This document shows positions 1 to 64,000 of a stretch of DNA of 64,000 bases, in pieces. Made by a program: the position numbers and the translations under genes. The notes beneath the pieces were generated by a model. It saw only the letters and a list, made by a program, of their open reading frames with translations, ran no database searches and was not told where the DNA came from. This DNA is from an uncultured SAR86 cluster bacterium. Lineage in GTDB: Bacteria; Pseudomonadota; Gammaproteobacteria; Magnimaribacterales; TMED112. The stretch spans positions 196,505-260,504 of the forward strand of contig CACNDL010000002.1 of the NCBI GenBank assembly GCA_902619265.1, in the 5' to 3' direction. Positions within the stretch are counted from its first letter, which is position 1, and the number at the start of each line of letters is the position of its first letter.

Positions 1-1508
1 TCTCTAGACCAGTTTTTATAATGCATACCAGTATCTACAACCAATCGTACGGCTCTCCACATATCGTAGGTTAATTGACCAAACTTATCGTATGGATCGT
101 CGTATATGCCCATACTTTCTCCAAGCTGTTCACTATAAAGCCCCCAACCCTCAACAAAAGCTGTAATGCTAAGATATTTTCGAAAATTTGGAACATTTTC
201 CATTTCCTGAGCTAACGAAATTTGATGGTGGTGCCCAGGTACTGCTTCGTGCACAGATAGCACTGGAATTTCATATTTCGGTCTAACTTCAGGCATATAT
301 AAATTTGCGTAGTAATATCCTGGTCTACCTTCACTAGGTGCATTGTAATATGCGGTTGTCGTAAATGGTGCTGATTCCATTGGTATTGGAATCACGCCAT
401 AAGGTGCTCTAGGAAGCTTATTGAAAAGAGTAGGCATGTAAGCATCAATTTCTTTAGACATTGCTCTGTAAGCTTGTAAAAGCTCTTCGCCAGTTTCATA
501 GTAAAACCTTGGATCTGTTCTTAAATACTGTAAGAAGGAGTTAAAATCTCCCTCCCAACCAACTTGTTCGATGATGCCTTCCATCTCAGCTCTAATCTTG
601 GCAACTTCTCTTAAACCAATCTCATGTATTTCGTCCGGAGTGAGATTTGTGGTTGTATGGTATCTAGCCAAATACTCATACCATTCTTTACCATTCGGAA
701 CATCACTGATTCCTATGGTATCTCTTGATTCTGGTAAATACTCATTTATGAGAAAATCGTATAGTTCTTGATAGATAGGATTTAAGACATTTTGAATGTA
801 CTCTTTGACTTCATTCTGTAATGCAAGAGCATCCTCAGGAGATGCGACATCACCTACATTTTTGAAGATTTTGAAGTATGGATGATCTTCAAGATCTCTC
901 TCAAGCATAGCTCCGATTTGAGCTGAAACGCCACGAGTAACTAATTTAGGTTGGGTGTATCCAAGCTCTAAACCCTCTTTATTTATTTCCAGTGAATTTC
1001 TTACATTCTGAGTGTAGCCTTTTACTCGTTCAAACCAATTCTTATAGCTCTGCAAATCCGTGAAATTTAATCTGTTCCCATACAAATAGTAATCTTGAAC
1101 GCCACCTCTCTGGTTTAAACGCATGTAATAACCTGGATATTCTCTGCCTTCCAAGCTAATTTCATAATCTGATTTCAGAAGTCGATAATTTAATTGATCT
1201 TCCTCACTAAGATTATTGGGATCAATTTGACTCAAGACTTCAAGAACATAGCTCTCGTACTCTTTTTCTGAAAAGAAGTCTTCAATTGAGTTACTGGAAA
1301 CTTTATCGTCATATCGTTTATCACCTAAAAGGGAGGCGAAAAGAGGGCTTTTCTCCATAGAGTCTTGCCAATTTTCATCTAAAAATTCTTTAAATTTCTT
1401 TTGATCTGGATGTGGTTTGTCCGTTGTAAAGTATTCATACCCTACATTGGTTGCTATACCTACAATACCAGCAATAAGTACGACGCTTAATAATTGTCCA
1501 AATTTCAT
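1..1508 (-). CDS. DUF885 family zinc-peptidase-like protein (partial, C-terminus outside window)
   Basis: The reading frame is open from an ATG at 1508 to the window edge, about 502 residues, so the C-terminus is missing. The N-terminus has a hydrophobic segment (about residues 4-22, LLSVVLIAGIVGIA) that reads as a signal peptide or membrane anchor, so the enzyme is probably periplasmic. Near residue 420 there is a metal-site-like HEAVPGHHHQ, the hallmark of DUF885 proteins, followed by FVEGWGLYSEQLG, also typical. The family is related to metallopeptidases but its substrates are largely unknown. It lies 15 nt downstream of the ETF-QO gene on the same strand and may be co-transcribed. The family call is firm; the substrate is unknown. 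Confidence 0.85.
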   Translation of the reverse strand, partial: MKFGQLLSVVLIAGIVGIATNVGYEYFTTDKPHPDQKKFKEFLDENWQDSMEKSPLFASLLGDKRYDDKVSSNSIEDFFSEKEYESYVLEVLSQIDPNNLSEEDQLNYRLLKSDYEISLEGREYPGYYMRLNQRGGVQDYYLYGNRLNFTDLQSYKNWFERVKGYTQNVRNSLEINKEGLELGYTQPKLVTRGVSAQIGAMLERDLEDHPYFKIFKNVGDVASPEDALALQNEVKEYIQNVLNPIYQELYDFLINEYLPESRDTIGISDVPNGKEWYEYLARYHTTTNLTPDEIHEIGLREVAKIRAEMEGIIEQVGWEGDFNSFLQYLRTDPRFYYETGEELLQAYRAMSKEIDAYMPTLFNKLPRAPYGVIPIPMESAPFTTTAYYNAPSEGRPGYYYANLYMPEVRPKYEIPVLSVHEAVPGHHHQISLAQEMENVPNFRKYLSITAFVEGWGLYSEQLGESMGIYDDPYDKFGQLTYDMWRAVRLVVDTGMHYKNWSR

Positions 1509-1523
1509 AGTAGTAATAGATTA

Positions 1524-3152
1524 CTACATATTTGGGTAATTAGGACCACCGCCACCTTCTGGCGAAACCCAATCGATGTTTTGCGATGGTTCTTTTATGT
1601 CGCATGTTTTGCAATGAATGCAGTTTTGCGAATTGATTTGAAATCTTTTCTTACCGTCTTCTTCTACTATTTCATAAACACCCGCAGGACAATATTTTTG
1701 TGCAGGCTCGTCATATAGCTCTAAGGTTTTAGCTATTGGCAGGTCAGGGTCTTTTAGCACCAGATGACAGGGTTGTTCTTCTTCATGATAAGTGTTCGAG
1801 AGATAAACTGAACTTAATTTATCGAAAGTAATTTCATTATCATATTTTGGGTAATCTATTTTTTTACAATCCTTAGCAAGTTTTAAGGATTCGTGATCGG
1901 CCGTAGGGTGGTTCAATGTAAACGGCAAATTGCCCCTAAAAATTAATTGGTCCACCACATTCATTGCTGCACCCATAAGACCTCCAAATTTATGAAAGAA
2001 CGGATTAAAATTTCTTGACTTATAAAGCTCTGAGTACAACCAGCTTTTTTTAATTTCCTCATCTAAGCTTTTTGTGTTTCCTTCCATATTAGAAGTTATG
2101 ACTTTCGCAGCTTCAATTCCCGATTTCATGGCAGTGTGAGAGCCTTTGATTTTTGAAAAATTCAAAGTTCCGGCATTACAACCCACCAGATAGCCACCTG
2201 GGAACTCCATACTTGGCAAACTTTGTAATCCACCCTTAATTAGGGCTCTTGCACCATAAGAGATTCTTTTTCCATTCTTCAGATATTTTTTAATTGCAGG
2301 ATGAGACTTCCATCTTTGAAATTCATCGTAAGGGCTCAAATGAGGGTTTTTGTAATCCAGGGGTATGACAAGTCCCAACAAAATTTGTTTTTTGTCTGTG
2401 TGATACATATAAGACCCTCCAGGAGTGTCATCGGGAAGAGGCCATCCATTGGTATGCATAACTAAACCTTCCTCGTGAAGATCATTATCAACCTCCCAGA
2501 TTTCTTTAAAACCAATACCGTAATGTTGAGGGTCTTTACCCTTATCCAATTCAAATTTTTTAATAAGTTGTTTTCCTAAATGTCCTCTGCAACCCTCAGC
2601 AAACACTGTTGCTTCGTTAGCAATTATTTCCATACCAGGTTGAAATGTATCTTTTGGATTGCCTTCAGCATCTACACCCATATCGCCTGTAATTACACCA
2701 GCAACTTTCCCATCCTTAAAGATAATCTCCGCTGCAGGAAACCCTGGAAAAATATCAATTCCTAACGCTTCTGCTTGCTCCGCAAGCCATCTACATAAGT
2801 TGCCTAAACTAAGAATATAATTACCATGATTCTGCATTGTTGGCATAATAAAAGATGGCACTGGTAAGCTATATTTATCGTTAATCAGGAACTTAATTGC
2901 ATCTCTTTTAACTTTTACATCTAAAGGAGCGCCTTTCTCTTTCCAGTCAGGAATTAGCTCGTCAAGAGCTGTTGTTTCAAAAACGTTGCCAGAGAGGATA
3001 TGACCACCAATTTCTGCACTTTTTTCAAGCACGCAAATAGATTTATCTAGATTTTTTTCTTTAAAGGTCTGTGCCAGCTTTATAGCTGTTGCAAGACCAG
3101 AAGGACCACCGCCAATTATGACTACGTCATAATCCATTGATTCTCTTTCCAT
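1524..3152 (-). CDS. etfD: Electron transfer flavoprotein-ubiquinone oxidoreductase (ETF-QO)
   Basis: This membrane-associated flavoprotein takes electrons from reduced ETF and passes them to ubiquinone, linking acyl-CoA dehydrogenation to respiration. The N-terminal FAD fold shows VVIIGGGPSGLA. The C-terminal 4Fe-4S ligands are in CPAGVYE and CIHCKTCDIKEP, which ends with the family's typical IDWVSPEGGGGPNYPNM tail. Start: the frame opens at a TTG at 3164, but the ATG at 3152 gives MERESMDYD, the N-terminus usual for gammaproteobacterial ETF-QO; an ATG at 3137 is also possible. It gives about 542 aa, normal for the family. It is divergent from etfB, so the whole ETF branch is clustered. Confidence 0.95.
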   Translation of the reverse strand: MERESMDYDVVIIGGGPSGLATAIKLAQTFKEKNLDKSICVLEKSAEIGGHILSGNVFETTALDELIPDWKEKGAPLDVKVKRDAIKFLINDKYSLPVPSFIMPTMQNHGNYILSLGNLCRWLAEQAEALGIDIFPGFPAAEIIFKDGKVAGVITGDMGVDAEGNPKDTFQPGMEIIANEATVFAEGCRGHLGKQLIKKFELDKGKDPQHYGIGFKEIWEVDNDLHEEGLVMHTNGWPLPDDTPGGSYMYHTDKKQILLGLVIPLDYKNPHLSPYDEFQRWKSHPAIKKYLKNGKRISYGARALIKGGLQSLPSMEFPGGYLVGCNAGTLNFSKIKGSHTAMKSGIEAAKVITSNMEGNTKSLDEEIKKSWLYSELYKSRNFNPFFHKFGGLMGAAMNVVDQLIFRGNLPFTLNHPTADHESLKLAKDCKKIDYPKYDNEITFDKLSSVYLSNTYHEEEQPCHLVLKDPDLPIAKTLELYDEPAQKYCPAGVYEIVEEDGKKRFQINSQNCIHCKTCDIKEPSQNIDWVSPEGGGGPNYPNM

Positions 3153-3219
3153 ATTCTCTACCAAGGTGTTTAATTTTTATCTATTTCCTATATATTACTA
3201 ACTGACAAAATTTAAATAT

Positions 3220-3969
3220 ATGAAAATTCTGATTCCCATTAAAAGAGTAAATGACTACAACGTCAAGGTTAGACCAAATCAAGCTAATACAGATGTTGAT
3301 CTCAGTAACGTGAAAATGGCAATGAATCCTTTTTGTGAAATAGCTGTGGAGGAGGCCATTAGATTGAAAGAAGCTGGAAAAGCGGACGAAATAGTTGTTG
3401 TTACAATTGGAGATGATAAACATCAAGAACAACTAAGAACTGCTTTAGCATTGGGTGCAGATAGAGCATTACTTGTCAAAACAGATACAACATTACAACC
3501 ATTAGATGTTGCTAAAACATTAACAAAAGTCTTCGAAAAAGAGGCAGCTGATCTAGTAATTATGGGCAAGGTTGGAATTGATGGAGATCATAATCAAACT
3601 GGGCAAATGTTTGCAGCTTTGACTAACTTGCCACAAGCAACATTTGCTTCAGAAGTTGAGATTGATGGCAATAATGTTCAAGTAACTAGAGAAATAGATG
3701 GTGGACTGGAAACTTTGACTGCAGAAATGCCGGCAGTTATTACGACAGACCTTAGACTTAACGAGCCAAGATATGCATCTCTACCAAATATAATGAAAGC
3801 TAAAAGAAAACCGCTTGAGGAACTTTCTCTTGAAGAATTAGGTGTAGTCGTTGAAACCAAGGTAAACACCTTAAAAGTTGAATCACCGCCTGAAAGACAG
3901 GAAGGTGTCAAAGTTGAAACTGTTGATCAGTTGGTAGATAAATTAAGAAACGAGGCAAAAGTAATATGA
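3220..3969 (+). CDS. etfB: Electron transfer flavoprotein beta subunit
   Basis: This is the beta subunit of the soluble ETF heterodimer, which collects electrons from acyl-CoA dehydrogenases. The sequence starts with the characteristic [18 protein letters not shown] and continues with [17 protein letters not shown] and the family signature region around [17 protein letters not shown]. The length, 249 aa, is normal. It overlaps etfA by 4 nt (ATGA), which indicates translational coupling. It diverges from etfD, with a short AT-rich intergenic region of about 67 bp that must hold both promoters. The two acyl-CoA dehydrogenases 2.5 kb downstream are likely electron donors. Confidence 0.97.
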
Positions 3970-4898
3970 AAACTTTGGTTATAGCTGAACATAATAGCGA
4001 AAACTTATCAGCAGCTACATTGAGTGTAATCGATGCTGCAAAAAAACTAGGAAGAGATATAGATTTATTGGTTGCTAACAATTCATGTTCAAGTGTTTTA
4101 GATGAAGCAAAATCAGTTGAGGGTGTTAGCTCTGTACTAGATTTTAGTCATGAGAAATTTGCAAATGAAATTGCAGAAGACATAGCAGCTTGTGTAGTTT
4201 CAGTAAAAGATGACTATGACTTTTTCTTAACCAGCTCAAGCACATCTGGTAAGAATAATCTTCCAAGGGTTGCTGCTTTGTTAAATATTCAACAAATTTC
4301 TGAAGTCACTGAAATCCTAGATGAGAAAACATTCAAGAAGCCCATATACGCTGGATCTTGTATTGCTACCGTCCAATCTACACAAGAAAAAAATGCTCTA
4401 ACAATTAGAACAACTTCGTTTGAGAAGGCTAATGCGGCTGGTGGTTCTGCAGAAGTAATTACAAAAGATGTGCCTGAAACAGAATCAAGAAAATCTGGTT
4501 TTGTAAAAAATGAGCTTACTGTATCGGATAGGCCTGAATTAACATCTGCAGACATTGTGGTTTCAGGCGGAAGAGGCATGCAAAACGGGGAGAATTTTGC
4601 TTTGTTAGAAGCGGTTGCAACAAAATTAAATGCTGCAGTGGGAGCGTCTAGAGCTGCGGTTGATTCTGGTTTTGTACCGAATGATTATCAAGTTGGTCAA
4701 ACTGGAAAATCCGTAGCGCCTAACCTCTATATAGCCGTGGGCATATCAGGAGCTATTCAACATTTAGCAGGCATGAAAGACTCAAAAACAATTGTTGCTA
4801 TAAACAAAGATGAGGAAGCACCTATCTTTAAAGTTGCTGATTATGGGCTAGTTGCTGATCTTTTCGAGGCTCTTCCAGATTTAGAATCAAAACTCTAG
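3966..4898 (+). CDS. etfA: Electron transfer flavoprotein alpha subunit
   Basis: This alpha subunit binds the FAD of ETF. The C-terminal FAD domain is clear: [12 protein letters not shown], then [19 protein letters not shown] and [19 protein letters not shown], all classical ETF-alpha motifs. The length is 310 aa, as expected. It is translationally coupled to etfB by a 4-nt overlap. Its stop codon overlaps the end of a small reverse-strand gene by 4 nt, so no room exists for a dedicated terminator. Confidence 0.97.
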
Positions 4899-5059
4899 AT
4901 AATTGATGCAACAATAAGACCTACAACCGCTAGGAATAAAATCAACACACAAACTAAAGCAATAAAAATTCTCAATGGATTATCTTCAATCATATCCTCA
5001 AGATTATCCTTTTTTCCTGTTCCTGAAATAAGAGAAAATAAATCATTTAATAATTTCAT
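4895..5059 (-). CDS. Small single-pass membrane protein, unknown function (54 aa)
   Basis: A short reverse-strand ORF begins at ATG 5059 and ends at TAG 4895. It encodes MKLLNDLFSLISGTGKKD, an acidic stretch (NLEDMIEDNP) and a strongly hydrophobic C-terminal helix (about residues 31-54, IFIALVCVLILFLAVVGLIV). It fills almost the whole space between etfA and nfuA: its end overlaps etfA by 4 nt and its start is 20 nt from the nfuA start. Position, compact fit and a clean transmembrane segment favour a real gene. I do not recognise the family and assign no function. Confidence 0.6.
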   Translation of the reverse strand: MKLLNDLFSLISGTGKKDNLEDMIEDNPLRIFIALVCVLILFLAVVGLIVASII

Positions 5060-5079
5060 AGTAAACTTACATATTAATT

Positions 5080-5658
5080 ATGATAAACGTGACTGCAACA
5101 GCTGAAGAATACCTTTCAGACCTCATTAGTAAAAAAGATTTTAAATGCGATATTAGAATTTTTGTGTCGGATCCAGGCACACCGAGAGCTGAGACGTGTT
5201 TGGCTTTCTGTAAAGAAGATGAGTCAGAACCAACAGATCACAAGATAAAATACAAAAATTTCATATTATTCATTGAAGAAAAAAGCCTAGCTTTTCTTGA
5301 TGACGCTGAGGTAAATTACGATAAAGATAACTTTGGTGGTCAGCTAACAATAAAAGCTCCAAGTTCAAGGGTTCCAAATATTGGAGAAAACGCTACGCTT
5401 GAAGACAAAGTGAACTATATTTTATATGACGAAATAAACCCTCAATTAGCATCTCATGGTGGAAATGTACACTTGGATTGCGTCACTAAAGATAAATACG
5501 TTGTTCTTCAATTTGGCGGTGGATGCCAAGGTTGCGGCATGGTAGATGTAACTTTGAAAGAAGGTATTGAAAAAACACTTCTTGAAAAAATACCAGAACT
5601 TAAAGGCGTGAAAGATATCACCGATCATTCTGAGAACGAAAACGCCTATTATAAATAG
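5080..5658 (+). CDS. nfuA: Fe-S biogenesis protein NfuA
   Basis: NfuA is a carrier that delivers Fe-S clusters to target enzymes. The 192-aa protein has the two-domain gammaproteobacterial form: an N-terminal degenerate A-type carrier domain (about residues 1-100) and a C-terminal NifU-like domain with HGGNVHLDCV followed by FGGGCQGCGMVDVTLKEGIE. The CxxC there is the cluster ligand pair. Its start is only 20 nt from the start of a divergent small gene, so its promoter probably overlaps that gene. It converges on csiV with a 2-nt gap between stops. Confidence 0.95.
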   Translation: MINVTATAEEYLSDLISKKDFKCDIRIFVSDPGTPRAETCLAFCKEDESEPTDHKIKYKNFILFIEEKSLAFLDDAEVNYDKDNFGGQLTIKAPSSRVPNIGENATLEDKVNYILYDEINPQLASHGGNVHLDCVTKDKYVVLQFGGGCQGCGMVDVTLKEGIEKTLLEKIPELKGVKDITDHSENENAYYK

Positions 5659-5660
5659 TA

Positions 5661-6443
5661 TCAATCTTCAGTTTTTGGGTAACTGTATACACCTACAAGT
5701 AATCCTATTTTTGGGTGATCGAAATAGTGAAATTGATCCAGTGAGATTCTTCTTTGTTCATCTAAGATAAATAGTTCAGTTTCTACATTATCTTCTTCTC
5801 CATCTTCATCTTTCTTTATTTCAAAATTACCAACCAGAGGCTTCACATTAAATTCAGATTTGCTCATCAAATATGAATTTTTAAGCACATTAGTACCGAG
5901 TGCGCATTTAGCGTGGATCCTTGGATATCTCGATTGAAAGACTTTAACAATGCATTGGTTTTCATTTTCAGATACCAAAATAAAAGGTACATTCTCCTCA
6001 ATATCTAACGGTTGAAACCAGGATTTGTGATTAGTTAATACTAGGTCTTTAATTTGAGATATTCTGCGCATTGTTCCATTCAGTTCATGCTCTTTTCTGT
6101 CGATAACTCTATAAAGTTTTGGTGGGTCAATTATTTGATCTTGAAGAAGCTCATCTTCCTCATTATCATCAAATATCTGTTCAACAAATTCAAAATCAAT
6201 TTTTACTTGGCCTTCAGCAAGCTCAATGGTGTCCAGATTAATCTCTGGTTCTTTCGGTATTTCAAGATCTAGAATTTCGCTAGCAAGTGAATAATTTTTT
6301 ACTTTTGGAAATGATTCATTTGTCGGTTGATTTTTCCAAACTACCGAAGCAACTTCAACTTTTACGTACTTTATCTCTTCCTCAGAAAAAATTTGTAAAG
6401 AGAGGGCTAGAAAAACCGCTATAAACTTGAAAAATAGGCGCAT
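5661..6443 (-). CDS. csiV: CsiV-family periplasmic protein
   Basis: The protein has 260 aa with an N-terminal signal peptide (MRLFFKFIAVFLALSLQIFS). The middle is acidic and poorly conserved. The C-terminal segment RRISLDQFHYFDHPKIGLLVGVYSYP matches the most recognisable part of the CsiV family (a peptidoglycan-binding-type protein described in Vibrio as a regulator of peptidoglycan synthesis in response to D-amino acids). In pseudomonads the csiV homologue lies beside mfd, a GAPDH gene and nqr; here the GAPDH and nqr follow after two acyl-CoA dehydrogenases, which supports the assignment. It is divergent from the dehydrogenase operon. Confidence 0.75.
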   Translation of the reverse strand: MRLFFKFIAVFLALSLQIFSEEEIKYVKVEVASVVWKNQPTNESFPKVKNYSLASEILDLEIPKEPEINLDTIELAEGQVKIDFEFVEQIFDDNEEDELLQDQIIDPPKLYRVIDRKEHELNGTMRRISQIKDLVLTNHKSWFQPLDIEENVPFILVSENENQCIVKVFQSRYPRIHAKCALGTNVLKNSYLMSKSEFNVKPLVGNFEIKKDEDGEEDNVETELFILDEQRRISLDQFHYFDHPKIGLLVGVYSYPKTED

Positions 6444-6460
6444 AAAGTTTTTAATACCAA

Positions 6461-6489
6461 TTGAGTTTAATCATAAACTTACTTAGATA
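6461..6489 (+). promoter_or_regulatory. Probable sigma-70 promoter of the dehydrogenase-gap-nqr operon
   Basis: TTGAGT at 6461-6466 and TAGATA at 6484-6489 are separated by 17 bp, an acceptable -35/-10 pair, about 38 bp before the ATG at 6528. The start codon is preceded by a good ribosome-binding site (GGAAGAGGG). This is motif reading only; in AT-rich DNA such pairs also occur by chance. Confidence 0.35.
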
Positions 6490-6527
6490 ATACAAGATTT
6501 TATTTAACGAATGGAAGAGGGTAAATT

Positions 6528-7718
6528 ATGGATCTAAATTTTTCGAAAGAAGACTTAGAATTTCGCGATGAAGTAAGAGAGTTCTTGGATAAAGAATATC
6601 CAAAACATATCAAAGAAAAAATGAATAATGGAGACGAGCTCTCCAGAGAAGAAGTTGTCGAATGGCATAAAGCTGTGGCTAAGAAAGGCTGGATGGGACA
6701 TTCTTGGCCGGTTGAGCATGGTGGTACTGGTTGGGATGCTACCAAGGTGTACATATACCTTAGAGAATTAGCCCTGGCAGGATGTCCGACGTTTGTACCG
6801 TTTGGTCTGCAAATGGTCGCGCCAGTAATATGGACATTTGGTTCAGAAGAGCAAAAAAAGAAATTTTTACCAAGAATCTTAAATTTTGATGATTGGTGGT
6901 GCCAAGGTTACTCAGAACCTGGTTCTGGTTCAGATCTTGCCTCACTAAAGTGTAAAGCTGTTCGTGAAGGCGATGAATATGTTCTCAATGGTCAAAAAAC
7001 ATGGACAACGCTCGGTCAACATGCTGATTGGATTTTTGTTCTGGTAAGAACAGATGATTCTGGAAAGAAACAAGAAGGAATCACTTTTATTCTTGTTGAT
7101 ATGAAAACACCAGGTATTGAAGTTAAACCAATTATTACCCTTGATGGTGATCATGAAGTTAATGAGGTTTGGTTTGATAATGTGAGAGTGCCAGCAGAAA
7201 ATGTCGTCGGAGAGGAAGGCCAAGGCTGGACTTACGCTAAATTCCTTCTATTTCATGAGAGAAGCTCGATTGCAGGAGCACCTAACATGAGGAGAGTGCT
7301 TAATAGCTTAAAAATCAGAGCAAAAAATACTTATCACACTGATAAACCTCTATCAGAAGATAAGAATTTTCAATCCAAAGTTGCACAGTTTGAATTAGAT
7401 CTTGATGCATTGGAAATGACAGAATTAAGAGGCTTGGCAGCTATGAGAGAGGGAAAAAGCCCAGGGGCTGAATCTTCACTTCTAAAAATTAAGGGCACAG
7501 AATTACAACAAAGACTTTCTACTATTGCAGTCGAAATGGCTGGACATGAAGGCATGCCTTATGGAGGTCCTTATGGATTTTCAGATGTTGAGGTTGCTGC
7601 GACAAAATCTGACCAACTTTCTGCACCAAAATATCTTAATTTCAGAAAAGTAACAATCTACGGTGGTACAAATGAAATTCAGAAAAATATCATTGCTAAA
7701 GCTGTGCTAGGAATATAA
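6528..7718 (+). CDS. Acyl-CoA dehydrogenase (pimeloyl-CoA dehydrogenase large-subunit-like)
   Basis: This FAD-dependent enzyme introduces a trans-2 double bond into an acyl-CoA and passes electrons to ETF. The 396-aa protein shows the family signatures WWCQGYSEPGSGSDLASLKC (flavin/substrate region) and, at the C-terminus, RKVTIYGGTNEIQKNIIAKAVLG. The N-terminal helical domain includes GWMGHSWPVEHGGTGWD. Its overall pattern, with a shorter paralogue 10 nt downstream, resembles PimC/PimD-type pairs that work as heteromers. The substrate cannot be read from sequence. The start has a strong ribosome-binding site. It is the first gene of an apparent operon running through nqrM. Confidence 0.9.
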   Translation: MDLNFSKEDLEFRDEVREFLDKEYPKHIKEKMNNGDELSREEVVEWHKAVAKKGWMGHSWPVEHGGTGWDATKVYIYLRELALAGCPTFVPFGLQMVAPVIWTFGSEEQKKKFLPRILNFDDWWCQGYSEPGSGSDLASLKCKAVREGDEYVLNGQKTWTTLGQHADWIFVLVRTDDSGKKQEGITFILVDMKTPGIEVKPIITLDGDHEVNEVWFDNVRVPAENVVGEEGQGWTYAKFLLFHERSSIAGAPNMRRVLNSLKIRAKNTYHTDKPLSEDKNFQSKVAQFELDLDALEMTELRGLAAMREGKSPGAESSLLKIKGTELQQRLSTIAVEMAGHEGMPYGGPYGFSDVEVAATKSDQLSAPKYLNFRKVTIYGGTNEIQKNIIAKAVLGI

Positions 7719-7728
7719 AAAGGGAAGT

Positions 7729-8811
7729 ATGAACTTAAGTTTTACAGATGAGCAAAACCTTTTAAGGGATAGCGTCTCAAAATTCTGTGGTTCAGATTAT
7801 GATTTTGAAACACGAATGAAAAGTGTGAATTCTGATAGTGGACATAACCCTGAACATTGGAAATTATTTGCTGAGTTAGGGTGGCTTGCAATTCCTTTTT
7901 CAGAAGATCTAGGTGGACTTGATGGTGGAGATGTTGATCTAAGCTTAATGTTCGAAGAGTTCGGCAAATCCATTGTTGTTGAGCCATATCTAGCAAATGT
8001 AGTGCTATCTGGAGGCGTTCTAAAACGAAGTGATCTTGAGAATAAAACTGATCTTATTGAACACCTTATAACAGGTGAAAAACAGATATCCCTGGCAAAT
8101 TATGAGCCACAAAAAGGTTTTAATCTTGATAACGTTGATTGTGAAATTTCTGAGGACGGTAGCGTTAATGGATTAAAAACAACAGTCTTAAACGCGCCAA
8201 ATGCAGATTTTTTCCTTGTTTTTGGTAAACATCAAACAGGCCATGCTTTTGCTCTTATATCCAAAGATGCAAAAGGTTCCAAAGTCACAACTTACAAAAC
8301 TTATGATGGTTTTGTTTCAGGAGATCTACATCTAGAAAATTGTAAAGCGGATGCAGTATTCTCAAAAGCGGATGCAGTAGATATATTGCATCAAGCAATA
8401 CTTGAAGGAATAATTTGTGTAAGCTCGGAAGCCATAGGTGCAATGGAAACCTGTTACAAATTAACTATTGAGTATACGCAGCAGAGAGAACAATTTGGTC
8501 AATCTTTGTCAAAATTCCAGGCACTTCAACACAGAATGGTTGACATGTTTATGGAGACAGAATTTAGCAAATCTTTTTTGTTAAAAGTTCTTGCGACTGA
8601 TGATGAAAATGAAAGAACTAAACTTATTTATGGTTTAAAAAATCAGATAGCCAAAGCAGGGAAATATGTTGGGGAAGAAGCTGTTCAGCTTCATGGTGGT
8701 ATGGGTGTCACCGAAGAAATGTCAGTAGGACATTATTTAAAAAGACTACTGGTAATTACTAACCTATTTGGTAGTTCTGACTACTTCCTAGATAAATACA
8801 TCGAAAGTTAA
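7729..8811 (+). CDS. Acyl-CoA dehydrogenase (pimeloyl-CoA dehydrogenase small-subunit-like)
   Basis: The 360-aa paralogue has the ACAD fold: an N-terminal helical domain with LAIPFSEDLGGLDGGDVDL, a weakly conserved middle, and a C-terminal domain with YTQQREQFGQSLSKFQALQH and QLHGGMGVTEEMSVGHYLKR. The classical middle-domain flavin signature (GSGSDL-type) is degenerate, as in the PimD-like half of paired dehydrogenases, so it probably acts in a heteromer with the upstream protein (inference). It is preceded by GGGAAG as ribosome-binding site and followed after 1 nt by the GAPDH start. Confidence 0.88.
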   Translation: MNLSFTDEQNLLRDSVSKFCGSDYDFETRMKSVNSDSGHNPEHWKLFAELGWLAIPFSEDLGGLDGGDVDLSLMFEEFGKSIVVEPYLANVVLSGGVLKRSDLENKTDLIEHLITGEKQISLANYEPQKGFNLDNVDCEISEDGSVNGLKTTVLNAPNADFFLVFGKHQTGHAFALISKDAKGSKVTTYKTYDGFVSGDLHLENCKADAVFSKADAVDILHQAILEGIICVSSEAIGAMETCYKLTIEYTQQREQFGQSLSKFQALQHRMVDMFMETEFSKSFLLKVLATDDENERTKLIYGLKNQIAKAGKYVGEEAVQLHGGMGVTEEMSVGHYLKRLLVITNLFGSSDYFLDKYIES

Positions 8812-8812
8812 A

Positions 8813-10285
8813 TTGGTCAAGAGATTCAATCCAGATAAGCGTAGAAGACCTCGGGTTGACGATTATTTTGGTGATTGGAAATGGCGTGAAGCCCTGGCAG
8901 AATCAATGGTTCCTATCATTGGTAAGCTTTTCCGTAATGGTGTACATCTTTTAATGTATGGTAGACCTCTTATAAATTGCTCAGCAATTGAAATCATGAA
9001 GCTTCATAGATTTGTCAGGGAGGCTGAGGGCAATGAGTTAAGCGAACTAGAAACTTATCCAATAATAGAACAAATAGCAAAAATGAAACTCATGCCATGT
9101 GAGATTGATATTGGAGAAATGGTTGTGCACCTTCTTGAAAATAAAGAATTAGATGCCGAGCATTATGTCAATAAAATGTTGGAGGGCCAACAAAGAACCA
9201 AGAGATCATATCCATTAAGACCAAAGGATGTTGTTCTCTATGGGTTTGGAAGAATCGGTAGATTGCTTACTAGAATATTGGTTTCTGATACGGGAGCAGG
9301 CACCAAGTGGCGATTGAGAGCAGTTGTTGTAAGAGAGTCAGATCATGAAGACGATTTGATAAAAAGAGCTAGTCTACTTAGAAATGATAGTGTTCATGGC
9401 ACATTTCCGGGCACCATCAGAGTAAATAAAAGCAACAATTCTTTGATAGTAAACGGTAATGAAATCTTTATTATTTACTCAAACGATCCTAAAAAAGTAA
9501 ATTACAAACAATTTGGCATAAAAAAAGCCACTCTTATTGATAACACAGGTGCTTGGACTGATGAAGAGGGCTTAAACCAACATATCAAAAACCCCTCTGT
9601 GGAGAGAGCAATTCTGACTGCACCAGCAAAAGGCAAAATAAAAAACATTGTGTACGGTATCAACGATGAAAGACTGAAGGGAGATGAAAAAATCGTTGGG
9701 GCAGCTTCTTGTACAACCAATGCAATAACCCCACCTCTTAAACTTATTGATGAAGCATTTAAAATACAAAGTGGTCATATCGAAACCATTCATGCTTACA
9801 CAAATGATCAAAACCTAGTAGATAATTACCACAAATCTGATAGAAGGGGCAGAGGTGCAGCATTGAACCTTGTAATAACAGATACTGGAGCAGCTAAAGC
9901 CGTCTCTGACGTCATTCCAGAACTTAAGGGCAAATTAACAGCAAATGCTATAAGAGTTCCTATTCCAAATGTAAGTTTGGCAATAATGAACCTAAATTTG
10001 AAAAAAAGCGTTGGAGTTGAAGAGCTTAACGACTTATTTAAACAGGCTGCATTTCATTCAAATCTAAGAACAATAATAGACTATTCAAACTCGATTGACG
10101 GTGTTTCTTCTGACTTTTACAGCAATGAATTTGCTTGTGTATATGATGCACAAGCAACAATTAGTAATTTTAACTGTGTAACTATTTACGTCTGGTACGA
10201 TAACGAGTATGGTTACTCCAGACAAGTTGTAAGGCTTTTGAAAAAAGTTCTTGGTGTTAATTTAATTAGATACCCAAAACAGTAA
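8813..10285 (+). CDS. Glyceraldehyde-3-phosphate dehydrogenase, long form with N-terminal extension
   Basis: A Rossmann motif YGFGRIGRLLTRIL starts only near residue 143; before it lies an extension with DDYFGDWKWREALAESMVP. The catalytic Cys300 sits in AASCTTNAITPP, and WYDNEYGYSRQVVRL closes the domain. At 490 aa it is about 150 residues longer than glycolytic GAPDH and matches the long type found beside nqr in Pseudomonas. It probably oxidises G3P or works in gluconeogenesis; cofactor preference is unknown. The start is a TTG one nt after the previous stop; no ATG precedes the conserved extension. It abuts nqrA without a gap. Confidence 0.9.
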   Translation: MVKRFNPDKRRRPRVDDYFGDWKWREALAESMVPIIGKLFRNGVHLLMYGRPLINCSAIEIMKLHRFVREAEGNELSELETYPIIEQIAKMKLMPCEIDIGEMVVHLLENKELDAEHYVNKMLEGQQRTKRSYPLRPKDVVLYGFGRIGRLLTRILVSDTGAGTKWRLRAVVVRESDHEDDLIKRASLLRNDSVHGTFPGTIRVNKSNNSLIVNGNEIFIIYSNDPKKVNYKQFGIKKATLIDNTGAWTDEEGLNQHIKNPSVERAILTAPAKGKIKNIVYGINDERLKGDEKIVGAASCTTNAITPPLKLIDEAFKIQSGHIETIHAYTNDQNLVDNYHKSDRRGRGAALNLVITDTGAAKAVSDVIPELKGKLTANAIRVPIPNVSLAIMNLNLKKSVGVEELNDLFKQAAFHSNLRTIIDYSNSIDGVSSDFYSNEFACVYDAQATISNFNCVTIYVWYDNEYGYSRQVVRLLKKVLGVNLIRYPKQ

Positions 10286-11599
10286 ATGAAAAAAATTAAA
10301 ATGAAAGGGGGCCTGGACGTACCTCTTCACGGCTCTGTAAAAAATAATAAACTTGATAAAGTCTACACTAAATTTTCAGCAGTTCTTGCGGACGATTACT
10401 TTGGATTAAAGCCAAAAATTCTTGTTCGAGAGGGAGATCATGTTTTAAAAGGTGCTCCATTATTAGAAGATAAAACTAATCCTGGATTCACTGTCAATTC
10501 TCCAGTAAACGGAGTAATTCATGAAATAAATCGTGGCGAAAAAAGGGCCTTAGTTTCAATAGTTATAAATAAAACAAATGACGATTCTGTAGCATTTGAT
10601 CAAAGTGATAATAAGCTTGAAAATTTGAGAAATGCTAGCTTATGGGATAGTTTTAGAGAAAGGCCTTTTAACAGAGTTCCAAACATTAATACTAGGCCTG
10701 ATTTTCTATTTATTAATGCCTGCAAAGCCGATGGTTTAGAAGCTAGTCCTAATCAAATATTAGAAGTTGAAGCTGAAAATTTTCTTGCAGGAATAAAATT
10801 TCTTCTAGATGCATTAGGTTGTGAAATAAACCTATGTTCATATTCAAATATTTACATTGGCGAATTAGATGTAAACCAATACGTTGTTGAAGGTAAATAT
10901 CCTGCAGGCAATAGTTCAATTCATATTCAAAATATTAAGCCTCTAACAAAAAATACCAAAACATGGACAATTAACTGGCAAGATGTTGTGAGAATAGGAA
11001 ACTCGGTAAAAAGTGGAAATTTTTGTTTTGACAAATATGTGAGTATTTGTGGTCCAGCATGTGAAGAACCAAAGATTGTAAAAACAAATCTTGGAGCCAA
11101 TATGGAAGAACTGACAGCCGGTACTCTATCTACAAATTTAAGAAAAGTATCGGGAAGTTTGCTTTATGGAAGAAGTGGTGACAGTTATTCAGATTATTTA
11201 ACTAGATACTCGAATCAGATATCTCTAGTTTCTGATGAAAGGAAAGCAACATTTTTTAATTGGCTGCAACCTGGTTTAGAAAATCACAGTAATTCAAATG
11301 TTTTTTTATCAAGCTTTTTGAAACCTGAAAAGTTTAATTTTGATACCAATATTAATGGTGGTTATAGAGCAATTGTGCCAATCGGTGTATTCGACGAGGT
11401 TAATCCATATGAAATTGATTCAACCCTTTTTCTAAAATCTTTGGCAATAGGCGATTTAGTAGCTTTAAGAGAATTAGGAATCTTTGATCTATCGGATGAA
11501 GATATGGGCATTTTTTCTTATGTTTGCCCTAGTAAATATGATTATGTGGCACTATTTAATGATTGTATGGAAATGATTTGGAAAGAAGAAACATCATGA
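10286..11599 (+). CDS. nqrA: Na+-translocating NADH:quinone reductase subunit A
   Basis: NqrA is the cytoplasmic quinone-site subunit of the six-subunit sodium pump. The 437-aa sequence begins MKKIKMKGGLDVPLHGS, includes KILVREGDHVLKGAPLLEDK, and has the typical CGPACEEPKIVKTNLGAN segment and the C-terminal YVCPSKYDY. The ATG follows the GAPDH stop directly, so translation is likely coupled. The stop overlaps the nqrB start (ATGA). Confidence 0.95.
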   Translation: MKKIKMKGGLDVPLHGSVKNNKLDKVYTKFSAVLADDYFGLKPKILVREGDHVLKGAPLLEDKTNPGFTVNSPVNGVIHEINRGEKRALVSIVINKTNDDSVAFDQSDNKLENLRNASLWDSFRERPFNRVPNINTRPDFLFINACKADGLEASPNQILEVEAENFLAGIKFLLDALGCEINLCSYSNIYIGELDVNQYVVEGKYPAGNSSIHIQNIKPLTKNTKTWTINWQDVVRIGNSVKSGNFCFDKYVSICGPACEEPKIVKTNLGANMEELTAGTLSTNLRKVSGSLLYGRSGDSYSDYLTRYSNQISLVSDERKATFFNWLQPGLENHSNSNVFLSSFLKPEKFNFDTNINGGYRAIVPIGVFDEVNPYEIDSTLFLKSLAIGDLVALRELGIFDLSDEDMGIFSYVCPSKYDYVALFNDCMEMIWKEETS

Positions 11600-12807
11600 A
11601 ATTTTTAGAGAAATTCTTTGACAAAAATAGACCCTCGAAGGACAACAATTACTTTTACCTTTTTGAAGTGATACAGAACTTCTTTTTTTCATCAAAGGTT
11701 GCAACAACTGGCAAAACTCATATAAGGGATAAATTAGATATTCAAAGGGTTATGGTCGTTGTTTGGCTTGCGACATTTCCAGCAATGTTTTGGGGCATGT
11801 ACAACATGGGCTTTTGGGGTCTCGATTACATGCAAAGAGGAGGATTTGATTCTACGGGGGACTGGCATAATGGTCTTATACAAATCGTTGGCACAGATCC
11901 TGGGAATCACTTACATAGGTTTTGGTTTGGCTTGGTATATTTTGTTCCAATATATCTGACTGTCTTTATAGTTGGTATTGCATGTGAGGCAATCTTTGCG
12001 ACCATCAGAAGGCATGAAATTAATGAAGGTGCGTTCGTGTCAACTGTTTTGTTTTCTCTAAGCTGTCCTCCAGATATACCTCTTTGGCAGGCAGCAACAG
12101 GTATAGCTTTTGGGATAGTTGTAGGTAAAGAATTTTTTGGTGGAACAGGAAAAAACTTTCTTAACCCAGCCCTAACAGGGAGAGCGTTTATATATTTTGC
12201 TTACCCTACAGAACTTTCTGGTGACATGGTGTGGGTATCGTCTCTAGTTGATAATGGCGCAATAGACGGCTATTCAGGAGCTACTGCATTAGGAATTGGT
12301 GCTCAGGAAGGCATTTCGGGCATACAAGCAAACTTCACATGGTCTCAAACATTCTTGGGGCAAATGCCGGGCTCCATTGGTGAAACCTCTACCTTGTTAA
12401 TTCTTTTAGCCGGGGCGTATATGGTTTACGCAAAAATAGCTTCCTGGAGGATCATACTTGCTACCTTAATTGGTATGATTCTTATGAGTAGTTTTTTAAA
12501 TCTTGTTGGATCAGAAACAAACCCTATGTTCACTGTTCCATGGTGGTGGCATCTTACAATTGGTAGCTTTGCTTTTGGATTAGTATTTATGGCAACAGAG
12601 CCTGTATCTGCTGCTAATACTAATATGGGCAGATGGGTATATGGATTCTCGATAGGAATCTTGGTAATACTCATTAGAGTCATAAATCCTGCCTTTCCAG
12701 AAGGAATGATGTTGGCCATACTTTTCGCTAATTTGCTTGCTCCAGCAATTGACTATTGTGTGACCTCATATAATACAAGCAGAAGAATGGAGAGATACAA
12801 TTCATGA
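11596..12807 (+). CDS. nqrB: Na+-translocating NADH:quinone reductase subunit B
   Basis: This is a polytopic membrane subunit carrying covalent FMN and taking part in sodium translocation. The SGAT flavinylation motif is present (GYSGATAL) with Thr230 as attachment site. KNFLNPALTGRAF and ATEPVSAANTN are classical NqrB/RnfD segments, with several transmembrane helices throughout. The frame is open back to an ATG at 11563 inside nqrA, but the ATG at 11596 gives the normal N-terminus (MKFLEKFFDKN) and the standard 4-nt overlap, so 403 aa is preferred. FMN attachment needs ApbE, encoded downstream. Confidence 0.96.
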   Translation: MKFLEKFFDKNRPSKDNNYFYLFEVIQNFFFSSKVATTGKTHIRDKLDIQRVMVVVWLATFPAMFWGMYNMGFWGLDYMQRGGFDSTGDWHNGLIQIVGTDPGNHLHRFWFGLVYFVPIYLTVFIVGIACEAIFATIRRHEINEGAFVSTVLFSLSCPPDIPLWQAATGIAFGIVVGKEFFGGTGKNFLNPALTGRAFIYFAYPTELSGDMVWVSSLVDNGAIDGYSGATALGIGAQEGISGIQANFTWSQTFLGQMPGSIGETSTLLILLAGAYMVYAKIASWRIILATLIGMILMSSFLNLVGSETNPMFTVPWWWHLTIGSFAFGLVFMATEPVSAANTNMGRWVYGFSIGILVILIRVINPAFPEGMMLAILFANLLAPAIDYCVTSYNTSRRMERYNS

Positions 12808-13538
12808 ATAAGTTAATCATTCCACTTGTAGCCTGTATTGCTTGTGCAATCATTGTGTCAGTTACTGCTGTATCTGTGAGGCCTGAACAAAACTTAAATA
12901 TAGAGAATGAGAAAAAAATTAAAATTCTTGCTGCAGCAGGAATTGAAACCGATAAGGTTGATGAAGAATTTTCGCGAATTAAAACAGTATTCGTTGATTT
13001 TGAAACGGACAAACTAGTAACAATTGATCCGGCTTATGATCATATTAAAGCAGCATCAAACCCAAATTTATCAACGGTTATTCCTAAAGCAGACGATATT
13101 GCTGTGTTAAAACGTAGAGAAAACATTGGAACAATCTACGTGTGGGTTGATGAAAAAAATGCAATAGAAAAATTAGTGTTACCAATAAGAGGATATGGTT
13201 TATGGGGAACTTTATATGGATATTTGTCATTAGATTCAGATTTGAATACTGTGCGCGGTATTGAATACTACGACCACAAAGAAACACCTGGATTAGGGGG
13301 AGAGGTCGATAATCCCAATTGGAAATCTGATTGGTATGGTAAAAGGATTTATAACGATGATGGAAGCGTTGCTCTATATGTAACCAAAGGAGCTTCCTCA
13401 ACAGACTATGAAATAGATGGAATATCAGGAGCGACTTTAACTACTAATGGTGTATCTAACATGATCAAATATTGGCTTGGAGATAATGGATATGGGCCAA
13501 TTATTAAAAACTTGAATGAGGAAATTGAGAAGATATGA
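12804..13538 (+). CDS. nqrC: Na+-translocating NADH:quinone reductase subunit C
   Basis: NqrC has one N-terminal transmembrane helix (about residues 3-24) and a periplasmic domain with covalent FMN. The attachment site is Thr211 in [11 protein letters not shown]. Upstream, [15 protein letters not shown] and [18 protein letters not shown] are strongly conserved family motifs. The length is 244 aa. It overlaps nqrB and nqrD by 4 nt each. Confidence 0.96.
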
Positions 13539-14218
13539 AGGCTATACCTGCTAAAGAAACAAGAAAGCTTTTATTTACACCTATCATTGAAAACAATCCT
13601 ATAGCACTTCAAATCTTGGGAATATGTTCTGCTTTGGCAGTAACGGTAAAAATGGACGTGACTTTGATAATGTGCATAGCATTAACCTCTGTTATAACGC
13701 TCTCAAACTTTTTTATCTCTTTAATAAGACATTACATACCAGATAGCATAAGAATAATCGTACAAATGACTATCATCTCTTCGTTAGTCATTATTGTTGA
13801 CGAATTGCTAAAGGCTTATGCCTATGAAGCTAGTAAGGAATTATCGGTGTTTGTTGGCCTCATCATCACAAATTGTATTGTAATGGGAAGAGCTGAAGCT
13901 TATGCCATGAAAAACCCGCCAATTAAAAGTATGTTGGATGGTTTTGGTAATGGTTTAGGTTATAGCTTTGTATTGCTGGTTGTGGCTACTGTAAGAGAAA
14001 TTTTTGGTAATGGTACATTCTTTGGTGTACAAGTAATGCCAGACAGCTATCAGGTAAATAATTTTTTATTATTACCACCAAGTTCATTCATTATTATTGG
14101 AATAATGATTTGGGTGATTAGATCTTTTAGCAAAAGTCAGGTTGAGGAGGATGAAAATCCACTTAAAGCCCATACCTTTAAACCATTAACGGTAAAGAAA
14201 GAGGTGCAAAGTGGCTGA
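13535..14218 (+). CDS. nqrD: Na+-translocating NADH:quinone reductase subunit D
   Basis: A six-helix membrane subunit of the NqrD/RnfE family, 227 aa. Conserved stretches include [22 protein letters not shown] near the start, [19 protein letters not shown] and [13 protein letters not shown]. NqrD and NqrE pack as inverted homologues around an intramembrane Fe-S centre; the Cys in the [11 protein letters not shown] segment is the expected ligand. It overlaps nqrE by 8 nt. Confidence 0.96.
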
Positions 14219-14819
14219 CTTATTAAGTTTGTTTGTTAGAACAGTATTTATTGAAAATATTGCATTGTCATTATTTTTGGGCATGTGCACATTCTTTGCA
14301 ATTTCAAAACAAGTAAAAGCTGCATTTGGTTTAGGAATAGCAGTCATTGTTGTCTTAACCATTACCGTTCCTTTGAATAATTTAATTTATAACTTTGTTT
14401 TAAAAGAAGGTGCATTATCGTGGGCAGGATTAGAAAATACCAATTTACAATTTGTTGGGTTGATAACATACATTGGTGTTATAGCTGCAGCAGTGCAAAT
14501 ACTTGAGATGTTCTTGGATAAGTATGTTCCTGCTCTTTATAACGCTCTTGGTATATTTCTGCCATTGATCACAGTTAACTGCGCAATTTTGGGAGCATCT
14601 TTATTTATGATTGAAAAGAACTATAACTTCTCTGAGAGTGTAGTTTATGGTTTCGGTGCTGGATTTGGATGGGCTTTAGCAATTGTGCTCTTGGCAGGAA
14701 TCAGAGAAAAGTTAAAATATAGTGATATACCAGAGGGGTTAAGAGGACTAGGTATAACTTTTATAATAGTTGGTTTAATGAGTTTTGGTTTTATGTCATT
14801 TGGAGGGATTCTGCTCTAA
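14211..14819 (+). CDS. nqrE: Na+-translocating NADH:quinone reductase subunit E
   Basis: A 202-aa membrane subunit paired with NqrD. It begins with a GTG start inside nqrD and shows [37 protein letters not shown] and [21 protein letters not shown], which are typical NqrE motifs. The Cys in TVNCAILG is the expected membrane Fe-S ligand. The stop TAA shares its last base with the nqrF ATG (TAATG). Confidence 0.96.
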
Positions 14820-16042
14820 TGGATATTTATTTAGGAATTTTATCTTTCACATTGATTGTTGCTATTCTTGTGGCATTTGTAATGTTTGCAAGATCGCAAT
14901 TAGTTTCAACAGGAGAAGTGACAATTGAAATAAATGGTGATCCTGAAAAAAGCATTTCTGTCCCAGCTGGTGGAAAGCTTCTTAGCACTCTGGCATCAAA
15001 AAATATCTACTTAGCATCAGCATGCGGTGGAGGTGGCACCTGTGCTGAATGCAAGTGTCAGGTTACAGATGGTGGTGGTTCAATTTTGTCGACCGAACAA
15101 TCACATTTCAACTATAAACAACAAACAGATAACTGGCGTTTGTCTTGCCAGGTTGCTGTCAAAAGCGATATGAAAATTCAAATACCAGAAGAAGTTTTTG
15201 GAGTTAAAGAATGGGAGTGTGAAGTAGTTTCAAATGATAATGTTGCTACTTTTATAAAAGAACTAGTTCTTAAATTGCCAGAAGGCGAAAACGTAAAATT
15301 TAGAGCAGGTGGTTACGTACAGTTGGAAGCTCCTGCCTTTGACGCAATAAACTACAAAGATTTCGATATTGCAGAGGAATATCATGAAGATTGGGATAGA
15401 TTCAAAATTTGGGATAATGTGGCAACCAATCCGGAGCCACTAATAAGAGCTTACTCCATGGCTAATTTCCCACTCGAAGAAGGAGTGCTAAAATTCAACA
15501 TTAGAGTGGCATCTCCACCACCAGGTACAGACTTTCCTCCTGGTGTCATGTCTTCGTATGTCTTTAGTTTAAAGCCGGGCGATAAAGTCAGAGTTTTTGG
15601 TCCTTTTGGAGAATTTTTTGCAAGAGAAACAGAAAATGAAATGGTCTTTATTGGTGGTGGTGCAGGTATGGCCCCAATGAGATCACACATCTTTGATCAG
15701 TTAATTAGACTAAATTCCAATAGAAAAATTTCTTACTGGTACGGCGCACGAAGTATGAAAGAAATTTTTTACAAAGAGGATTTTGAAAAACTTGCAGAAG
15801 AGCACGAAAATTTTTCCTTCCACATAGCTTTATCGGATGCATTGCCAGAGGATAATTGGGAAGGGCTAACAGGTTTTATTCATCAGGTCACACAAGATGA
15901 GTACTTAGCAAAACATGATGCTCCTGAGGATTGTGAATATTATCTTTGTGGTCCGCCAATCATGAATTCCAGCTGTATTAAAATGCTAACAGATCTTGGT
16001 GTTGAACCAGAAAATATAATGCTAGATGACTTTGGTGGCTAG
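14819..16042 (+). CDS. nqrF: Na+-translocating NADH:quinone reductase subunit F
   Basis: NqrF is the NADH-oxidising entry subunit. It has one N-terminal helix, a 2Fe-2S ferredoxin domain ([14 protein letters not shown] with a further Cys in RLSCQVAV), an FAD domain (RAYSMANFP) and an NADH-binding domain ([28 protein letters not shown]). It ends with the usual LDDFGG. The length is 407 aa, as expected. It overlaps apbE by 17 nt. Confidence 0.97.
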
Positions 16043-16823
16043 AACATTAAGTTTTCTCATCTTATTGATAGTAACAAGTTGCTCTGCTCCAATAATGCAA
16101 AATTTTGGAGGTGAAATATATGGCACTACTTACTCAATTAAAATAGCCGAAAACAGAAGTTACAGTTTTTTGGATACTCAAATTAAGGCAGAGTTAAACA
16201 GAATTGACTATGTCTTTTCAACTTATAAACCAACATCTGAAATTTCACTTATAAACGAAGACCCTAACAGGGTTTGGTCTGACGAGTTTAGAAATTTATT
16301 TAACCTATCCAATGAAATCAGCGATCTTAGTGAAGGTGCATTTTCACCAAATGATGCAAATGGTTTTGATTTCTCTGCAATTGGAAAAGGTTATGCAATC
16401 GATAAAATTGCTGAACTTATGGAGAAAAACGGCGTAAACAACTATTTCATTGAAATTGGTGGTGAAATTCGAGCAAAAGGGCTGAAATTTAGCGACGAAT
16501 GGATTTTTGGTATAGAAAGGCCAACAAACAGCAAAAAAAGCCCCTATATCGCGTTTAATGTCCCCTCAAAAGGCATTTCAATAGCAACTTCAGGGGAATA
16601 TCGTGAACCAAATCACATTTGGGGGAAAGGTCCAAGAGATTTAATATCTGTTACAGTAGCAACGAGTGATGCTGCATCTGCTGACGCATGGGCAACAGCT
16701 TTATATGTTCTTGGCAAAGAAAAGGGGTTAGATATTGCAGAGAAGAATAACTTAGAAGTATTTTTCATAACAAATAATGGTGATTCCATTCAATCAACTA
16801 ATTGGAGTATGATATCCCTATGA
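16026..16823 (+). CDS. apbE: FAD:protein FMN transferase, lipoprotein
   Basis: ApbE attaches FMN to Thr of NqrB and NqrC on the periplasmic side. The protein has a lipoprotein signal (LILLIVTSC, Cys as lipidation site) and family motifs [35 protein letters not shown] and the metal-site region [18 protein letters not shown]. At 265 aa it is shorter than many ApbEs (about 340 aa). It overlaps nqrF by 17 nt and nqrM by 4 nt. Confidence 0.93.
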
Positions 16824-16978
16824 TTAACACCATTTTAGCTTTTGTAGTAGTTGCCTTATCAATTTGTGGGATGGCAATTGGTTTGATATTAAAAAACAAA
16901 CCTTTGAGCCCAAGCTGTGGCGGGGTTTATTTATCAAAAGGCGAAGCTTGCCAGGTTTGCGGTAAAGTTAAAGAATAA
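16820..16978 (+). CDS. nqrM: Na+-NQR maturation protein NqrM
   Basis: A 52-aa ORF too short for many gene callers. It has an N-terminal transmembrane helix ([19 protein letters not shown]) and then a Cys-rich tail, SPSCGG followed by CQVCGK, which is the DUF539/NqrM pattern. NqrM is needed to assemble the pump, probably delivering iron to the NqrD/NqrE centre. It overlaps apbE by 4 nt and closes the operon. Its stop is 4 nt from the convergent lipoprotein gene. Confidence 0.9.
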   Translation: MINTILAFVVVALSICGMAIGLILKNKPLSPSCGGVYLSKGEACQVCGKVKE

Positions 16979-16982
16979 CTTT

Positions 16983-18788
16983 TCAATCACATCTAATATT
17001 TATAAGACTAAACAAGTAGTTTTTGGTAGCACTTTCATTCATCCAGCTATCTGAGGATGAGATTAAATCCAAACACCCTTCATTATCCAGATTTATTGGT
17101 AAGCCCTTAAAGAGATATTGGTTATTATCGTATTCATTAGCTTTTGGTTTTTGGGGAAAAACCCCCTCGACCATAGAATTAAAAGATCCGTTCCCATCAT
17201 TTATGGCTATGTGTGCGCCGTGCAAATCTGAGGCAAAATCCCTTGTTGAGTGAAAAATATCTAAATCACCATCATTGTCAAAATCTCTCAAATAAATATT
17301 TCCCTCACCGTGATGAGTTGCTGCTCTGGGTTGATCGCTAAAGTTTGAACTTGTTACATCTTCCATATTCCCAGTACCATCCCCAATTAAGACCTGAATA
17401 TAAGCACCCTCGTAATAAGGTAAATCTCGTGTAATCGCGACAACTATATCGTTATACCCATCGTTATTGATATCACCCCACACAGCATGATTGAATTTGT
17501 TGTGATTGCGGCCAAAAGGGCCCTCAGGTAACTCTAATAGAATCCAATTATTCAGGTCTGCTGTGCCGTTGCTTAATAAAACAAAACCCTCTTCGGTAAA
17601 ATCTTCTGGTCTATTATCAAAATTCCAAAAAACTAAGTCATCATACTCGTCATTATTTAAGTCAACCATAAGGCTGCTCATCGGGTTACCATAAGAAAAT
17701 TGTAGGTTTCGACCAAGTGTTTCATGAAAAGCAAAATTTGCTGAGCCATCATTTACCAAAAGAATATTGCAAGCAAAAATATCTATATCACCATCATTGT
17801 CAAAATCGCCGCCGCTGGCATCATGGCTGAATCCACATTCTTTGCCTTCACCATTATTTTGATCGTCAATATTAGCTGACGCATCGATCATTTTTCCAGA
17901 TGAATCGCTTAAAAGAAGAAGGTCAGGGTACGGCAATATAAAGTTATTTGCATAGTCAGGATCTCTGTAAGATAAGCCCATTGATCCTGCAAAAACATCG
18001 TCTGTTCCATCATTATTAAAATCAGCAATGACAAGCCTATATGCAAATGGATGAGTTGGTGCAGTTTCATTTTCAAAGATTGTTAAGTCTTCATATAAGT
18101 TGCCTTGGCCATCGTTTAAATAAATATTTACAGGTGCATTTATTTTTTGATCAATCTCAATCGTATGAGGAAAAATTGCCCAAGCAATAACCATATCTTC
18201 AAAACCATCTCCATTGAAATCACCTGTTGCCATATTGTGAGCATCTTGCCCAAATAGCTCATTTTCATAAGTCTCACAATCCTCAGGTGTTGGGTAACAT
18301 ATTGTGGCCGAATATCGATCAGTAATTCTAAGACCTCCAAAACCTAAATCATGTGAGGCAAAATAATCAGTTTTCAATTCAGCGTAATTATAGGGTTCAG
18401 GTGAGGGCACATACTTTAAAGAAGCCTCATCTCTGGAAACACTGTGAGTAAGATCAAGAGAGCCAGAAGGACAATTTATTGATGGAATTGTATTTACTGA
18501 AAGATTGAATTGTTCTTCGTTCAAGAGTGTTATAGGAGCACGATAGTTGAACGTTTTATTATCAGATGTTGTCAGCCAATAAATATCACTACTTGAAATA
18601 TTGAAATTACAATTATAGTTTGCGGATACCGTTAATTGTGTTGCTTCATAGCTTTTTAGACTAGAGGAAAAATTTGTTACGTTAATAGAAAGAGGCATTG
18701 ATTCAGGTGACGAGTCGTCGCTAGATCCACCACCTCCACCACAAGCAGATAATAAAAAAATTATTATGAAGGAATTAAATTTTTTCAT
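16983..18788 (-). CDS. FG-GAP/VCBS-repeat lipoprotein
   Basis: The 601-aa protein starts with a lipoprotein signal (MKKFNSFIIIFLLSACGGGG, Cys16 as lipidation site) and a Gly/Ser linker. After an N-terminal domain of about 120 residues, FG-GAP repeats follow with calcium-loop motifs: DFNGDGFEDMVIA, DFNNDGTDDVFAG, DFDNDGDIDIFAC, DLNNDEYDDLVFW, DINNDGYNDIVVA and DFDNDGDLDIFHS. This predicts a calcium-stabilised beta-propeller on the outer membrane or cell surface. Its ligand is unknown. It converges on nqrM with a 4-nt gap. Confidence 0.8.
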   Translation of the reverse strand: MKKFNSFIIIFLLSACGGGGGSSDDSSPESMPLSINVTNFSSSLKSYEATQLTVSANYNCNFNISSSDIYWLTTSDNKTFNYRAPITLLNEEQFNLSVNTIPSINCPSGSLDLTHSVSRDEASLKYVPSPEPYNYAELKTDYFASHDLGFGGLRITDRYSATICYPTPEDCETYENELFGQDAHNMATGDFNGDGFEDMVIAWAIFPHTIEIDQKINAPVNIYLNDGQGNLYEDLTIFENETAPTHPFAYRLVIADFNNDGTDDVFAGSMGLSYRDPDYANNFILPYPDLLLLSDSSGKMIDASANIDDQNNGEGKECGFSHDASGGDFDNDGDIDIFACNILLVNDGSANFAFHETLGRNLQFSYGNPMSSLMVDLNNDEYDDLVFWNFDNRPEDFTEEGFVLLSNGTADLNNWILLELPEGPFGRNHNKFNHAVWGDINNDGYNDIVVAITRDLPYYEGAYIQVLIGDGTGNMEDVTSSNFSDQPRAATHHGEGNIYLRDFDNDGDLDIFHSTRDFASDLHGAHIAINDGNGSFNSMVEGVFPQKPKANEYDNNQYLFKGLPINLDNEGCLDLISSSDSWMNESATKNYLFSLINIRCD

Positions 18789-18811
18789 ATAACTGTCTTG
18801 AAAATATACAT

Positions 18812-18839
18812 AAAAAAAGCCGCTATTTAAAGCGGCTTT
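18812..18839 (-). terminator. Rho-independent terminator
   Basis: A 9-bp stem (AAAGCCGCT at 18816-18824 with AGCGGCTTT at 18831-18839, 6-nt loop) is followed on the reverse strand by a run of seven T. It lies 20 nt after the stop of the reverse-strand gene ending at 18859 and before the lipoprotein gene, so it separates those two units. It is the clearest intrinsic terminator in the window. Confidence 0.85.
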
Positions 18840-18858
18840 CTAAGTAAAAAAAATAAAA

Positions 18859-19482
18859 TTAGTTATTTTTTGGATTTGATTCTGGCTGATAATCGTAATA
18901 ATTTTCAAGTGGAATCATCATGTGCACATAAGGCGTACCACTGTACATGACATATGGGGCACCAGTTGTATAATCAGTCGATAATCCGTCTAGAGAAGAA
19001 GGGTCTTTGGGCATCAACATCATGTGCGGTCCAGATTCAATATAATGTTCATGACCAGCATCTTTCTGCCCATCTGTGCCAAGAGTAAAGTTATCCACTC
19101 CTAAATCACCATGTAGCATCCAAATCCAACCGTCAGCCTCAAGTTTTGGGACCTCATTAGCCTTATAAGCTGTTGCCCATGCTACTGCATTCTTGTCAGA
19201 ACATGCAGGTGCTGCATGGTGGGCACTTGGAAAACCACCTTCTGGCATTGGCATGAAAGACTCGCATGTCCAGCCGTTTGTTCCTTCTTTTAATACGCTA
19301 CCGTCTACACCGATGACTGTTGCATAGTCGGCAATGAAATCAGGTGCTGCACTTGAAAAAGCTTTTATTTGCCATTTGACAGAGTAACCATCTTTTTTTG
19401 TTTTCATCGCACCATGATCTTCAGCAAATAGCGAACCAGCAATAAAAACAAAAGTTAAAACTAAATTTTTGAAATTCAACAT
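18859..19482 (-). CDS. Exported protein of unknown function (207 aa)
   Basis: The protein has a clear signal peptide (MLNFKNLVLTFVFIAGSLFA), so it is periplasmic or secreted. The mature part contains NGWTCESFMPMPEGGFPSAH, WMLHGDLGVDNFTLG, ESGPHMMLMPKD and GTPYVHMMIPLENY. His and Met are enriched (AHHAAP, GHEHYIESGPHMMLM), which would allow metal binding, but I recognise no defined motif. AGGAG precedes the ATG with good spacing. It lies 66 nt downstream of aceA and has its own strong terminator, so expression is probably substantial. No function is assigned. Confidence 0.75.
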   Translation of the reverse strand: MLNFKNLVLTFVFIAGSLFAEDHGAMKTKKDGYSVKWQIKAFSSAAPDFIADYATVIGVDGSVLKEGTNGWTCESFMPMPEGGFPSAHHAAPACSDKNAVAWATAYKANEVPKLEADGWIWMLHGDLGVDNFTLGTDGQKDAGHEHYIESGPHMMLMPKDPSSLDGLSTDYTTGAPYVMYSGTPYVHMMIPLENYYDYQPESNPKNN

Positions 19483-19504
19483 ATTTTCTCCTAAAAGATT
19501 TACT

Positions 19505-19533
19505 TTAAAATAACTTGGAAAAACTGCAAGTTA
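19505..19533 (-). terminator. Weak terminator-like hairpin after aceA
   Basis: TAACTTG (19511-19517) pairs with CAAGTTA (19527-19533) over a 9-nt loop, followed on the reverse strand by TTTTAAAG. The stem is AT-rich and the T-run short, so partial read-through into the exported-protein gene is likely. Confidence 0.35.
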
Positions 19534-19548
19534 AGAAAGAGATTTTTT

Positions 19549-20829
19549 CTAAAACTGATCCTCTTCTGTAGAACCTCGTAAGGCTGAAGTTGAACTTTCT
19601 TCTCCTTGAATACAGTTATTTACAGCATCGAAATATCCAGTTCCAACTTCTTGTTGGTGGGATACAAATGTATAGCCTTTATCAGCATCAGCAAATTCTT
19701 GCTCCTGTAGTTTTACATAGGCTGACATGCCATCAGTTACATATTCTTTCGATAAACTGAACATACTGTGCCACATAGAATGTATTCCAGCTAGTGTAAT
19801 GAATTGAAATTTATAACCCATTGCTCCAAGTTCTTTTTGGAATTTAGCAATGGTCTGTTCATCAAGATTCTTTTTCCAGTTGAAGGAAGGAGAACAGTTA
19901 TAAGCCAACATGATTTCTGGGTGGTCTTTCTTGATCGCTTCAGCAAAAGTTTTAGCTTGTTCAAGATCAGGCTTTGAGGTTTCACACCATACAAGATCAG
20001 AGTAGGGCGCATATGCAAGCCCTCTAGCAATTGCTTGATCTAATCCAGCATTACTTCTAAAGAAACCTTCAGAAGTTCTCTCACCTGTTAAAAAAGGCTT
20101 ATCCAGTTGATCAATATCTGAAGTAACTAAGTCAGCAGCGTCGGCGTCTGTCCTTGCTACTAATATTGTAGGTGTCCCAGATACATCTGCTGCCAATCTT
20201 GCTGCAATAAGTTTTTGAACAGCCTCTTGAGTAGGTACTAAAACTTTTCCTCCTAAATGTCCGCATTTTTTGACACTTGCTAATTGATCTTCAAAATGCA
20301 CTCCTGCTGCACCAGCCGCAATCATTTTTTTCATTAATTCAAATGCATTTAAGTTTCCACCAAAGCCGGCTTCCGCATCAGCAATGATGGGCGCAAAATA
20401 GTCCACTTTTGGTTTTCCATTGGTATTCATCCACTCTATTTGGTCTGCTCTTCGAAATGCATTATTTATTCTGGATATAACTTTTGGTACAGAATCTACA
20501 GGATAAAGCGATTGATCAGGATACATTGTTCCAGCAGAGTTATTATCAGCAGCAACTTGCCATCCTGACAAATAAATAGCTTTAACTCCTGCTTTGACTT
20601 GCTGAACAGCTTGACCACCAGTCAACGCGCCCAAGCAATTAATGTATTCCTCTGTAAATAGATAGTTCCAAAGCTTTTCTGCTCCTTTTCTAGCTAATGT
20701 ACATTCTGGTTGTAGAGAACCTCTCAACTTAACAACTTCTTCAGCTGTGTATGGTCTTTTAACGTGCTTCCATCTTGGATTTTCAGCCCAATCTTTTTCT
20801 AATGCCGCGACCTGGTCACTTAAATTCAT
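19549..20829 (-). CDS. aceA: Isocitrate lyase
   Basis: AceA cleaves isocitrate to succinate and glyoxylate, the first step of the glyoxylate bypass. The catalytic segment [19 protein letters not shown] is intact, as are [17 protein letters not shown] and the C-terminal [12 protein letters not shown]. The length, 426 aa, is close to the E. coli enzyme. Its ATG follows the aceB stop with no gap. With icd 4 kb away, this locus holds both branches of isocitrate use, needed for growth on acetate or fatty acids, which fits the ACAD/ETF genes nearby. Confidence 0.97.
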
Positions 20830-22404
20830 TTATATACTCCTGTATGCGGGCAGTGTGAGGAAATCAGTTAATTCGTCGCTCAACACCAAGTCTTTTAATA
20901 GCGACTTAGCTTCAACGAACTTACCTGAGTTCAAAGAGTCTTGCCCAACCTCTTCTAGGACAACATTGTATTCTTCATCTAATAGTTTTTCAAATGTGTC
21001 TTTGGTGGACATTAATCCAGTATCTAGCTCGACATTGTGTTTAACCAATTGCCATAATGAGCTTCTAGAAATTTCGGCTGTTGCAGCATCTTCCATTAAA
21101 CCATAGATCGGCACACAACCCACTCCTCTAAGCCAAGCCTCAATATAACGTAATGTAACTCTTATATTGGTTCGGAAGCATTCTTCAGTAAAACTCCCTT
21201 CACAAGGCTCAATTAAGTCTGTTTGGGTTATTTGATCGTCTTCACGAAGTACATGCAGTTGATTTGTGCTATCGATTTCAAAAGCGTTTGTAAAAACATT
21301 ATTAGCTATATCCGCCAATCCTGGATGTGCAATCCAAGTGCCATCATGTCCATTCTCTGTTTCGAGAGTTTTATCACTTAGAACTTTTTCAGTAACAATG
21401 GCATTTTCATCTGGATCTTTTGAAGGAATAAAAGCGGCCATACCTCCCATAGCAAAAGCGCCTCTTCTATGACATGTCTTAATCAGTAGACGAGAGTAAG
21501 CATTGAGAAAAGGTTGAGCCATACCGACTTGATATCTATCGGGAAGCAACCTATCGCTATGGTTTTGAAAAGTTTTTATGTAACTAAAAATATAATCCCA
21601 TCTCCCGCAATTTAATCCAACAATGTGGTCTTTAAGTTCAAAGAGAATTTCATCCATTTCAAATACGGCAGGTAAAGTTTCAATTAAACAGGTAACCCTC
21701 ACTGTTCCTCTGGGCAAATTTAATTGATCCTCAGCGTAGTCAATAACCTCGTTCCAAAGACGTGCCTCAAGATGTGTTTGTAGTTTTGGTACATAAAAAT
21801 AAGGTCCAGAACCTCTATTGACTAGTTCTTTCGCATTATGAAAAAGGTAATAACCAAAATCACATAAACAACCATGCGGATTTACACCATTAATCTCAAT
21901 ACCTTTTTCCTTTAAATGCAATCCTCTAACCCTACACATCAATGTAGCTGTTTCGTCATTGAGAGCATATTTCTTCCCATTTGAAGGATTTTCAAACGTA
22001 ATAGTTCTTCTTATCGCGTCGTATAGGTTTTTTTGGCCGTTAGCAACGTTATCCCAGGTTGGACTCAAAGAGTCCTCAAAATCAGCCATGAAGACTTTAA
22101 CATCAGCATTTAGGGCATTTATTACCATCTTTCTATCAACAGGTCCCGTAATTTCAACTCTTCTATCTAGCAAGTCGGCTGGAATATCTCTTACTTTCCA
22201 GTCACTCGTTCTAACCTCTTTTGTTTCATCCAAGAAATCCGGCAAGTCACCGGCATTGAATTTTGCTTGTTTCTTCAAACGTTCCTCAAGCAAATCCTCG
22301 ATTCTAGAACTAAATTTGCTGTGCAAATCTTGAACAAATTTGTTTGCTTCATCTGTGAAAATAATTTCGGTATTTTCGGGGTTTTTATATTTAAATTTCA
22401 TCAT
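20830..22404 (-). CDS. aceB: Malate synthase A
   Basis: AceB condenses glyoxylate with acetyl-CoA to malate. The 524-aa protein shows malate synthase A motifs: GPVDRKMVINALNADVKVFM followed by ADFEDSLSPTW, CRVRGLHL, LIETLPAVFEMDEILFEL, GLNCGRWDYIFSYIKTF and MGGMAAFIPSKDP. Two consecutive ATGs (22404 and 22401) are possible starts. The start overlaps the end of purB by up to 14 nt. aceB precedes aceA directly, as in many aceBA operons. Confidence 0.96.
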   Translation of the reverse strand: MMKFKYKNPENTEIIFTDEANKFVQDLHSKFSSRIEDLLEERLKKQAKFNAGDLPDFLDETKEVRTSDWKVRDIPADLLDRRVEITGPVDRKMVINALNADVKVFMADFEDSLSPTWDNVANGQKNLYDAIRRTITFENPSNGKKYALNDETATLMCRVRGLHLKEKGIEINGVNPHGCLCDFGYYLFHNAKELVNRGSGPYFYVPKLQTHLEARLWNEVIDYAEDQLNLPRGTVRVTCLIETLPAVFEMDEILFELKDHIVGLNCGRWDYIFSYIKTFQNHSDRLLPDRYQVGMAQPFLNAYSRLLIKTCHRRGAFAMGGMAAFIPSKDPDENAIVTEKVLSDKTLETENGHDGTWIAHPGLADIANNVFTNAFEIDSTNQLHVLREDDQITQTDLIEPCEGSFTEECFRTNIRVTLRYIEAWLRGVGCVPIYGLMEDAATAEISRSSLWQLVKHNVELDTGLMSTKDTFEKLLDEEYNVVLEEVGQDSLNSGKFVEAKSLLKDLVLSDELTDFLTLPAYRSI

Positions 22405-23743
22405 CTTGCTCTGCTAATTTATTGGCAATACCTAGGTATTTCTTAGGGGTTAGTCCTTTTAGTATCTCCTTATAATCTTCATTTTCTATGAGTTCTTCAA
22501 CTGCTTTTAAATAGGTATCTTTATCCATTTTCATTCCTCTTGATAATTTTTTTACTTGATCGTAACCGTCTTTTTTTCCTTCAAGTCTCAAAAAACTTTG
22601 TAGAGCTTCCGCCAGTAATTCATACCTTTCATCAAGATCTTTTGAAATTTCCGAAGTATTGGCTTCAAGTTTTGATAAACCCAAAAGCGTTGAAGAAACC
22701 GCAATCTCTAAATATCCATATCCAGTTCCGATATTTCTCAATACAGTGGAATCAGATAAATCTCTTTGTAGTCTTGAGACTGTCAACTTATGTGTTAAAT
22801 GATTTAAAATTGCATTCGAAAGGCCAAGATTTCCCTCAGCATTTTCAAAATCAATCGGGTTGATTTTGTGAGGCATAGTTGATGAACCGACCTCATTATT
22901 TTTCATTTTGAGTGAGAAATAATCAAAAGCAATGTAACTCCAAATATCCTGAGTTAAATCAAGCATAATATTGTTTATTCTTTGGATGTTTTGAAATAGA
23001 TCAGCCATATAGTCGTGCGGTTCTATTTGTGTAGCTACCTTCGTGAGTTCAACACCCAAATTGCTCAAAAAATCTTTGGAATGATTTACCCAATCTTCCT
23101 CAGGGTAAGCTAGCAGGTGAGGGTTGTAATTAGCAGTAGCGCCACCCCATTTTGCAAAAAACTTCTTTTCACTTAAAGAACTTTTTTCTTTCTTTAATCT
23201 AGTTGCAAAAACATTTAATTCTTTACCTAAAGTAGTGGGGGAGGCAGGCTGACCATGGGTTCTTGCCAACATTGCAACTTCTTTGTTTTTTTCAACCAAA
23301 TCCTCAAGAGCTGAAATGATTTGTTCGATCCACTCTGTAAGCACAATATGAGCATTTTTAAGTATTAATGCGTAACTCAAGCTATTTACGTCCTCAGATG
23401 TTAAAAAAATATGAACTAAACTTTGGATTTCCTCAGATTCTTCAAATTGTTCTGCAACAGCAAGTTCAACCGCCTTGACGTCGTGATTTGTTACGCTTTC
23501 AATTTCTTTTACTCTCTCGATTAAGGTGTCAGAAATATCCTTGTCTAATGCATTGATTTTTTTCTTAACATGTTCTGATAGAAGTTCAGGCTTAAAATGA
23601 GTTAAAAAATAGTTGAGCCATTGAATTTCAACTCTAATCCTTTCCTTTATAAGAGCATGCTCAGAAAATATTTCGCGAGTTTGTTTGGTTTTATTTTGAT
23701 ATCTTCCGTCTAATGGAGACAAATTTTTAAGACTGTCATTCAT
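22391..23743 (-). CDS. purB: Adenylosuccinate lyase
   Basis: PurB acts twice in purine synthesis, releasing fumarate from SAICAR and from adenylosuccinate. The 450-aa protein has the superfamily signature GSSTMPHKINPIDFENAEGN, the N-terminal LSPLDGRYQNKT and the region RTHGQPASPTTLGKE. It is the class found in gammaproteobacteria. It overlaps mnmA by 8 nt and aceB by up to 14 nt. The hflD gene usually lying between mnmA and purB is absent. Confidence 0.96.
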   Translation of the reverse strand: MNDSLKNLSPLDGRYQNKTKQTREIFSEHALIKERIRVEIQWLNYFLTHFKPELLSEHVKKKINALDKDISDTLIERVKEIESVTNHDVKAVELAVAEQFEESEEIQSLVHIFLTSEDVNSLSYALILKNAHIVLTEWIEQIISALEDLVEKNKEVAMLARTHGQPASPTTLGKELNVFATRLKKEKSSLSEKKFFAKWGGATANYNPHLLAYPEEDWVNHSKDFLSNLGVELTKVATQIEPHDYMADLFQNIQRINNIMLDLTQDIWSYIAFDYFSLKMKNNEVGSSTMPHKINPIDFENAEGNLGLSNAILNHLTHKLTVSRLQRDLSDSTVLRNIGTGYGYLEIAVSSTLLGLSKLEANTSEISKDLDERYELLAEALQSFLRLEGKKDGYDQVKKLSRGMKMDKDTYLKAVEELIENEDYKEILKGLTPKKYLGIANKLAEQDDEI

Positions 23744-24875
23744 AGACTTCGTAATTATACCCTCGATTTTCTGCCCAGTTAAAATAATTTTCTGAAATTC
23801 TCTCTTTAATTACTGCACCACCTAAACATACTTCGCCCTGATATATAACTGCTGACTGTCCAGGAGTAACAGCCGAAATGGGTTCAGAAAAGTTAATTTT
23901 ATAACCTTGTTTAGTTTGAATTATTTTTGCTGAGACAGGCTCAGATTGATATCTAATTTGAACTTCACAGTCTGATTCGCTAATTAATTTTTCATTTATC
24001 CAGTGGATTTCGTCTAGATAACAACCTTCACTAAATAAAAGATCATTATCTGCTCCTTGTACTACAACAAGTTGATTTGAATTTTGATCTTTGTGAGCAA
24101 CATACCAAGATGCCTGTTCTCTCCCTTTTACGCCTCCAATACCAATCCCTTGTCTTTGCCCAAGAGTGAAATACATCAACCCTTCATGACTACCTAATTT
24201 TGTTCCGTTCTCATCAACTATTTCACCAGGGTTCTTGCCGAGAAAATTTGAGATGAAATCGTTGTAATTATTCTTACCAATAAAACATATTCCAACGGAA
24301 TCTTTTTTATTGGCATTAATTAAATTGTTATCTCTAGCAATAGATCGAACCTGTTCTTTTGAAAGCTCACCAAGAGGAAATAAAGCCCTATTGAGATCAA
24401 TCCCACTTACTTGATGCAAAAAATAAGACTGGTCTTTAGATTTATCTAAACCCCTCATTAATTGAATATTATCGCCAGCGCACTCAATCCTTGCGTAGTG
24501 GCCAGTAGCAATATAGTCAGCCCCAGTATCTAAGCAATAATCTAAAAAAGCGCCAAATTTAATTTCTTTATTGCAGAGAATGTCTGGGTTTGGTGTTAAA
24601 CCAGCATTGTGATCTGACAAGAATTTTGCAAATACTTTATCCCAATAATCCGCTGAGAAATTTGCTTGATGCAGAGGTATACCTATTTGATCACAGACCT
24701 TTTCAGCATCCATAAAATCCTCTTCAGATGTACATTCTATGTTTGGTGCGTTGTTGGTCCAATTCTTCATAAAAATGCCTTGAACGTCGTATCCAGCTGA
24801 TTTAAGAAGCAACGCAGTAACAGAAGAATCTACTCCTCCAGAAATGCCAACTATTACCTTTTTTTGTTTTCCCAT
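23736..24875 (-). CDS. mnmA: tRNA-uridine 2-sulfurtransferase MnmA
   Basis: MnmA thiolates U34 of Lys, Glu and Gln tRNAs using sulfur from the Tus relay. The PP-loop GISGGVDSSVTALLL lies at the N-terminus. The catalytic Cys pair is in NPDILCNKEIKFG and DSVGICFIG, and the C-terminal beta-barrel has TPGQSAVIYQGEVCLGGAVI. It has 379 aa, as usual. It is divergent from icd, and purB follows with an 8-nt overlap. Confidence 0.96.
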   Translation of the reverse strand: MGKQKKVIVGISGGVDSSVTALLLKSAGYDVQGIFMKNWTNNAPNIECTSEEDFMDAEKVCDQIGIPLHQANFSADYWDKVFAKFLSDHNAGLTPNPDILCNKEIKFGAFLDYCLDTGADYIATGHYARIECAGDNIQLMRGLDKSKDQSYFLHQVSGIDLNRALFPLGELSKEQVRSIARDNNLINANKKDSVGICFIGKNNYNDFISNFLGKNPGEIVDENGTKLGSHEGLMYFTLGQRQGIGIGGVKGREQASWYVAHKDQNSNQLVVVQGADNDLLFSEGCYLDEIHWINEKLISESDCEVQIRYQSEPVSAKIIQTKQGYKINFSEPISAVTPGQSAVIYQGEVCLGGAVIKERISENYFNWAENRGYNYEVYE

Positions 24876-24918
24876 ACTTTATTGCTGATAGAGTCTTAAT
24901 ATTTAATGTAAATGTAAG

Positions 24919-24924
24919 TATAAT
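24919..24924 (+). promoter_or_regulatory. Candidate -10 box of icd
   Basis: A perfect TATAAT lies 17 bp before the icd ATG in the 66-bp divergent gap with mnmA. The matching -35 position is poor (TTAATA). If used, the icd mRNA would have a very short leader, about 10 nt. Confidence 0.3.
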
Positions 24925-24941
24925 CAAGCCAAATTTTAGCT

Positions 24942-26198
24942 ATGTCATCATCAAAAATTAAAGTTCCTTCCAAAGGCGAAAAGATTTCTTACAAAAATAA
25001 TCAATTAGTTGTACCGGATAATCCAATTATTCCATTCATCGAAGGAGACGGTATTGGCGTAGATATTACGCCAGTGATGATTGACGTTGTGAATGCTGCA
25101 GTGAAATCCGCCTACAAGGGAAAAAGAGAAATAAGTTGGATGGAAATTTATTGCGGTGAAAAAGCAGTCAAGGTCTATGGGGATGACGAGTGGATGCCTC
25201 AAGAGACTCTTGATGCTTGCAAAGAATACAACGTTTCAATTAAAGGACCGCTTACAACTCCGGTTGGAGGAGGAATAAGATCTCTTAATGTAGCAATCAG
25301 ACAAAAGTTAGATTTATATGTTTGTCTTAGACCTGTAAAGTATTTTGCAGGTACTCCTAGCCCTGTAAAACGACCAGATCTAGTAGATATGGTCATATTT
25401 AGAGAGAACTCTGAGGATATTTATGCTGGAGTAGAATTCGAAGCAAATACAGAAGAAGCAAATAAACTGATCGATATTTTGGGTAAGGATTTTGGAGTTG
25501 AGAAAATTCGGTTCACAGAAAACTGTGGAATTGGAATTAAACCTATATCATCTGAAGGCAGCAAAAGATTAATAAGAAAATCTTTTGAGTATGCAATTCA
25601 AAATGATCGAGACTCAGTTTCTTTGATTCATAAGGGAAATATTCAGAAATTTACTGAAGGTGCTTTTAGAGACTGGGGGTATGAATTAGCTAGGGATGAA
25701 TTTGGTGGGAAACCACTAGATGGTGGACCTTGGCATATTTTCAAAAACCCAAACAACGGTAAAGATATTATTGTCAAAGACGTTATTTGTGACGCATTTC
25801 TTCAACAAATTTTGCATAGACCAGCTGAATACGATGTTTTAGCTTCTCCAAACTTAAATGGCGATTACATCTCTGATGCTTTAGCAGCTCAAGTTGGAGG
25901 GATAGGAATTGCACCCGGAGCTAATTTAGGAGATACCACGGCTGTCTTCGAAGCCACACATGGAACTGCACCCAAATACGCAGGCCAAGATAAAGTTAAT
26001 CCAGGATCACTTATTTTATCCGCTGAAATGATGCTTAGACATATGGGTTGGGTTGAAGCAGCTGATTTAATCATTAATGCTATGGAAAAAACAATTCAGA
26101 AGAAAAAAGTTACATATGATTTTGCACGTTTAATTGATGACGCAAAAGAGGTAAGCTGCTCTGAGTTTGGTAGACTGTTAATCAAGAAATTTGATTAA
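24942..26198 (+). CDS. icd: Isocitrate dehydrogenase (NADP+)
   Basis: Icd converts isocitrate to 2-oxoglutarate in the TCA cycle. The 418-aa protein is of the E. coli type: [15 protein letters not shown], the substrate loop with [33 protein letters not shown], and the signature [20 protein letters not shown] followed by [22 protein letters not shown] and the Lys/Tyr region after it favour NADP. The regulatory serine of the AceK type is present ([12 protein letters not shown]), but no aceK is seen here. clpS follows after 5 nt, so the three genes icd-clpS-clpA may be co-transcribed. Confidence 0.97.
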
Positions 26199-26203
26199 GA
26201 TAA

Positions 26204-26527
26204 ATGGCACAAGATGATTTTTCTACTGGAACAGTAGAGTTAGAAGAAGCAGAAGTCAAAGTAGACAGACCTCCCTTATTTACAGTGGTAATCTTCAATG
26301 ATGATTTCACACCTATGGAGTTTGTTGTGTATGTTATTCAAAAATTTTTTGGATACGATCATGCAAAATCTACAGAAATCATGCTCGAAATACACAGTAA
26401 GGGCAGAGGGTTTTGTGGTGCATTTTCTCAAGAAATAGCCGAAACAAAATCACAACAAATCAATCAATTTTCTAAAGAAAATGAACATCCTTTGAAATCA
26501 GATATTGAAGAATTAGGAAAAGATTAG
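26204..26527 (+). CDS. clpS: ATP-dependent Clp protease adaptor ClpS
   Basis: ClpS binds N-degron substrates and delivers them to ClpAP. The 107-aa protein has a flexible N-terminal tail and the conserved core FTVVIFNDDFTPMEFVVYVI followed by QKFF, where the DD/F residues line the N-end pocket. It sits 13 nt upstream of its partner clpA, the normal arrangement. Confidence 0.96.
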   Translation: MAQDDFSTGTVELEEAEVKVDRPPLFTVVIFNDDFTPMEFVVYVIQKFFGYDHAKSTEIMLEIHSKGRGFCGAFSQEIAETKSQQINQFSKENEHPLKSDIEELGKD

Positions 26528-26540
26528 ATATAGTAATTAT

Positions 26541-28763
26541 ATGCTTTCAAAAGACTTAGAAAATACACTTAATTCATTGTTCAAAGAATGCTCTGATAAT
26601 AACGACGAATTCGTTACTATAGAACACCTCCTTCTTGTTTTAACCAAAGAAGATTCTTCAAGGAGAGTTTTTGATCATCTGTCTATCGATATTGAAAGCC
26701 TGCAAAAAGAAATCAAAGAATATATTAAAAAAAATGTGCCAAAATCTGTTGAGAAGAAAGAAATTCAACCTACTTTAGCTTTTCAAAGAGTCTTACAAAG
26801 AGCAATTTTTCATGTCCAATCAAGTGGCAAAACTGAAGTAAATGGTGAGAACCTACTAGCAGCATTGTTTTCTGAAAAAGAGAGTTATGCAGTTTATATG
26901 CTGAGCAGAAGAAACATATCAAGACTTGATGTAGTGGAATACATATCTCATGGTAAAAATACTGCTGTTGAGACCGAAGAGAGCGTTGAAGAATCTCCAA
27001 AAGAAAAAGAATCTCATCCTGAGTTTTTAACAAATCTGAATAACCTTGCCAAAGATGGAGAGATTGATCCATTGATTGGAAGGACCGACACTTTAGCAAG
27101 ATTGTTTCAAGTTTTGGGTAGAAGACGAAAGAACAATCCAATTTTGGTTGGTGAATCTGGAGTGGGCAAAACTGCAATAGCAGAAGGTCTTGCTAAAGCG
27201 ATAGCGGATGGCAAAGCACCAGAAATTTTCAATGAATACCAGGTTATGTCTCTCGATGTAGGAAGCTTGGTTGCTGGAACAAAGTACAGAGGAGATTTTG
27301 AAAAGAAAATGAAGTCTATGATGGATTATTTAAAAAAATCAGAAAAAATAATTCTATTCGTTGACGAGATACATACAATTATCGGTGCCGGTTCTGCTTC
27401 AGGAGGCGCCTTAGATGCATCAAACCTTTTGAAACCTGCATTAGCAAGAGGAGACATTAAATGTATTGGGGCCACCACTTACAAAGAGTATCGACAAATC
27501 TTTGAAAGGAATAACTCATTATCAAGAAGATTTCAAAAAGTGCAGATTGAAGAACCATCAATTGATCAAGCCGTTGAAATCCTTGAAGGCTTAAAAAATA
27601 AGTTTGAGGACTATCATGGCATAACTTACTCAAAAGAAGCGCTCAAATCAGCTGTAGAGCTCTCAAATAAGTATTTACAAGACTCAAAACTTCCTGATAA
27701 GGCAATTGATTTAATAGATGAAGCTGGCTCTCAGAAAAAACTGTCAAAAACTAAAGGAAAAACTATCAGAAAATCAGATATTGAAACCCTCATATCCAAG
27801 ATTACAAAAATACCTACAATGCAATTAAATGCCTCTAGCAAAGAGAACTTAAATAGCCTCGAAGGCAACTTAAAATCTGTAATATTTGGTCAAGATCATG
27901 CAATAAATGACGTAGTTTCAGCCGTAAAAACCTCAAAAGCAGGCATTGGTAACGATGAAAAGCCGATCTGCTCTTTCTTATTCACAGGACCTACAGGTGT
28001 TGGTAAAACAGAACTTACCAAACAATTAGCTTTTTTCCTTGGGATTGAGTTTATTAGACTTGATATGTCGGAATTCATGGAAAAACACAGTATTTCAAAG
28101 CTTATAGGATCACCTCCAGGTTATGTGGGTTATGAGCAAGGTGGCTATTTGACAGAGGAAGTAAACAAAAAACCGCACTCTGTTTTGTTACTAGATGAAA
28201 TTGAAAAAGCTCACCCTGATATCTTCAATATATTGCTTCAAATCCTTGACTACGGAAACTTGGCAGATAGCAATGGTCGAAGTATAAACTTTAAAAATAC
28301 CATCATTGTTATGACTTCAAATACAGGTGCTGTTGAGGCAGATGGAGAGTCAGTAGGCTTTATAGAGCAGGGGACCGAAGATAAGTTCGAAAAGGCAGTT
28401 TCAAAAGCATTTACACCTGAGTTTAGAAACAGACTTGATGGGATTATAAATTTCAACAACCTCTCAAATCAAAACTTAGAATCAGTAGTTGAAAAATTGA
28501 TTATTGATGTTGAAGCAAAATTGAATGAAAAGGGGATAGATATTGATTTTGACAGTGATGTTGTGAAGTTAATTTTAGAGCAGGGTTATGATCCAAAATT
28601 AGGTGCAAGACCTCTATCAAGAGCAGTGGATAAGCTTGTGAAAAAGCCTATCTCAACAATGTTGATTGAGGATAAAATCAAAAGAGGGAGTTCAGTTAAA
28701 CTCTCAGTAAAGGACAAAAAAATAGTAGTCAAAGCCTCAAATTCAAAAGAGAAAATTACTTAG
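26541..28763 (+). CDS. clpA: ATP-dependent Clp protease ATP-binding subunit ClpA
   Basis: A two-ring AAA+ unfoldase that feeds ClpP. The 740-aa protein has an N-domain (residues 1-145, binds ClpS), D1 with Walker A GESGVGKT and Walker [10 protein letters not shown], and D2 with [24 protein letters not shown] and the GYVGYEQGG pore loop. No middle coiled-coil is present, as expected for ClpA rather than ClpB. It converges on infA with an 8-nt overlap of the coding ends. Confidence 0.97.
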
Positions 28764-28974
28764 ATCTAAAAGTAATGCGACCTTTGGAAAGGTCATAAGG
28801 GGACATCTCAACGGTAACAGAATCTCCATTAAGAATACGTATGTAGTTCTTTCTCATACGGCCAGAAATATGTGCAGTGATGACATGATCATTTTCTAAT
28901 TTCACCCTAAAAACGGTGTTTGGAAGAACTTCTATTACAGTTCCTTGCATTTCAATCGTATCTTTTCCTGCCAT
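28756..28974 (-). CDS. infA: Translation initiation factor IF-1
   Basis: IF-1 binds the ribosomal A site during initiation. The 72-aa OB-fold protein reads [20 protein letters not shown] and [16 protein letters not shown], with the C-terminal SKGRITFR, all standard. Its position next to clpA is the conserved gammaproteobacterial order. It overlaps the clpA end by 8 nt and diverges from the GNAT gene. Confidence 0.97.
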
Positions 28975-29045
28975 TGTGGCTATTCTACTGACTTATTGAG
29001 AAAAGTCACATTTATTTTTAGCTAAGTTAGAATGGTATTAGTAAA

Positions 29046-29546
29046 ATGCAAAATATAGAATTAGAAGATCTCAAAAGTCTTACTAATAGCGATTTAAGTG
29101 AGGTTTATGATCTTAACCAAAGTCTTACACCAAAATTAGGATCCTTACTAAATATCCAACATTTAGAAAGACTCATCGAAATGAGCGATTGTTCGAAAGC
29201 CCTTAAGATCAACGGGAAAATTGCTGCTTTCATGATATGTTTTAAGGAAAATACTGCATATGAATCAAGAAACTATCATTACTTCAATGAAAAACATGAC
29301 CAATTTCTCTACGTAGACAGAATAGGTGTGCTAAAAGGTCTTGAAAATAACGGTTTAGGCACGATTTTATATAAATATATAATTGAAAATTTCGGCAAAA
29401 ACTTAAAATTATGTGCAGAAATCAATATAAAACCAATGAATAAAGCATCCATTTTATTTCACGAGAAGCATGATTTTAAAAGGGTTTCAGAGAAATTATT
29501 AAATGAAAATTATAAAGTAGTTTATATGGAGAGAAATGCAAGTTGA
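29046..29546 (+). CDS. GNAT family N-acetyltransferase
   Basis: The 166-aa protein has a GNAT core: a beta4 strand with FLYVDRIGVLKGLENNGLGT, where the last residues form the acetyl-CoA pyrophosphate loop, then helix 3 (ILYKYIIENFG) and the beta5 region NIKPMNKASILFHEKHDFKRV. The substrate is unknown. It overlaps the next gene by 11 nt and is divergent from infA. Confidence 0.85.
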   Translation: MQNIELEDLKSLTNSDLSEVYDLNQSLTPKLGSLLNIQHLERLIEMSDCSKALKINGKIAAFMICFKENTAYESRNYHYFNEKHDQFLYVDRIGVLKGLENNGLGTILYKYIIENFGKNLKLCAEINIKPMNKASILFHEKHDFKRVSEKLLNENYKVVYMERNAS

Positions 29547-30009
29547 AGCAAAAAGAAATATCAATAAAAGCAAGGTAGAAGTTTTAACAGAAATACGCAA
29601 AAGCGGTAATTTAGAAAACTATCATCCTTTTTGTTCTGAAAATAAAACAGATAAGTGGCCAGGAATTGGATCTATAGACTATGTGAAGTACCTTAATGGT
29701 CTTAAATATCGCAGAGAGTTCATAAAATGGGATGATACAGGCTATGTACTGAATATCGGTGTAAAGAAAAAACTGGCGCAAGTAGAATGGTTAGTCGAAG
29801 GAAATGATAAAAGTTCATCACTAAGAATTAGAGTTTCTCCTATATTGCCTTATAAAAACCCAATAATTAAATTCTTCTTATGGCATTTCTACGTAAAATA
29901 TAAGCTAAAGACATATCTAGAAAACGTTGTAGGAGGTTTTTCTGAATATATTGATACTAAGACCAGGGTAGAAAAGAATAAATTCGGAAAACATGCATGG
30001 TATTCATAA
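29536..30009 (+). CDS. SRPBCC/START-like protein (157 aa)
   Basis: The N-terminal pattern (VEAKRNINKSKVEVLTEIRKSGNLENYHPFC), the alternating strands in the middle and a long C-terminal helix (FFLWHFYVKYKLKTYLENVVGGFSEYI; shown in parts of the helix around residues 115-140) fit the SRPBCC ligand-binding fold. These proteins bind lipids or polyketides, or serve as helpers with unknown ligands. It is translationally coupled to the GNAT gene. The fold call is moderate and no function is assigned. Confidence 0.6.
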   Translation: MQVEAKRNINKSKVEVLTEIRKSGNLENYHPFCSENKTDKWPGIGSIDYVKYLNGLKYRREFIKWDDTGYVLNIGVKKKLAQVEWLVEGNDKSSSLRIRVSPILPYKNPIIKFFLWHFYVKYKLKTYLENVVGGFSEYIDTKTRVEKNKFGKHAWYS

Positions 30010-30015
30010 TATCTC

Positions 30016-30031
30016 ATATATTATGTTAAAT
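30016..30031 (+). repeat. Inverted copy of the dif XerD arm (16-bp perfect inverted repeat with 30122-30137)
   Basis: ATATATTATGTTAAAT at 30016-30031 is the exact reverse complement of 30122-30137. It equals the XerD arm and central region of dif, but the XerC side upstream is not dif-like. The two copies are separated by exactly 90 bp. Confidence 0.8.
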
Positions 30032-30121
30032 AAATTAAATCTACTTAAATACTAAACCTCTACAGTCCCCATTAATAATGACTTTCATGTTACAAAATAA
30101 GACTTTTATTTTATCTTATTA

Positions 30122-30149
30122 ATTTAACATAATATATATTATGCGTAGT
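30122..30149 (-). other. dif: dif site (XerC/XerD chromosome dimer resolution)
   Basis: Read on the reverse strand, 30149-30122 matches the 28-bp E. coli dif at 24 of 28 positions. The XerD arm (TTATGTTAAAT) is perfect, the central hexamer is TATATA (E. coli TGTATA-type), and the XerC arm reads ACTACGCATAA, with CGCATAA conserved. This much identity in a non-coding gap points to the real replication terminus site, where XerCD resolve chromosome dimers under FtsK control. It places this part of the window opposite the origin. Confidence 0.9.
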
Positions 30150-30169
30150 TATATATATAGTGAAATTAG

Positions 30170-30496
30170 TTGAAGATTTTGGTGCAAAAAAATTTTAAAT
30201 GCCCTATTCTTAAATTAGTATTTTTTATTTTTATGGAAATTTATTTTTTGAGTATGACAATTTTGACTTTAATGTCTTTCTACCTTGCTCAATCATTAAG
30301 GTCTGCAATAAATAACGGACAAACTGTTAGGAATATAGCAAAGTTTTTCTGTTCTATATTCTGTATTTTTGTTGCATCACTATTTTTGTATGCTCACCTC
30401 TCATTAAATTTTCTATCTTCAACAATTATCTATACATTTCATATATTTATCGTTATTTTCCAAATGGCTATGATTTGGTTCCCAAAACCGGACTAA
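30170..30496 (+). CDS. Small three-helix membrane protein, hypothetical (up to 108 aa)
   Basis: An open frame starts at TTG 30170, with later ATG choices (for example MEIYFLSM and MTILTL). It has three hydrophobic segments: LVFFIFMEIYFLSMTILTLM, FFCSIFCIFVASLFLYAHL and IIYTFHIFIVIFQMAMIW. The predicted protein ends WFPKPD. No ribosome-binding site is obvious and the start is uncertain. It lies 20 bp from dif, a place where Xer-integrated or orphan genes can settle. I do not recognise it. Confidence 0.45.
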   Translation: MKILVQKNFKCPILKLVFFIFMEIYFLSMTILTLMSFYLAQSLRSAINNGQTVRNIAKFFCSIFCIFVASLFLYAHLSLNFLSSTIIYTFHIFIVIFQMAMIWFPKPD

Positions 30497-30653
30497 TTTG
30501 CCCTATTTTCCTTCTCTATAAGAGTATTTATGTGATGTATGACGAACATATGCCTTAAAAATATAAAATTTGCGTTATATGCGAAATTTGAGCTCTATTT
30601 GGCTTTTTTTTATATTAATATCTAATTTATCGATTTTTATTAAGGATTTTTCT

Positions 30654-33506
30654 ATGTACAAACGTTTTTTATTTTTTTCTTCCCTACTTTTAACAAGTTT
30701 TATTTTATCTGAACCACTTATGAAGCCTACCTCACTCTCTAAGGATTTATATGATGTCAAAATTCTTAATGGAGATTACAACGACAATATCTCTCATCCT
30801 GATGAATTTTTAGATTTTGAATACGGCACAAGAGTTGCAAGTCCTGCACAGATAGAAAAAGCTCTTCTTAATTACGCAAAACAATCAAACCGTGTAAAAG
30901 TTGTTGAATATGGTAAAACTCATGAGGGAAGATCTTTATACGCAGTTTTTATCTCATCTCCTTCAAACATAAATAACCTTGATAAATTTAAACAATCTTT
31001 AGCTGAATTGTCAGATGCAAGAAAAACTAACGATAATAAGGCAAGATCTATCATTAACTCATTACCTGCAGTAGCATGGATGGCGTATTCAATTCATGGA
31101 AATGAAACATCAGGAGCTGATGCAGCACTAGGAATTATTTATCATCTTCTAGCAAGCCAAGATAAAGGAGTAGTTAATATGCTCGAAGACATGGTTGTAA
31201 TTGTCGACCCAATGATGAATCCTGATGGTCGAGATAGATTTGTAAAATCGTTAGAACAATATAGAGGCACAGCCCCTAATTATGATGATCAAGCGCTATT
31301 ACATACTGGTGATTGGCCATATGCTAGAACAAATCACTACTATTTTGATTTAAACAGAGACTGGTTCTATCTCACCCAGCCAGAAACACAAGGCAGAGTA
31401 CCTTTAATCAATGAATGGAGACCTCAAATATTAGTTGACGGTCACGAAATGGGTGCTCAAGATACTTTTATGACTGGCCCTCCTCGTGAACCAATTAACA
31501 CAAATATTGATAAAGATTTGATTAAATGGGGAAATGTTTTTGCCGATGATCAAGCACGAGCATTTGATGATAACAATTGGCGTTTTTATACTGGAGAATG
31601 GCATGAAGATCTATATCCAGGCTACTCTTTCTACATTCAGTTTAGAGGTAGCTTAGGAATATTATATGAACAATCAAGAATGTCAGAAGATGGTGTAAGA
31701 AGACCTGAAGGCACTATTCAATCATACAAAGAATCAGTTCATCATCAGTTTGTAAGCACAATTGCTAACCTCAAAACTCTTCAAAAACACTCTAAGGCAA
31801 TGTATCAAGATTTTTGGGAAGGCAGAAAATACAACGTTTCAAAAAATAGTGAATACGCGAATCAATCATTTGTGATATTGCCAACAAACAATAATGGAAG
31901 GTTAAATACTTTAGCAAAAAAACTTAAAGCTCAGGATATTGAGGTTTATATTAGTACCTCCCCTATTCAAACTAAGTCTGCCCTTAAACAGACCGGGGAT
32001 TCGATAGAAAATTTCACAATTCCCTCAGGAAGCATGATCATCCCAAATCTTCAACCGGAAGCACCATTAATAGCTGCAATTCTTGAGTTTGATGCTGAGA
32101 TTATTGAATCAGTACTTGAAGAAGAAAGAAGACAAACTTTAAAAAATAGCTCATCCATAATGTACGATACAACGGCATTTAATTTGACCATGATGTACGG
32201 ACTTGATGCTGTAACAGTGCAAGAAAATATTCAAAAGAATGTAAAGAAATGGGAGCCTTTAAAAGCAGAAATAAATGTGGATAAAGATGCCCTCATGTGG
32301 GCAGTTAACGGTCATGATGACCGCTCAGTTGCTTTTGCTGCAAGGCTTATGGAACTTGGTGTTGAAGTTAGAATTATCGATAAAGATGCGCTTTTATCCG
32401 AGCAACCTTTACCACGTGGAAGTGTCGTAGTGATTGGTATGGATAATCCTGATTATCAAGATCTAAGCTCTGTTATTAGTTCAGTTGCATCAGGATTAGA
32501 CTTATCTGTTGTATCAATATCGTCAGGCTTCGGAGCAGAAGAATTACCTGACTGGGGTGGCAGACACTTCAGGTTATTAGAGCGACCACAGATAGCACTT
32601 ATGGCCCATCAAGATTTTAGCTCCTATGATGTTGGTGTAAGCTGGTGGTCACTTGATCATCATCTTGGTATAAGACATAGCATGGTCAATGGCTCTTCAT
32701 TGAATTATGGTGACTTAAGAAGGTATAACACAATTATTATGCCAAGCGGTTATCAAAACCTCTCAAATTCTGAAATAAATAGTTTAAAAGAATGGATTAG
32801 ACAAGGAGGCACACTGATCGCACACAATGCCAGCTCTAGGAGCTTAAGCTACGAAAATGGGATTGGTTCTGTACGTCAAGTATCAAGCACTTTTGACAAA
32901 AGTGAGGAATACAATATGGATTTGCAAAGAGAATTTGGAGCTTTAAATATTGAGATTGATATGGCAGAGACCAATAAAAACAGAGTAGATCATGATGTTG
33001 AATATCCTTGGGAAGGAAGCTCAAATAAATACAATAAAGCTCAACTTGAAAAGAGAGACGAATGGCAGTCACTATTCATGCCCTCAGGTGCTTTTGTAGC
33101 TGGAAGAATAGATGATGAACATTGGCTAACCTTTGGAACTATAGATACCCTTCCCGTCTTATATTCTAATCTCCCTGTACTAATGACTGGCGGTAACTCA
33201 GAAGCAGCAGTTCGTATAGGTGAAATAGTACAGAGTGACGAAGAAACCTATAGAACAATTAACTGGTCAGATATGCCACCTAAAACAGATTTAAATGTGC
33301 GAATGAGTGGGCTGGTTTGGCCAGAGGCATCTCAAAGAATTGCTAATTCAGCATATTTAACACGTGAAAGAATAGGTAGAGGTCAAGTAATTTTATTCGC
33401 AGGGGAGCCAAACTTTAGAGGTGCAGCACTTGGCACGAATAGACTATGGCTTAATGCTGTTGTTTATGGATCAGGATTAGGAACCTCAGCTAGAATAGTA
33501 CCTTGA
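30654..33506 (+). CDS. M14-family zinc carboxypeptidase-like protein, exported
   Basis: Start: ATG 30654 has AAGGA at a good distance and gives a signal peptide (MYKRFLFFSSLLLTSFILSEP); the frame is open to 30570 but that extension lacks support. About 950 aa. The N-terminal peptidase domain carries the M14 zinc motif HGNETSGADA (HxxE), NPDGRDRF, DLNRDW and a later DGHEMG. The C-terminal third contains a Rossmann-like/GATase-type segment (LRRYNTIIMPSGYQNLS, LKEWIRQGGTLIAHN), typical for large bacterial M14 proteins. Probable periplasmic peptide degradation. Confidence 0.88.
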   Translation: MYKRFLFFSSLLLTSFILSEPLMKPTSLSKDLYDVKILNGDYNDNISHPDEFLDFEYGTRVASPAQIEKALLNYAKQSNRVKVVEYGKTHEGRSLYAVFISSPSNINNLDKFKQSLAELSDARKTNDNKARSIINSLPAVAWMAYSIHGNETSGADAALGIIYHLLASQDKGVVNMLEDMVVIVDPMMNPDGRDRFVKSLEQYRGTAPNYDDQALLHTGDWPYARTNHYYFDLNRDWFYLTQPETQGRVPLINEWRPQILVDGHEMGAQDTFMTGPPREPINTNIDKDLIKWGNVFADDQARAFDDNNWRFYTGEWHEDLYPGYSFYIQFRGSLGILYEQSRMSEDGVRRPEGTIQSYKESVHHQFVSTIANLKTLQKHSKAMYQDFWEGRKYNVSKNSEYANQSFVILPTNNNGRLNTLAKKLKAQDIEVYISTSPIQTKSALKQTGDSIENFTIPSGSMIIPNLQPEAPLIAAILEFDAEIIESVLEEERRQTLKNSSSIMYDTTAFNLTMMYGLDAVTVQENIQKNVKKWEPLKAEINVDKDALMWAVNGHDDRSVAFAARLMELGVEVRIIDKDALLSEQPLPRGSVVVIGMDNPDYQDLSSVISSVASGLDLSVVSISSGFGAEELPDWGGRHFRLLERPQIALMAHQDFSSYDVGVSWWSLDHHLGIRHSMVNGSSLNYGDLRRYNTIIMPSGYQNLSNSEINSLKEWIRQGGTLIAHNASSRSLSYENGIGSVRQVSSTFDKSEEYNMDLQREFGALNIEIDMAETNKNRVDHDVEYPWEGSSNKYNKAQLEKRDEWQSLFMPSGAFVAGRIDDEHWLTFGTIDTLPVLYSNLPVLMTGGNSEAAVRIGEIVQSDEETYRTINWSDMPPKTDLNVRMSGLVWPEASQRIANSAYLTRERIGRGQVILFAGEPNFRGAALGTNRLWLNAVVYGSGLGTSARIVP

Positions 33507-34954
33507 TGTTAAAGAAGATTTTTAATGTGCTTTGGAAAAGTGCTACAGCATATGTAGTAGCTGGTTTTGCCTTAATACAAGTTGCAAGTGTTGTAGTCAG
33601 TAATGTTTCTATTCAAGACACTTTAGGAATTTCTTCAGAACTTTTTATGCAAACACTGCTTATAGGAATTCCGGCATTTTTACCGATTTTTTTAGTAATA
33701 GCTTATTTCTTAAGATCTGAAGAAAGAGATTCAGAGTTAAACGATAACGTTGCCTCAAGAACAAATAATTTAGTACCAAAAATCGCTGTGCTACCTTTTG
33801 AAAATTTAAATAAAGATGATGAGGGGTTATTTTTAGTGGATGGCATTGTTGAAGACTTAATTAGCGAATTTTCAATGATAAAAGAAGTTGAAATTGTATC
33901 TCGTAAAGCGTGTTTTGAATGTAGGAATGAAAATCTTTCGGCCGATGAGTTTGCCTCAAAATGGAATGCTGATTATCTTGTTTCTGGAAGCATAAGAGCT
34001 ATTGAGAATAGATTGAGGATCTCGGTAGAACTGTCAGAGACTGAGGAGGGAAACGTCCTTTGGTCAAATAAGTACGATCGTGTTAAAACAGATATTTTTG
34101 AAGTACAAGATGAAATTGTGAAAAAAATTATCAACCAGACTGTGGGTAATATTGAAATCAAAAGCTTAAAAAGAGCATATAGAAAACCAACAAAGAATAT
34201 GACCTCATATGATTACATGCTTAAAGGTAGAGCGCTTAATCAAAAGTACAACAAAGAGTCTAATGCAGAAGCACTTAAAATGCTTAATTTAGCCATCGAA
34301 GCTGATAAGGATAACCCTCTACCCTATTCTTGGAAAGCATGCACAATGGGGCAAGCTATGGGTATGGGTTTTGTTGAACAAACGGATGAATGGATCAATG
34401 AAATGTTTGCAGCCTTAGATTTTGCCAAAGAAAAAAATGAGAATGATTGGAACGCTAACAGACTTTTGGGTGAAGTCTATTTATCACTACATGACTATCC
34501 ACAAATGCTAAAATTTGCCACAACTTCTTATAATGCCAATCCAAATAATCCAACAGTAATGTCAATCTATGGAGATGCTCTTCTTCGATCTAATAAAATT
34601 CCTGAAGGGGTGAAAGTCTGGGAGAAATTGTACGAAATAGACCCTATTCCATTTGCTGATAGTAATTCTGATAGAAGAACAAATAATTTATTTTTTGCTT
34701 ATTTTCTGAATGGTCAATACGATAAATGCGATGAAATTTTTAAAACAATAAATGAACCGACAAACAGAACTTGGTTACTTAGAACTCATTCAAAATTCAA
34801 AAATGGAGATAAGCTTCAAGACGAAGTATGGTACAAAAAAGGGTTGAATGAGTTCAAGGATTTAGACTGGGATAACGAAGTTGATAGATTTCATCTAAAT
34901 AATGAAGAGCTCCAAAAAAAATTAACCGCTACAGCAAAAGCACAATTCGCCTAA
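33506..34954 (+). CDS. TolB/FlgO-like N-domain plus TPR protein, membrane anchored
   Basis: Start: ATG 33506 shares its A with the upstream stop TGA; a TTG at 33503 is also in frame. About 482 aa. Two N-terminal transmembrane helices (AYVVAGFALIQVASVVV and LLIGIPAFLPIFLVIAYFL) precede a domain with IAVLPFENLNKDDEGLFLVD and WNADYLVSGSIRAIENRLRI, the TolB-like periplasmic fold seen in signalling/TPR proteins. TPR-like helices follow from about residue 235. The set often occurs fused to adenylate cyclase or transcriptional domains; none is here. Role unknown. It is coupled to the M14 gene. Confidence 0.75.
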   Translation: MLKKIFNVLWKSATAYVVAGFALIQVASVVVSNVSIQDTLGISSELFMQTLLIGIPAFLPIFLVIAYFLRSEERDSELNDNVASRTNNLVPKIAVLPFENLNKDDEGLFLVDGIVEDLISEFSMIKEVEIVSRKACFECRNENLSADEFASKWNADYLVSGSIRAIENRLRISVELSETEEGNVLWSNKYDRVKTDIFEVQDEIVKKIINQTVGNIEIKSLKRAYRKPTKNMTSYDYMLKGRALNQKYNKESNAEALKMLNLAIEADKDNPLPYSWKACTMGQAMGMGFVEQTDEWINEMFAALDFAKEKNENDWNANRLLGEVYLSLHDYPQMLKFATTSYNANPNNPTVMSIYGDALLRSNKIPEGVKVWEKLYEIDPIPFADSNSDRRTNNLFFAYFLNGQYDKCDEIFKTINEPTNRTWLLRTHSKFKNGDKLQDEVWYKKGLNEFKDLDWDNEVDRFHLNNEELQKKLTATAKAQFA

Positions 34955-34956
34955 AA

Positions 34957-35481
34957 TTATTCTCTTATACTAGATTTGATTCCATCTGGCACATCAGTGG
35001 GCTCATGAGTCCATTTAGCTGCATCATTTCCAAACATCTCTTGTTCAAACCATTTAATGAATTCTTCGTCTCTTGTAGCTTTCCAAAAGTCCCAAGTGCC
35101 TTTAGCTAATTTAGTTTTCATGGTGCCAAGTTTTAAAGCGTTCATTCTGATTGTTAAATGTTTTTCATCGACAAAACCTTTTTGCACTTTTTCATAAACA
35201 TCAAAAATATCTACGAGCGCCATGACTATGAACATTGCTACCCTCCACTGCTCGCCGTGAGTTAGATCTCCATCCCAATCTTTAGCGAGAAAATCAGCGA
35301 ATTCAGAATCTTTGGTCGTTGCAAAGTACCTTTCGTATTGTCTTTGGGTTAGTGAATGGCCGAATTGTGCTTTAGTTATTTCATTTTGTTGGTGGATCTG
35401 AACACCAAGATAAACAACGGAAATAACCACACCTAAGGCTGCCACTACTTGGACAATTAGAAGAATTAAGTTTGCATCCAT
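34957..35481 (-). CDS. Membrane-anchored protein of unknown function (174 aa)
   Basis: One N-terminal transmembrane helix (LILLIVQVVAALGVVISVVYLGVQI) is followed by QQNEITKAQFGHSLTQRQYERYF and a helical soluble domain (WRVAMFIVMALVDIFDVYEKVQKG; FWKATRDEEFIKWFEQEMFG). This layout is common among unassigned proteins of marine bacteria. It lies 15 nt downstream of gltD on the same strand and could share its transcript. It converges on the TPR gene with a 2-nt gap. No function is assigned. Confidence 0.7.
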   Translation of the reverse strand: MDANLILLIVQVVAALGVVISVVYLGVQIHQQNEITKAQFGHSLTQRQYERYFATTKDSEFADFLAKDWDGDLTHGEQWRVAMFIVMALVDIFDVYEKVQKGFVDEKHLTIRMNALKLGTMKTKLAKGTWDFWKATRDEEFIKWFEQEMFGNDAAKWTHEPTDVPDGIKSSIRE

Positions 35482-35496
35482 AATCTAATTATAACT

Positions 35497-36891
35497 TCAG
35501 GTTTCGAGAAATTTTATAATTTCTTTTGCTGCATCTCTGCCATGAGCTATGGCGTGAACAGCTAAACTTGACCCTATTATCATGTCTCCTCCTGCAAAAA
35601 ATTTTGGATTTGATGTTTGAAATTTATAGTCTTGATTTTCAAGCGAAATAAGGCCTCTATCTGATACATCTATATTATTCTCAGCAATGAAATTTTGTGG
35701 ATCTGCTTCATAACCAAAGGCAATTACAAGTTTATCAATATCAAGAATTCTTTCAGATCCCTCAACCAAAACCGGTTTTCTTCGACCAGAATCGTCAGCT
35801 TCACCTAATCTAGTCTCACCAATCTTAAGCTGTTTCACTTTACCATTTCCTATAATTTCAAGGGGTTGTGAATTAAATAAAAATTGTACTCCTTCCTCTT
35901 GTGCATGCTTTATTTCTTTCACTGAACCAGGCATATTTTCCCTATCCCTTCTATACACACAATGAACACTTTGAGCTTGTTGTCTTATGGCTGTTCTAAC
36001 ACAGTCCATAGCTGTATCGCCCCCACCCAAAACCACAACTTTTTTATCTTTAAAATTTATTTTTTCAGCATCGTCCTCTGACATTAAATATTCGGTATTC
36101 CTGATTAAATATGGTAGCGCCTCGACAACTCCTTCTTTGTCTTGACCATTTATGTTCCCTTTGATTGACTCATAAGTGCCAAGTCCTAAAAATATTGCAT
36201 CACTTTTGTTATTTATCTCGCTCATTTTTTTCTCATCTACTTCACAATTAAGCACAAATTTTACCCCCAATTCTTCAAGAATTTCACGACGCTTGATGAC
36301 TATACTTTTCTCCAACTTAAACTCTGGTATACCGTAGGTTAATAGTCCCCCTATTTGCGAATATCTGTCATAAACAGTGCATTTAATTCCCCTTCTTATT
36401 AAGTTTTCAGCGCATGCAAGTCCCGCCGGACCAGCACCAATAATTGAAACAGTTTTTTTTGAATAACTTGCTGCAAGTTTTTTTGGTTTCCAGCCTTCAG
36501 ATAATGCTTTATCGGTAATATATTTTTCAATTTGACCGATTGTGACTGCTTCATATCCAGTATTTAAAGTACAAGCACCCTCACATAATTTTTCCTGCGG
36601 ACAAATTCTGCCGCATATCTCAGGAAAAGAATTTGTTTCGTGACATAAATCAGCCGCCTCATGAATCGAGCCTTCTTGGGCAAGCTTTAGCCAGTCAGGT
36701 ATGTAGTTGTGAAGTGGGCATTTCCACTCACAATAAGGATTACCACAGTCCAGACATCTACTGGATTGTTCTTTTACTGATTCAAGATTATGTGATTGAT
36801 ATATTTCTCCAAATTCAATTTTTCTTGCATTGATAGGCTTGGTTTCAGGCTCAATTCTCTTGATGTCAATGAATTCAAAATTTGTTGACAT
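35497..36891 (-). CDS. gltD: Glutamate synthase (NADPH) small subunit
   Basis: GltD oxidises NADPH and feeds electrons to GltB for glutamate formation. The N-terminal Fe-S region has CLDCGNPYCEWKCPLHN and CGRICPQEKLCEGAC; then follow FAD-binding VSIIGAGPAGLACAENLIRR and NADPH-binding VVVLGGGDTAMDCVRTAIRQ. Start: the frame extends to 36960, but ATG 36891 gives the usual MSTNFEFIDIKR N-terminus and overlaps the gltB stop by 1 nt (TAATG). That leaves 464 aa, as expected. Confidence 0.96.
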   Translation of the reverse strand: MSTNFEFIDIKRIEPETKPINARKIEFGEIYQSHNLESVKEQSSRCLDCGNPYCEWKCPLHNYIPDWLKLAQEGSIHEAADLCHETNSFPEICGRICPQEKLCEGACTLNTGYEAVTIGQIEKYITDKALSEGWKPKKLAASYSKKTVSIIGAGPAGLACAENLIRRGIKCTVYDRYSQIGGLLTYGIPEFKLEKSIVIKRREILEELGVKFVLNCEVDEKKMSEINNKSDAIFLGLGTYESIKGNINGQDKEGVVEALPYLIRNTEYLMSEDDAEKINFKDKKVVVLGGGDTAMDCVRTAIRQQAQSVHCVYRRDRENMPGSVKEIKHAQEEGVQFLFNSQPLEIIGNGKVKQLKIGETRLGEADDSGRRKPVLVEGSERILDIDKLVIAFGYEADPQNFIAENNIDVSDRGLISLENQDYKFQTSNPKFFAGGDMIIGSSLAVHAIAHGRDAAKEIIKFLET

Positions 36892-39800
36892 TACGCTGCA
36901 TCCTCTCGTGTTTTTCGAATAATTCTTGAAAGGTTTTCGGCGTATGGAGTTACTATCCAAAAAAGGCTTTGATATTTTTCAAAATCTTCAAGAATTTCTG
37001 CGCCTATCTGACTGTTTGTCTCTTTCACAAAATGAGCGATTCTATCTTTTAAATATGACCTATGTGCTTCCATTTCTTGCGAGGTAATTCTGTTAAAAGA
37101 AACTAAGTCTTTATTACATTTATCAACAAAACTTCTATCTTGATCATAAACATATGCAAAACCACCAGTCATTCCTGCACCAAAATTATTACCTACAGGA
37201 CCTAAAACTATAACTTCTCCACCGGTCATATATTCACAACAATGGTCCCCACTTCCTTCAATAATTGCTTTTGCCCCTGAATTTCTCACTGCAAATCTTT
37301 CACCTACGACCCCTGTTGCATAAAATTCGCCTCCAGTGGCACCAAATAAACAAGTGTTTCCTGCTAGCACAGCTCTTTCCTGATCAAGGTATTTATTTTT
37401 TGTTATAATAATTTTTCCACCATTCATGCCTTTACCAACGTAATCATTTGCTAGTCCATTTAATTTCAAATCAACACCTTTTGAATTCCAACATCCAAAA
37501 CTTTGTCCCGCATTTCCTTTGAAATTGAGAATAAGTTTTTCTGGAAATCCCTGTCTGCCAAATTTCTCAGCTATATCGCCTGCAAGACTTGCGCCAATTG
37601 ATCTGTGAGTATTTTTAATCTCAAAATTAAATGATCCTCCTTTTCCCTTAGTTAGGTTGTTTTTAAGTTTCTTCTTTATCAGATTAGTTAGTGATTCATC
37701 ACTTAAAGAATTATTTATTAGATTCTTTTTAAGCTCATTAGATTGTTTTTTGTTAGGTCTATATCTCTCAAGCAACTTGTCAAAGCCTAATTTAAGAGAT
37801 TCATCTTCAGAATCTTTTTTGAGTTTCATGATCGATGTGTCTCCAATTGCCTCTTCCAAAGACCTTAGACCTAAATATGCAAGCTTCTCTCGAACTTCTT
37901 GAGCAGTAAATTCAAAGAATTTTTGTACTTTTTCAACTTCCCCTAAAAAGTGGTCGTTTATAATTCTTAATTGTTGTGTGGCAACACCAGTGGCGCAATT
38001 ATTTAAATGACATATTCTTAGATACTTACAACCCATAGCTATCATTGGTGCTGTACCAAAACCAAAAGAATCTGCACCAAATACTGCTGCTTTTATGACA
38101 TCCTCTGCTGTTTTTAGACCACCATCTGTTTGAAGCCTTACATTCGACCTTAGATTACTTTGAAGAAGGGTATTTTGTGTCTCAAACATACCTGTCTCCC
38201 ATGGCGATCCGGCATGTCTTATGGAAGAAATAGGACTTGCACCTGTGCCTCCATCATGGCCAGAAATGGTAATAAAATCTGCGTTTGCCTTCACAACGCC
38301 TGCTGCAACAATTCCCACTCCAGGCTCAGATACTAATTTTACTGAAACTAAAGCTTTCGGATTTACTTGTTTTAAATCATAAATTAACTGAGCGAGGTCT
38401 TCTATGGAGTAAATATCATGATGAGGAGGCGGTGAAATCAGTGTGATTCCTGGTTTTGAATACCTTAACTTTGCTATATATGAGTCAACCTTAGAGCCTG
38501 GCAATTGTCCACCCTCTCCTGGCTTTGCACCTTGCGCAATTTTAATTTGAAGAACTTCTGCATTTCTTAAATAATGTGGTGTAACACCAAATCTACCAGA
38601 AGCAACTTGTTTAATTTTTGATTCTAGATTGGTTCCATATCTTTTTGGATCCTCGCCACCCTCACCTGAATTTGAACGACAACCTAATCCGTTCATAGCA
38701 GCAGCTAAAGTTTCATGTGCATGCGGAGACATGGAACCCAAACTCATCCCAGCTGAGTCAAATCTTGATAATATTGCTTCTATTGGTTCAACTTCGTCAA
38801 TATTTATTGATTCATTTTTTGAATGAAGTTCAAAGTAATCCCTGATTGCAAGTGGTTTTCTGGAATCAACGTAAGAAGAAAAATTTTTAAATTCTTTGAA
38901 AGATCCAGATTTCAGAGAATTCTGTAAATTCATTACAACATCTGGGTTAAAGGCATGGTCTTCTCCGTTATGTTTAAATTTATGCAAACCTTTCGCGACT
39001 CTATCATCGTCTCCATCAAAAGACATTGTAAGCATAATTTTTTCATGAATTTCCTCGAATGATTCTCCTTTAATAAATGATTCATTTTTTGGGAAACAAA
39101 GATTATTTACCTCATCTGAAAACCCAATCACTTCAAATAAACCTGAGCCTCTATAGCTTGAGACATTTGAAATGCCCATTTTTGACATTATTTTCAGTAG
39201 ACCTTTATTCAAGCATTTCCTGTACGCAACACATAATTCATTTGAAGTAAGCTCTGTTGAATCATTTGATACTTTAAGTACTGATTGCAAACCGAGCCAT
39301 GGATGAACACATGTTGCCCCAAAACCAATTAAGCACGCGATTTGATGGTTATCTCTAGCAGATGCTGTGTTAACAACAACATTACAATCGGTTCTTAAAT
39401 TCTCTTTTATAAGTCTATTGTGTAAAGCTGAAGTTATAAGAAGAGCTGGTATTACAGGAACTTTGTTGCTGGATTGCTTCTCATCCAAAACAATTATATT
39501 TGTTCCTAGTTTTACAGTTTTAATAACGTCTTCTAGAACTCTTAAGATTCCATTCTTTAGACCCTCTGAATCTGAATACTCAAGTGAAAATCTCTTACAA
39601 GGAAACTTTTTATTTTTAAGTAGAAGGTTAAATTTTTTGTGAGAAAGAATAGGCGAATTAACTACAATTCTGTTCGCATGTTCTGCTGTCTCTTCAAATA
39701 TATTTAGCTCTGGACCTAGACAAGTTTCTAAAGACATAACTGATTTTTCTCTAAGTGAATCTATTGGAGGATTTGTTACTTGGGCAAATTTTTGCCTGCA

Positions 39801-41303
39801 ATTATCATAAATTGATCTTATTTTTGAACTTATTGGGGATATAGGTGTATCGTCGCCCATAGATCCTGTTGGTTCATTGCTTTCTAGAGCATAGACCTTA
39901 AGCATCTCGATTTCCTCTTTATTCAATAAGAAACTATTACAAGATTCTCGAAAATATTTATCTGATATCTCTCTCATTTCAGGTCCTGAATAAGTGTGTA
40001 AATTCGCCTCAAGATGTTTTGCATTTTCTTTTAACCAATTTCTGTAGGGTTTTGAAGCTGAGAGTTTTTTATCAACTTCATCGTTCATCAGCAATTCTTT
40101 AGTATTCCTATCGAATAAAATCAATCCTCCTGGTCCAAGCCTGCCAGTTCCTACACACTTTATATTTTTAGTTTTATTCGATCCAACCTCAGAGGAGACG
40201 CAGACTGAATCGTCGTCAAAATACTCAATTCTGGCTGGTCTTAATCCGTTTCTGTCTAGAAAACATGAAACGTAATCGTCGTTTTGGAAGCATATTAGAG
40301 CAGGCCCATCCCATGCTTCCATATGCATAGAGTTATACTCATGAAAAGCTTTTTCATCCGGGTCCATCAGATCAGTATTTTGCCATGACGGTGGAATTAG
40401 CATTCTCGCGGCCCTACCAACATTTATGCCACCTAAAGTGAATAATTCTAGGATATTATCCAGAGAAGATGAGTCAGAACCTTCCTGATTTATTAAAGGA
40501 TAATATGCTGACAAATCACCTAATTTTCTTGATTTAAAATTTTGAATCCTAGCTGTTGCCCAATTTCTATTACCAGAAATTGTATTTATTTCTCCATTAT
40601 GAGCAATGTTTCTATATGGTTGAGCCAAGTGCCACTTTGGAGAGGTATTTGTTGAGAATCTAATGTGAAAAGTTGCTGATGCTGATGTATGAGACGGATC
40701 AGCAAGGTCAGTATAGAAATCTGAAAATACATCAGGATGTATCAGCCCTTTATACACGATTGTTTTAGCTGAAAAACTTACGCAATAGATCTCTTTCTCA
40801 GCACAAAAATTATTATCAAAATATTTTTTTATCTTAAAAAAAGATGGTTCATGATTAGAAGCAGTATTATTTTTTTTGGGGGCAACAAAGATTTGAATTA
40901 TCTTAGGACAAGATTTTTGTGCTAATTCTCCAAGTATATTTTTCTTGGCATCTACTTCTCTTTTGGCGATGATTTTAAGGTTAAATTTTGAGCAAATTTT
41001 CAAGAAAATTTTCTGATAGTCAAAATTATTTTGAACCATTAAGACAGCAATTGAAAAATTATTTGGTAGTATTAATTTTTGCTCTTCTAAGAGTTTTTTT
41101 TGGAAAAACTTTCGATCAATATCCAGTAAAATACCGCACCCATCTGTTGTCATTCCGTCATAACTTAAAGCACCTCTGTGCTTCATGTTCGATAATGATA
41201 AAAGAGACCTTTCTATTACAGAATGTGCGAATTCGTTGTTTTTATTGAATAAGACGCCTGTACCGCATGAATCGTGATCTTTTATATCAATTTTACCTTT
41301 CAT
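36891..41303 (-). CDS. gltB: Glutamate synthase (NADPH) large subunit
   Basis: GltB transfers the glutamine amide to 2-oxoglutarate. At 1470 aa it has the standard order: N-terminal glutamine amidotransferase with catalytic Cys13 (DSCGTG, so a 12-residue propeptide would be removed), a central domain, the FMN-binding synthase domain ([19 protein letters not shown]) with the 3Fe-4S cysteines in [20 protein letters not shown], and a C-terminal GXGXG beta-helix ([21 protein letters not shown]). It diverges from the glutamine-riboswitch/AmtB transcript, with 284 bp between start codons. Confidence 0.97.
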   Translation of the reverse strand: [1470 protein letters not shown]

Positions 41304-41397
41304 TAAGTTTAAAAATACTTTATTCGTTTTTTACTGTTGACTTTTTCATTATAGGGTATTAATTTGGATAATGTTAATTTATAACTTGTGTTTATAA

Positions 41398-41422
41398 CCC
41401 ATACTCCATGGGAAAAAAGGAG
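41398..41422 (+). ncRNA. Candidate H-type mini-pseudoknot, unit A
   Basis: CCCAT (41398-41402) pairs with ATGGG (41408-41412). The loop CTCC (41404-41407) is complementary to GGAG (41419-41422), joined by six A. This makes an H-type pseudoknot with an A-rich third loop. Unit B, 51 nt on, repeats the layout with a compensatory pair change. Structure is predicted from sequence only. Confidence 0.55.
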
Positions 41423-41448
41423 CCCATATAACATGGGTTAAAAGTTAA

Positions 41449-41472
41449 ACCATCTCCATGGTAAAAAAGGAG
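41449..41472 (+). ncRNA. Candidate H-type mini-pseudoknot, unit B
   Basis: ACCAT (41449-41453) pairs with ATGGT (41458-41462), loop CTCC (41454-41457), six A, then GGAG (41469-41472). Compared with unit A, the outer C-G pair has become A-U while loop, A-run and GGAG are unchanged. It ends directly before the glutamine-aptamer core (the gap is six bases). Confidence 0.55.
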
Positions 41473-41476
41473 CGGA

Positions 41477-41526
41477 ATCGTTCATCCATTTACGGACGGA
41501 AGTAAGCAACAGCTGAAGGAACGCGC
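41477..41526 (+). promoter_or_regulatory. Glutamine riboswitch (glnA RNA motif)
   Basis: The conserved blocks of the glnA-type glutamine aptamer are present in order: ATCGTTCATCC, GGACGGAAGTA and GAAGGAACGCGC. P1 pairs CGTTC (41479-41483) with GAACG (41519-41523), P2 is a short TCC/GGA hairpin (41485-41487 with 41494-41496), and P3 is AGC-AACA-GCT (41505-41514). GGAAGTA is the loop-E element. It lies 62 nt before the start of an outer-membrane protein gene followed by amtB, and diverges from gltBD, which is the right metabolic context. It should tune ammonium uptake to glutamine. Confidence 0.85.
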
Positions 41527-41575
41527 TTAATTTTCTATGCAAGGTTTGACCCTTTTTTTTATAGCGCATTTTTTT
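41523..41575 (+). terminator. Possible riboswitch expression platform (terminator-like)
   Basis: GCGCT (41523-41527) can pair with AGCGC (41563-41567), followed by A and seven T (41569-41575), directly before the AAGGAG ribosome-binding site. A second short hairpin, AAGG/CCTT (41541-41544 with 41551-41554), leads into T-rich DNA. The first stem overlaps the 3' strand of aptamer P1 by one base, so folding could be exclusive. Both stems are short, hence low confidence. Confidence 0.4.
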
Positions 41576-41587
41576 AAGGAGATGTTT

Positions 41588-42184
41588 ATGAAAAAGGGAA
41601 TGATGACATTAGTCATGTTTCTAACTTTACCGTTGTTTGCTGATATATCTGCAAACTTCTCTTTTACGACTAACTACGTTTGGCGAGGCATGACTCAGAC
41701 AATGGATGATCCTGGCTATAGTGGTGGTTTTGACTATACCGATGATTCTGGTTTTTACGCTGGAACATGGGGTTCAAACGTTGCTTTTGGGGGCGCAGGT
41801 CTTGAATTAGATACCTATGCTGGTTACTCGGGAACTTCTGAAGTAGGCTTTGACTATGATATAGGTTACATAGATTACGCTTATCCTGGTACTACTGGAG
41901 ATTTTGAGGAGTTTTATTTCTCAGCATCATACGACGGTATAGGTTTTTCTTACTATTCACCTCTTGAGGGCGATGCTGATTATCTAGAAGCTTTCTACTC
42001 AGATGATTACGTAACGGTTTCATATGGTGATTACAATACTTATGGAACGAATTTCTTAGTTGCTTACTCTTTCCCATTACTGGGATATGACGCTTCAATA
42101 GGTTACACCTCATTTGAGGCAGAAGAAGGCACTGAAATGGAAGACGAGGACGGAGTTGTCTTTACATTGAGTGCGTCTTTTTAA
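41588..42184 (+). CDS. Gcw_chp/TIGR02001-family outer-membrane protein
   Basis: ATG 41588 has AAGGAG 6 nt upstream and yields a signal peptide (MKKGMMTLVMFLTLPLFA); in-frame ATGs at 41537 and 41582 are less likely. The mature protein, about 180 aa, is rich in Tyr, Gly and Asp and alternates as a beta-barrel: SANFSFTTNYVWRGMTQT is the family's typical opening, and it ends with aromatic-alternating VFTLSASF, as outer-membrane barrels do. The family is repeatedly found upstream of glnK/amtB, as here. It may be a porin for nitrogen compounds (inference). Confidence 0.88.
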   Translation: MKKGMMTLVMFLTLPLFADISANFSFTTNYVWRGMTQTMDDPGYSGGFDYTDDSGFYAGTWGSNVAFGGAGLELDTYAGYSGTSEVGFDYDIGYIDYAYPGTTGDFEEFYFSASYDGIGFSYYSPLEGDADYLEAFYSDDYVTVSYGDYNTYGTNFLVAYSFPLLGYDASIGYTSFEAEEGTEMEDEDGVVFTLSASF

Positions 42185-42202
42185 CGATAAAGGATAGATA
42201 GA

Positions 42203-43483
42203 ATGGATGAATTAGCATTTGGTTTAAATACCTTTTATTTCGTTGTAATGGGAGCACTTGTAATGTGGATGGCTGCAGGATTTACCATGCTTGAAGCAGG
42301 ACTTGTGAGAAAGAAAAATACCGCAGAAATAGTTACAAAAAACATTGGCCTTTATTCGATAGCCTGTACGATGTTTATGATTTGTGGTTATTCGGCGTTG
42401 TATGCGTCTTCTGGAAATGGCGTCATACCTGATTTTACTTTCGAATTTATGCATACAGAACCCGGCTCTGCTGAAGTTGAGTATGTTGATGGTTCAGTAT
42501 ACGCCGCGGGCGCGTCTGACTTTTTCTTTCAAGTAGTTTTTGTTGCAACGGCAGTTTCTATCATTTCTGGTGCAGTTGCAGAGAGAATGAATCAATGGCC
42601 ATTTTTTGCTCTCGCAGCTTTCGTGGCTGGGTTTGTTTACCCAGTGCAAGGATACTGGAATTGGGGTGGTGGATTCCTAAAAACTGCAGTTGAAGATGGC
42701 GGTTATGGCTACATAGATTTTGCAGGTTCTGGAACAGTTCATCTCCTTGGTGGTGCTTGTGCATTAGCTGCAGCGCTATTTATTGGCCCTCGTATGGGCA
42801 AGTACGGAAAAGTTACTGGTAAACTCGCTGGGCTGTTTCCGAAAGCAAAAACAAATAAACTCTATGGTGCAAATATGCCTATAGCAGCTCTAGGTACTTT
42901 CATTTTGTGGCTAGGTTGGTTTGGTTTTAATGGTGGATCATGGCTATCAACTCACACAGCAGAAGCAGCGCATGGCTTTTCACACGTTGTAATGAATACA
43001 AATGCCGCAGCAGCTGGTGGAGTTATTGCTTGTTTACTAGTAGCAAGAATTTTCTTCAAGAAAACTAATCTCATATATGCATTGAATGGTGCGATTGGTG
43101 GTTTAGTTGCAATTACAGCTGGACCTGACACTCCTACCGTGTTTCAAGCAACTATGATAGGTGCTGTTGGTGGCTTACTTTGCTATGGCTCTTTAGTAGC
43201 ATTTGAACAATTCTTCAAAGTTGATGACCCCGTTGGAGCTATTTCAGCTCACGGTACAGCTGGTGTATTTGGTGTAATGGTTGTTCCTCTTACTAATGAA
43301 GGTGCAACTGTTATGGGACAAGCTGCAGGCGTGCTTTCGATTGCTGCCTGGGGATTTGTATTAACTTATGCATTTTTATTCTTGCTGAATATGGTAGTCC
43401 CAGTAACCGCATCTGAAGAAATTCAGAAGAAAGGATTGGATGCTGAAGAAATTGGTATAGAAGCTTACCCAGAATTTAAATAG
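42203..43483 (+). CDS. amtB: Ammonium transporter
   Basis: An inner-membrane ammonium channel, 426 aa, with about 11 helices. Family motifs: LNTFYFVVMGALVMWMAAGF, MLEAGLVRKKN, DFAGSGTVHLLGGACALAAA and WLGWFGFNGGS, the last two covering the pore His and the selectivity region; the second pore His is in ISAHGTAGVFGV. It begins 18 nt after the Gcw_chp stop, with AAAGGATAG upstream. A glnK gene, nearly always beside amtB, is absent, so PII control must come from elsewhere. Confidence 0.97.
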   Translation: MDELAFGLNTFYFVVMGALVMWMAAGFTMLEAGLVRKKNTAEIVTKNIGLYSIACTMFMICGYSALYASSGNGVIPDFTFEFMHTEPGSAEVEYVDGSVYAAGASDFFFQVVFVATAVSIISGAVAERMNQWPFFALAAFVAGFVYPVQGYWNWGGGFLKTAVEDGGYGYIDFAGSGTVHLLGGACALAAALFIGPRMGKYGKVTGKLAGLFPKAKTNKLYGANMPIAALGTFILWLGWFGFNGGSWLSTHTAEAAHGFSHVVMNTNAAAAGGVIACLLVARIFFKKTNLIYALNGAIGGLVAITAGPDTPTVFQATMIGAVGGLLCYGSLVAFEQFFKVDDPVGAISAHGTAGVFGVMVVPLTNEGATVMGQAAGVLSIAAWGFVLTYAFLFLLNMVVPVTASEEIQKKGLDAEEIGIEAYPEFK

Positions 43484-43488
43484 AGATT

Positions 43489-43556
43489 GAGCGAGGGAAA
43501 AAACTTTTTACTCTCATGTTTTTACCCCTATTAACTTATAGTTTTTTTTCTCGCTT
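43489..43556 (+). repeat. Long-stem hairpin downstream of amtB
   Basis: A 16-bp arm at 43489-43504 (GAGCGAGGGAAAAAAC) pairs with 43541-43556 (GTTTTTTTTCTCGCTT), with three G-U pairs and a 36-nt loop. No T-run follows, so it is not a classic terminator; it may protect the 3' end of the transcript or mark a processing site. Confidence 0.5.
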
Positions 43557-43595
43557 AAGCTTAATCAAATAGCAAAAATTCTTTAAGATGGTTTT

Positions 43596-45122
43596 ATGAA
43601 AAATAAAGCCATCTTTTTTTTATTTTTATCTTCAATCTTTTGTAATGCCGAATCATTACAGTTTCTTTCAGTTCAAGAATTTAAAGAATCCATTACTTTA
43701 AGCCAAAATAAAAAGGCTTTTCTAGACAATTATTTGAAAACAATAAATGAATTAGATATTGAGGTAAATTCAATTATTGCTACCTACGATTCAAGTGAAA
43801 TATATAAAGCATACGTTTATGGACGAAATAAAGAGTGGCAAGGTGTACCCATAATCATAAAGGACAACATAGATTCTTTAGGATTGCCTAATACGGCAGG
43901 GTCACTTTCTATGCTTGATAACTTTCCCAGAAGAGATGCTCATATTGTAAATAAATTAAAAAAAACAGGTTTTTTGGTTGTAGGCAAAGCCAATCTTTCA
44001 GAGTGGGCAAATTTTCGAGGTAGAAATTCAGTTAGCGGATGGTCAAGCTTTGGTGGACAAACAAAAAATCCATATGACCTTGAATATAATCCTTGTGGAT
44101 CAAGTTCTGGTAGCGCTGCTGCTGTTGCTTTGGGTTTGGTACCTGTATCAATAGGAACGGAAACAAATGGTTCTATAACTTGTCCTGCCTCGATTAATGG
44201 TGTGGTGGGTATTAAACCAACCGTAGGCTTAGTAAGCAGACATGGAATAATCCCAATATCCTCTACTCAAGACACGGCTGGCCCAATGGCACGAAATGTT
44301 TTAGATGCAGCCATTGTGCTTAAAAGTATTTCAGGAAAAGACCCAAAGGATAAAGCTACTAGCAATATACCCAAAAATTTTGATTATTCTGCTTTGGTAC
44401 GTTTAAACAGCGGCTATCTCAAGGGAAAAAGGATTGGGCTAATAATGCCAAGTGATGGAGATTTAGAAATAACTTTTACACTTATCAGAAAAGCAGAAAA
44501 AGTTTTTACAGAAGCTGGAGCTCAAATTGTTCCGCTAAAACTAAAACCCTTGCCTAATAATTTTTGGGCCTCTGCCCTTTTTATTCTTGAACATGAATTT
44601 TTTATTGGGCTAAATGATTACCTGAAAAAATCTAGATCCTCTATGAGAGACATGCAGTCAATAGTGGATTTTAATAATGCGAATAAAAAAGACACCATGA
44701 GTTTTTATGGCCAAGAATATTTTATAAGCAGTATCGCAGCAGCACCTGGGAAAAAAATTAAAGATAAATTTACTGTCGATATTTATCAAGAAGCTCTCGA
44801 AATAGTAGGTTTCTCAAGAAGTTATTTGGATGATATTCTGAATGAAAATAAACTCGATGCTGTGGTTGGATTAACAAGAAATACTGCATGGAAAATTGAT
44901 TATAAGAATGGAGATAATTTTGAAAATGGATGGGGAAATGGTGCTCTATCTGCTATTTCTGGTTATCCACATATAACCATTCCATTAGAAATGGTTAACG
45001 GTTTCCCCACTGGACTATCATTTATGGGAACTGCTTGGGATGAAGTTAATCTAATTAATCTCGCTTACGCTTTTGAGCAAAAGAATAAATTTTTTCCTAG
45101 ACCACCTCTAAACAAGAATTAA
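43596..45122 (+). CDS. Amidase (amidase-signature family), exported
   Basis: The 508-aa protein has a signal peptide (MKNKAIFFLFLSSIFCNAES). The amidase-signature catalytic set is present: Lys89 in IIKDNID, the cis-Ser in CGSSSGSAAAVALG (167-180) and the nucleophile Ser193 in ETNGSITCPAS. It is not GatA, given the signal peptide and isolated context; probably a periplasmic amide hydrolase of unknown substrate. Its position downstream of AmtB would suit release of ammonium from amides (inference). It converges on holB with a 26-nt coding overlap. Confidence 0.85.
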   Translation: MKNKAIFFLFLSSIFCNAESLQFLSVQEFKESITLSQNKKAFLDNYLKTINELDIEVNSIIATYDSSEIYKAYVYGRNKEWQGVPIIIKDNIDSLGLPNTAGSLSMLDNFPRRDAHIVNKLKKTGFLVVGKANLSEWANFRGRNSVSGWSSFGGQTKNPYDLEYNPCGSSSGSAAAVALGLVPVSIGTETNGSITCPASINGVVGIKPTVGLVSRHGIIPISSTQDTAGPMARNVLDAAIVLKSISGKDPKDKATSNIPKNFDYSALVRLNSGYLKGKRIGLIMPSDGDLEITFTLIRKAEKVFTEAGAQIVPLKLKPLPNNFWASALFILEHEFFIGLNDYLKKSRSSMRDMQSIVDFNNANKKDTMSFYGQEYFISSIAAAPGKKIKDKFTVDIYQEALEIVGFSRSYLDDILNENKLDAVVGLTRNTAWKIDYKNGDNFENGWGNGALSAISGYPHITIPLEMVNGFPTGLSFMGTAWDEVNLINLAYAFEQKNKFFPRPPLNKN

Positions 45123-45912
45123 TTCTTAATTTAATCACATCCAAACTAAGGTTATTGGGTAGGTTGATTGATTTCTTTATATCCATTAATTTACTCAAAT
45201 TCTTTAATGAAATTTTTGTTTTGGAGTCAATCTTTAACTTTTGAAGGTAAATCAAATAATCAGTAAACCCAGAAATTTCTTCTCGATCTTTAGAATTAAT
45301 ATCTCGCCCATTTAAAAATGAATCATATTTTTCCATTTTTTTTGCAACATCTACCAAAGATGATTCAAGCTCCTTTGGATTTTCAGATAAGAACCCTATT
45401 GCACTTGCAGAGAAGCTTTGATTGCTAGTAGACAGAAATCCCTTCACTTCCTCAATAGATGGCTTTGGAATTCTTGATATGTGAAACCTACTTTTAATAG
45501 TTGAGGGAATTGAGGATAAATTATTAGTCGAGATAATTATAAAAGTCTGATCACCAGAGTCCTCTGCGACTTTAAGTAAAGAATTATAACCATCAATTCT
45601 AATGTCTTCCCCTCCCTGAATAAAAAGTAATTTTTTACCTGTTGAGCTTAGTGATAAAAAATCTTTTGGTTCTCTTAACTCAGCAATAGGAATATTATTT
45701 TTTTCAGGATCTTTTTTTAGAAAATAAAAATTATGGGATGCTATGTTTTCTAATTCTAAATTCTTGTAATCTTTGCCATCAATTCTTGTTATAAAGGCTT
45801 TTGCAATTTCTCTTGCGACTTCTTTGATATCTTGGCCATCAGAACCACTTAAAATAGTTTTTGGTTTTATGTTGTCTTGGTGTTCTAAGAATTTTTTATT
45901 CCAAGGAAGCAT
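45097..45912 (-). CDS. holB: DNA polymerase III subunit delta'
   Basis: A clamp-loader subunit, 271 aa. It begins PWNKKFLEHQDNIKPKTILSG (split around residues 3-23) and shows RSRFH-type sensor text (IKSRFHISRIPKPS). It lacks a proper P-loop and the zinc cysteines are missing, so it is a short, diverged version. Placement directly after tmk, overlapping by 17 nt, is the conserved tmk-holB order and makes the call reliable. Confidence 0.85.
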   Translation of the reverse strand: MLPWNKKFLEHQDNIKPKTILSGSDGQDIKEVAREIAKAFITRIDGKDYKNLELENIASHNFYFLKKDPEKNNIPIAELREPKDFLSLSSTGKKLLFIQGGEDIRIDGYNSLLKVAEDSGDQTFIIISTNNLSSIPSTIKSRFHISRIPKPSIEEVKGFLSTSNQSFSASAIGFLSENPKELESSLVDVAKKMEKYDSFLNGRDINSKDREEISGFTDYLIYLQKLKIDSKTKISLKNLSKLMDIKKSINLPNNLSLDVIKLRINSCLEVV

Positions 45913-46513
45913 TTATCTTTTCTAATGTTTTATTAATTATTTCTTTTTTAAGTTCTTCAATACTTTTATTAGCATCAAGACATACGACTCTGTGAGGATT
46001 TTTTTCGGCTATTTTTAGATATCCTTGTCGTACTTTTTCAAAAAATTCCAAAGGTTCGCTTTCCATTCTATCCATCTCTCTTTCAGATATCCTATCTTTA
46101 GATTTTTCTGCAGATATATCCATATAAAATGTTAAGTCAGGTGTTAAAAGTTCAGAACTTTCGTGGACATAGTTTATAAAATCGATACTTAAACCTTTCC
46201 CAAAGCATTGATAAGCTTTAGTTGCATCGGCATATCTGTCAGCTATTACAATACAACCTTTGTCTAAGCTTTCTCTGAGTATATTTTGATCTAAATGTTT
46301 TCTGGATGCGTATAGCAAGAATGCTTCGGTAATAGGATCTATAGTTTCATCAGTATCTTCAAGAAATATTTCCCGTATTCTTTCCCCTAGAACTGTTGTG
46401 CCTGGTTCTCTAAGTTTTTTTACGTCATGACCTAAATCTTTAAGAGAAGATTCTAGCAGCTCAATTTGTGTGGATTTTCCTGATCCCTCAATGCCTTCAA
46501 ATGATATAAACAC
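45896..46513 (-). CDS. tmk: Thymidylate kinase
   Basis: Tmk phosphorylates dTMP. The 205-aa protein has the P-loop EGIEGSGKSTQ, the DRY-type motif ADRYADATKAYQ and the LID region RISEREMDRME. The start is ATG 46513, 8 nt after mltG. It overlaps holB by 17 nt. It lies in the fab-mltG-tmk-holB block found across gammaproteobacteria. Confidence 0.96.
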   Translation of the reverse strand: MFISFEGIEGSGKSTQIELLESSLKDLGHDVKKLREPGTTVLGERIREIFLEDTDETIDPITEAFLLYASRKHLDQNILRESLDKGCIVIADRYADATKAYQCFGKGLSIDFINYVHESSELLTPDLTFYMDISAEKSKDRISEREMDRMESEPLEFFEKVRQGYLKIAEKNPHRVVCLDANKSIEELKKEIINKTLEKINASLE

Positions 46514-46521
46514 AATCTATA

Positions 46522-47514
46522 TTATTTACTGTAAATGTATTTTTTTACAGCCTTATTATGCTCTTCGTATGTTTTTGAAAAAATATGAGACCCATCTCCT
46601 TTTGCAACAAAATAATAAAATTCTCCAGGTGATGATTTAATCGCTGCATCTATGGCTCCTTTTGATGGATAACAAATTGGACCAGGCGGCAATCCTTTAT
46701 TTTGATATGTGTTATATGGGTTTTTATCATCTAGTACTGCTCTACCAATTTTTTTTCCGTAATCACCGTAAAACCCGTACGAGGATGTCGGATCAGCTTG
46801 TAACCTCATATCGATATTAAGTCTTGATAAAAATACAGAAGCTATTTTTTCTTGCTCAGACGGCAGCACTGCCTCTCTTTCAATTATTGAAGCCAAAACT
46901 AATGCCTCATAAGGTGATTGCAAAGGATTATTTTTTGATTTTTCTTTCCATGCATTGTTCAAGTACTCATCTAAAAATAATTTTGAGTTGTTTAAAACCT
47001 TCTTTAAATCTTGAGCGTCGCTAAAAAAATACGTATCCGGCATGATCAAAGCCTCTTTTGCAAAAATATCTCTAACACTTTGAGGTACCTCAAAATTAAG
47101 ATTTTGATCTTCAATAATATTTTCTAAATTGACTAAATTATTTTTTGCAACAGTACCTTCAATTATAGCAATTTTGAAAAGCTGGACATCACCGTCTTCA
47201 AAACGCTCTATGAGTTCAGAGACTGTAGTATTAGGGAAAATATTGTATCTACCAGCTTTTATTACAGGGGATTCTTTAAACATATATTTAAACCTGATCC
47301 ACCAAGTGCTAGATAGATTATATTTTTCCTCAAGATTGGAGAGTATTCCATACAAACTGTCACCTCTCTCAACGATAAAGGTTTGATTGGCATCTTGTAC
47401 GGGTATTTTTTGCAGTAAGGCAAACTGTAGTCTTATTGAAACAAAAATTAAACTAACAAATAGAACAAGAAGAAGAGACTTCTTAACTATTCTTTTCGAT
47501 CCAATCGACGGCAC
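46522..47514 (-). CDS. mltG: Endolytic murein transglycosylase MltG
   Basis: MltG cleaves nascent glycan strands in the inner membrane. A transmembrane helix ([17 protein letters not shown]) is followed by a LysM-like part ([17 protein letters not shown]) and the YceG domain with the catalytic Glu in [20 protein letters not shown], then [10 protein letters not shown] and [17 protein letters not shown]. Start is uncertain: the frame is open inside acpP to 47595. GTG at 47514 gives a normal basic N-terminus before the helix but overlaps acpP by 32 nt; ATG 47547 is an alternative. Confidence 0.9.
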
Positions 47515-47716
47515 TCTTAATTGTTGTAATATTTTCTGCCTCGTCATCAGGAATTTCGAGACCGAATTCCTCTTCAAATGCCATAACCAGCTCAACAGTA
47601 TCTAAAGAATCTGCTCCGAGGTCTTCAACAAACGAAGCATCAGGCGTGACATCTTCTTTATTAACACTTAACTGGTTACATACAATTTCAACAACTTTAT
47701 CTAGAACTTCGCTCAT
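47483..47716 (-). CDS. acpP: Acyl carrier protein
   Basis: AcpP carries acyl chains on a phosphopantetheine arm. The 77-aa acidic protein has the attachment Ser in [20 protein letters not shown], and the usual C-terminal helix ([13 protein letters not shown]). It lies between fabG and mltG; the usual fabF after acpP is missing. The enzyme that would activate it, AcpS, is encoded 6 kb away in this window. Confidence 0.97.
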
Positions 47717-47748
47717 TATTACTCCTCAGTAAATTCGTAAAACATACA

Positions 47749-48450
47749 TTACTTCATAAATAGCCCGCCATCAACTACTAATGTTTGGCCGGTAATATAA
47801 TTAGACTCTTCTGATACCAAAAAGTTTATCAAAGATGCAACATCTTCAACACTTCCCACTCTCTGTAAGGGAATTTTTTTGGTTATTTCTTCATCAATTA
47901 ACCCTTGAGTCATATCAGTTTGAATAAACCCTGGTGCAACTGAATTTACTGTAATATTTCTAGACCCTAACTCTTTTGCAAGTGAACGTGAAAAGGCTTC
48001 AACACCTGCTTTTGACGCAGAGTAATTTGTTTGACCAGGATTTCCCATTGAACCCGATATTGAACTAATGTTAATGATTCTCCCCCACTTCTTTTTTAAC
48101 ATTCCTCTAACAACTAATTTAGTCATTCTAAAAACGCTATTCAGATTCGTATCTATAACTTCCGCCCAATCATCCTCATTCATTCTCAAAAAAAGATTAT
48201 CTTTTGTAATGCCAGCATTATTAATGAGAATATCTGGATCAAAATCATTTACTATTTGTTGAAAATCATCAATTGATGCTTGATCGCAAACATCTAAATT
48301 GGCTACCTCCAGATTTTGGTGTGACATATCAAATTTTTTTGAGTCTCTTGAGGTGGCTAAGACTAAATACCCCTGGTCTAGAAGAGACAAAACAATTCCT
48401 TTGCCGATTCCCCTGTTACCGCCAGTTACTATTACCTTTTTATGCTCCAT
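47749..48450 (-). CDS. fabG: 3-oxoacyl-ACP reductase FabG
   Basis: FabG reduces 3-oxoacyl-ACP with NADPH. The 233-aa SDR has the cofactor motif VTGGNRGIGKGI, NNAGITKDN, and the catalytic Ser-Tyr-Lys set in INISSISGSMGNPGQTNYSASKAG. VAPGFIQTDMT and ITGQTLVVDGGLFM close the fold. It overlaps fabD by 11 nt and precedes acpP by 32 nt, as in classical fabD-fabG-acpP clusters. Confidence 0.96.
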   Translation of the reverse strand: MEHKKVIVTGGNRGIGKGIVLSLLDQGYLVLATSRDSKKFDMSHQNLEVANLDVCDQASIDDFQQIVNDFDPDILINNAGITKDNLFLRMNEDDWAEVIDTNLNSVFRMTKLVVRGMLKKKWGRIINISSISGSMGNPGQTNYSASKAGVEAFSRSLAKELGSRNITVNSVAPGFIQTDMTQGLIDEEITKKIPLQRVGSVEDVASLINFLVSEESNYITGQTLVVDGGLFMK

Positions 48451-49369
48451 GTCTACTTAATAATTCTTTAAATGTATCAATATTATCTAAAGATGAAAAT
48501 GATCCCTTTATTCTATTTTGCTTAGCCAAACCAGATAGAACTTTACTGGGCCCGACTTCATAATGCTCTTCAAGACCGTATTTCTTTAACCTATTCATAG
48601 AAGATACCCACTGAACTGGGTTGGATATTTGTTCAGCAAGATTATTGCAAATTTCTTTTGCTGTTAATGGAATTTTTGCGTGTAAATTTTGAATTACAGG
48701 AAAATCTGGCTTTCCAATCTTTATCTCATCAAGTACCAATTTTAATTTTGTAGAGGCTATTCCCATCAAGCTTGAGTGAGAAGGCACGGATACTGAAAGA
48801 TCAACTATTTTTTTTGCACCTTTTTGTTTTAGTTCGTCTTTTACCGACTCAATTTCATCTGTGTTGCCAGCAATTACAGTCTGTAATGGTGAGTTTATAT
48901 TTACTGCCTCAAGAAATTTTGCTTTCTTATCTAACAGAATTTTTTTTATGCTTTCACCGTCTAAACCAAGAACAGCAGACATTTTAGTTTTAGTATCGCC
49001 CTTGCTTTCAACCATAAAAGTTGCTCTAAATTTTATAAATCTAAGCGCATCCTTTAAATTGAAGCCACCTGCACATAAAAAAGCTGAAACTTCTCCAAGA
49101 CTATGTCCAGCAGCAACTTTTGGAAGTGGACAATTATGGTTTTTCCACACTTGAAAAAGCGAAAAACTCATCACCATCAAAAGTGGTTGGGTGTAATATG
49201 TATCGTTTAATCTTGGGTCGTCCTGAAAAATAATATTTTTTAAATCTTCCTTATAAAATTCTTCAGCTATGGACAAATTTTCTTGAAATTCATCAAATTC
49301 TTCAAAATGTTCTTTGAACATTCCAGTATATTGAGATCCTTGACCAGGAAATAAGAACGAAAAAGCCAT
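48440..49369 (-). CDS. fabD: Malonyl-CoA:ACP transacylase FabD
   Basis: FabD moves malonyl from CoA to ACP. The 309-aa protein starts AFSFLFPGQGSQYTGM and has the nucleophile Ser in AAGHSLGEVSAF, with the catalytic His in VSVPSHSSLM. The start lies 5 nt after rpmF. The plsX and fabH genes that normally separate rpmF from fabD are absent here. Confidence 0.96.
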   Translation of the reverse strand: MAFSFLFPGQGSQYTGMFKEHFEEFDEFQENLSIAEEFYKEDLKNIIFQDDPRLNDTYYTQPLLMVMSFSLFQVWKNHNCPLPKVAAGHSLGEVSAFLCAGGFNLKDALRFIKFRATFMVESKGDTKTKMSAVLGLDGESIKKILLDKKAKFLEAVNINSPLQTVIAGNTDEIESVKDELKQKGAKKIVDLSVSVPSHSSLMGIASTKLKLVLDEIKIGKPDFPVIQNLHAKIPLTAKEICNNLAEQISNPVQWVSSMNRLKKYGLEEHYEVGPSKVLSGLAKQNRIKGSFSSLDNIDTFKELLSRHGA

Positions 49370-49374
49370 TTAGA

Positions 49375-49584
49375 TTACTGTTGGGTTTCTTCTTCTGATT
49401 CTTTTGATTTCTTTTTAAGATCTTTGACTAATCTACCTTTGTAGAAACCATCAGCAGACATATTGTGTCTTAAATGTCTTTCGCCTGAAACTGGATCAGT
49501 CGACAAAGAATTAGAACTCAACGCATCATGAGAACGTCTCATCCCAACTCTACTTCTTGTTTTTTTACTTTTTTGTACAGCCAT
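49375..49584 (-). CDS. rpmF: 50S ribosomal protein L32
   Basis: A 69-aa basic protein: [19 protein letters not shown] is the L32 N-terminus, and [19 protein letters not shown] the middle. The C-terminal tail is acidic/Lys-rich and slightly longer than average. It has no zinc cysteines, like the E. coli-type L32. Usually preceded by yceD; here it diverges directly from ybjQ across 77 bp. Confidence 0.95.
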
Positions 49585-49661
49585 GAAGCATGCATTTTAA
49601 ATCTTTTAATAGTTCTTGTGAAGCATAATAATCAATTGAAATAATTTGTTAGAATTAGGGT

Positions 49662-49979
49662 ATGTTGATAACAACTTCAGAAAGCATCCCTGGAAAAAAT
49701 ATTGTTAGTACAATTGGTTACGTAAAAGGCAGCTCTGCAAGAGCTAGGCATGCAGTAGCAGACATGTTTGCAGGCCTTAAAAATATTGTTGGAGGAGAAG
49801 TAGAAGAATATTCAAGACTTCTTCAACAAACTCGTGATCAAGCTGTCGAAAGAATGATCGTTGATGCAGAAAAAAAGGGAGCTAACGCAATAATATGTTT
49901 TAGAATTCAAAGCAGTACCATTGCACAAGGCGCTTCAGAAGTGGTTGCTTATGGCACCGCTGTAATTTTTGAAGATTAG
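49662..49979 (+). CDS. YbjQ/UPF0145 family heavy-metal-binding domain protein
   Basis: The 105-aa protein matches the YbjQ family: MLITTSESIPGKNIVSTIGY, GSSARARHAVADMFAGLKNIVGGEVEEY (residues 24-50), and GANAIICFRIQSSTIAQGASE. The fold is a homopentameric ring; the name refers to a proposed metal-binding role that is not proven. It is isolated between rpmF and the DUF805 gene, the stops 1 nt apart. Confidence 0.88.
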   Translation: MLITTSESIPGKNIVSTIGYVKGSSARARHAVADMFAGLKNIVGGEVEEYSRLLQQTRDQAVERMIVDAEKKGANAIICFRIQSSTIAQGASEVVAYGTAVIFED

Positions 49980-49980
49980 C

Positions 49981-50508
49981 TTAATATGTATCTTCTTCTT
50001 CAAGTGGGTTAGGGCCAAACCTGTTGTCTTCGTAGCCACCCTGTCTTAAAAAAGCTAAACAATAAAGAATTGTGATTAAGTTTCCAGCTGCACTCAGCCT
50101 GACCGCTGCAGGCTCAACAGAAGGAAAAATTCCAAACCATATACTCATAACGCTAACTAAAAAGTACGGCACAGCCCAATAATAGCTAGCATCAAGGTCT
50201 TGTAACCTTCTGATAGTTACAGCAAGCATAGGTAAAAAGAATATTAGAGATAATGCTACAGATGATATGCGTGTTCCTATTCCAAAGCTACTGTCTAGAA
50301 TAAATTCTGTTGCTTGGTTTTCACTCAAAGATGCCACATATTCCCAATCTACACTACCGAAAGTTGTAAATGCCACCACAGCGCTAACTACTATAGAAAT
50401 AATTACTGTAAATAACATAAAATACCACCATTCTGCCCTGCAAGATCTACCTTTGAAAGTAGAGTAATTATCTATTAATGCTGACTTTACTGCTTGACTA
50501 AAATTCAT
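49981..50508 (-). CDS. DUF805 membrane protein
   Basis: The 175-aa protein has the DUF805 pattern: SALIDNYSTFKGRSCRAEWW, a cluster of four hydrophobic helices, and TIRRLQDLDASYYWAV in the middle. These proteins are inner-membrane and of unknown role. It overlaps rsmJ by 4 nt and is the last gene of the long reverse-strand chain from sdhE. The C-terminal tail (GPNPLEEEDTY) is acidic. Confidence 0.88.
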   Translation of the reverse strand: MNFSQAVKSALIDNYSTFKGRSCRAEWWYFMLFTVIISIVVSAVVAFTTFGSVDWEYVASLSENQATEFILDSSFGIGTRISSVALSLIFFLPMLAVTIRRLQDLDASYYWAVPYFLVSVMSIWFGIFPSVEPAAVRLSAAGNLITILYCLAFLRQGGYEDNRFGPNPLEEEDTY

Positions 50509-51233
50509 TTTTCTCCCTTTGAATATACATCATATCTTACTGATGAACCCTTAAATGATATAGCAGAGTAATCTTTTATACTAGGTGCTGCTCTCAATTC
50601 TTTCTTAATTACTAATCTTTTAAAATTTGATTTATAAAATTCAACTGAAGGATCATCATATTCTTTAAGATAATTATCTAGAAATTGCATTTGTTTTGTT
50701 CTTTTTAATTTTTTCTTCGAGTTAAACATTGGATCAACGTAAATAACATCGAAGTTTTCTGCGGATGATAAAAAAGCACGACTATCGTTATTTATAACTG
50801 ATATGTTGTTTTTAGCATCATTGAAATATGACAAATTAGGTAAATTGTTTAATGCCTCCTCAATCAAAATACATAACCCTGTATTCTTTTCTAAAACAGT
50901 AATTTTTTGTCCAAGCAATGCAAGAATAAAGGCATCATGCCCTAAGCCTCCTGTAGTATCTAAGATATGCTTTTGTGATGTTGATTGCCAACCAATTGCT
51001 TTTTTTAAAAGACTTTCACCCTGATACTGCGAAATCCTCGCACGAAATTTACCCTCTCTAAACGAATTTTCTAATTTGTAATTACCAGAATGCAGAATTG
51101 ACTGATCATCAATAGATACATATGTTTCTGCAGATTCAGAGTTTATTAATGGTACATTATATTTTTCTGATAGCTTTTTAGCTCTTTTTTGGGTGCTAAC
51201 ATTTAATACTTTTATTCCTTCTATATCAGCCAC
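50505..51233 (-). CDS. rsmJ: 16S rRNA (guanine1516-N2)-methyltransferase RsmJ
   Basis: RsmJ methylates G1516 of 16S rRNA. The 242-aa protein shows the SAM motif ILDTTGGLGHDAFILALLGQ, then TVLEKN, and the catalytic-loop-type DVIYVDPMFNSKKKLKRTKQ, which is diagnostic for this family. It overlaps uppP by 13 nt and DUF805 by 4 nt. Confidence 0.93.
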   Translation of the reverse strand: MADIEGIKVLNVSTQKRAKKLSEKYNVPLINSESAETYVSIDDQSILHSGNYKLENSFREGKFRARISQYQGESLLKKAIGWQSTSQKHILDTTGGLGHDAFILALLGQKITVLEKNTGLCILIEEALNNLPNLSYFNDAKNNISVINNDSRAFLSSAENFDVIYVDPMFNSKKKLKRTKQMQFLDNYLKEYDDPSVEFYKSNFKRLVIKKELRAAPSIKDYSAISFKGSSVRYDVYSKGEK

Positions 51234-51985
51234 AGTAATATTATTCCTAAAATCAATCTATAAACAATAAATGGCATATAACCGAGCTTCTGTACAAGAC
51301 CAAGAAATAAAGATATAGATAAATAAGATACTGTAAATGTCGTTAAAAATGCTATAAAAGTCGTTAAAATGTTTATATCTTCTTCTAAAGTGTTATATTC
51401 TAAAAAACTAAAAACAAGAGCTCCAAGTATGGTTGGGATCGATAGCATTAGAGAGTATTTTGCAGCCTCTGACTTTCTATAACCTAAAAATAATGAACCT
51501 GTAATAGCGGTTCCAGACCTAGATGCACCTGATATCAAGCTAAATGTTTGGAATAAACCTATTAAAATTGCATGTTTTGCCGTCATGTCTGAATTTGAGT
51601 ACTTTTGTTGGCTAGTTTTTTCAGATACATAAAGCAATAGGGCAAAAAAGATGTTTGCATAGGCTATTGATTTTAAAGACCACCTATAATCACCTATTCC
51701 TTCAACAAACAATGCTATCAAGACGATTGGCAAGGTACTTATAATCAAAAACAAGAATGTTTTAGAGACATAGAAGCTTAATCTTAAAAATTCATCCCTA
51801 AAATAAATAAGAACAGCCATCAAGGTTGCAAAATGTACCGTTATGTCAAAAATAATACCTTGATCAGGCCATCCAAGTACTTTGCTAGGAAGCAATAAGT
51901 GTGCAGAACTTGATATAGGTAAAAATTCAGTTATGGCTTGGATGATGCTAAGTATGATTATTTGCAGTAAAGATAGTTCCGTCAT
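51221..51985 (-). CDS. uppP: Undecaprenyl-diphosphatase (UppP/BacA)
   Basis: UppP recycles undecaprenyl diphosphate in the membrane for wall synthesis. The 254-aa polytopic protein has the signature ITEFLPISSSAHLLL and the second active-site motif SLISGASRSGTAITGSLFLG (position about 150). Several helices span the sequence. The protein overlaps tsaB by 4 nt. Confidence 0.95.
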   Translation of the reverse strand: MTELSLLQIIILSIIQAITEFLPISSSAHLLLPSKVLGWPDQGIIFDITVHFATLMAVLIYFRDEFLRLSFYVSKTFLFLIISTLPIVLIALFVEGIGDYRWSLKSIAYANIFFALLLYVSEKTSQQKYSNSDMTAKHAILIGLFQTFSLISGASRSGTAITGSLFLGYRKSEAAKYSLMLSIPTILGALVFSFLEYNTLEEDINILTTFIAFLTTFTVSYLSISLFLGLVQKLGYMPFIVYRLILGIILLWLI

Positions 51986-52569
51986 CTACTTTTTACATAG
52001 TTTAATTCTTTTATGTAGTTTGGATAATTTGAAGAAAGCGCTTTATTTTCAGGTCCCATAACTAAGTCAAGAATATTTTTTGAGATAACTTCACAATTTA
52101 ACTCAATCATATTTTTAAATTTTAGTTGATCGTTTTGTAAAACTACATAAGCTGTATCCTTTGGGATTTCATCTAAGCTTTCGCAATAATGATCAGTATC
52201 ATTGTATCTATAGAAATAATCGTTCTTACTTCCTTTCATAACTGCCACCCTTTCAGGATGATTATGTTGTAATGCTGTTAGATTAGAAAACGCATAAAAC
52301 TTCTTATTTATAATCAAGTTTAGAGTGTCTAAAAATGTGAAGGCTAGTCTGGCTCCAGTATAGGAACCTGGCCCTGCTGCATAGGCCATTTGTTCAATGT
52401 GCTTAAATTCAAATCCAGGTATATTGTCTCTTATTGTCGAGATCTTGTGGTCCCAATCATTTCTTTTTTTGATAGATTCTTCTTCAAATTCAAAGAAATA
52501 GTGCTTTTCATTGTAATTCAAAGCAACATAATGCTTAATTGAAGTTAGGTCTATGACAATGCTGTTCAA
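51982..52569 (-). CDS. tsaB: tRNA threonylcarbamoyladenosine biosynthesis protein TsaB
   Basis: TsaB supports TsaD in making t6A37 of ANN-decoding tRNAs. The 195-aa actin-like protein has the family text AYAAGPGSYTGARLAFTFLD and an N-terminal strand start (MNSIVIDLTS). It is shorter and more diverged than E. coli TsaB (231 aa). It overlaps adk by 4 nt. Confidence 0.88.
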   Translation of the reverse strand: MNSIVIDLTSIKHYVALNYNEKHYFFEFEEESIKKRNDWDHKISTIRDNIPGFEFKHIEQMAYAAGPGSYTGARLAFTFLDTLNLIINKKFYAFSNLTALQHNHPERVAVMKGSKNDYFYRYNDTDHYCESLDEIPKDTAYVVLQNDQLKFKNMIELNCEVISKNILDLVMGPENKALSSNYPNYIKELNYVKSR

Positions 52570-53201
52570 GTTGAAATGCTTTGGCGAATTGAGTCGGTTA
52601 CCACATCAACCGACTTTGATGCATCTATTTCAATAAATTTCAAATTTTTATTTTTATAAAATTCAAGCAATGGTTCTGTTTCATTGTAATAGACCGACAA
52701 TCTTTTTTTAATTACTTCAGGATTATCATCTTCTCTCTGTATTAATGCTTCTCCAGTAACATCGTCAAAACCATCTTTTTTTGGAGGATTATGTAGTATG
52801 TGATAAGAACGACCAGATGCTAAATGAACTCTTCTTCCAGACATTCTAGAAATGATCTCTTCCTCTTTAATACTTAAATATAAGACCAAATCTATGGAAA
52901 TGTTGGCATCATCTAAAGCCTTACCTTGGTCAAGGTTTCTCGGAAATCCATCCAATAAAAAACCGTTTGCACAATCTTCTTTTTGAATTCTTTCAACAAG
53001 CATTTCTATTATTATTTCATTGGGAACGAGAGTTCCTGAAGAAAGATATGACTGAACTCTAGTTGCTAATTCGCTATTTGATCTGCTTACTTCTCTCATC
53101 ATTGCACCAGTGGAGATGTTTGCCAGACCATAATCTTTTTGAATGAATTCTGCTTGAGTTCCTTTGCCTGCTCCTGGCATGCCTAAAAGTATTAAATTCA
53201 T
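52566..53201 (-). CDS. adk: Adenylate kinase
   Basis: Adk equilibrates ATP, ADP and AMP. The 211-aa protein has the P-loop LLGMPGAGKGTQAEFI, the AMP-site ISTGAMMREV and GFLLDGFPRNLDQGKALDD, with the LID SGRRVHLASGRSYHILHNPP. LID lacks zinc cysteines, as in most gram-negative enzymes. It overlaps acpS and tsaB by 4 nt each. Confidence 0.97.
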   Translation of the reverse strand: MNLILLGMPGAGKGTQAEFIQKDYGLANISTGAMMREVSRSNSELATRVQSYLSSGTLVPNEIIIEMLVERIQKEDCANGFLLDGFPRNLDQGKALDDANISIDLVLYLSIKEEEIISRMSGRRVHLASGRSYHILHNPPKKDGFDDVTGEALIQREDDNPEVIKKRLSVYYNETEPLLEFYKNKNLKFIEIDASKSVDVVTDSIRQSIST

Positions 53202-53554
53202 TTTTCTAAGACCACAAAAGACAAAGTATAACTATCAGTATTGGTTATTGATAGATGATGTTTAATATTCTCCAATTTATGGTTGATTAATTCAGGTTTG
53301 CCAAGCTCATTTTTTTTCATCGAGATATCAGATGGGTAGACACCCCGAAAACCAATCCCTAACGCCTTAACGAGAGCTTCTTTGGCGGCAAATGATGAGC
53401 ATAAGAAATTTATTTTTTGAGAATTTTTTAAGCTGGAAAACTCTGCTTTTTCATTGGCTGAGAGAATTTTATCTAAAAATCTATCCCCGTACTTTTTATA
53501 AAGCTTTTGTACTCTACTATTGATAATTAAATCAGTGCCAATACCCAAAATCAT
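53198..53554 (-). CDS. acpS: Holo-[acyl-carrier-protein] synthase
   Basis: AcpS transfers phosphopantetheine from CoA to AcpP. The 118-aa protein has ILGIGTDLIINSRVQKLYKK at the N-terminus and FAAKEALVKALGIGFRGVYP, containing the metal-binding Glu and the catalytic Asp region. It follows recO directly; the pdxJ that usually lies between them is absent. Confidence 0.95.
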   Translation of the reverse strand: MILGIGTDLIINSRVQKLYKKYGDRFLDKILSANEKAEFSSLKNSQKINFLCSSFAAKEALVKALGIGFRGVYPSDISMKKNELGKPELINHKLENIKHHLSITNTDSYTLSFVVLEK

Positions 53555-54228
53555 TTAAAAAATATCCTACTTTTAATGTTCAATTCTTCAAAGTAATAAT
53601 TTATCGTTGTCCTATTAATTTCTTTACATGCTTGCAAAGAGTTTTTTGAGAATTTCCTTTCATTTATTTCATTCAATATCTTACCATCATACCCTTGCTC
53701 ACTTTTAGAGAATCCTGACTGCGGTGAATATTTATATCTTAAGCCATTCATTATTCGCTCATTACTATCGTAATCACTTGAGAAATTTATTTCATAGCCT
53801 AAGATGCTCAAAATATTTAATTCAAAATTCCTTAAAATTTTTTCAATTTGATTGTTTCTTTTTAGATTCGAAATGCACTTTTTATAAATATCAAAGATTT
53901 CCATTGATTCATCTGCCTGTGCAACAAGATAATTGATTAATTCATTGACATAGAAAGCTGAGTATAGATTTTCACTACCAAAAAAATCTTCAAACGCTTC
54001 ACTTGGCTCAGCAAGGACAAGTGACTTCAAATCAGATTTTCCACGATAATCAATATTCAAACATTGAAACGGCTCGAGATTACCAGAAAGTCTTGAATTT
54101 TTACGTTTAGCACCTTTTGCAACTGCAGAAATTTTGCCTTTCTTTTCTGTAAGAAATGTAACAATTAAGCTTGTTTCTTTATATGGCCGTGAATGGATAA
54201 CATATGCTTTTTGCAGATTAGAAATCAT
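53551..54228 (-). CDS. recO: DNA repair protein RecO
   Basis: RecO loads RecA on SSB-coated DNA together with RecR. The 225-aa protein has the N-terminal OB-fold with AYVIHSRPYKETSLIVTFLT and KGAKRKNSRLSGNLEPFQ, followed by a helical C-terminal part. The zinc-type cysteines are not present, as in other gammaproteobacteria. The start overlaps the era stop by 1 nt and the end overlaps acpS by 4 nt. Confidence 0.92.
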   Translation of the reverse strand: MISNLQKAYVIHSRPYKETSLIVTFLTEKKGKISAVAKGAKRKNSRLSGNLEPFQCLNIDYRGKSDLKSLVLAEPSEAFEDFFGSENLYSAFYVNELINYLVAQADESMEIFDIYKKCISNLKRNNQIEKILRNFELNILSILGYEINFSSDYDSNERIMNGLRYKYSPQSGFSKSEQGYDGKILNEINERKFSKNSLQACKEINRTTINYYFEELNIKSRIFFK

Positions 54229-55109
54229 TAACTCTTGATACCAAAACTTTCTAAGCTAATTGGGTTATTCACCCAGTTTTTTTGAACTTTACACCATAAT
54301 TTAAGCATTACTTTTTTATTTAATTTTCTCTCGAGATCAATTCTTGCAGCAGTGCCAATAGATTTTATTTTGTCTCCGCTCTTACCTATCACTATACTTT
54401 TTTGACTTTGTTTAGAAACATATATGTTTGCATCTATTTCGAATACATCTTTTTTTTCGTTCAATAATTCAATTACAACTGCGGTCTCATAAGGAAGCTC
54501 ATCCCCTAGTAAACGAATAACCTTTTCTCTAATTATTTCACTAATTTCAAATGTATTGCTTTGAAAATCTATTTCTTCCGGATAAAAAAATTCATTTTCG
54601 GGTAAGGCCTTTTCAAGCTCTTGTTGAACAAGATCAATACCATCATTATTTTTTGCTGATATTGGAATGATTGAATAAAAATCATCTTTATTAAATGTTT
54701 TTTCAACAAAAGAAAAAAGCTCCTTTTTATTTTTTACTAGATCAATTTTATTGATTACAAGGATTTTTTTTGCGTGCGACTCATTTGCCAAGTCTAGGCT
54801 CTCTTTATCAATTGCATCAAATTTTGTGCCTGAGACCATAAAAATAATAACGTCAACATCATGAATAACTTCAGCTGGTTTCTTTCTCAAAACTTTATTG
54901 ATAGTTTTTTCACTTTTTTTATGAATGCCAGGTGTATCAATGAAAATTATCTGTGTAGTTTTAAGACTCTTAATAGCATATATATTAGATCTGGTTGTTT
55001 GTGGTTTATTTGCAGTAATTGAGACTTTTTTCTCTAGAAATTTATTTAAAAAGGTTGATTTACCAACATTAGTTTTACCAATTATGGTTACATAACCACA
55101 CTTACTCAT
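54228..55109 (-). CDS. era: GTPase Era
   Basis: Era is a GTPase for 30S assembly that binds the 16S 3' end. The 293-aa protein has G1 IIGKTNVGKSTFLNKFL, G3 DTPGIHKKS, G4 NKIDLVK and a C-terminal KH domain with VIGKSGDKIKSIGTAARIDL. It starts in a TAATG overlap with lepB. The rnc gene that normally stands between lepB and era is absent. Confidence 0.97.
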   Translation of the reverse strand: MSKCGYVTIIGKTNVGKSTFLNKFLEKKVSITANKPQTTRSNIYAIKSLKTTQIIFIDTPGIHKKSEKTINKVLRKKPAEVIHDVDVIIFMVSGTKFDAIDKESLDLANESHAKKILVINKIDLVKNKKELFSFVEKTFNKDDFYSIIPISAKNNDGIDLVQQELEKALPENEFFYPEEIDFQSNTFEISEIIREKVIRLLGDELPYETAVVIELLNEKKDVFEIDANIYVSKQSQKSIVIGKSGDKIKSIGTAARIDLERKLNKKVMLKLWCKVQKNWVNNPISLESFGIKS

Positions 55110-56011
55110 TAATTAATTACTCCAGCTCTGTCAAAGCTTGGCCATTCATCTGGTTTCCATGACATCCATATAAAATCTGCCCTGCCCCAAATTACATCCT
55201 CACTTATGTAGCCCCACGCTCGACTGTCATTAGAATTATCCCTGTTGTCGCCGCTCACAAAATACATTCCTTCTGGAATTACCCAGTTTCCGTTTTGACC
55301 TCTTCTTGCCATATGTCTGATTAAGTAATCATTTTCACCATTAGACTCAATCAGTAAATTACTATTTGAATTTTGATCAAACTCTTCTTGGGAGAGTAAA
55401 ATACCATTTACATAGTATTTTTTATTTACGTATGTGACGGTATCTCCTCCTTTGGCAATTACTCTTTTTACAAAAGGGACAGTAGGTTTATGTGGTGGAA
55501 AAAATACCACAATTTCACCTACTTCTGGGCCCTTTGAAAACAATTTTTCTCTACCAGTAAAAGGAATTTCTAAACCATAAGCATTTCTATTAACAAGGAC
55601 AAAATCACCTATCTCAAGATTAGGACGCATTGACTCAGATGGTATTTGCCAAGGCTCATAAACATATCCTCGCAAGAAGAAGACTAAAAAGATATTTATA
55701 AACCATCCTCTGCTTTCTTTGATAATTTCAGTTTTATTATTAATTAAAGCAACTATTAAAATCACTAAAGAAAATACTGAGTAAAAAGCAAGCAAATCTC
55801 CGATGTTCCATTGTTTTACAAAAAGAATGCCTATTATCAATATAGATATGAACAGGCCTAATCTTTGCATATTTCTGTGCAATTTATCATTGAAATTATC
55901 TGTAGACTTCATCCAGTACCAATGAACAGCAATTAGACAAATGCTTAAATTTAATAATAAAAAAATTGGCAAGTTGGCAATTGGTTGAATTAGATTAAAG
56001 AAGGTGTTCAT
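55109..56011 (-). CDS. lepB: Signal peptidase I
   Basis: LepB cleaves signal peptides at the periplasmic face. N-terminal transmembrane helices lie at about residues 12-32 and 50-92. The catalytic Ser127 is in [13 protein letters not shown] and the base Lys182 in [26 protein letters not shown] is the conserved box E. It has 300 aa, similar to other gammaproteobacterial LepB. It overlaps lepA by 4 nt. Confidence 0.97.
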
Positions 56012-57795
56012 TTTTTATCCGTAGACAAAAAGCTCAAAAAGGCTTCTTGCGGTAGCGCAACTTTTCCTATTTGTTTCATTTTCTTTTTTCCTGCTTTTTG
56101 CTTTTCTAAAAGTTTTTTCTTTCTTGTAACATCGCCACCATATAGTTTAGCAGTAACATTTTTTCTGAAGGCTTTCACACTCTCTCGAGCAATTATTTTA
56201 CTTCCAAGCATTATCTGAATTGGTATCTCAAACATTTGTCTAGGGATCACTTCACGCAAGCGCTTTGCAATATCTCTTCCTTTTCTTGCTGCTTCAGACC
56301 TGTGCATAATAGATGATAGGGAATCAACAACCAAACCATTTATTGCAACATCTACTTTTACTAATTCAGCTGCTTGAAATCTATCAAAGACAAAATCTAC
56401 TGATGCATACCCCTGGCTTTTCGATTTCAATGTGTCAAAAAAATCCATAACAATTTCTGAAAGAGGCATTTCAAAAATTATTGAGACTTGACCACCTAGG
56501 TATTGCAAGTCTTTTTGAACACCTCTTTTTGACATTGCAAGCTCAATGACGTCTCCTACGTATTTATCAGGGCAAAGTATTGTGGATTTAATAATTGGTT
56601 CTCTAATTTCTTCAATTTCGTTAACGGTTGGTAATTCAGCAGGAGAACTTATGGTAGCTTCCTCACCATTTGTTTTTAGAATCTCATAAGCAACACTGGG
56701 TGCAGTTGTAATTAAATCCAGATCATACTCTCTTTCTAATCTCTCTTTAACCACCTCCATGTGCAATGTGCCTAAAAATCCGCATCTAAAACCACTGCCC
56801 AAGATATCTGAGTTTTCTGGTTCAAAGATTAATGAGGCATCATTTAAATTTAGTTTCTGTAGTGCCTCTCTGAAAGCCTGATAATCGTTGGAATCTATTG
56901 GAAAAAAGGAAGCAAATACCTGAGGTTTAACTTCTTCAAATCCGTCTAATTCATTTGTTTCTGGATATTTTGCAGATATCAAAGTATCTCCAACAGGCAC
57001 GGATTTTAGATCTTTTACACTTGCAACTAAATAACCAACCTCCCCTTCTAATAATTCAGTACAAGGAATTTTTTTTGGTGTGAATTTTCCAATAGTATCT
57101 GCGGTGTATGTTTGTCCGGTTGATTTAACAACAAATTTTTCCCCTTTTTTTAAAGAACCGCTAAAAATTCTTATTAAAGATATAACTCCCAAGAAATTGT
57201 CGTACCAAGAATCGATTATTAATGCTTGTAAATTAGCCTCTTCACTTTTTTTTGGAGGAGGAATTTTTTGGGCAATTTGTTTCATTAGTTCATTCAAATT
57301 AGTTCCATCTTTAGCACTCACAGATAAAGCCTCTGATGCATCAATTCCTATGATTTCCTCTATTTCTTTTTTTACTCGCTCAGGTTCAGCTTGCGGCAGA
57401 TCAATTTTATTTATTACAGGTATTACTTCCAGCCCAAGATCTATAGCTTTATAGCAAGTCGACAATGTTTGCGCTTCAACACCCTGGGACCCATCAACAA
57501 CCAAAAGAGCCCCCTCACAAGCTGCTAGAGATCTTGAAACCTCATATGAAAAATCAACATGACCAGGTGTATCAATCAGATTGAATTGGTATTCCTCATC
57601 ATCAACGTAATTCAAAGCAACGGATTGTGCTTTAATAGTTATGCCTCTTTCCCTTTCAAGCTCAAGTGTATCTAAAACTTGAGATTTCATTTCTCGTTTT
57701 GATAAACCGCCACAAAATTCTATAATCCTGTCGGACAGCGTGGACTTCCCATGGTCAATATGGGCAATAATTGAGAAATTTCTTATCTTATTCAA
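56008..57795 (-). CDS. lepA: Elongation factor 4 (LepA)
   Basis: A translational GTPase that acts on stalled or initiating ribosomes. The 595-aa protein starts with [20 protein letters not shown] (G1), has [20 protein letters not shown] (G3), [10 protein letters not shown] (G4) and the LepA-specific C-terminal domain ([20 protein letters not shown]). It overlaps degP by 8 nt and lepB by 4 nt. Confidence 0.97.
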
Positions 57796-59170
57796 CTGTT
57801 ACTGCAACAAAAAAGTTGGAACCATCTCTAGTTCCAAATATCGCTATTTTGTCACCTACAGCAAATGAATCAAGTGCATTTACAAAATCTTCAACATTTG
57901 AAATGTCATAAGTCATGTTGCCCGACTTGATTTTAGTAATTATGTCTCCTCTAAATATTTCACCAAAGGCGGGAGAATTTGATGTAACCTGAATTACTTT
58001 CACTCCTAAGGTCTCTTCATTTGTATCTTCTTCTCTAAGATTTTCCAGTTGCAAACCTAGTGGATAATTTGGCACTTCAGGTTCCTTTATCTCGGGCTCT
58101 GTTTGATTAAGTGAAGGCAACTCTCCTACTTTGACATAAAGATTTTTATAATCACCATCTCTAAAAAGCCTAAGCTTTAAGTTTGTATTTGGTTTTGTCA
58201 TTCCTACTTTATGTTGTAAATCCTTAAAATAAATCACATCTTTAGAGCCTACCTGAACTATCACGTCGCCTGGTTTTACACCTCCGTTATCAGCAGCACT
58301 ATCCTTAACAACTGCTCTAACTAATGCACCAATTGGCTTATCCATTCCAAGTGCTTCTGCTAAGTCACTTGAAACTTCACCGCCTTGCACACCTAAGTAA
58401 CCTCTTGAGAATTTGCCATTATCTTTTAGCTGATCTACAACTTCTAACGCAATATTAATTGGAATAGCAAAAGCCAATCCCTCATTACCGCCTGACCGAG
58501 AAAAAATTTGAGAGTTAATACCTATAACTTCACCATCAGTATTAAACAAAGGGCCACCTGAATTACCTCTATTTACTGCTGCATCAGTTTGTAAATATGG
58601 AACATAATCCCCAATGCCCTGGCCAGACGTTATGCCTCTTCCTGTAGCACTTATGATTCCGAATGTGACAGAAAAGTCATAGTTATATGGTGATCCTATT
58701 GCTATAACCCCATCACCTTGTTCGACTTTGTCGGAATCACCTATATCCACTGGATCTAAATCTTGTGACTCTATTCTTAACAAGGCCAAATCACTGAGCT
58801 CGTCCATGCCTATTATTTTTGCTTTAAATTCCCTTCTATCTAAAAATTTAACAAGAACTTCATCAGCACCCTGTACTACATGATAGTTAGTGATTACATA
58901 GCCGTCTTTATCTATCACAAACCCTGATCCTGTGCTTATGGATTCTCTTTCTTGTTGCCTTGGTGCTTCCATCTCAGGAAAAGGAAACCCAAATTCTCTA
59001 AATAGTTCTTCTGGAAAGGAATTTAAGGATCTTTGTGAAACTTTTACCTTTCTTATTGATTGAATATTTACTACGGATTCAGACTGATCTTTTACAAGCT
59101 CAGAGAAATCAAATTCATGTGCTTGGATTGTAAAGATAGTGATAAGTAAAGCGTAAAGTAAATTTTTCAT
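57788..59170 (-). CDS. degP: Periplasmic serine endoprotease DegP/MucD-like
   Basis: The 460-aa Do-like protease/chaperone starts with a signal peptide ([17 protein letters not shown]). The catalytic triad is His97 (ITNYHVV), Asp127 (LSDLALL) and Ser204 (GNSGGP). Two PDZ domains follow (about residues 265-360 and 370-460). In gammaproteobacteria this MucD form lies after rpoE/rse, as here, and is itself an envelope-stress target. It overlaps lepA by 8 nt and lies 8 nt after the anti-sigma gene. Confidence 0.95.
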
Positions 59171-59178
59171 AAATTGTA

Positions 59179-59916
59179 TTAGTTGTTGGCTCTAATAGAA
59201 TTAAGGATCTTTTTGCCTGATTCAACATCAATATCACCAAATATAGTAATGGTATGAGGCTGATCACCATGAAAGTGCGTTTTTCTGATTAAAATGAAAT
59301 TTTCTTTCTGATAGACTCCATCCGGCAAATTAAAGTTCTTCGGCTTGTCGATAAAAATTGAAAACTGTTTCTTGTCTGTCTTGTTAATAAATCTATTCTG
59401 TATTTTTCTATCAGAATTAAAGCCTCTTGGAAGCCAATTTGGCTGATATGCAACTGGTACAATATTCCTAGAGTTATCAGGTACATAATGTCTTGATGCA
59501 AATTGTAATATTTCGTCAGATTTTATATTTTCCAAAATCTGTTTCGCTTCTGAAGATGCAATTGACTGATTTAAAAGTATGCTAGCTCTGTTTTCATTAT
59601 CATTTATGAATAACGCATTGTTCAGAATGGAGTAACTCAACAAAGCACCAACGGAAAATATTGTGATTGGCATAACAACTCTTTGTGTAAATGCAGCAAT
59701 TAAATCTTGTAAAGAAAGCTTTGACAGCCTTTCTTTAAAACCAAGCGGTTTGAGGTTCTCTGAAACCTCACTCAGCTCAAGCAAACTAAAATAAAGGTCT
59801 TTCAATTCTGGTTTTGTTTGCATGTCTGCAATGAGACAATTTATCTCTTTGGCATCTAATTCTCCATCAATAAAGGCAGAGATTCTACTGAAATCATAAT
59901 CTGATATATTTTTCAT
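59179..59916 (-). CDS. Anti-sigma-E factor fused to an RseB C-terminal-type domain
   Basis: The 245-aa protein joins two parts. Residues 1-75 read as an RseA-type anti-sigma domain (RISAFIDGELDAKEI), then a transmembrane helix at 80-103 (VVMPITIFSVGALLSYSILN). Residues 157-242 match the small C-terminal domain of RseB/MucB: QPNWLPRGFN and HTITIFGDIDVESGKKILNS. The large lipid-binding domain of RseB is missing. It sits after rpoE (4-nt overlap) and before degP, the exact rseA-rseB place. It should bind RpoE and sense the envelope. Confidence 0.75.
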   Translation of the reverse strand: MKNISDYDFSRISAFIDGELDAKEINCLIADMQTKPELKDLYFSLLELSEVSENLKPLGFKERLSKLSLQDLIAAFTQRVVMPITIFSVGALLSYSILNNALFINDNENRASILLNQSIASSEAKQILENIKSDEILQFASRHYVPDNSRNIVPVAYQPNWLPRGFNSDRKIQNRFINKTDKKQFSIFIDKPKNFNLPDGVYQKENFILIRKTHFHGDQPHTITIFGDIDVESGKKILNSIRANN

Positions 59917-60452
59917 AACCTATCTTTTAAATTCTCCATTAAATATTGTCTTGCTCTAAATATTCTTGACCTAACAGTTCCAACTGGCACTCCAGTTATA
60001 TTTGCTATTTCATCGTAATTTTTAGTATCCACCTCACATAGAATATAAGCAGTCCTTTGCTCTTCAGGCAATTCATTAAGCAATACCTGTACGGATTCAA
60101 AAAGTTCGCTATTTTCAATTGTGCTTTCAACATTATTGGGAGCAGCTAATGTGCTTTCAAAACCCTCATCTATTTGGTTTTCCCTGGAAGAATTTATTTT
60201 TGTGATAGCTAAATTGAAGCCAATCCTGTAAAGCCAGGTATAAAAATTGGAATTTCCTTTAAATGTGCCAATTTTCTCCCAAGCCCTTAAGAATGCTTGC
60301 TGCACTATATCTTCAGTTTCATGATAATTCCTCAAAATTCTGAATAAGGAATGATGAAGCCTTGTTTTAAATGTTGTAAATAGTAACTCAAAAGCATTTG
60401 AGTCGCCTTTTTGTGAAAGTTCCACTAATTGAGGAATACTATTTTTTTTCAT
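59913..60452 (-). CDS. rpoE: RNA polymerase sigma-E factor
   Basis: A 179-aa ECF sigma factor. Region 2 has FRILRNYHETEDIVQQAFLR and WEKIGTFKGNSNFYTWLYRI, and region 4 has LNELPEEQRTAYILCEVDTK and VPVGTVRSRIFRARQYL, close to gammaproteobacterial RpoE/AlgU. It is followed by the anti-sigma gene with a 4-nt overlap, and degP, a typical regulon member. The gap of 36 nt to sdhE is too small for an independent multi-promoter region. Confidence 0.96.
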   Translation of the reverse strand: MKKNSIPQLVELSQKGDSNAFELLFTTFKTRLHHSLFRILRNYHETEDIVQQAFLRAWEKIGTFKGNSNFYTWLYRIGFNLAITKINSSRENQIDEGFESTLAAPNNVESTIENSELFESVQVLLNELPEEQRTAYILCEVDTKNYDEIANITGVPVGTVRSRIFRARQYLMENLKDRL

Positions 60453-60488
60453 TATTGTTTTTGATTATTAATTCTTTAATAAGTTCAT

Positions 60489-60722
60489 TTAATAAGCAAA
60501 TTTTTTCAAATTGGGGAATTTTGAAATGAATGTTTCTTTTTCCTTGAAAATCAAATCAAATAAATCTTGGTCATTCATTTCAAGCAACTCGATTAGTTCT
60601 GACTTTTCATCAGCATTCATCTCATTAAAATTTTCCATAAATTTTTTTACTATGAATGTAGTTTCCTTCATCCCTCTTCTTGATTTAAAATTTAGTTTTT
60701 TAATTAATAGTTCATCGTTCAT
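60489..60722 (-). CDS. sdhE: FAD assembly factor SdhE
   Basis: SdhE helps attach FAD to succinate dehydrogenase. The 77-aa protein has the family's RGxxE motif in NFKSRRGMKETTFIV and a helical bundle with LIELLEMNDQDLFDLIF. Its position between ygfZ and rpoE agrees with the conserved ygfZ-sdhE neighbourhood. Its start codon overlaps that of the divergent ygfZ inside a single CATG. The nadB gene often found between here and rpoE is missing. Confidence 0.9.
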   Translation of the reverse strand: MNDELLIKKLNFKSRRGMKETTFIVKKFMENFNEMNADEKSELIELLEMNDQDLFDLIFKEKETFISKFPNLKKFAY

Positions 60723-61449
60723 GACAAAAACATTTTACCTGCCAAATTATACTTCGATAAGTGTAAAAGGCCCTGATTCTGAAAAATTTCTCCAAGGTCA
60801 GATTTCTTGTGATATTTCAAAACCAGCTCAATATTTTGATGGTTTATTTTGTAATGAGAAGGGCTACATAATTTCTAACTCTGTAGTTATTAAGGAAAAT
60901 GGCTTCGTTATTCTTGTAAAAAAAGATGTGGCGCAGTTTCTGGTCAGTGAACTTGAAAAATTTTCTAAATTTTATGATTGCACTATAAAAATTGAACAGC
61001 AGGACATTTATGGAAAACAAACAAATGATAGTTTTACCAAACATATTGGAACAATAGAGACAAATTATAATGAACAGGACTGGGAAACAGAAACAATGAA
61101 AAACTTTTGTTTCGACATTGGTGCTGATAGTTCAGGGAAATATCGTATTAATGAGATTGGGTATGATTTTCAAAAGTTTGTTTCATATGAAAAAGGTTGC
61201 TACAGAGGCCAAGAAATTATTGCTCGTCTTACATATCTAGGCAAAGCTTCTAAAATGGCCGTTGTTTTCTCAGGTTTGGTTAATTCCATATTCAATGAGA
61301 ACGGAAGAGAAATTGGGAAAAAAATTTTTCAAACTAATAAAAAAGATGAAGAATATACACATTTTTTTATTGAAAAATCTGAGTACTATTTAAACGACAA
61401 TAAAATTATCACTCCAGTTGCCAGTCAATGGGATTTGATCCAAGATTAA
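60721..61449 (+). CDS. ygfZ: YgfZ/GcvT-like folate-binding Fe-S protein
   Basis: YgfZ uses folate in maintenance of certain Fe-S enzymes such as MiaB. The diagnostic KGCYRGQEIIARLTYLGKA (K-G-C-Y-x-G-Q-E) is present. The frame is open back to 60511, but that part is the antisense of sdhE; ATG 60721 gives the usual N-terminus (MTKTFYLPNYTSISVKG, GPDSEKFLQGQISCDIS) and 242 aa. It is slightly shorter than the E. coli protein (326 aa). Its 3' end overlaps the convergent ung gene by 41 nt. Confidence 0.92.
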   Translation: MTKTFYLPNYTSISVKGPDSEKFLQGQISCDISKPAQYFDGLFCNEKGYIISNSVVIKENGFVILVKKDVAQFLVSELEKFSKFYDCTIKIEQQDIYGKQTNDSFTKHIGTIETNYNEQDWETETMKNFCFDIGADSSGKYRINEIGYDFQKFVSYEKGCYRGQEIIARLTYLGKASKMAVVFSGLVNSIFNENGREIGKKIFQTNKKDEEYTHFFIEKSEYYLNDNKIITPVASQWDLIQD

Positions 61450-62068
61450 TTAGCAAATTATTTGTTCTTGAAAAATGTTCACAACCAAAGAAACCATTAT
61501 TAGCTGATAATGGCGACGGGTGAGCAGCTTCAAAAATAAAATTATTTTCTTGAATTAAATGCTTTTTTTTCTGCGCGTGTTTTCCCCAGAGTAAAAAAAT
61601 TATGTTCTTCTTTTTTTGTATGAGGTCAATTGCGGCATTTGTAAAATTTTCCCAACCTATATTAGAATGCGAAGCAGGAAGTCCTGCACAAACTGAGAGA
61701 GAAGTATTCAGTAATAACACACCTTGTTTTGACCAAGCTGTTAAATCTCCAACTTGATTTTCTATACCTAGATCAGATTCTAATTCTATAAAGATATTCT
61801 TTAGAGAAGGTGGTAATTTTGAACTTCTGTTCACAGAAAATGCGAGACCATTTGCAACACCCGGTGTGTGGTAGGGATCTTGACCTATTATGACAACTTT
61901 TACTTTTTCTAATTCACAAGAATCAAAAGCTTTGAAGAAATCTTTTGGTTTAGGCAGAACAATTTTACCGTCAGCATTATCAGCTATTAAGTGGTTTTTT
62001 ATAGTTTTAAAATATGGTCTTTTTGTTTCAAAATCTATGAAACTTTTCCATGTTTTATGATTATTCAT
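61409..62068 (-). CDS. ung: Uracil-DNA glycosylase
   Basis: Ung removes uracil from DNA. The 219-aa protein has the catalytic GQDPYHTPGVANGLAFSV and LLWGKHAQKK with the leucine-loop HPSPLSANNGFFGCEHF. These are all intact. The end overlaps the ygfZ 3' end by 41 nt in the convergent orientation. An inverted pair of consensus DnaA boxes lies 25 nt upstream of its start. Confidence 0.97.
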   Translation of the reverse strand: MNNHKTWKSFIDFETKRPYFKTIKNHLIADNADGKIVLPKPKDFFKAFDSCELEKVKVVIIGQDPYHTPGVANGLAFSVNRSSKLPPSLKNIFIELESDLGIENQVGDLTAWSKQGVLLLNTSLSVCAGLPASHSNIGWENFTNAAIDLIQKKKNIIFLLWGKHAQKKKHLIQENNFIFEAAHPSPLSANNGFFGCEHFSRTNNLLINLGSNPIDWQLE

Positions 62069-62092
62069 TTGCTTAAAAATAACACATTTTTT

Positions 62093-62115
62093 TTATCCAC
62101 AGAAACTGTGGATAA
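62093..62115. promoter_or_regulatory. Inverted pair of consensus DnaA boxes
   Basis: TTATCCACA at 62093-62101 and its inverse TGTGGATAA at 62107-62115 are both perfect R1-type DnaA boxes, 5 bp apart. Together they form a 10-bp stem if transcribed. There is no T-run on the side needed for a terminator in either direction. They are 25 bp upstream of ung; possible roles are DnaA-dependent control or titration. Confidence 0.6.
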
Positions 62116-62337
62116 CTTTGGGGAAAACTAACATCAAATTTAATATATCCCATATACATGAAAGCTTTCATCCAATTGTATAAAAAATATACAATATATT
62201 GTTAGCCAGTAAAAATGGGGCTCTCAGAAGGTAGGAAACTTAATTGACTAAAAACAATGCAGATAAAGCTTAAATTATTAGTGATGCTCATTCTTGTGTG
62301 AAAATCAATACTTTAGATGAAAAAAAACAGGGTTTTT
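62116..62337. other. Non-coding region between ung and serA
   Basis: This AT-rich stretch holds a 14-bp perfect palindrome (ATGAAAGCTTTCAT at 62158-62171) and an 8-bp hairpin (ATTGTATA at 62175-62182 with TATACAAT at 62188-62195, A5 loop). Near 62320-62337 short A/T runs give a weak terminator-like end for serA on the reverse strand. I found no gene. Confidence 0.5.
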
Positions 62338-63522
62338 TTAATAGCAAAGTCTTGCATTTGAAACACCACTGATTTTTTCTAGCTCTGCGACTACGCTACC
62401 TGAAATTTGATCATCTGTGTCTATGATATTACAGGCTAAATCGCCTCTGCTTTTATTCACAAATTCTGAAATGTTAATTTTATTTTTGGCTAGACATTCG
62501 GCTATCTTACTAATAATTCCAGGCTCATTATTATTAGCAATAAACAGTCGGTGTTTACCATGTTTTTCAGAGGTGATATTCGGAAAGTTAACGCTGTTAG
62601 AAATTTTTCCAAACTTTAAAAAATCACTCAATTGAGTACAAGCCATGACTGCACAATTTATTTCACTTTCTTTTGTGCTTGCTCCTAAATGGGGAAATAT
62701 CATTACGTCTTTCTTTCCACTTATTCTCTTTAGTAAATTTTTTGTTGGAAAATCCGTTACATATTTGTGTAGATGGTTATTTTCTAAACATTCTAGTAAG
62801 TCCTTTTCGCTTACAATGCCACCTCTTGAAAAGTTTATTAACACAGAGCCTTCTTTCATTAATTTTAATTTTTCTATATCAATAAGGTTTTTTGTATTTT
62901 GATTAAGTGGTAAGTGAAGTGAAACATAATCAGATGAAGACAAAACCTCTTCAATTTTATTGCATCTTTTCAGACTGCTTGGTAAGCGAAGTGCATTCTC
63001 AACTGTGAGGCCGGGATCATAAGCAATTACTTCCATCCCAATTGCCATAGATTGTTCTGCAACCATTGAACCAATTGCACCCAGCCCAATGATACCTAAA
63101 GTTTTTCCATTAACTTCTTCTCCAACATATTGTTTTTTCATACCTTCAATTTCTTTACTAATCTCTTCGTCGTTTTTTGAATCTATGTCTATAGAATCTA
63201 GATTTTTGTTTCCTGAAACTAAATCTCTTTTTGAGAGTATCAAGGAACATAAAACCATTTCTTTAACTGCATTAGCATTTGCACCAGGCGTGTTAAAAAC
63301 CACAACACCATGGTCTGAACAATTCTTAATGTCTATATTGTTTGTGCCTGCTCCTGCTCTAGCTATGGCTAGTAGACTTTCTGAGATTTCTAGCTCAGTC
63401 AAATTATGACTTCTTAAAACTATACCACTAGCATTTAAATAGTCTTCGCTCAGAGAAAATTCGTTTTTTTTAAGCTGTTCTAAACCTTCTTTTGCTATGT
63501 TATTTAGGATTTGTATTTTCAT
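62338..63522 (-). CDS. serA: D-3-phosphoglycerate dehydrogenase
   Basis: SerA starts serine synthesis. The 394-aa protein has the NAD motif GLGAIGSMVAEQSMAIGMEV, the catalytic Arg in NFSRGGIVS and His in FPHLGASTKE, and a C-terminal ACT domain (NEPGIISKIAECLAKNKINI) for serine feedback. This short SerA type differs from the classical E. coli form at the N-terminus. It is divergent from nrdA across 188 bp. Other hydroxyacid dehydrogenases are possible, but the ACT domain favours SerA. Confidence 0.9.
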   Translation of the reverse strand: MKIQILNNIAKEGLEQLKKNEFSLSEDYLNASGIVLRSHNLTELEISESLLAIARAGAGTNNIDIKNCSDHGVVVFNTPGANANAVKEMVLCSLILSKRDLVSGNKNLDSIDIDSKNDEEISKEIEGMKKQYVGEEVNGKTLGIIGLGAIGSMVAEQSMAIGMEVIAYDPGLTVENALRLPSSLKRCNKIEEVLSSSDYVSLHLPLNQNTKNLIDIEKLKLMKEGSVLINFSRGGIVSEKDLLECLENNHLHKYVTDFPTKNLLKRISGKKDVMIFPHLGASTKESEINCAVMACTQLSDFLKFGKISNSVNFPNITSEKHGKHRLFIANNNEPGIISKIAECLAKNKINISEFVNKSRGDLACNIIDTDDQISGSVVAELEKISGVSNARLCY

Positions 63523-63590
63523 TTTTGGAATATAAAAGAATACACATTAAAACACACATATCAAACGTATTTCATTAAATTGAGAACATT

Positions 63591-63610
63591 TTATCCATAA
63601 GTTATCAACA
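63591..63610 (+). promoter_or_regulatory. Two DnaA-box-like sites upstream of nrdA
   Basis: TTATCCATA (63591-63599) and TTATCAACA (63602-63610) each differ from TTATCCACA at one base. They are in the same orientation, 11 bp apart. DnaA regulates nrdAB in E. coli through paired boxes at a comparable place, so the same control is plausible here. Confidence 0.5.
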
Positions 63611-63616
63611 AGAAAA

Positions 63617-63632
63617 TTACAGCATATAGTAG
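63617..63632 (+). promoter_or_regulatory. NrdR box 1 (weaker)
   Basis: TTACAGCATATAGTAG matches the core of the NrdR consensus (CwAtATaTwG) with several outer mismatches. Its centre lies exactly 31 bp before box 2, the normal three-turn spacing of NrdR box pairs, which argues for it despite the weak match. Confidence 0.55.
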
Positions 63633-63647
63633 GAAAAATTAAAATAA

Positions 63648-63663
63648 ACACAACATATTGTGT
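63648..63663 (+). promoter_or_regulatory. NrdR box 2 (strong)
   Basis: ACACAACATATTGTGT matches the 16-bp NrdR consensus (acaCwAtATaTwGtgt) with a single deviation and is nearly palindromic. It lies 47 bp upstream of the nrdA ATG, where bound NrdR would repress transcription when dATP is plentiful. Confidence 0.8.
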
Positions 63664-63710
63664 TGAAATGCTTGAATGTCGTCACTACATGTAGAAAAAT
63701 ACCCTAAGCG

Positions 63711-64000
63711 ATGGAACAACAAGTAACACAAAATCAAGTCGAGGAAAAAGAAGATATTTCTCCTAACCTAGTTATGGCTCCAGGAAAGATGCGAGTCATA
63801 AAAAGAAATGGGAAAGTAGTTTCTTTTGAAGATGAAAAGATCAAAGTAGCAATAATGAAAGCTTTCCTTGCCGTTGAAGGAGGTTCTGCTGCTGGATCCT
63901 CTAGGATTCACGAAGAGGTTGACCAAATGGCACAAGACATAATTAAGGTTTTTGAAAGAAGAATGCCATCAGGTGGAACAATACACATCGAGGAAATACA
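63711..64000 (+). CDS. nrdA: Ribonucleoside-diphosphate reductase alpha subunit (partial, N-terminus only)
   Basis: The frame starts at ATG 63711 and runs off the window, about 97 residues seen. After a variable leader, MRVIKRNGKVVSFEDEKIKV and AIMKAFLAVEG form the start of an ATP-cone, the allosteric domain of class I reductases. The NrdR and DnaA sites upstream support a class I nrdA. The catalytic part is outside the window, so the subclass (Ia or other) is not certain. Confidence 0.9.
   Translation, partial: MEQQVTQNQVEEKEDISPNLVMAPGKMRVIKRNGKVVSFEDEKIKVAIMKAFLAVEGGSAAGSSRIHEEVDQMAQDIIKVFERRMPSGGTIHIEEI

Follow-up and report, generated by a model that had tools for sequence, protein, structure and literature searches.

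Several described RNA elements resemble, in part, the structures reported here. The preQ1-I riboswitch is a compact H-type pseudoknot with an A-rich third loop (L3), the guanidine-II riboswitch (mini-ykkC) consists of tandem tiny elements with conserved loops located 5' of metabolic genes, and luteovirus-type frameshift pseudoknots, such as that of BWYV, comprise ∼25–28 nt with a short stem 2 (P2) and an A-rich L3. The repetitive hairpins of mini-ykkC have been noted in the literature, as have tandem aptamers in glnA RNAs and the STAXI motif, which consists of two or three tandem copies of a pseudoknot (PMC2864571). The array of three tandem mini-pseudoknots (designated A, M and B) that we find in a genome from the SAR86 order, 5' of a type-1 glutamine riboswitch (glnA motif), resembles STAXI in layout and not by homology; STAXI, however, exhibits UUCG tetraloops and sits near DNA-handling genes. 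Like preQ1-I, the units are compact, of H-type and equipped with an A-rich L3, but they have no spare loop nucleotides for a pocket and occur in another gene context. Mini-ykkC is composed of simple hairpins and not of pseudoknots, and the units, although similar to BWYV-type pseudoknots in size, short P2 and A-rich L3, are located in a non-coding leader with neither a frame nor a slippery site. SAR86 leaders likewise often carry tandem glutamine aptamers; the array and the long-range helix P0 described below lie outside the 53-position aptamer model. A search of positions 41340–41600 against Rfam 15, up to E 10, returned the aptamer as the sole known family and no pseudoknot family (the STAXI, preQ1-I and guanidine-II models gave no match), in agreement with the original prediction that the units match no known family; a GP20-a match (16.5 bits vs. 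a cut-off of 47.2) is due to chance. In the open-access literature searched, we found no glutamine riboswitch described as having an array of pseudoknots upstream. Tandem pseudoknots as such are known from STAXI in another context, and what appears to be new is their presence as an accessory array in the leader of a glutamine riboswitch.

The window, that is, the whole stretch of 64,000 nucleotides that was analysed, contains on its plus strand a glutamine aptamer at 41477–41527 (Rfam RF01739, E 2.3e-11) that exceeds the gathering score of its family (62.2 bits vs. 35) and is thus a full member, an assignment which concerns the aptamer and not the pseudoknot units. It is followed on the same strand by (i) a probable Shine-Dalgarno sequence AAGGAG (41576–41581) kept in 14 leaders, (ii) a gene for a Gcw_chp protein of 198 residues (PF09694, E 6e-21; 41588–42184), and (iii) an ammonium transporter (amt) gene (PF00909, E 1.3e-82; 42203–43483), so that the suggested placement of the units, just 5' of a glutamine aptamer in the leader of an ammonium-uptake operon, is borne out. 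On the minus strand, an open reading frame of 1470 residues (36891–41303), which by its sequence looks like a glutamate synthase large subunit, diverges from the intergenic region harbouring the array. A promoter scan of the leader gave matches at chance level only, and a search for an intrinsic terminator 3' of the aptamer in the amt leaders gave a four-pair stem with a U tract which is not conserved. The ribosome-binding site of six amt leaders (L034, L040, L044, L055, L059 and L061) can form a local hairpin (CUUA.../...UAAGG), the inner bases of which vary among species, and which is a candidate for a translational output step.

All three units lie on the plus strand. In unit A (41398–41422), stem 1 (P1; CCCAT/ATGGG) closes a 5-nt loop, A followed by CTCC (41404–41407), which pairs across an L3 of AAAAAA with GGAG (41419–41422); the unit occurs in 14/14 amt leaders with all cells paired. 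Unit B (41449–41472) is built from ACCAT/ATGGT, a 4-nt loop CTCC (41454–41457), again AAAAAA, and GGAG (41469–41472), with 67/70 cells paired in P1 (the outer pair being A.C in three genomes) and 56/56 in P2. These two units were identified correctly, and at the correct positions, in the original prediction, which had assigned them the same loop and overlooked a third unit. The latter, unit M (41423–41447), constitutes the spacer between A and B and was found by a mechanical scan for H-type pseudoknots: its P1 is again CCCAT/ATGGG (70/70 cells paired in 14 genomes) and its third strand (TTAAAA) is likewise A-rich, whereas its second stem, formed by TAAC (41429–41432, preceded by A) and GTTA (41444–41447; 55/56 cells), is unrelated to CUCC/GGAG. 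The array is contiguous (25 nt, 25 nt, a 1-nt gap and 24 nt), and its last unit stops 4 nt short of the aptamer. The bare pattern of a 5-bp stem, a 4–5-nt loop and a 4-nt loop complement located 4–8 nt further on is not rare in such AT-rich DNA (12 instances on the plus strand of the window vs. a mean of 6.2 in shuffles); two units within 80 nt, however, arose in 3/250 shuffles and three in 0/250.

For comparison, we collected glutamine-aptamer leaders at 60 loci of the SAR86 order and added others from additional genomes of a second genus, providing 23–37 distinct homologous units per alignment. Among 37 distinct units, 97.9% of the cells are paired, and neither this percentage nor the covariation score was reached in any of 500 shuffles, it being understood that the set holds paralogous units from one leader and that the sequences are not independent events. 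Changes on both sides occur at three of the four pairs of stem 2 (C-G/U-A; U-A/A-U/C-G; C-G/A-U), and covariation is weaker, yet still present, when unit M is omitted and the remodelled units of genomes G012 and G015 are included. P2 of unit M by itself exhibits no compensatory variation. In stem 1 the outermost pair alone varies, and it is unpaired in 4/37 units. The compensatory change on which the original prediction was built, from C-G in A to A-U in B at that outer pair, is therefore true of this genome, but the position is A.C in B of 3/14 relatives and represents the least constant pair. The solid covariation resides instead in the stem between loop and GGAG and, together with conservation, upholds the predicted H-type shape and the selection of an RNA structure. 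At glutamine synthetase loci, a stem 2 of the second unit was found mechanically in many cases but is not claimed here, since it is often no better than in shuffles. Among the glutamine synthetase leaders of the window's genus, the unit exhibits 94% identity vs. 43% at fourfold-degenerate sites of the downstream gene. The reality of the observed units is thus confirmed, being settled by conservation.

The distribution of the units follows that of the aptamer. A covariance model of the unit, applied to 203 genomes of the order as had been proposed, scores above 35 bits in 17/21 genomes of the window's genus and in 10 belonging to the second genus, at glutamine-aptamer leaders; among the matches listed, strong ones occur only 5' of glutamine aptamers, and matches below 28 bits are without a nearby aptamer at the loci examined. 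Units are always in the orientation of the downstream gene. A search for the double unit in front of amt/Gcw_chp loci had been suggested; three units are present in all 14 amt leaders found in the window's genus. The glutamine synthetase leaders of that genus possess a single canonical unit, followed by a hairpin and a nearly invariant GTTAAA, and in the second SAR86 genus, which belongs to another family, a canonical unit precedes genes for glutamine synthetase, a TonB-dependent receptor and Gcw_chp. An M-type unit is also found 5' of Gcw_chp in genome G120 (L267). Of at least 85 loci from pattern scans of genome and viral contigs that were scored with the model, at least six exceed 40 bits; for five of the six listed, a location 5' of a glutamine aptamer is confirmed, and L203, the sixth, has the score of the G013 leader. 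Many of the matches listed from these scans are chance matches, and a relaxed pattern of P1 and L3 retrieved the known leaders and scattered single matches. One locus classed as viral (L251; IMGVR_UViG_3300005074_000578) has a SAR86-type glutamine synthetase leader with a unit and two aptamers, and is perhaps a misclassified host fragment. One other lineage of the class has glutamine aptamers; the array is absent there. Substitutions breaking the pairing in relatives, which had been named as evidence against the units, are encountered at few loci, and pairing is kept elsewhere: in G012 and G015 unit 1 (the counterpart of unit A at other loci) is converted to a CTCC...GGAG hairpin without stem 1 (CTCCTTA/TAAGGAG type), the glutamine synthetase locus of G020 has CTCC/GGTG, G034 has lost the unit at its TonB receptor locus, and G010, G011 and G019 each have a single reduced unit. 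The aptamer is retained where units are lost, whereas the converse was never seen.

A second conserved feature, the long-range helix P0, links the array to the region beyond the aptamer. Its 5' strand GUUAAACC (41444–41451) and its 3' strand GGUUUGAC (41543–41550), both on the plus strand, are paired in 112/112 cells across 14 genomes; one-sided changes that always preserve pairing occur at four of the eight pairs, two-sided changes do not occur, and sliding the partner strand reduces the number of paired cells to 14–70. RNAalifold picked P0 unprompted, along with a possible extension between AAAGG of unit A (41416–41420) and CCUUU (41551–41555), the pairs of which were checked and for which the evidence is weak owing to little variation. 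When the leader is folded without pseudoknots, the computed energy minimum (–49.2 kcal/mol) includes P0, and the ribosome-binding site is located ∼25 nt beyond it. Since the 5' strand overlaps P2 of M and P1 of B, P0 and pseudoknots M and B are mutually exclusive. A41449 is invariant, including in genomes in which its partner in P1 of B is C, as expected if P0 constrains this position. At 30 other loci, an equivalent helix AGUUAAA x UUUAACU is paired in 209/210 cells, and a local hairpin GUUAAAC...GUUUAAC competes there for the P0 3' strand. In genus g8, a different pseudoknot adjoining the aptamer likewise overlaps an upstream strand CAUUCUUCC that is complementary to a downstream segment GGAAGGAUG; at five g8 loci of a glutamate synthase-like gene (L074, L076, L080, L081 and L082), a CCC/GGG pseudoknot with GAUCUU/AAGAUC, the best energy of which lies beyond that of most shuffles, abuts the aptamer.

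At L041, L042 and L035 (the third glutamine-aptamer locus of genomes G008 and G020), tandem aptamers are located 5' of a short basic open reading frame of ∼43 residues, which has no Pfam match and, in its position and size, is reminiscent of the factors that inactivate glutamine synthetase in cyanobacteria; its leader contains a further candidate unit, in which a canonical stem 1 is combined with a GUC/GAC stem 2. At L283 and L078 (G023 and G025), glutamine aptamers that score at or near the Rfam cut-off possess a large extra domain in one arm.

We suggest that, in two SAR86 genera, the array acts in cis as an accessory part of the glutamine riboswitch leader and cages a switching strand, a reading to which we assign a probability of about 45%. 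It corresponds to the earlier option of an extended aptamer, better described as an extended riboswitch leader, which fits best given that strong matches are found only 5' of glutamine aptamers and that part of the array competes with P0. There is good support for the unit structure, its selection, its restriction to glutamine leaders, the conservation of P0 and the mutual exclusion, whereas how the leader switches, and in which direction, is what we infer. The pseudoknots would fold first during transcription of the 5' end and hold the strand GUUAAACC in P2 of M and P1 of B. Binding of glutamine would then draw the aptamer ends together, so that P0 might zip up and displace these two stems, with the P0 state representing the low-expression form of the leader; when glutamine is scarce, the pseudoknots would remain in place and expression of the nitrogen genes would continue. 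As the computed minimum contains P0 and not the pseudoknots, kinetics would have to favour the latter as the fold that arises early. As for the proposed sign, type-1 glutamine riboswitches tested in cyanobacteria increase expression with glutamine (PMC6316151), and a low-expression P0 state for the nitrogen-assimilation genes of SAR86 is assumed from physiology. In favour of caging are also the combination of one geometry with two different second stems in the three units and the analogous overlap in genus g8; counting against it are the one-sided nature of all changes in P0 and the missing compensation in P2 of M. Caging also leaves the most conserved part unexplained, because the canonical unit at glutamine synthetase loci does not overlap with P0; the competing local hairpin could explain the conservation of the shared 3' strand at these loci.

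It is a distinct, if minor, possibility that the units form a factor-binding site, at which a trans-acting protein or small RNA reads the invariant CCAU/AUGG stem and the A-rich strand near the transcript 5' end and thereby supplements the glutamine switch with a further control, at the level of stability, anti-pausing or translation. The base identity of P1 is invariant in 37/37 aligned units even though compensatory changes could occur (the rows were selected by motif and are thus partly biased), repeated units would suit a multivalent binder, and unit 1 is not explained by P0. However, A-minor contacts with the A-rich strand could also fix the identity of P1, the confinement of strong matches, among those listed, to the vicinity of glutamine aptamers speaks against such a site, and there is no candidate factor. 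CsrA, one protein to which the earlier idea of a decoy might apply, was found in 0/16 genomes of the genus vs. 7/10 other genomes of the order, which makes both a decoy of this kind and a CsrA-binding leader unlikely. A decoy for the ribosome or a Shine-Dalgarno decoy is likewise unlikely, as GGAG is not kept (GGGG, GGAA, GGTG and GTTA occur). Pairing of CUCC with the gene's own Shine-Dalgarno sequence is not kept, CCCC/GGGG and UUCC/GGAA units occurring before AGGAG, although a pairing of CAUCUCC with GGAGAUG is possible for unit B of this genome. A role of a tiny frame ATG GGT TAA following GGAG was likewise rejected, the frame being present at amt leaders and absent from most glutamine synthetase leaders.

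We regard it as unlikely that the tandem mini-pseudoknot constitutes an RNA class of its own, i.e., a second sensor or factor-binding regulator of nitrogen status that forms a two-input device with the aptamer in SAR86. Its narrower version, in which an array of mini-aptamers senses a small molecule independently and provides two-input logic with the glutamine aptamer, is quite improbable. The compact H-type fold recalls preQ1-I, sequence conservation is high, and repeated tiny RNA elements have proved to be aptamers before (mini-ykkC). What makes this version of the earlier proposal less likely is that the 4–5-nt loop is consumed by P2, so that a preQ1-like pocket would have little space and none is evident, and that several lineages have lost or remodelled the units while keeping the aptamer. 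Moreover, the letters of P2 vary freely (CUCC, UUCC, CCCC, UAAC), and units were never seen without a glutamine aptamer among the matches listed.

Of comparably low probability is a 5' structural element without a switching role, acting as an insulator or as a stabiliser of the mRNA 5' end. The units are probably located near this end, and the plain hairpin that replaces the pseudoknot in G012 and G015 would suit such a role. From this role, however, one would expect neither a conserved sequence, nor a constant geometry, nor an overlap with P0. Finally, a DNA operator in which a dimeric regulator reads CCATGG and CTCC...GGAG as inverted half-sites, symmetric changes of which would mimic covariation, is very improbable considering that the two inverted repeats are interleaved with different centres, that the orientation is always that of the gene, that second stems differ while the geometry is the same, and that the units hold a fixed place 5' of an RNA aptamer and overlap a conserved RNA helix.

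The caging of P0 thus remains the reading we prefer, and the array is probably a component, not described before, of the switch governing nitrogen-uptake genes. SAR86 is an abundant bacterial group of the surface ocean, in which leaders of this kind are located in front of the genes for ammonium uptake and glutamine synthesis. If the array indeed cages a switching strand from upstream of the aptamer, it would represent an unusual expression platform.
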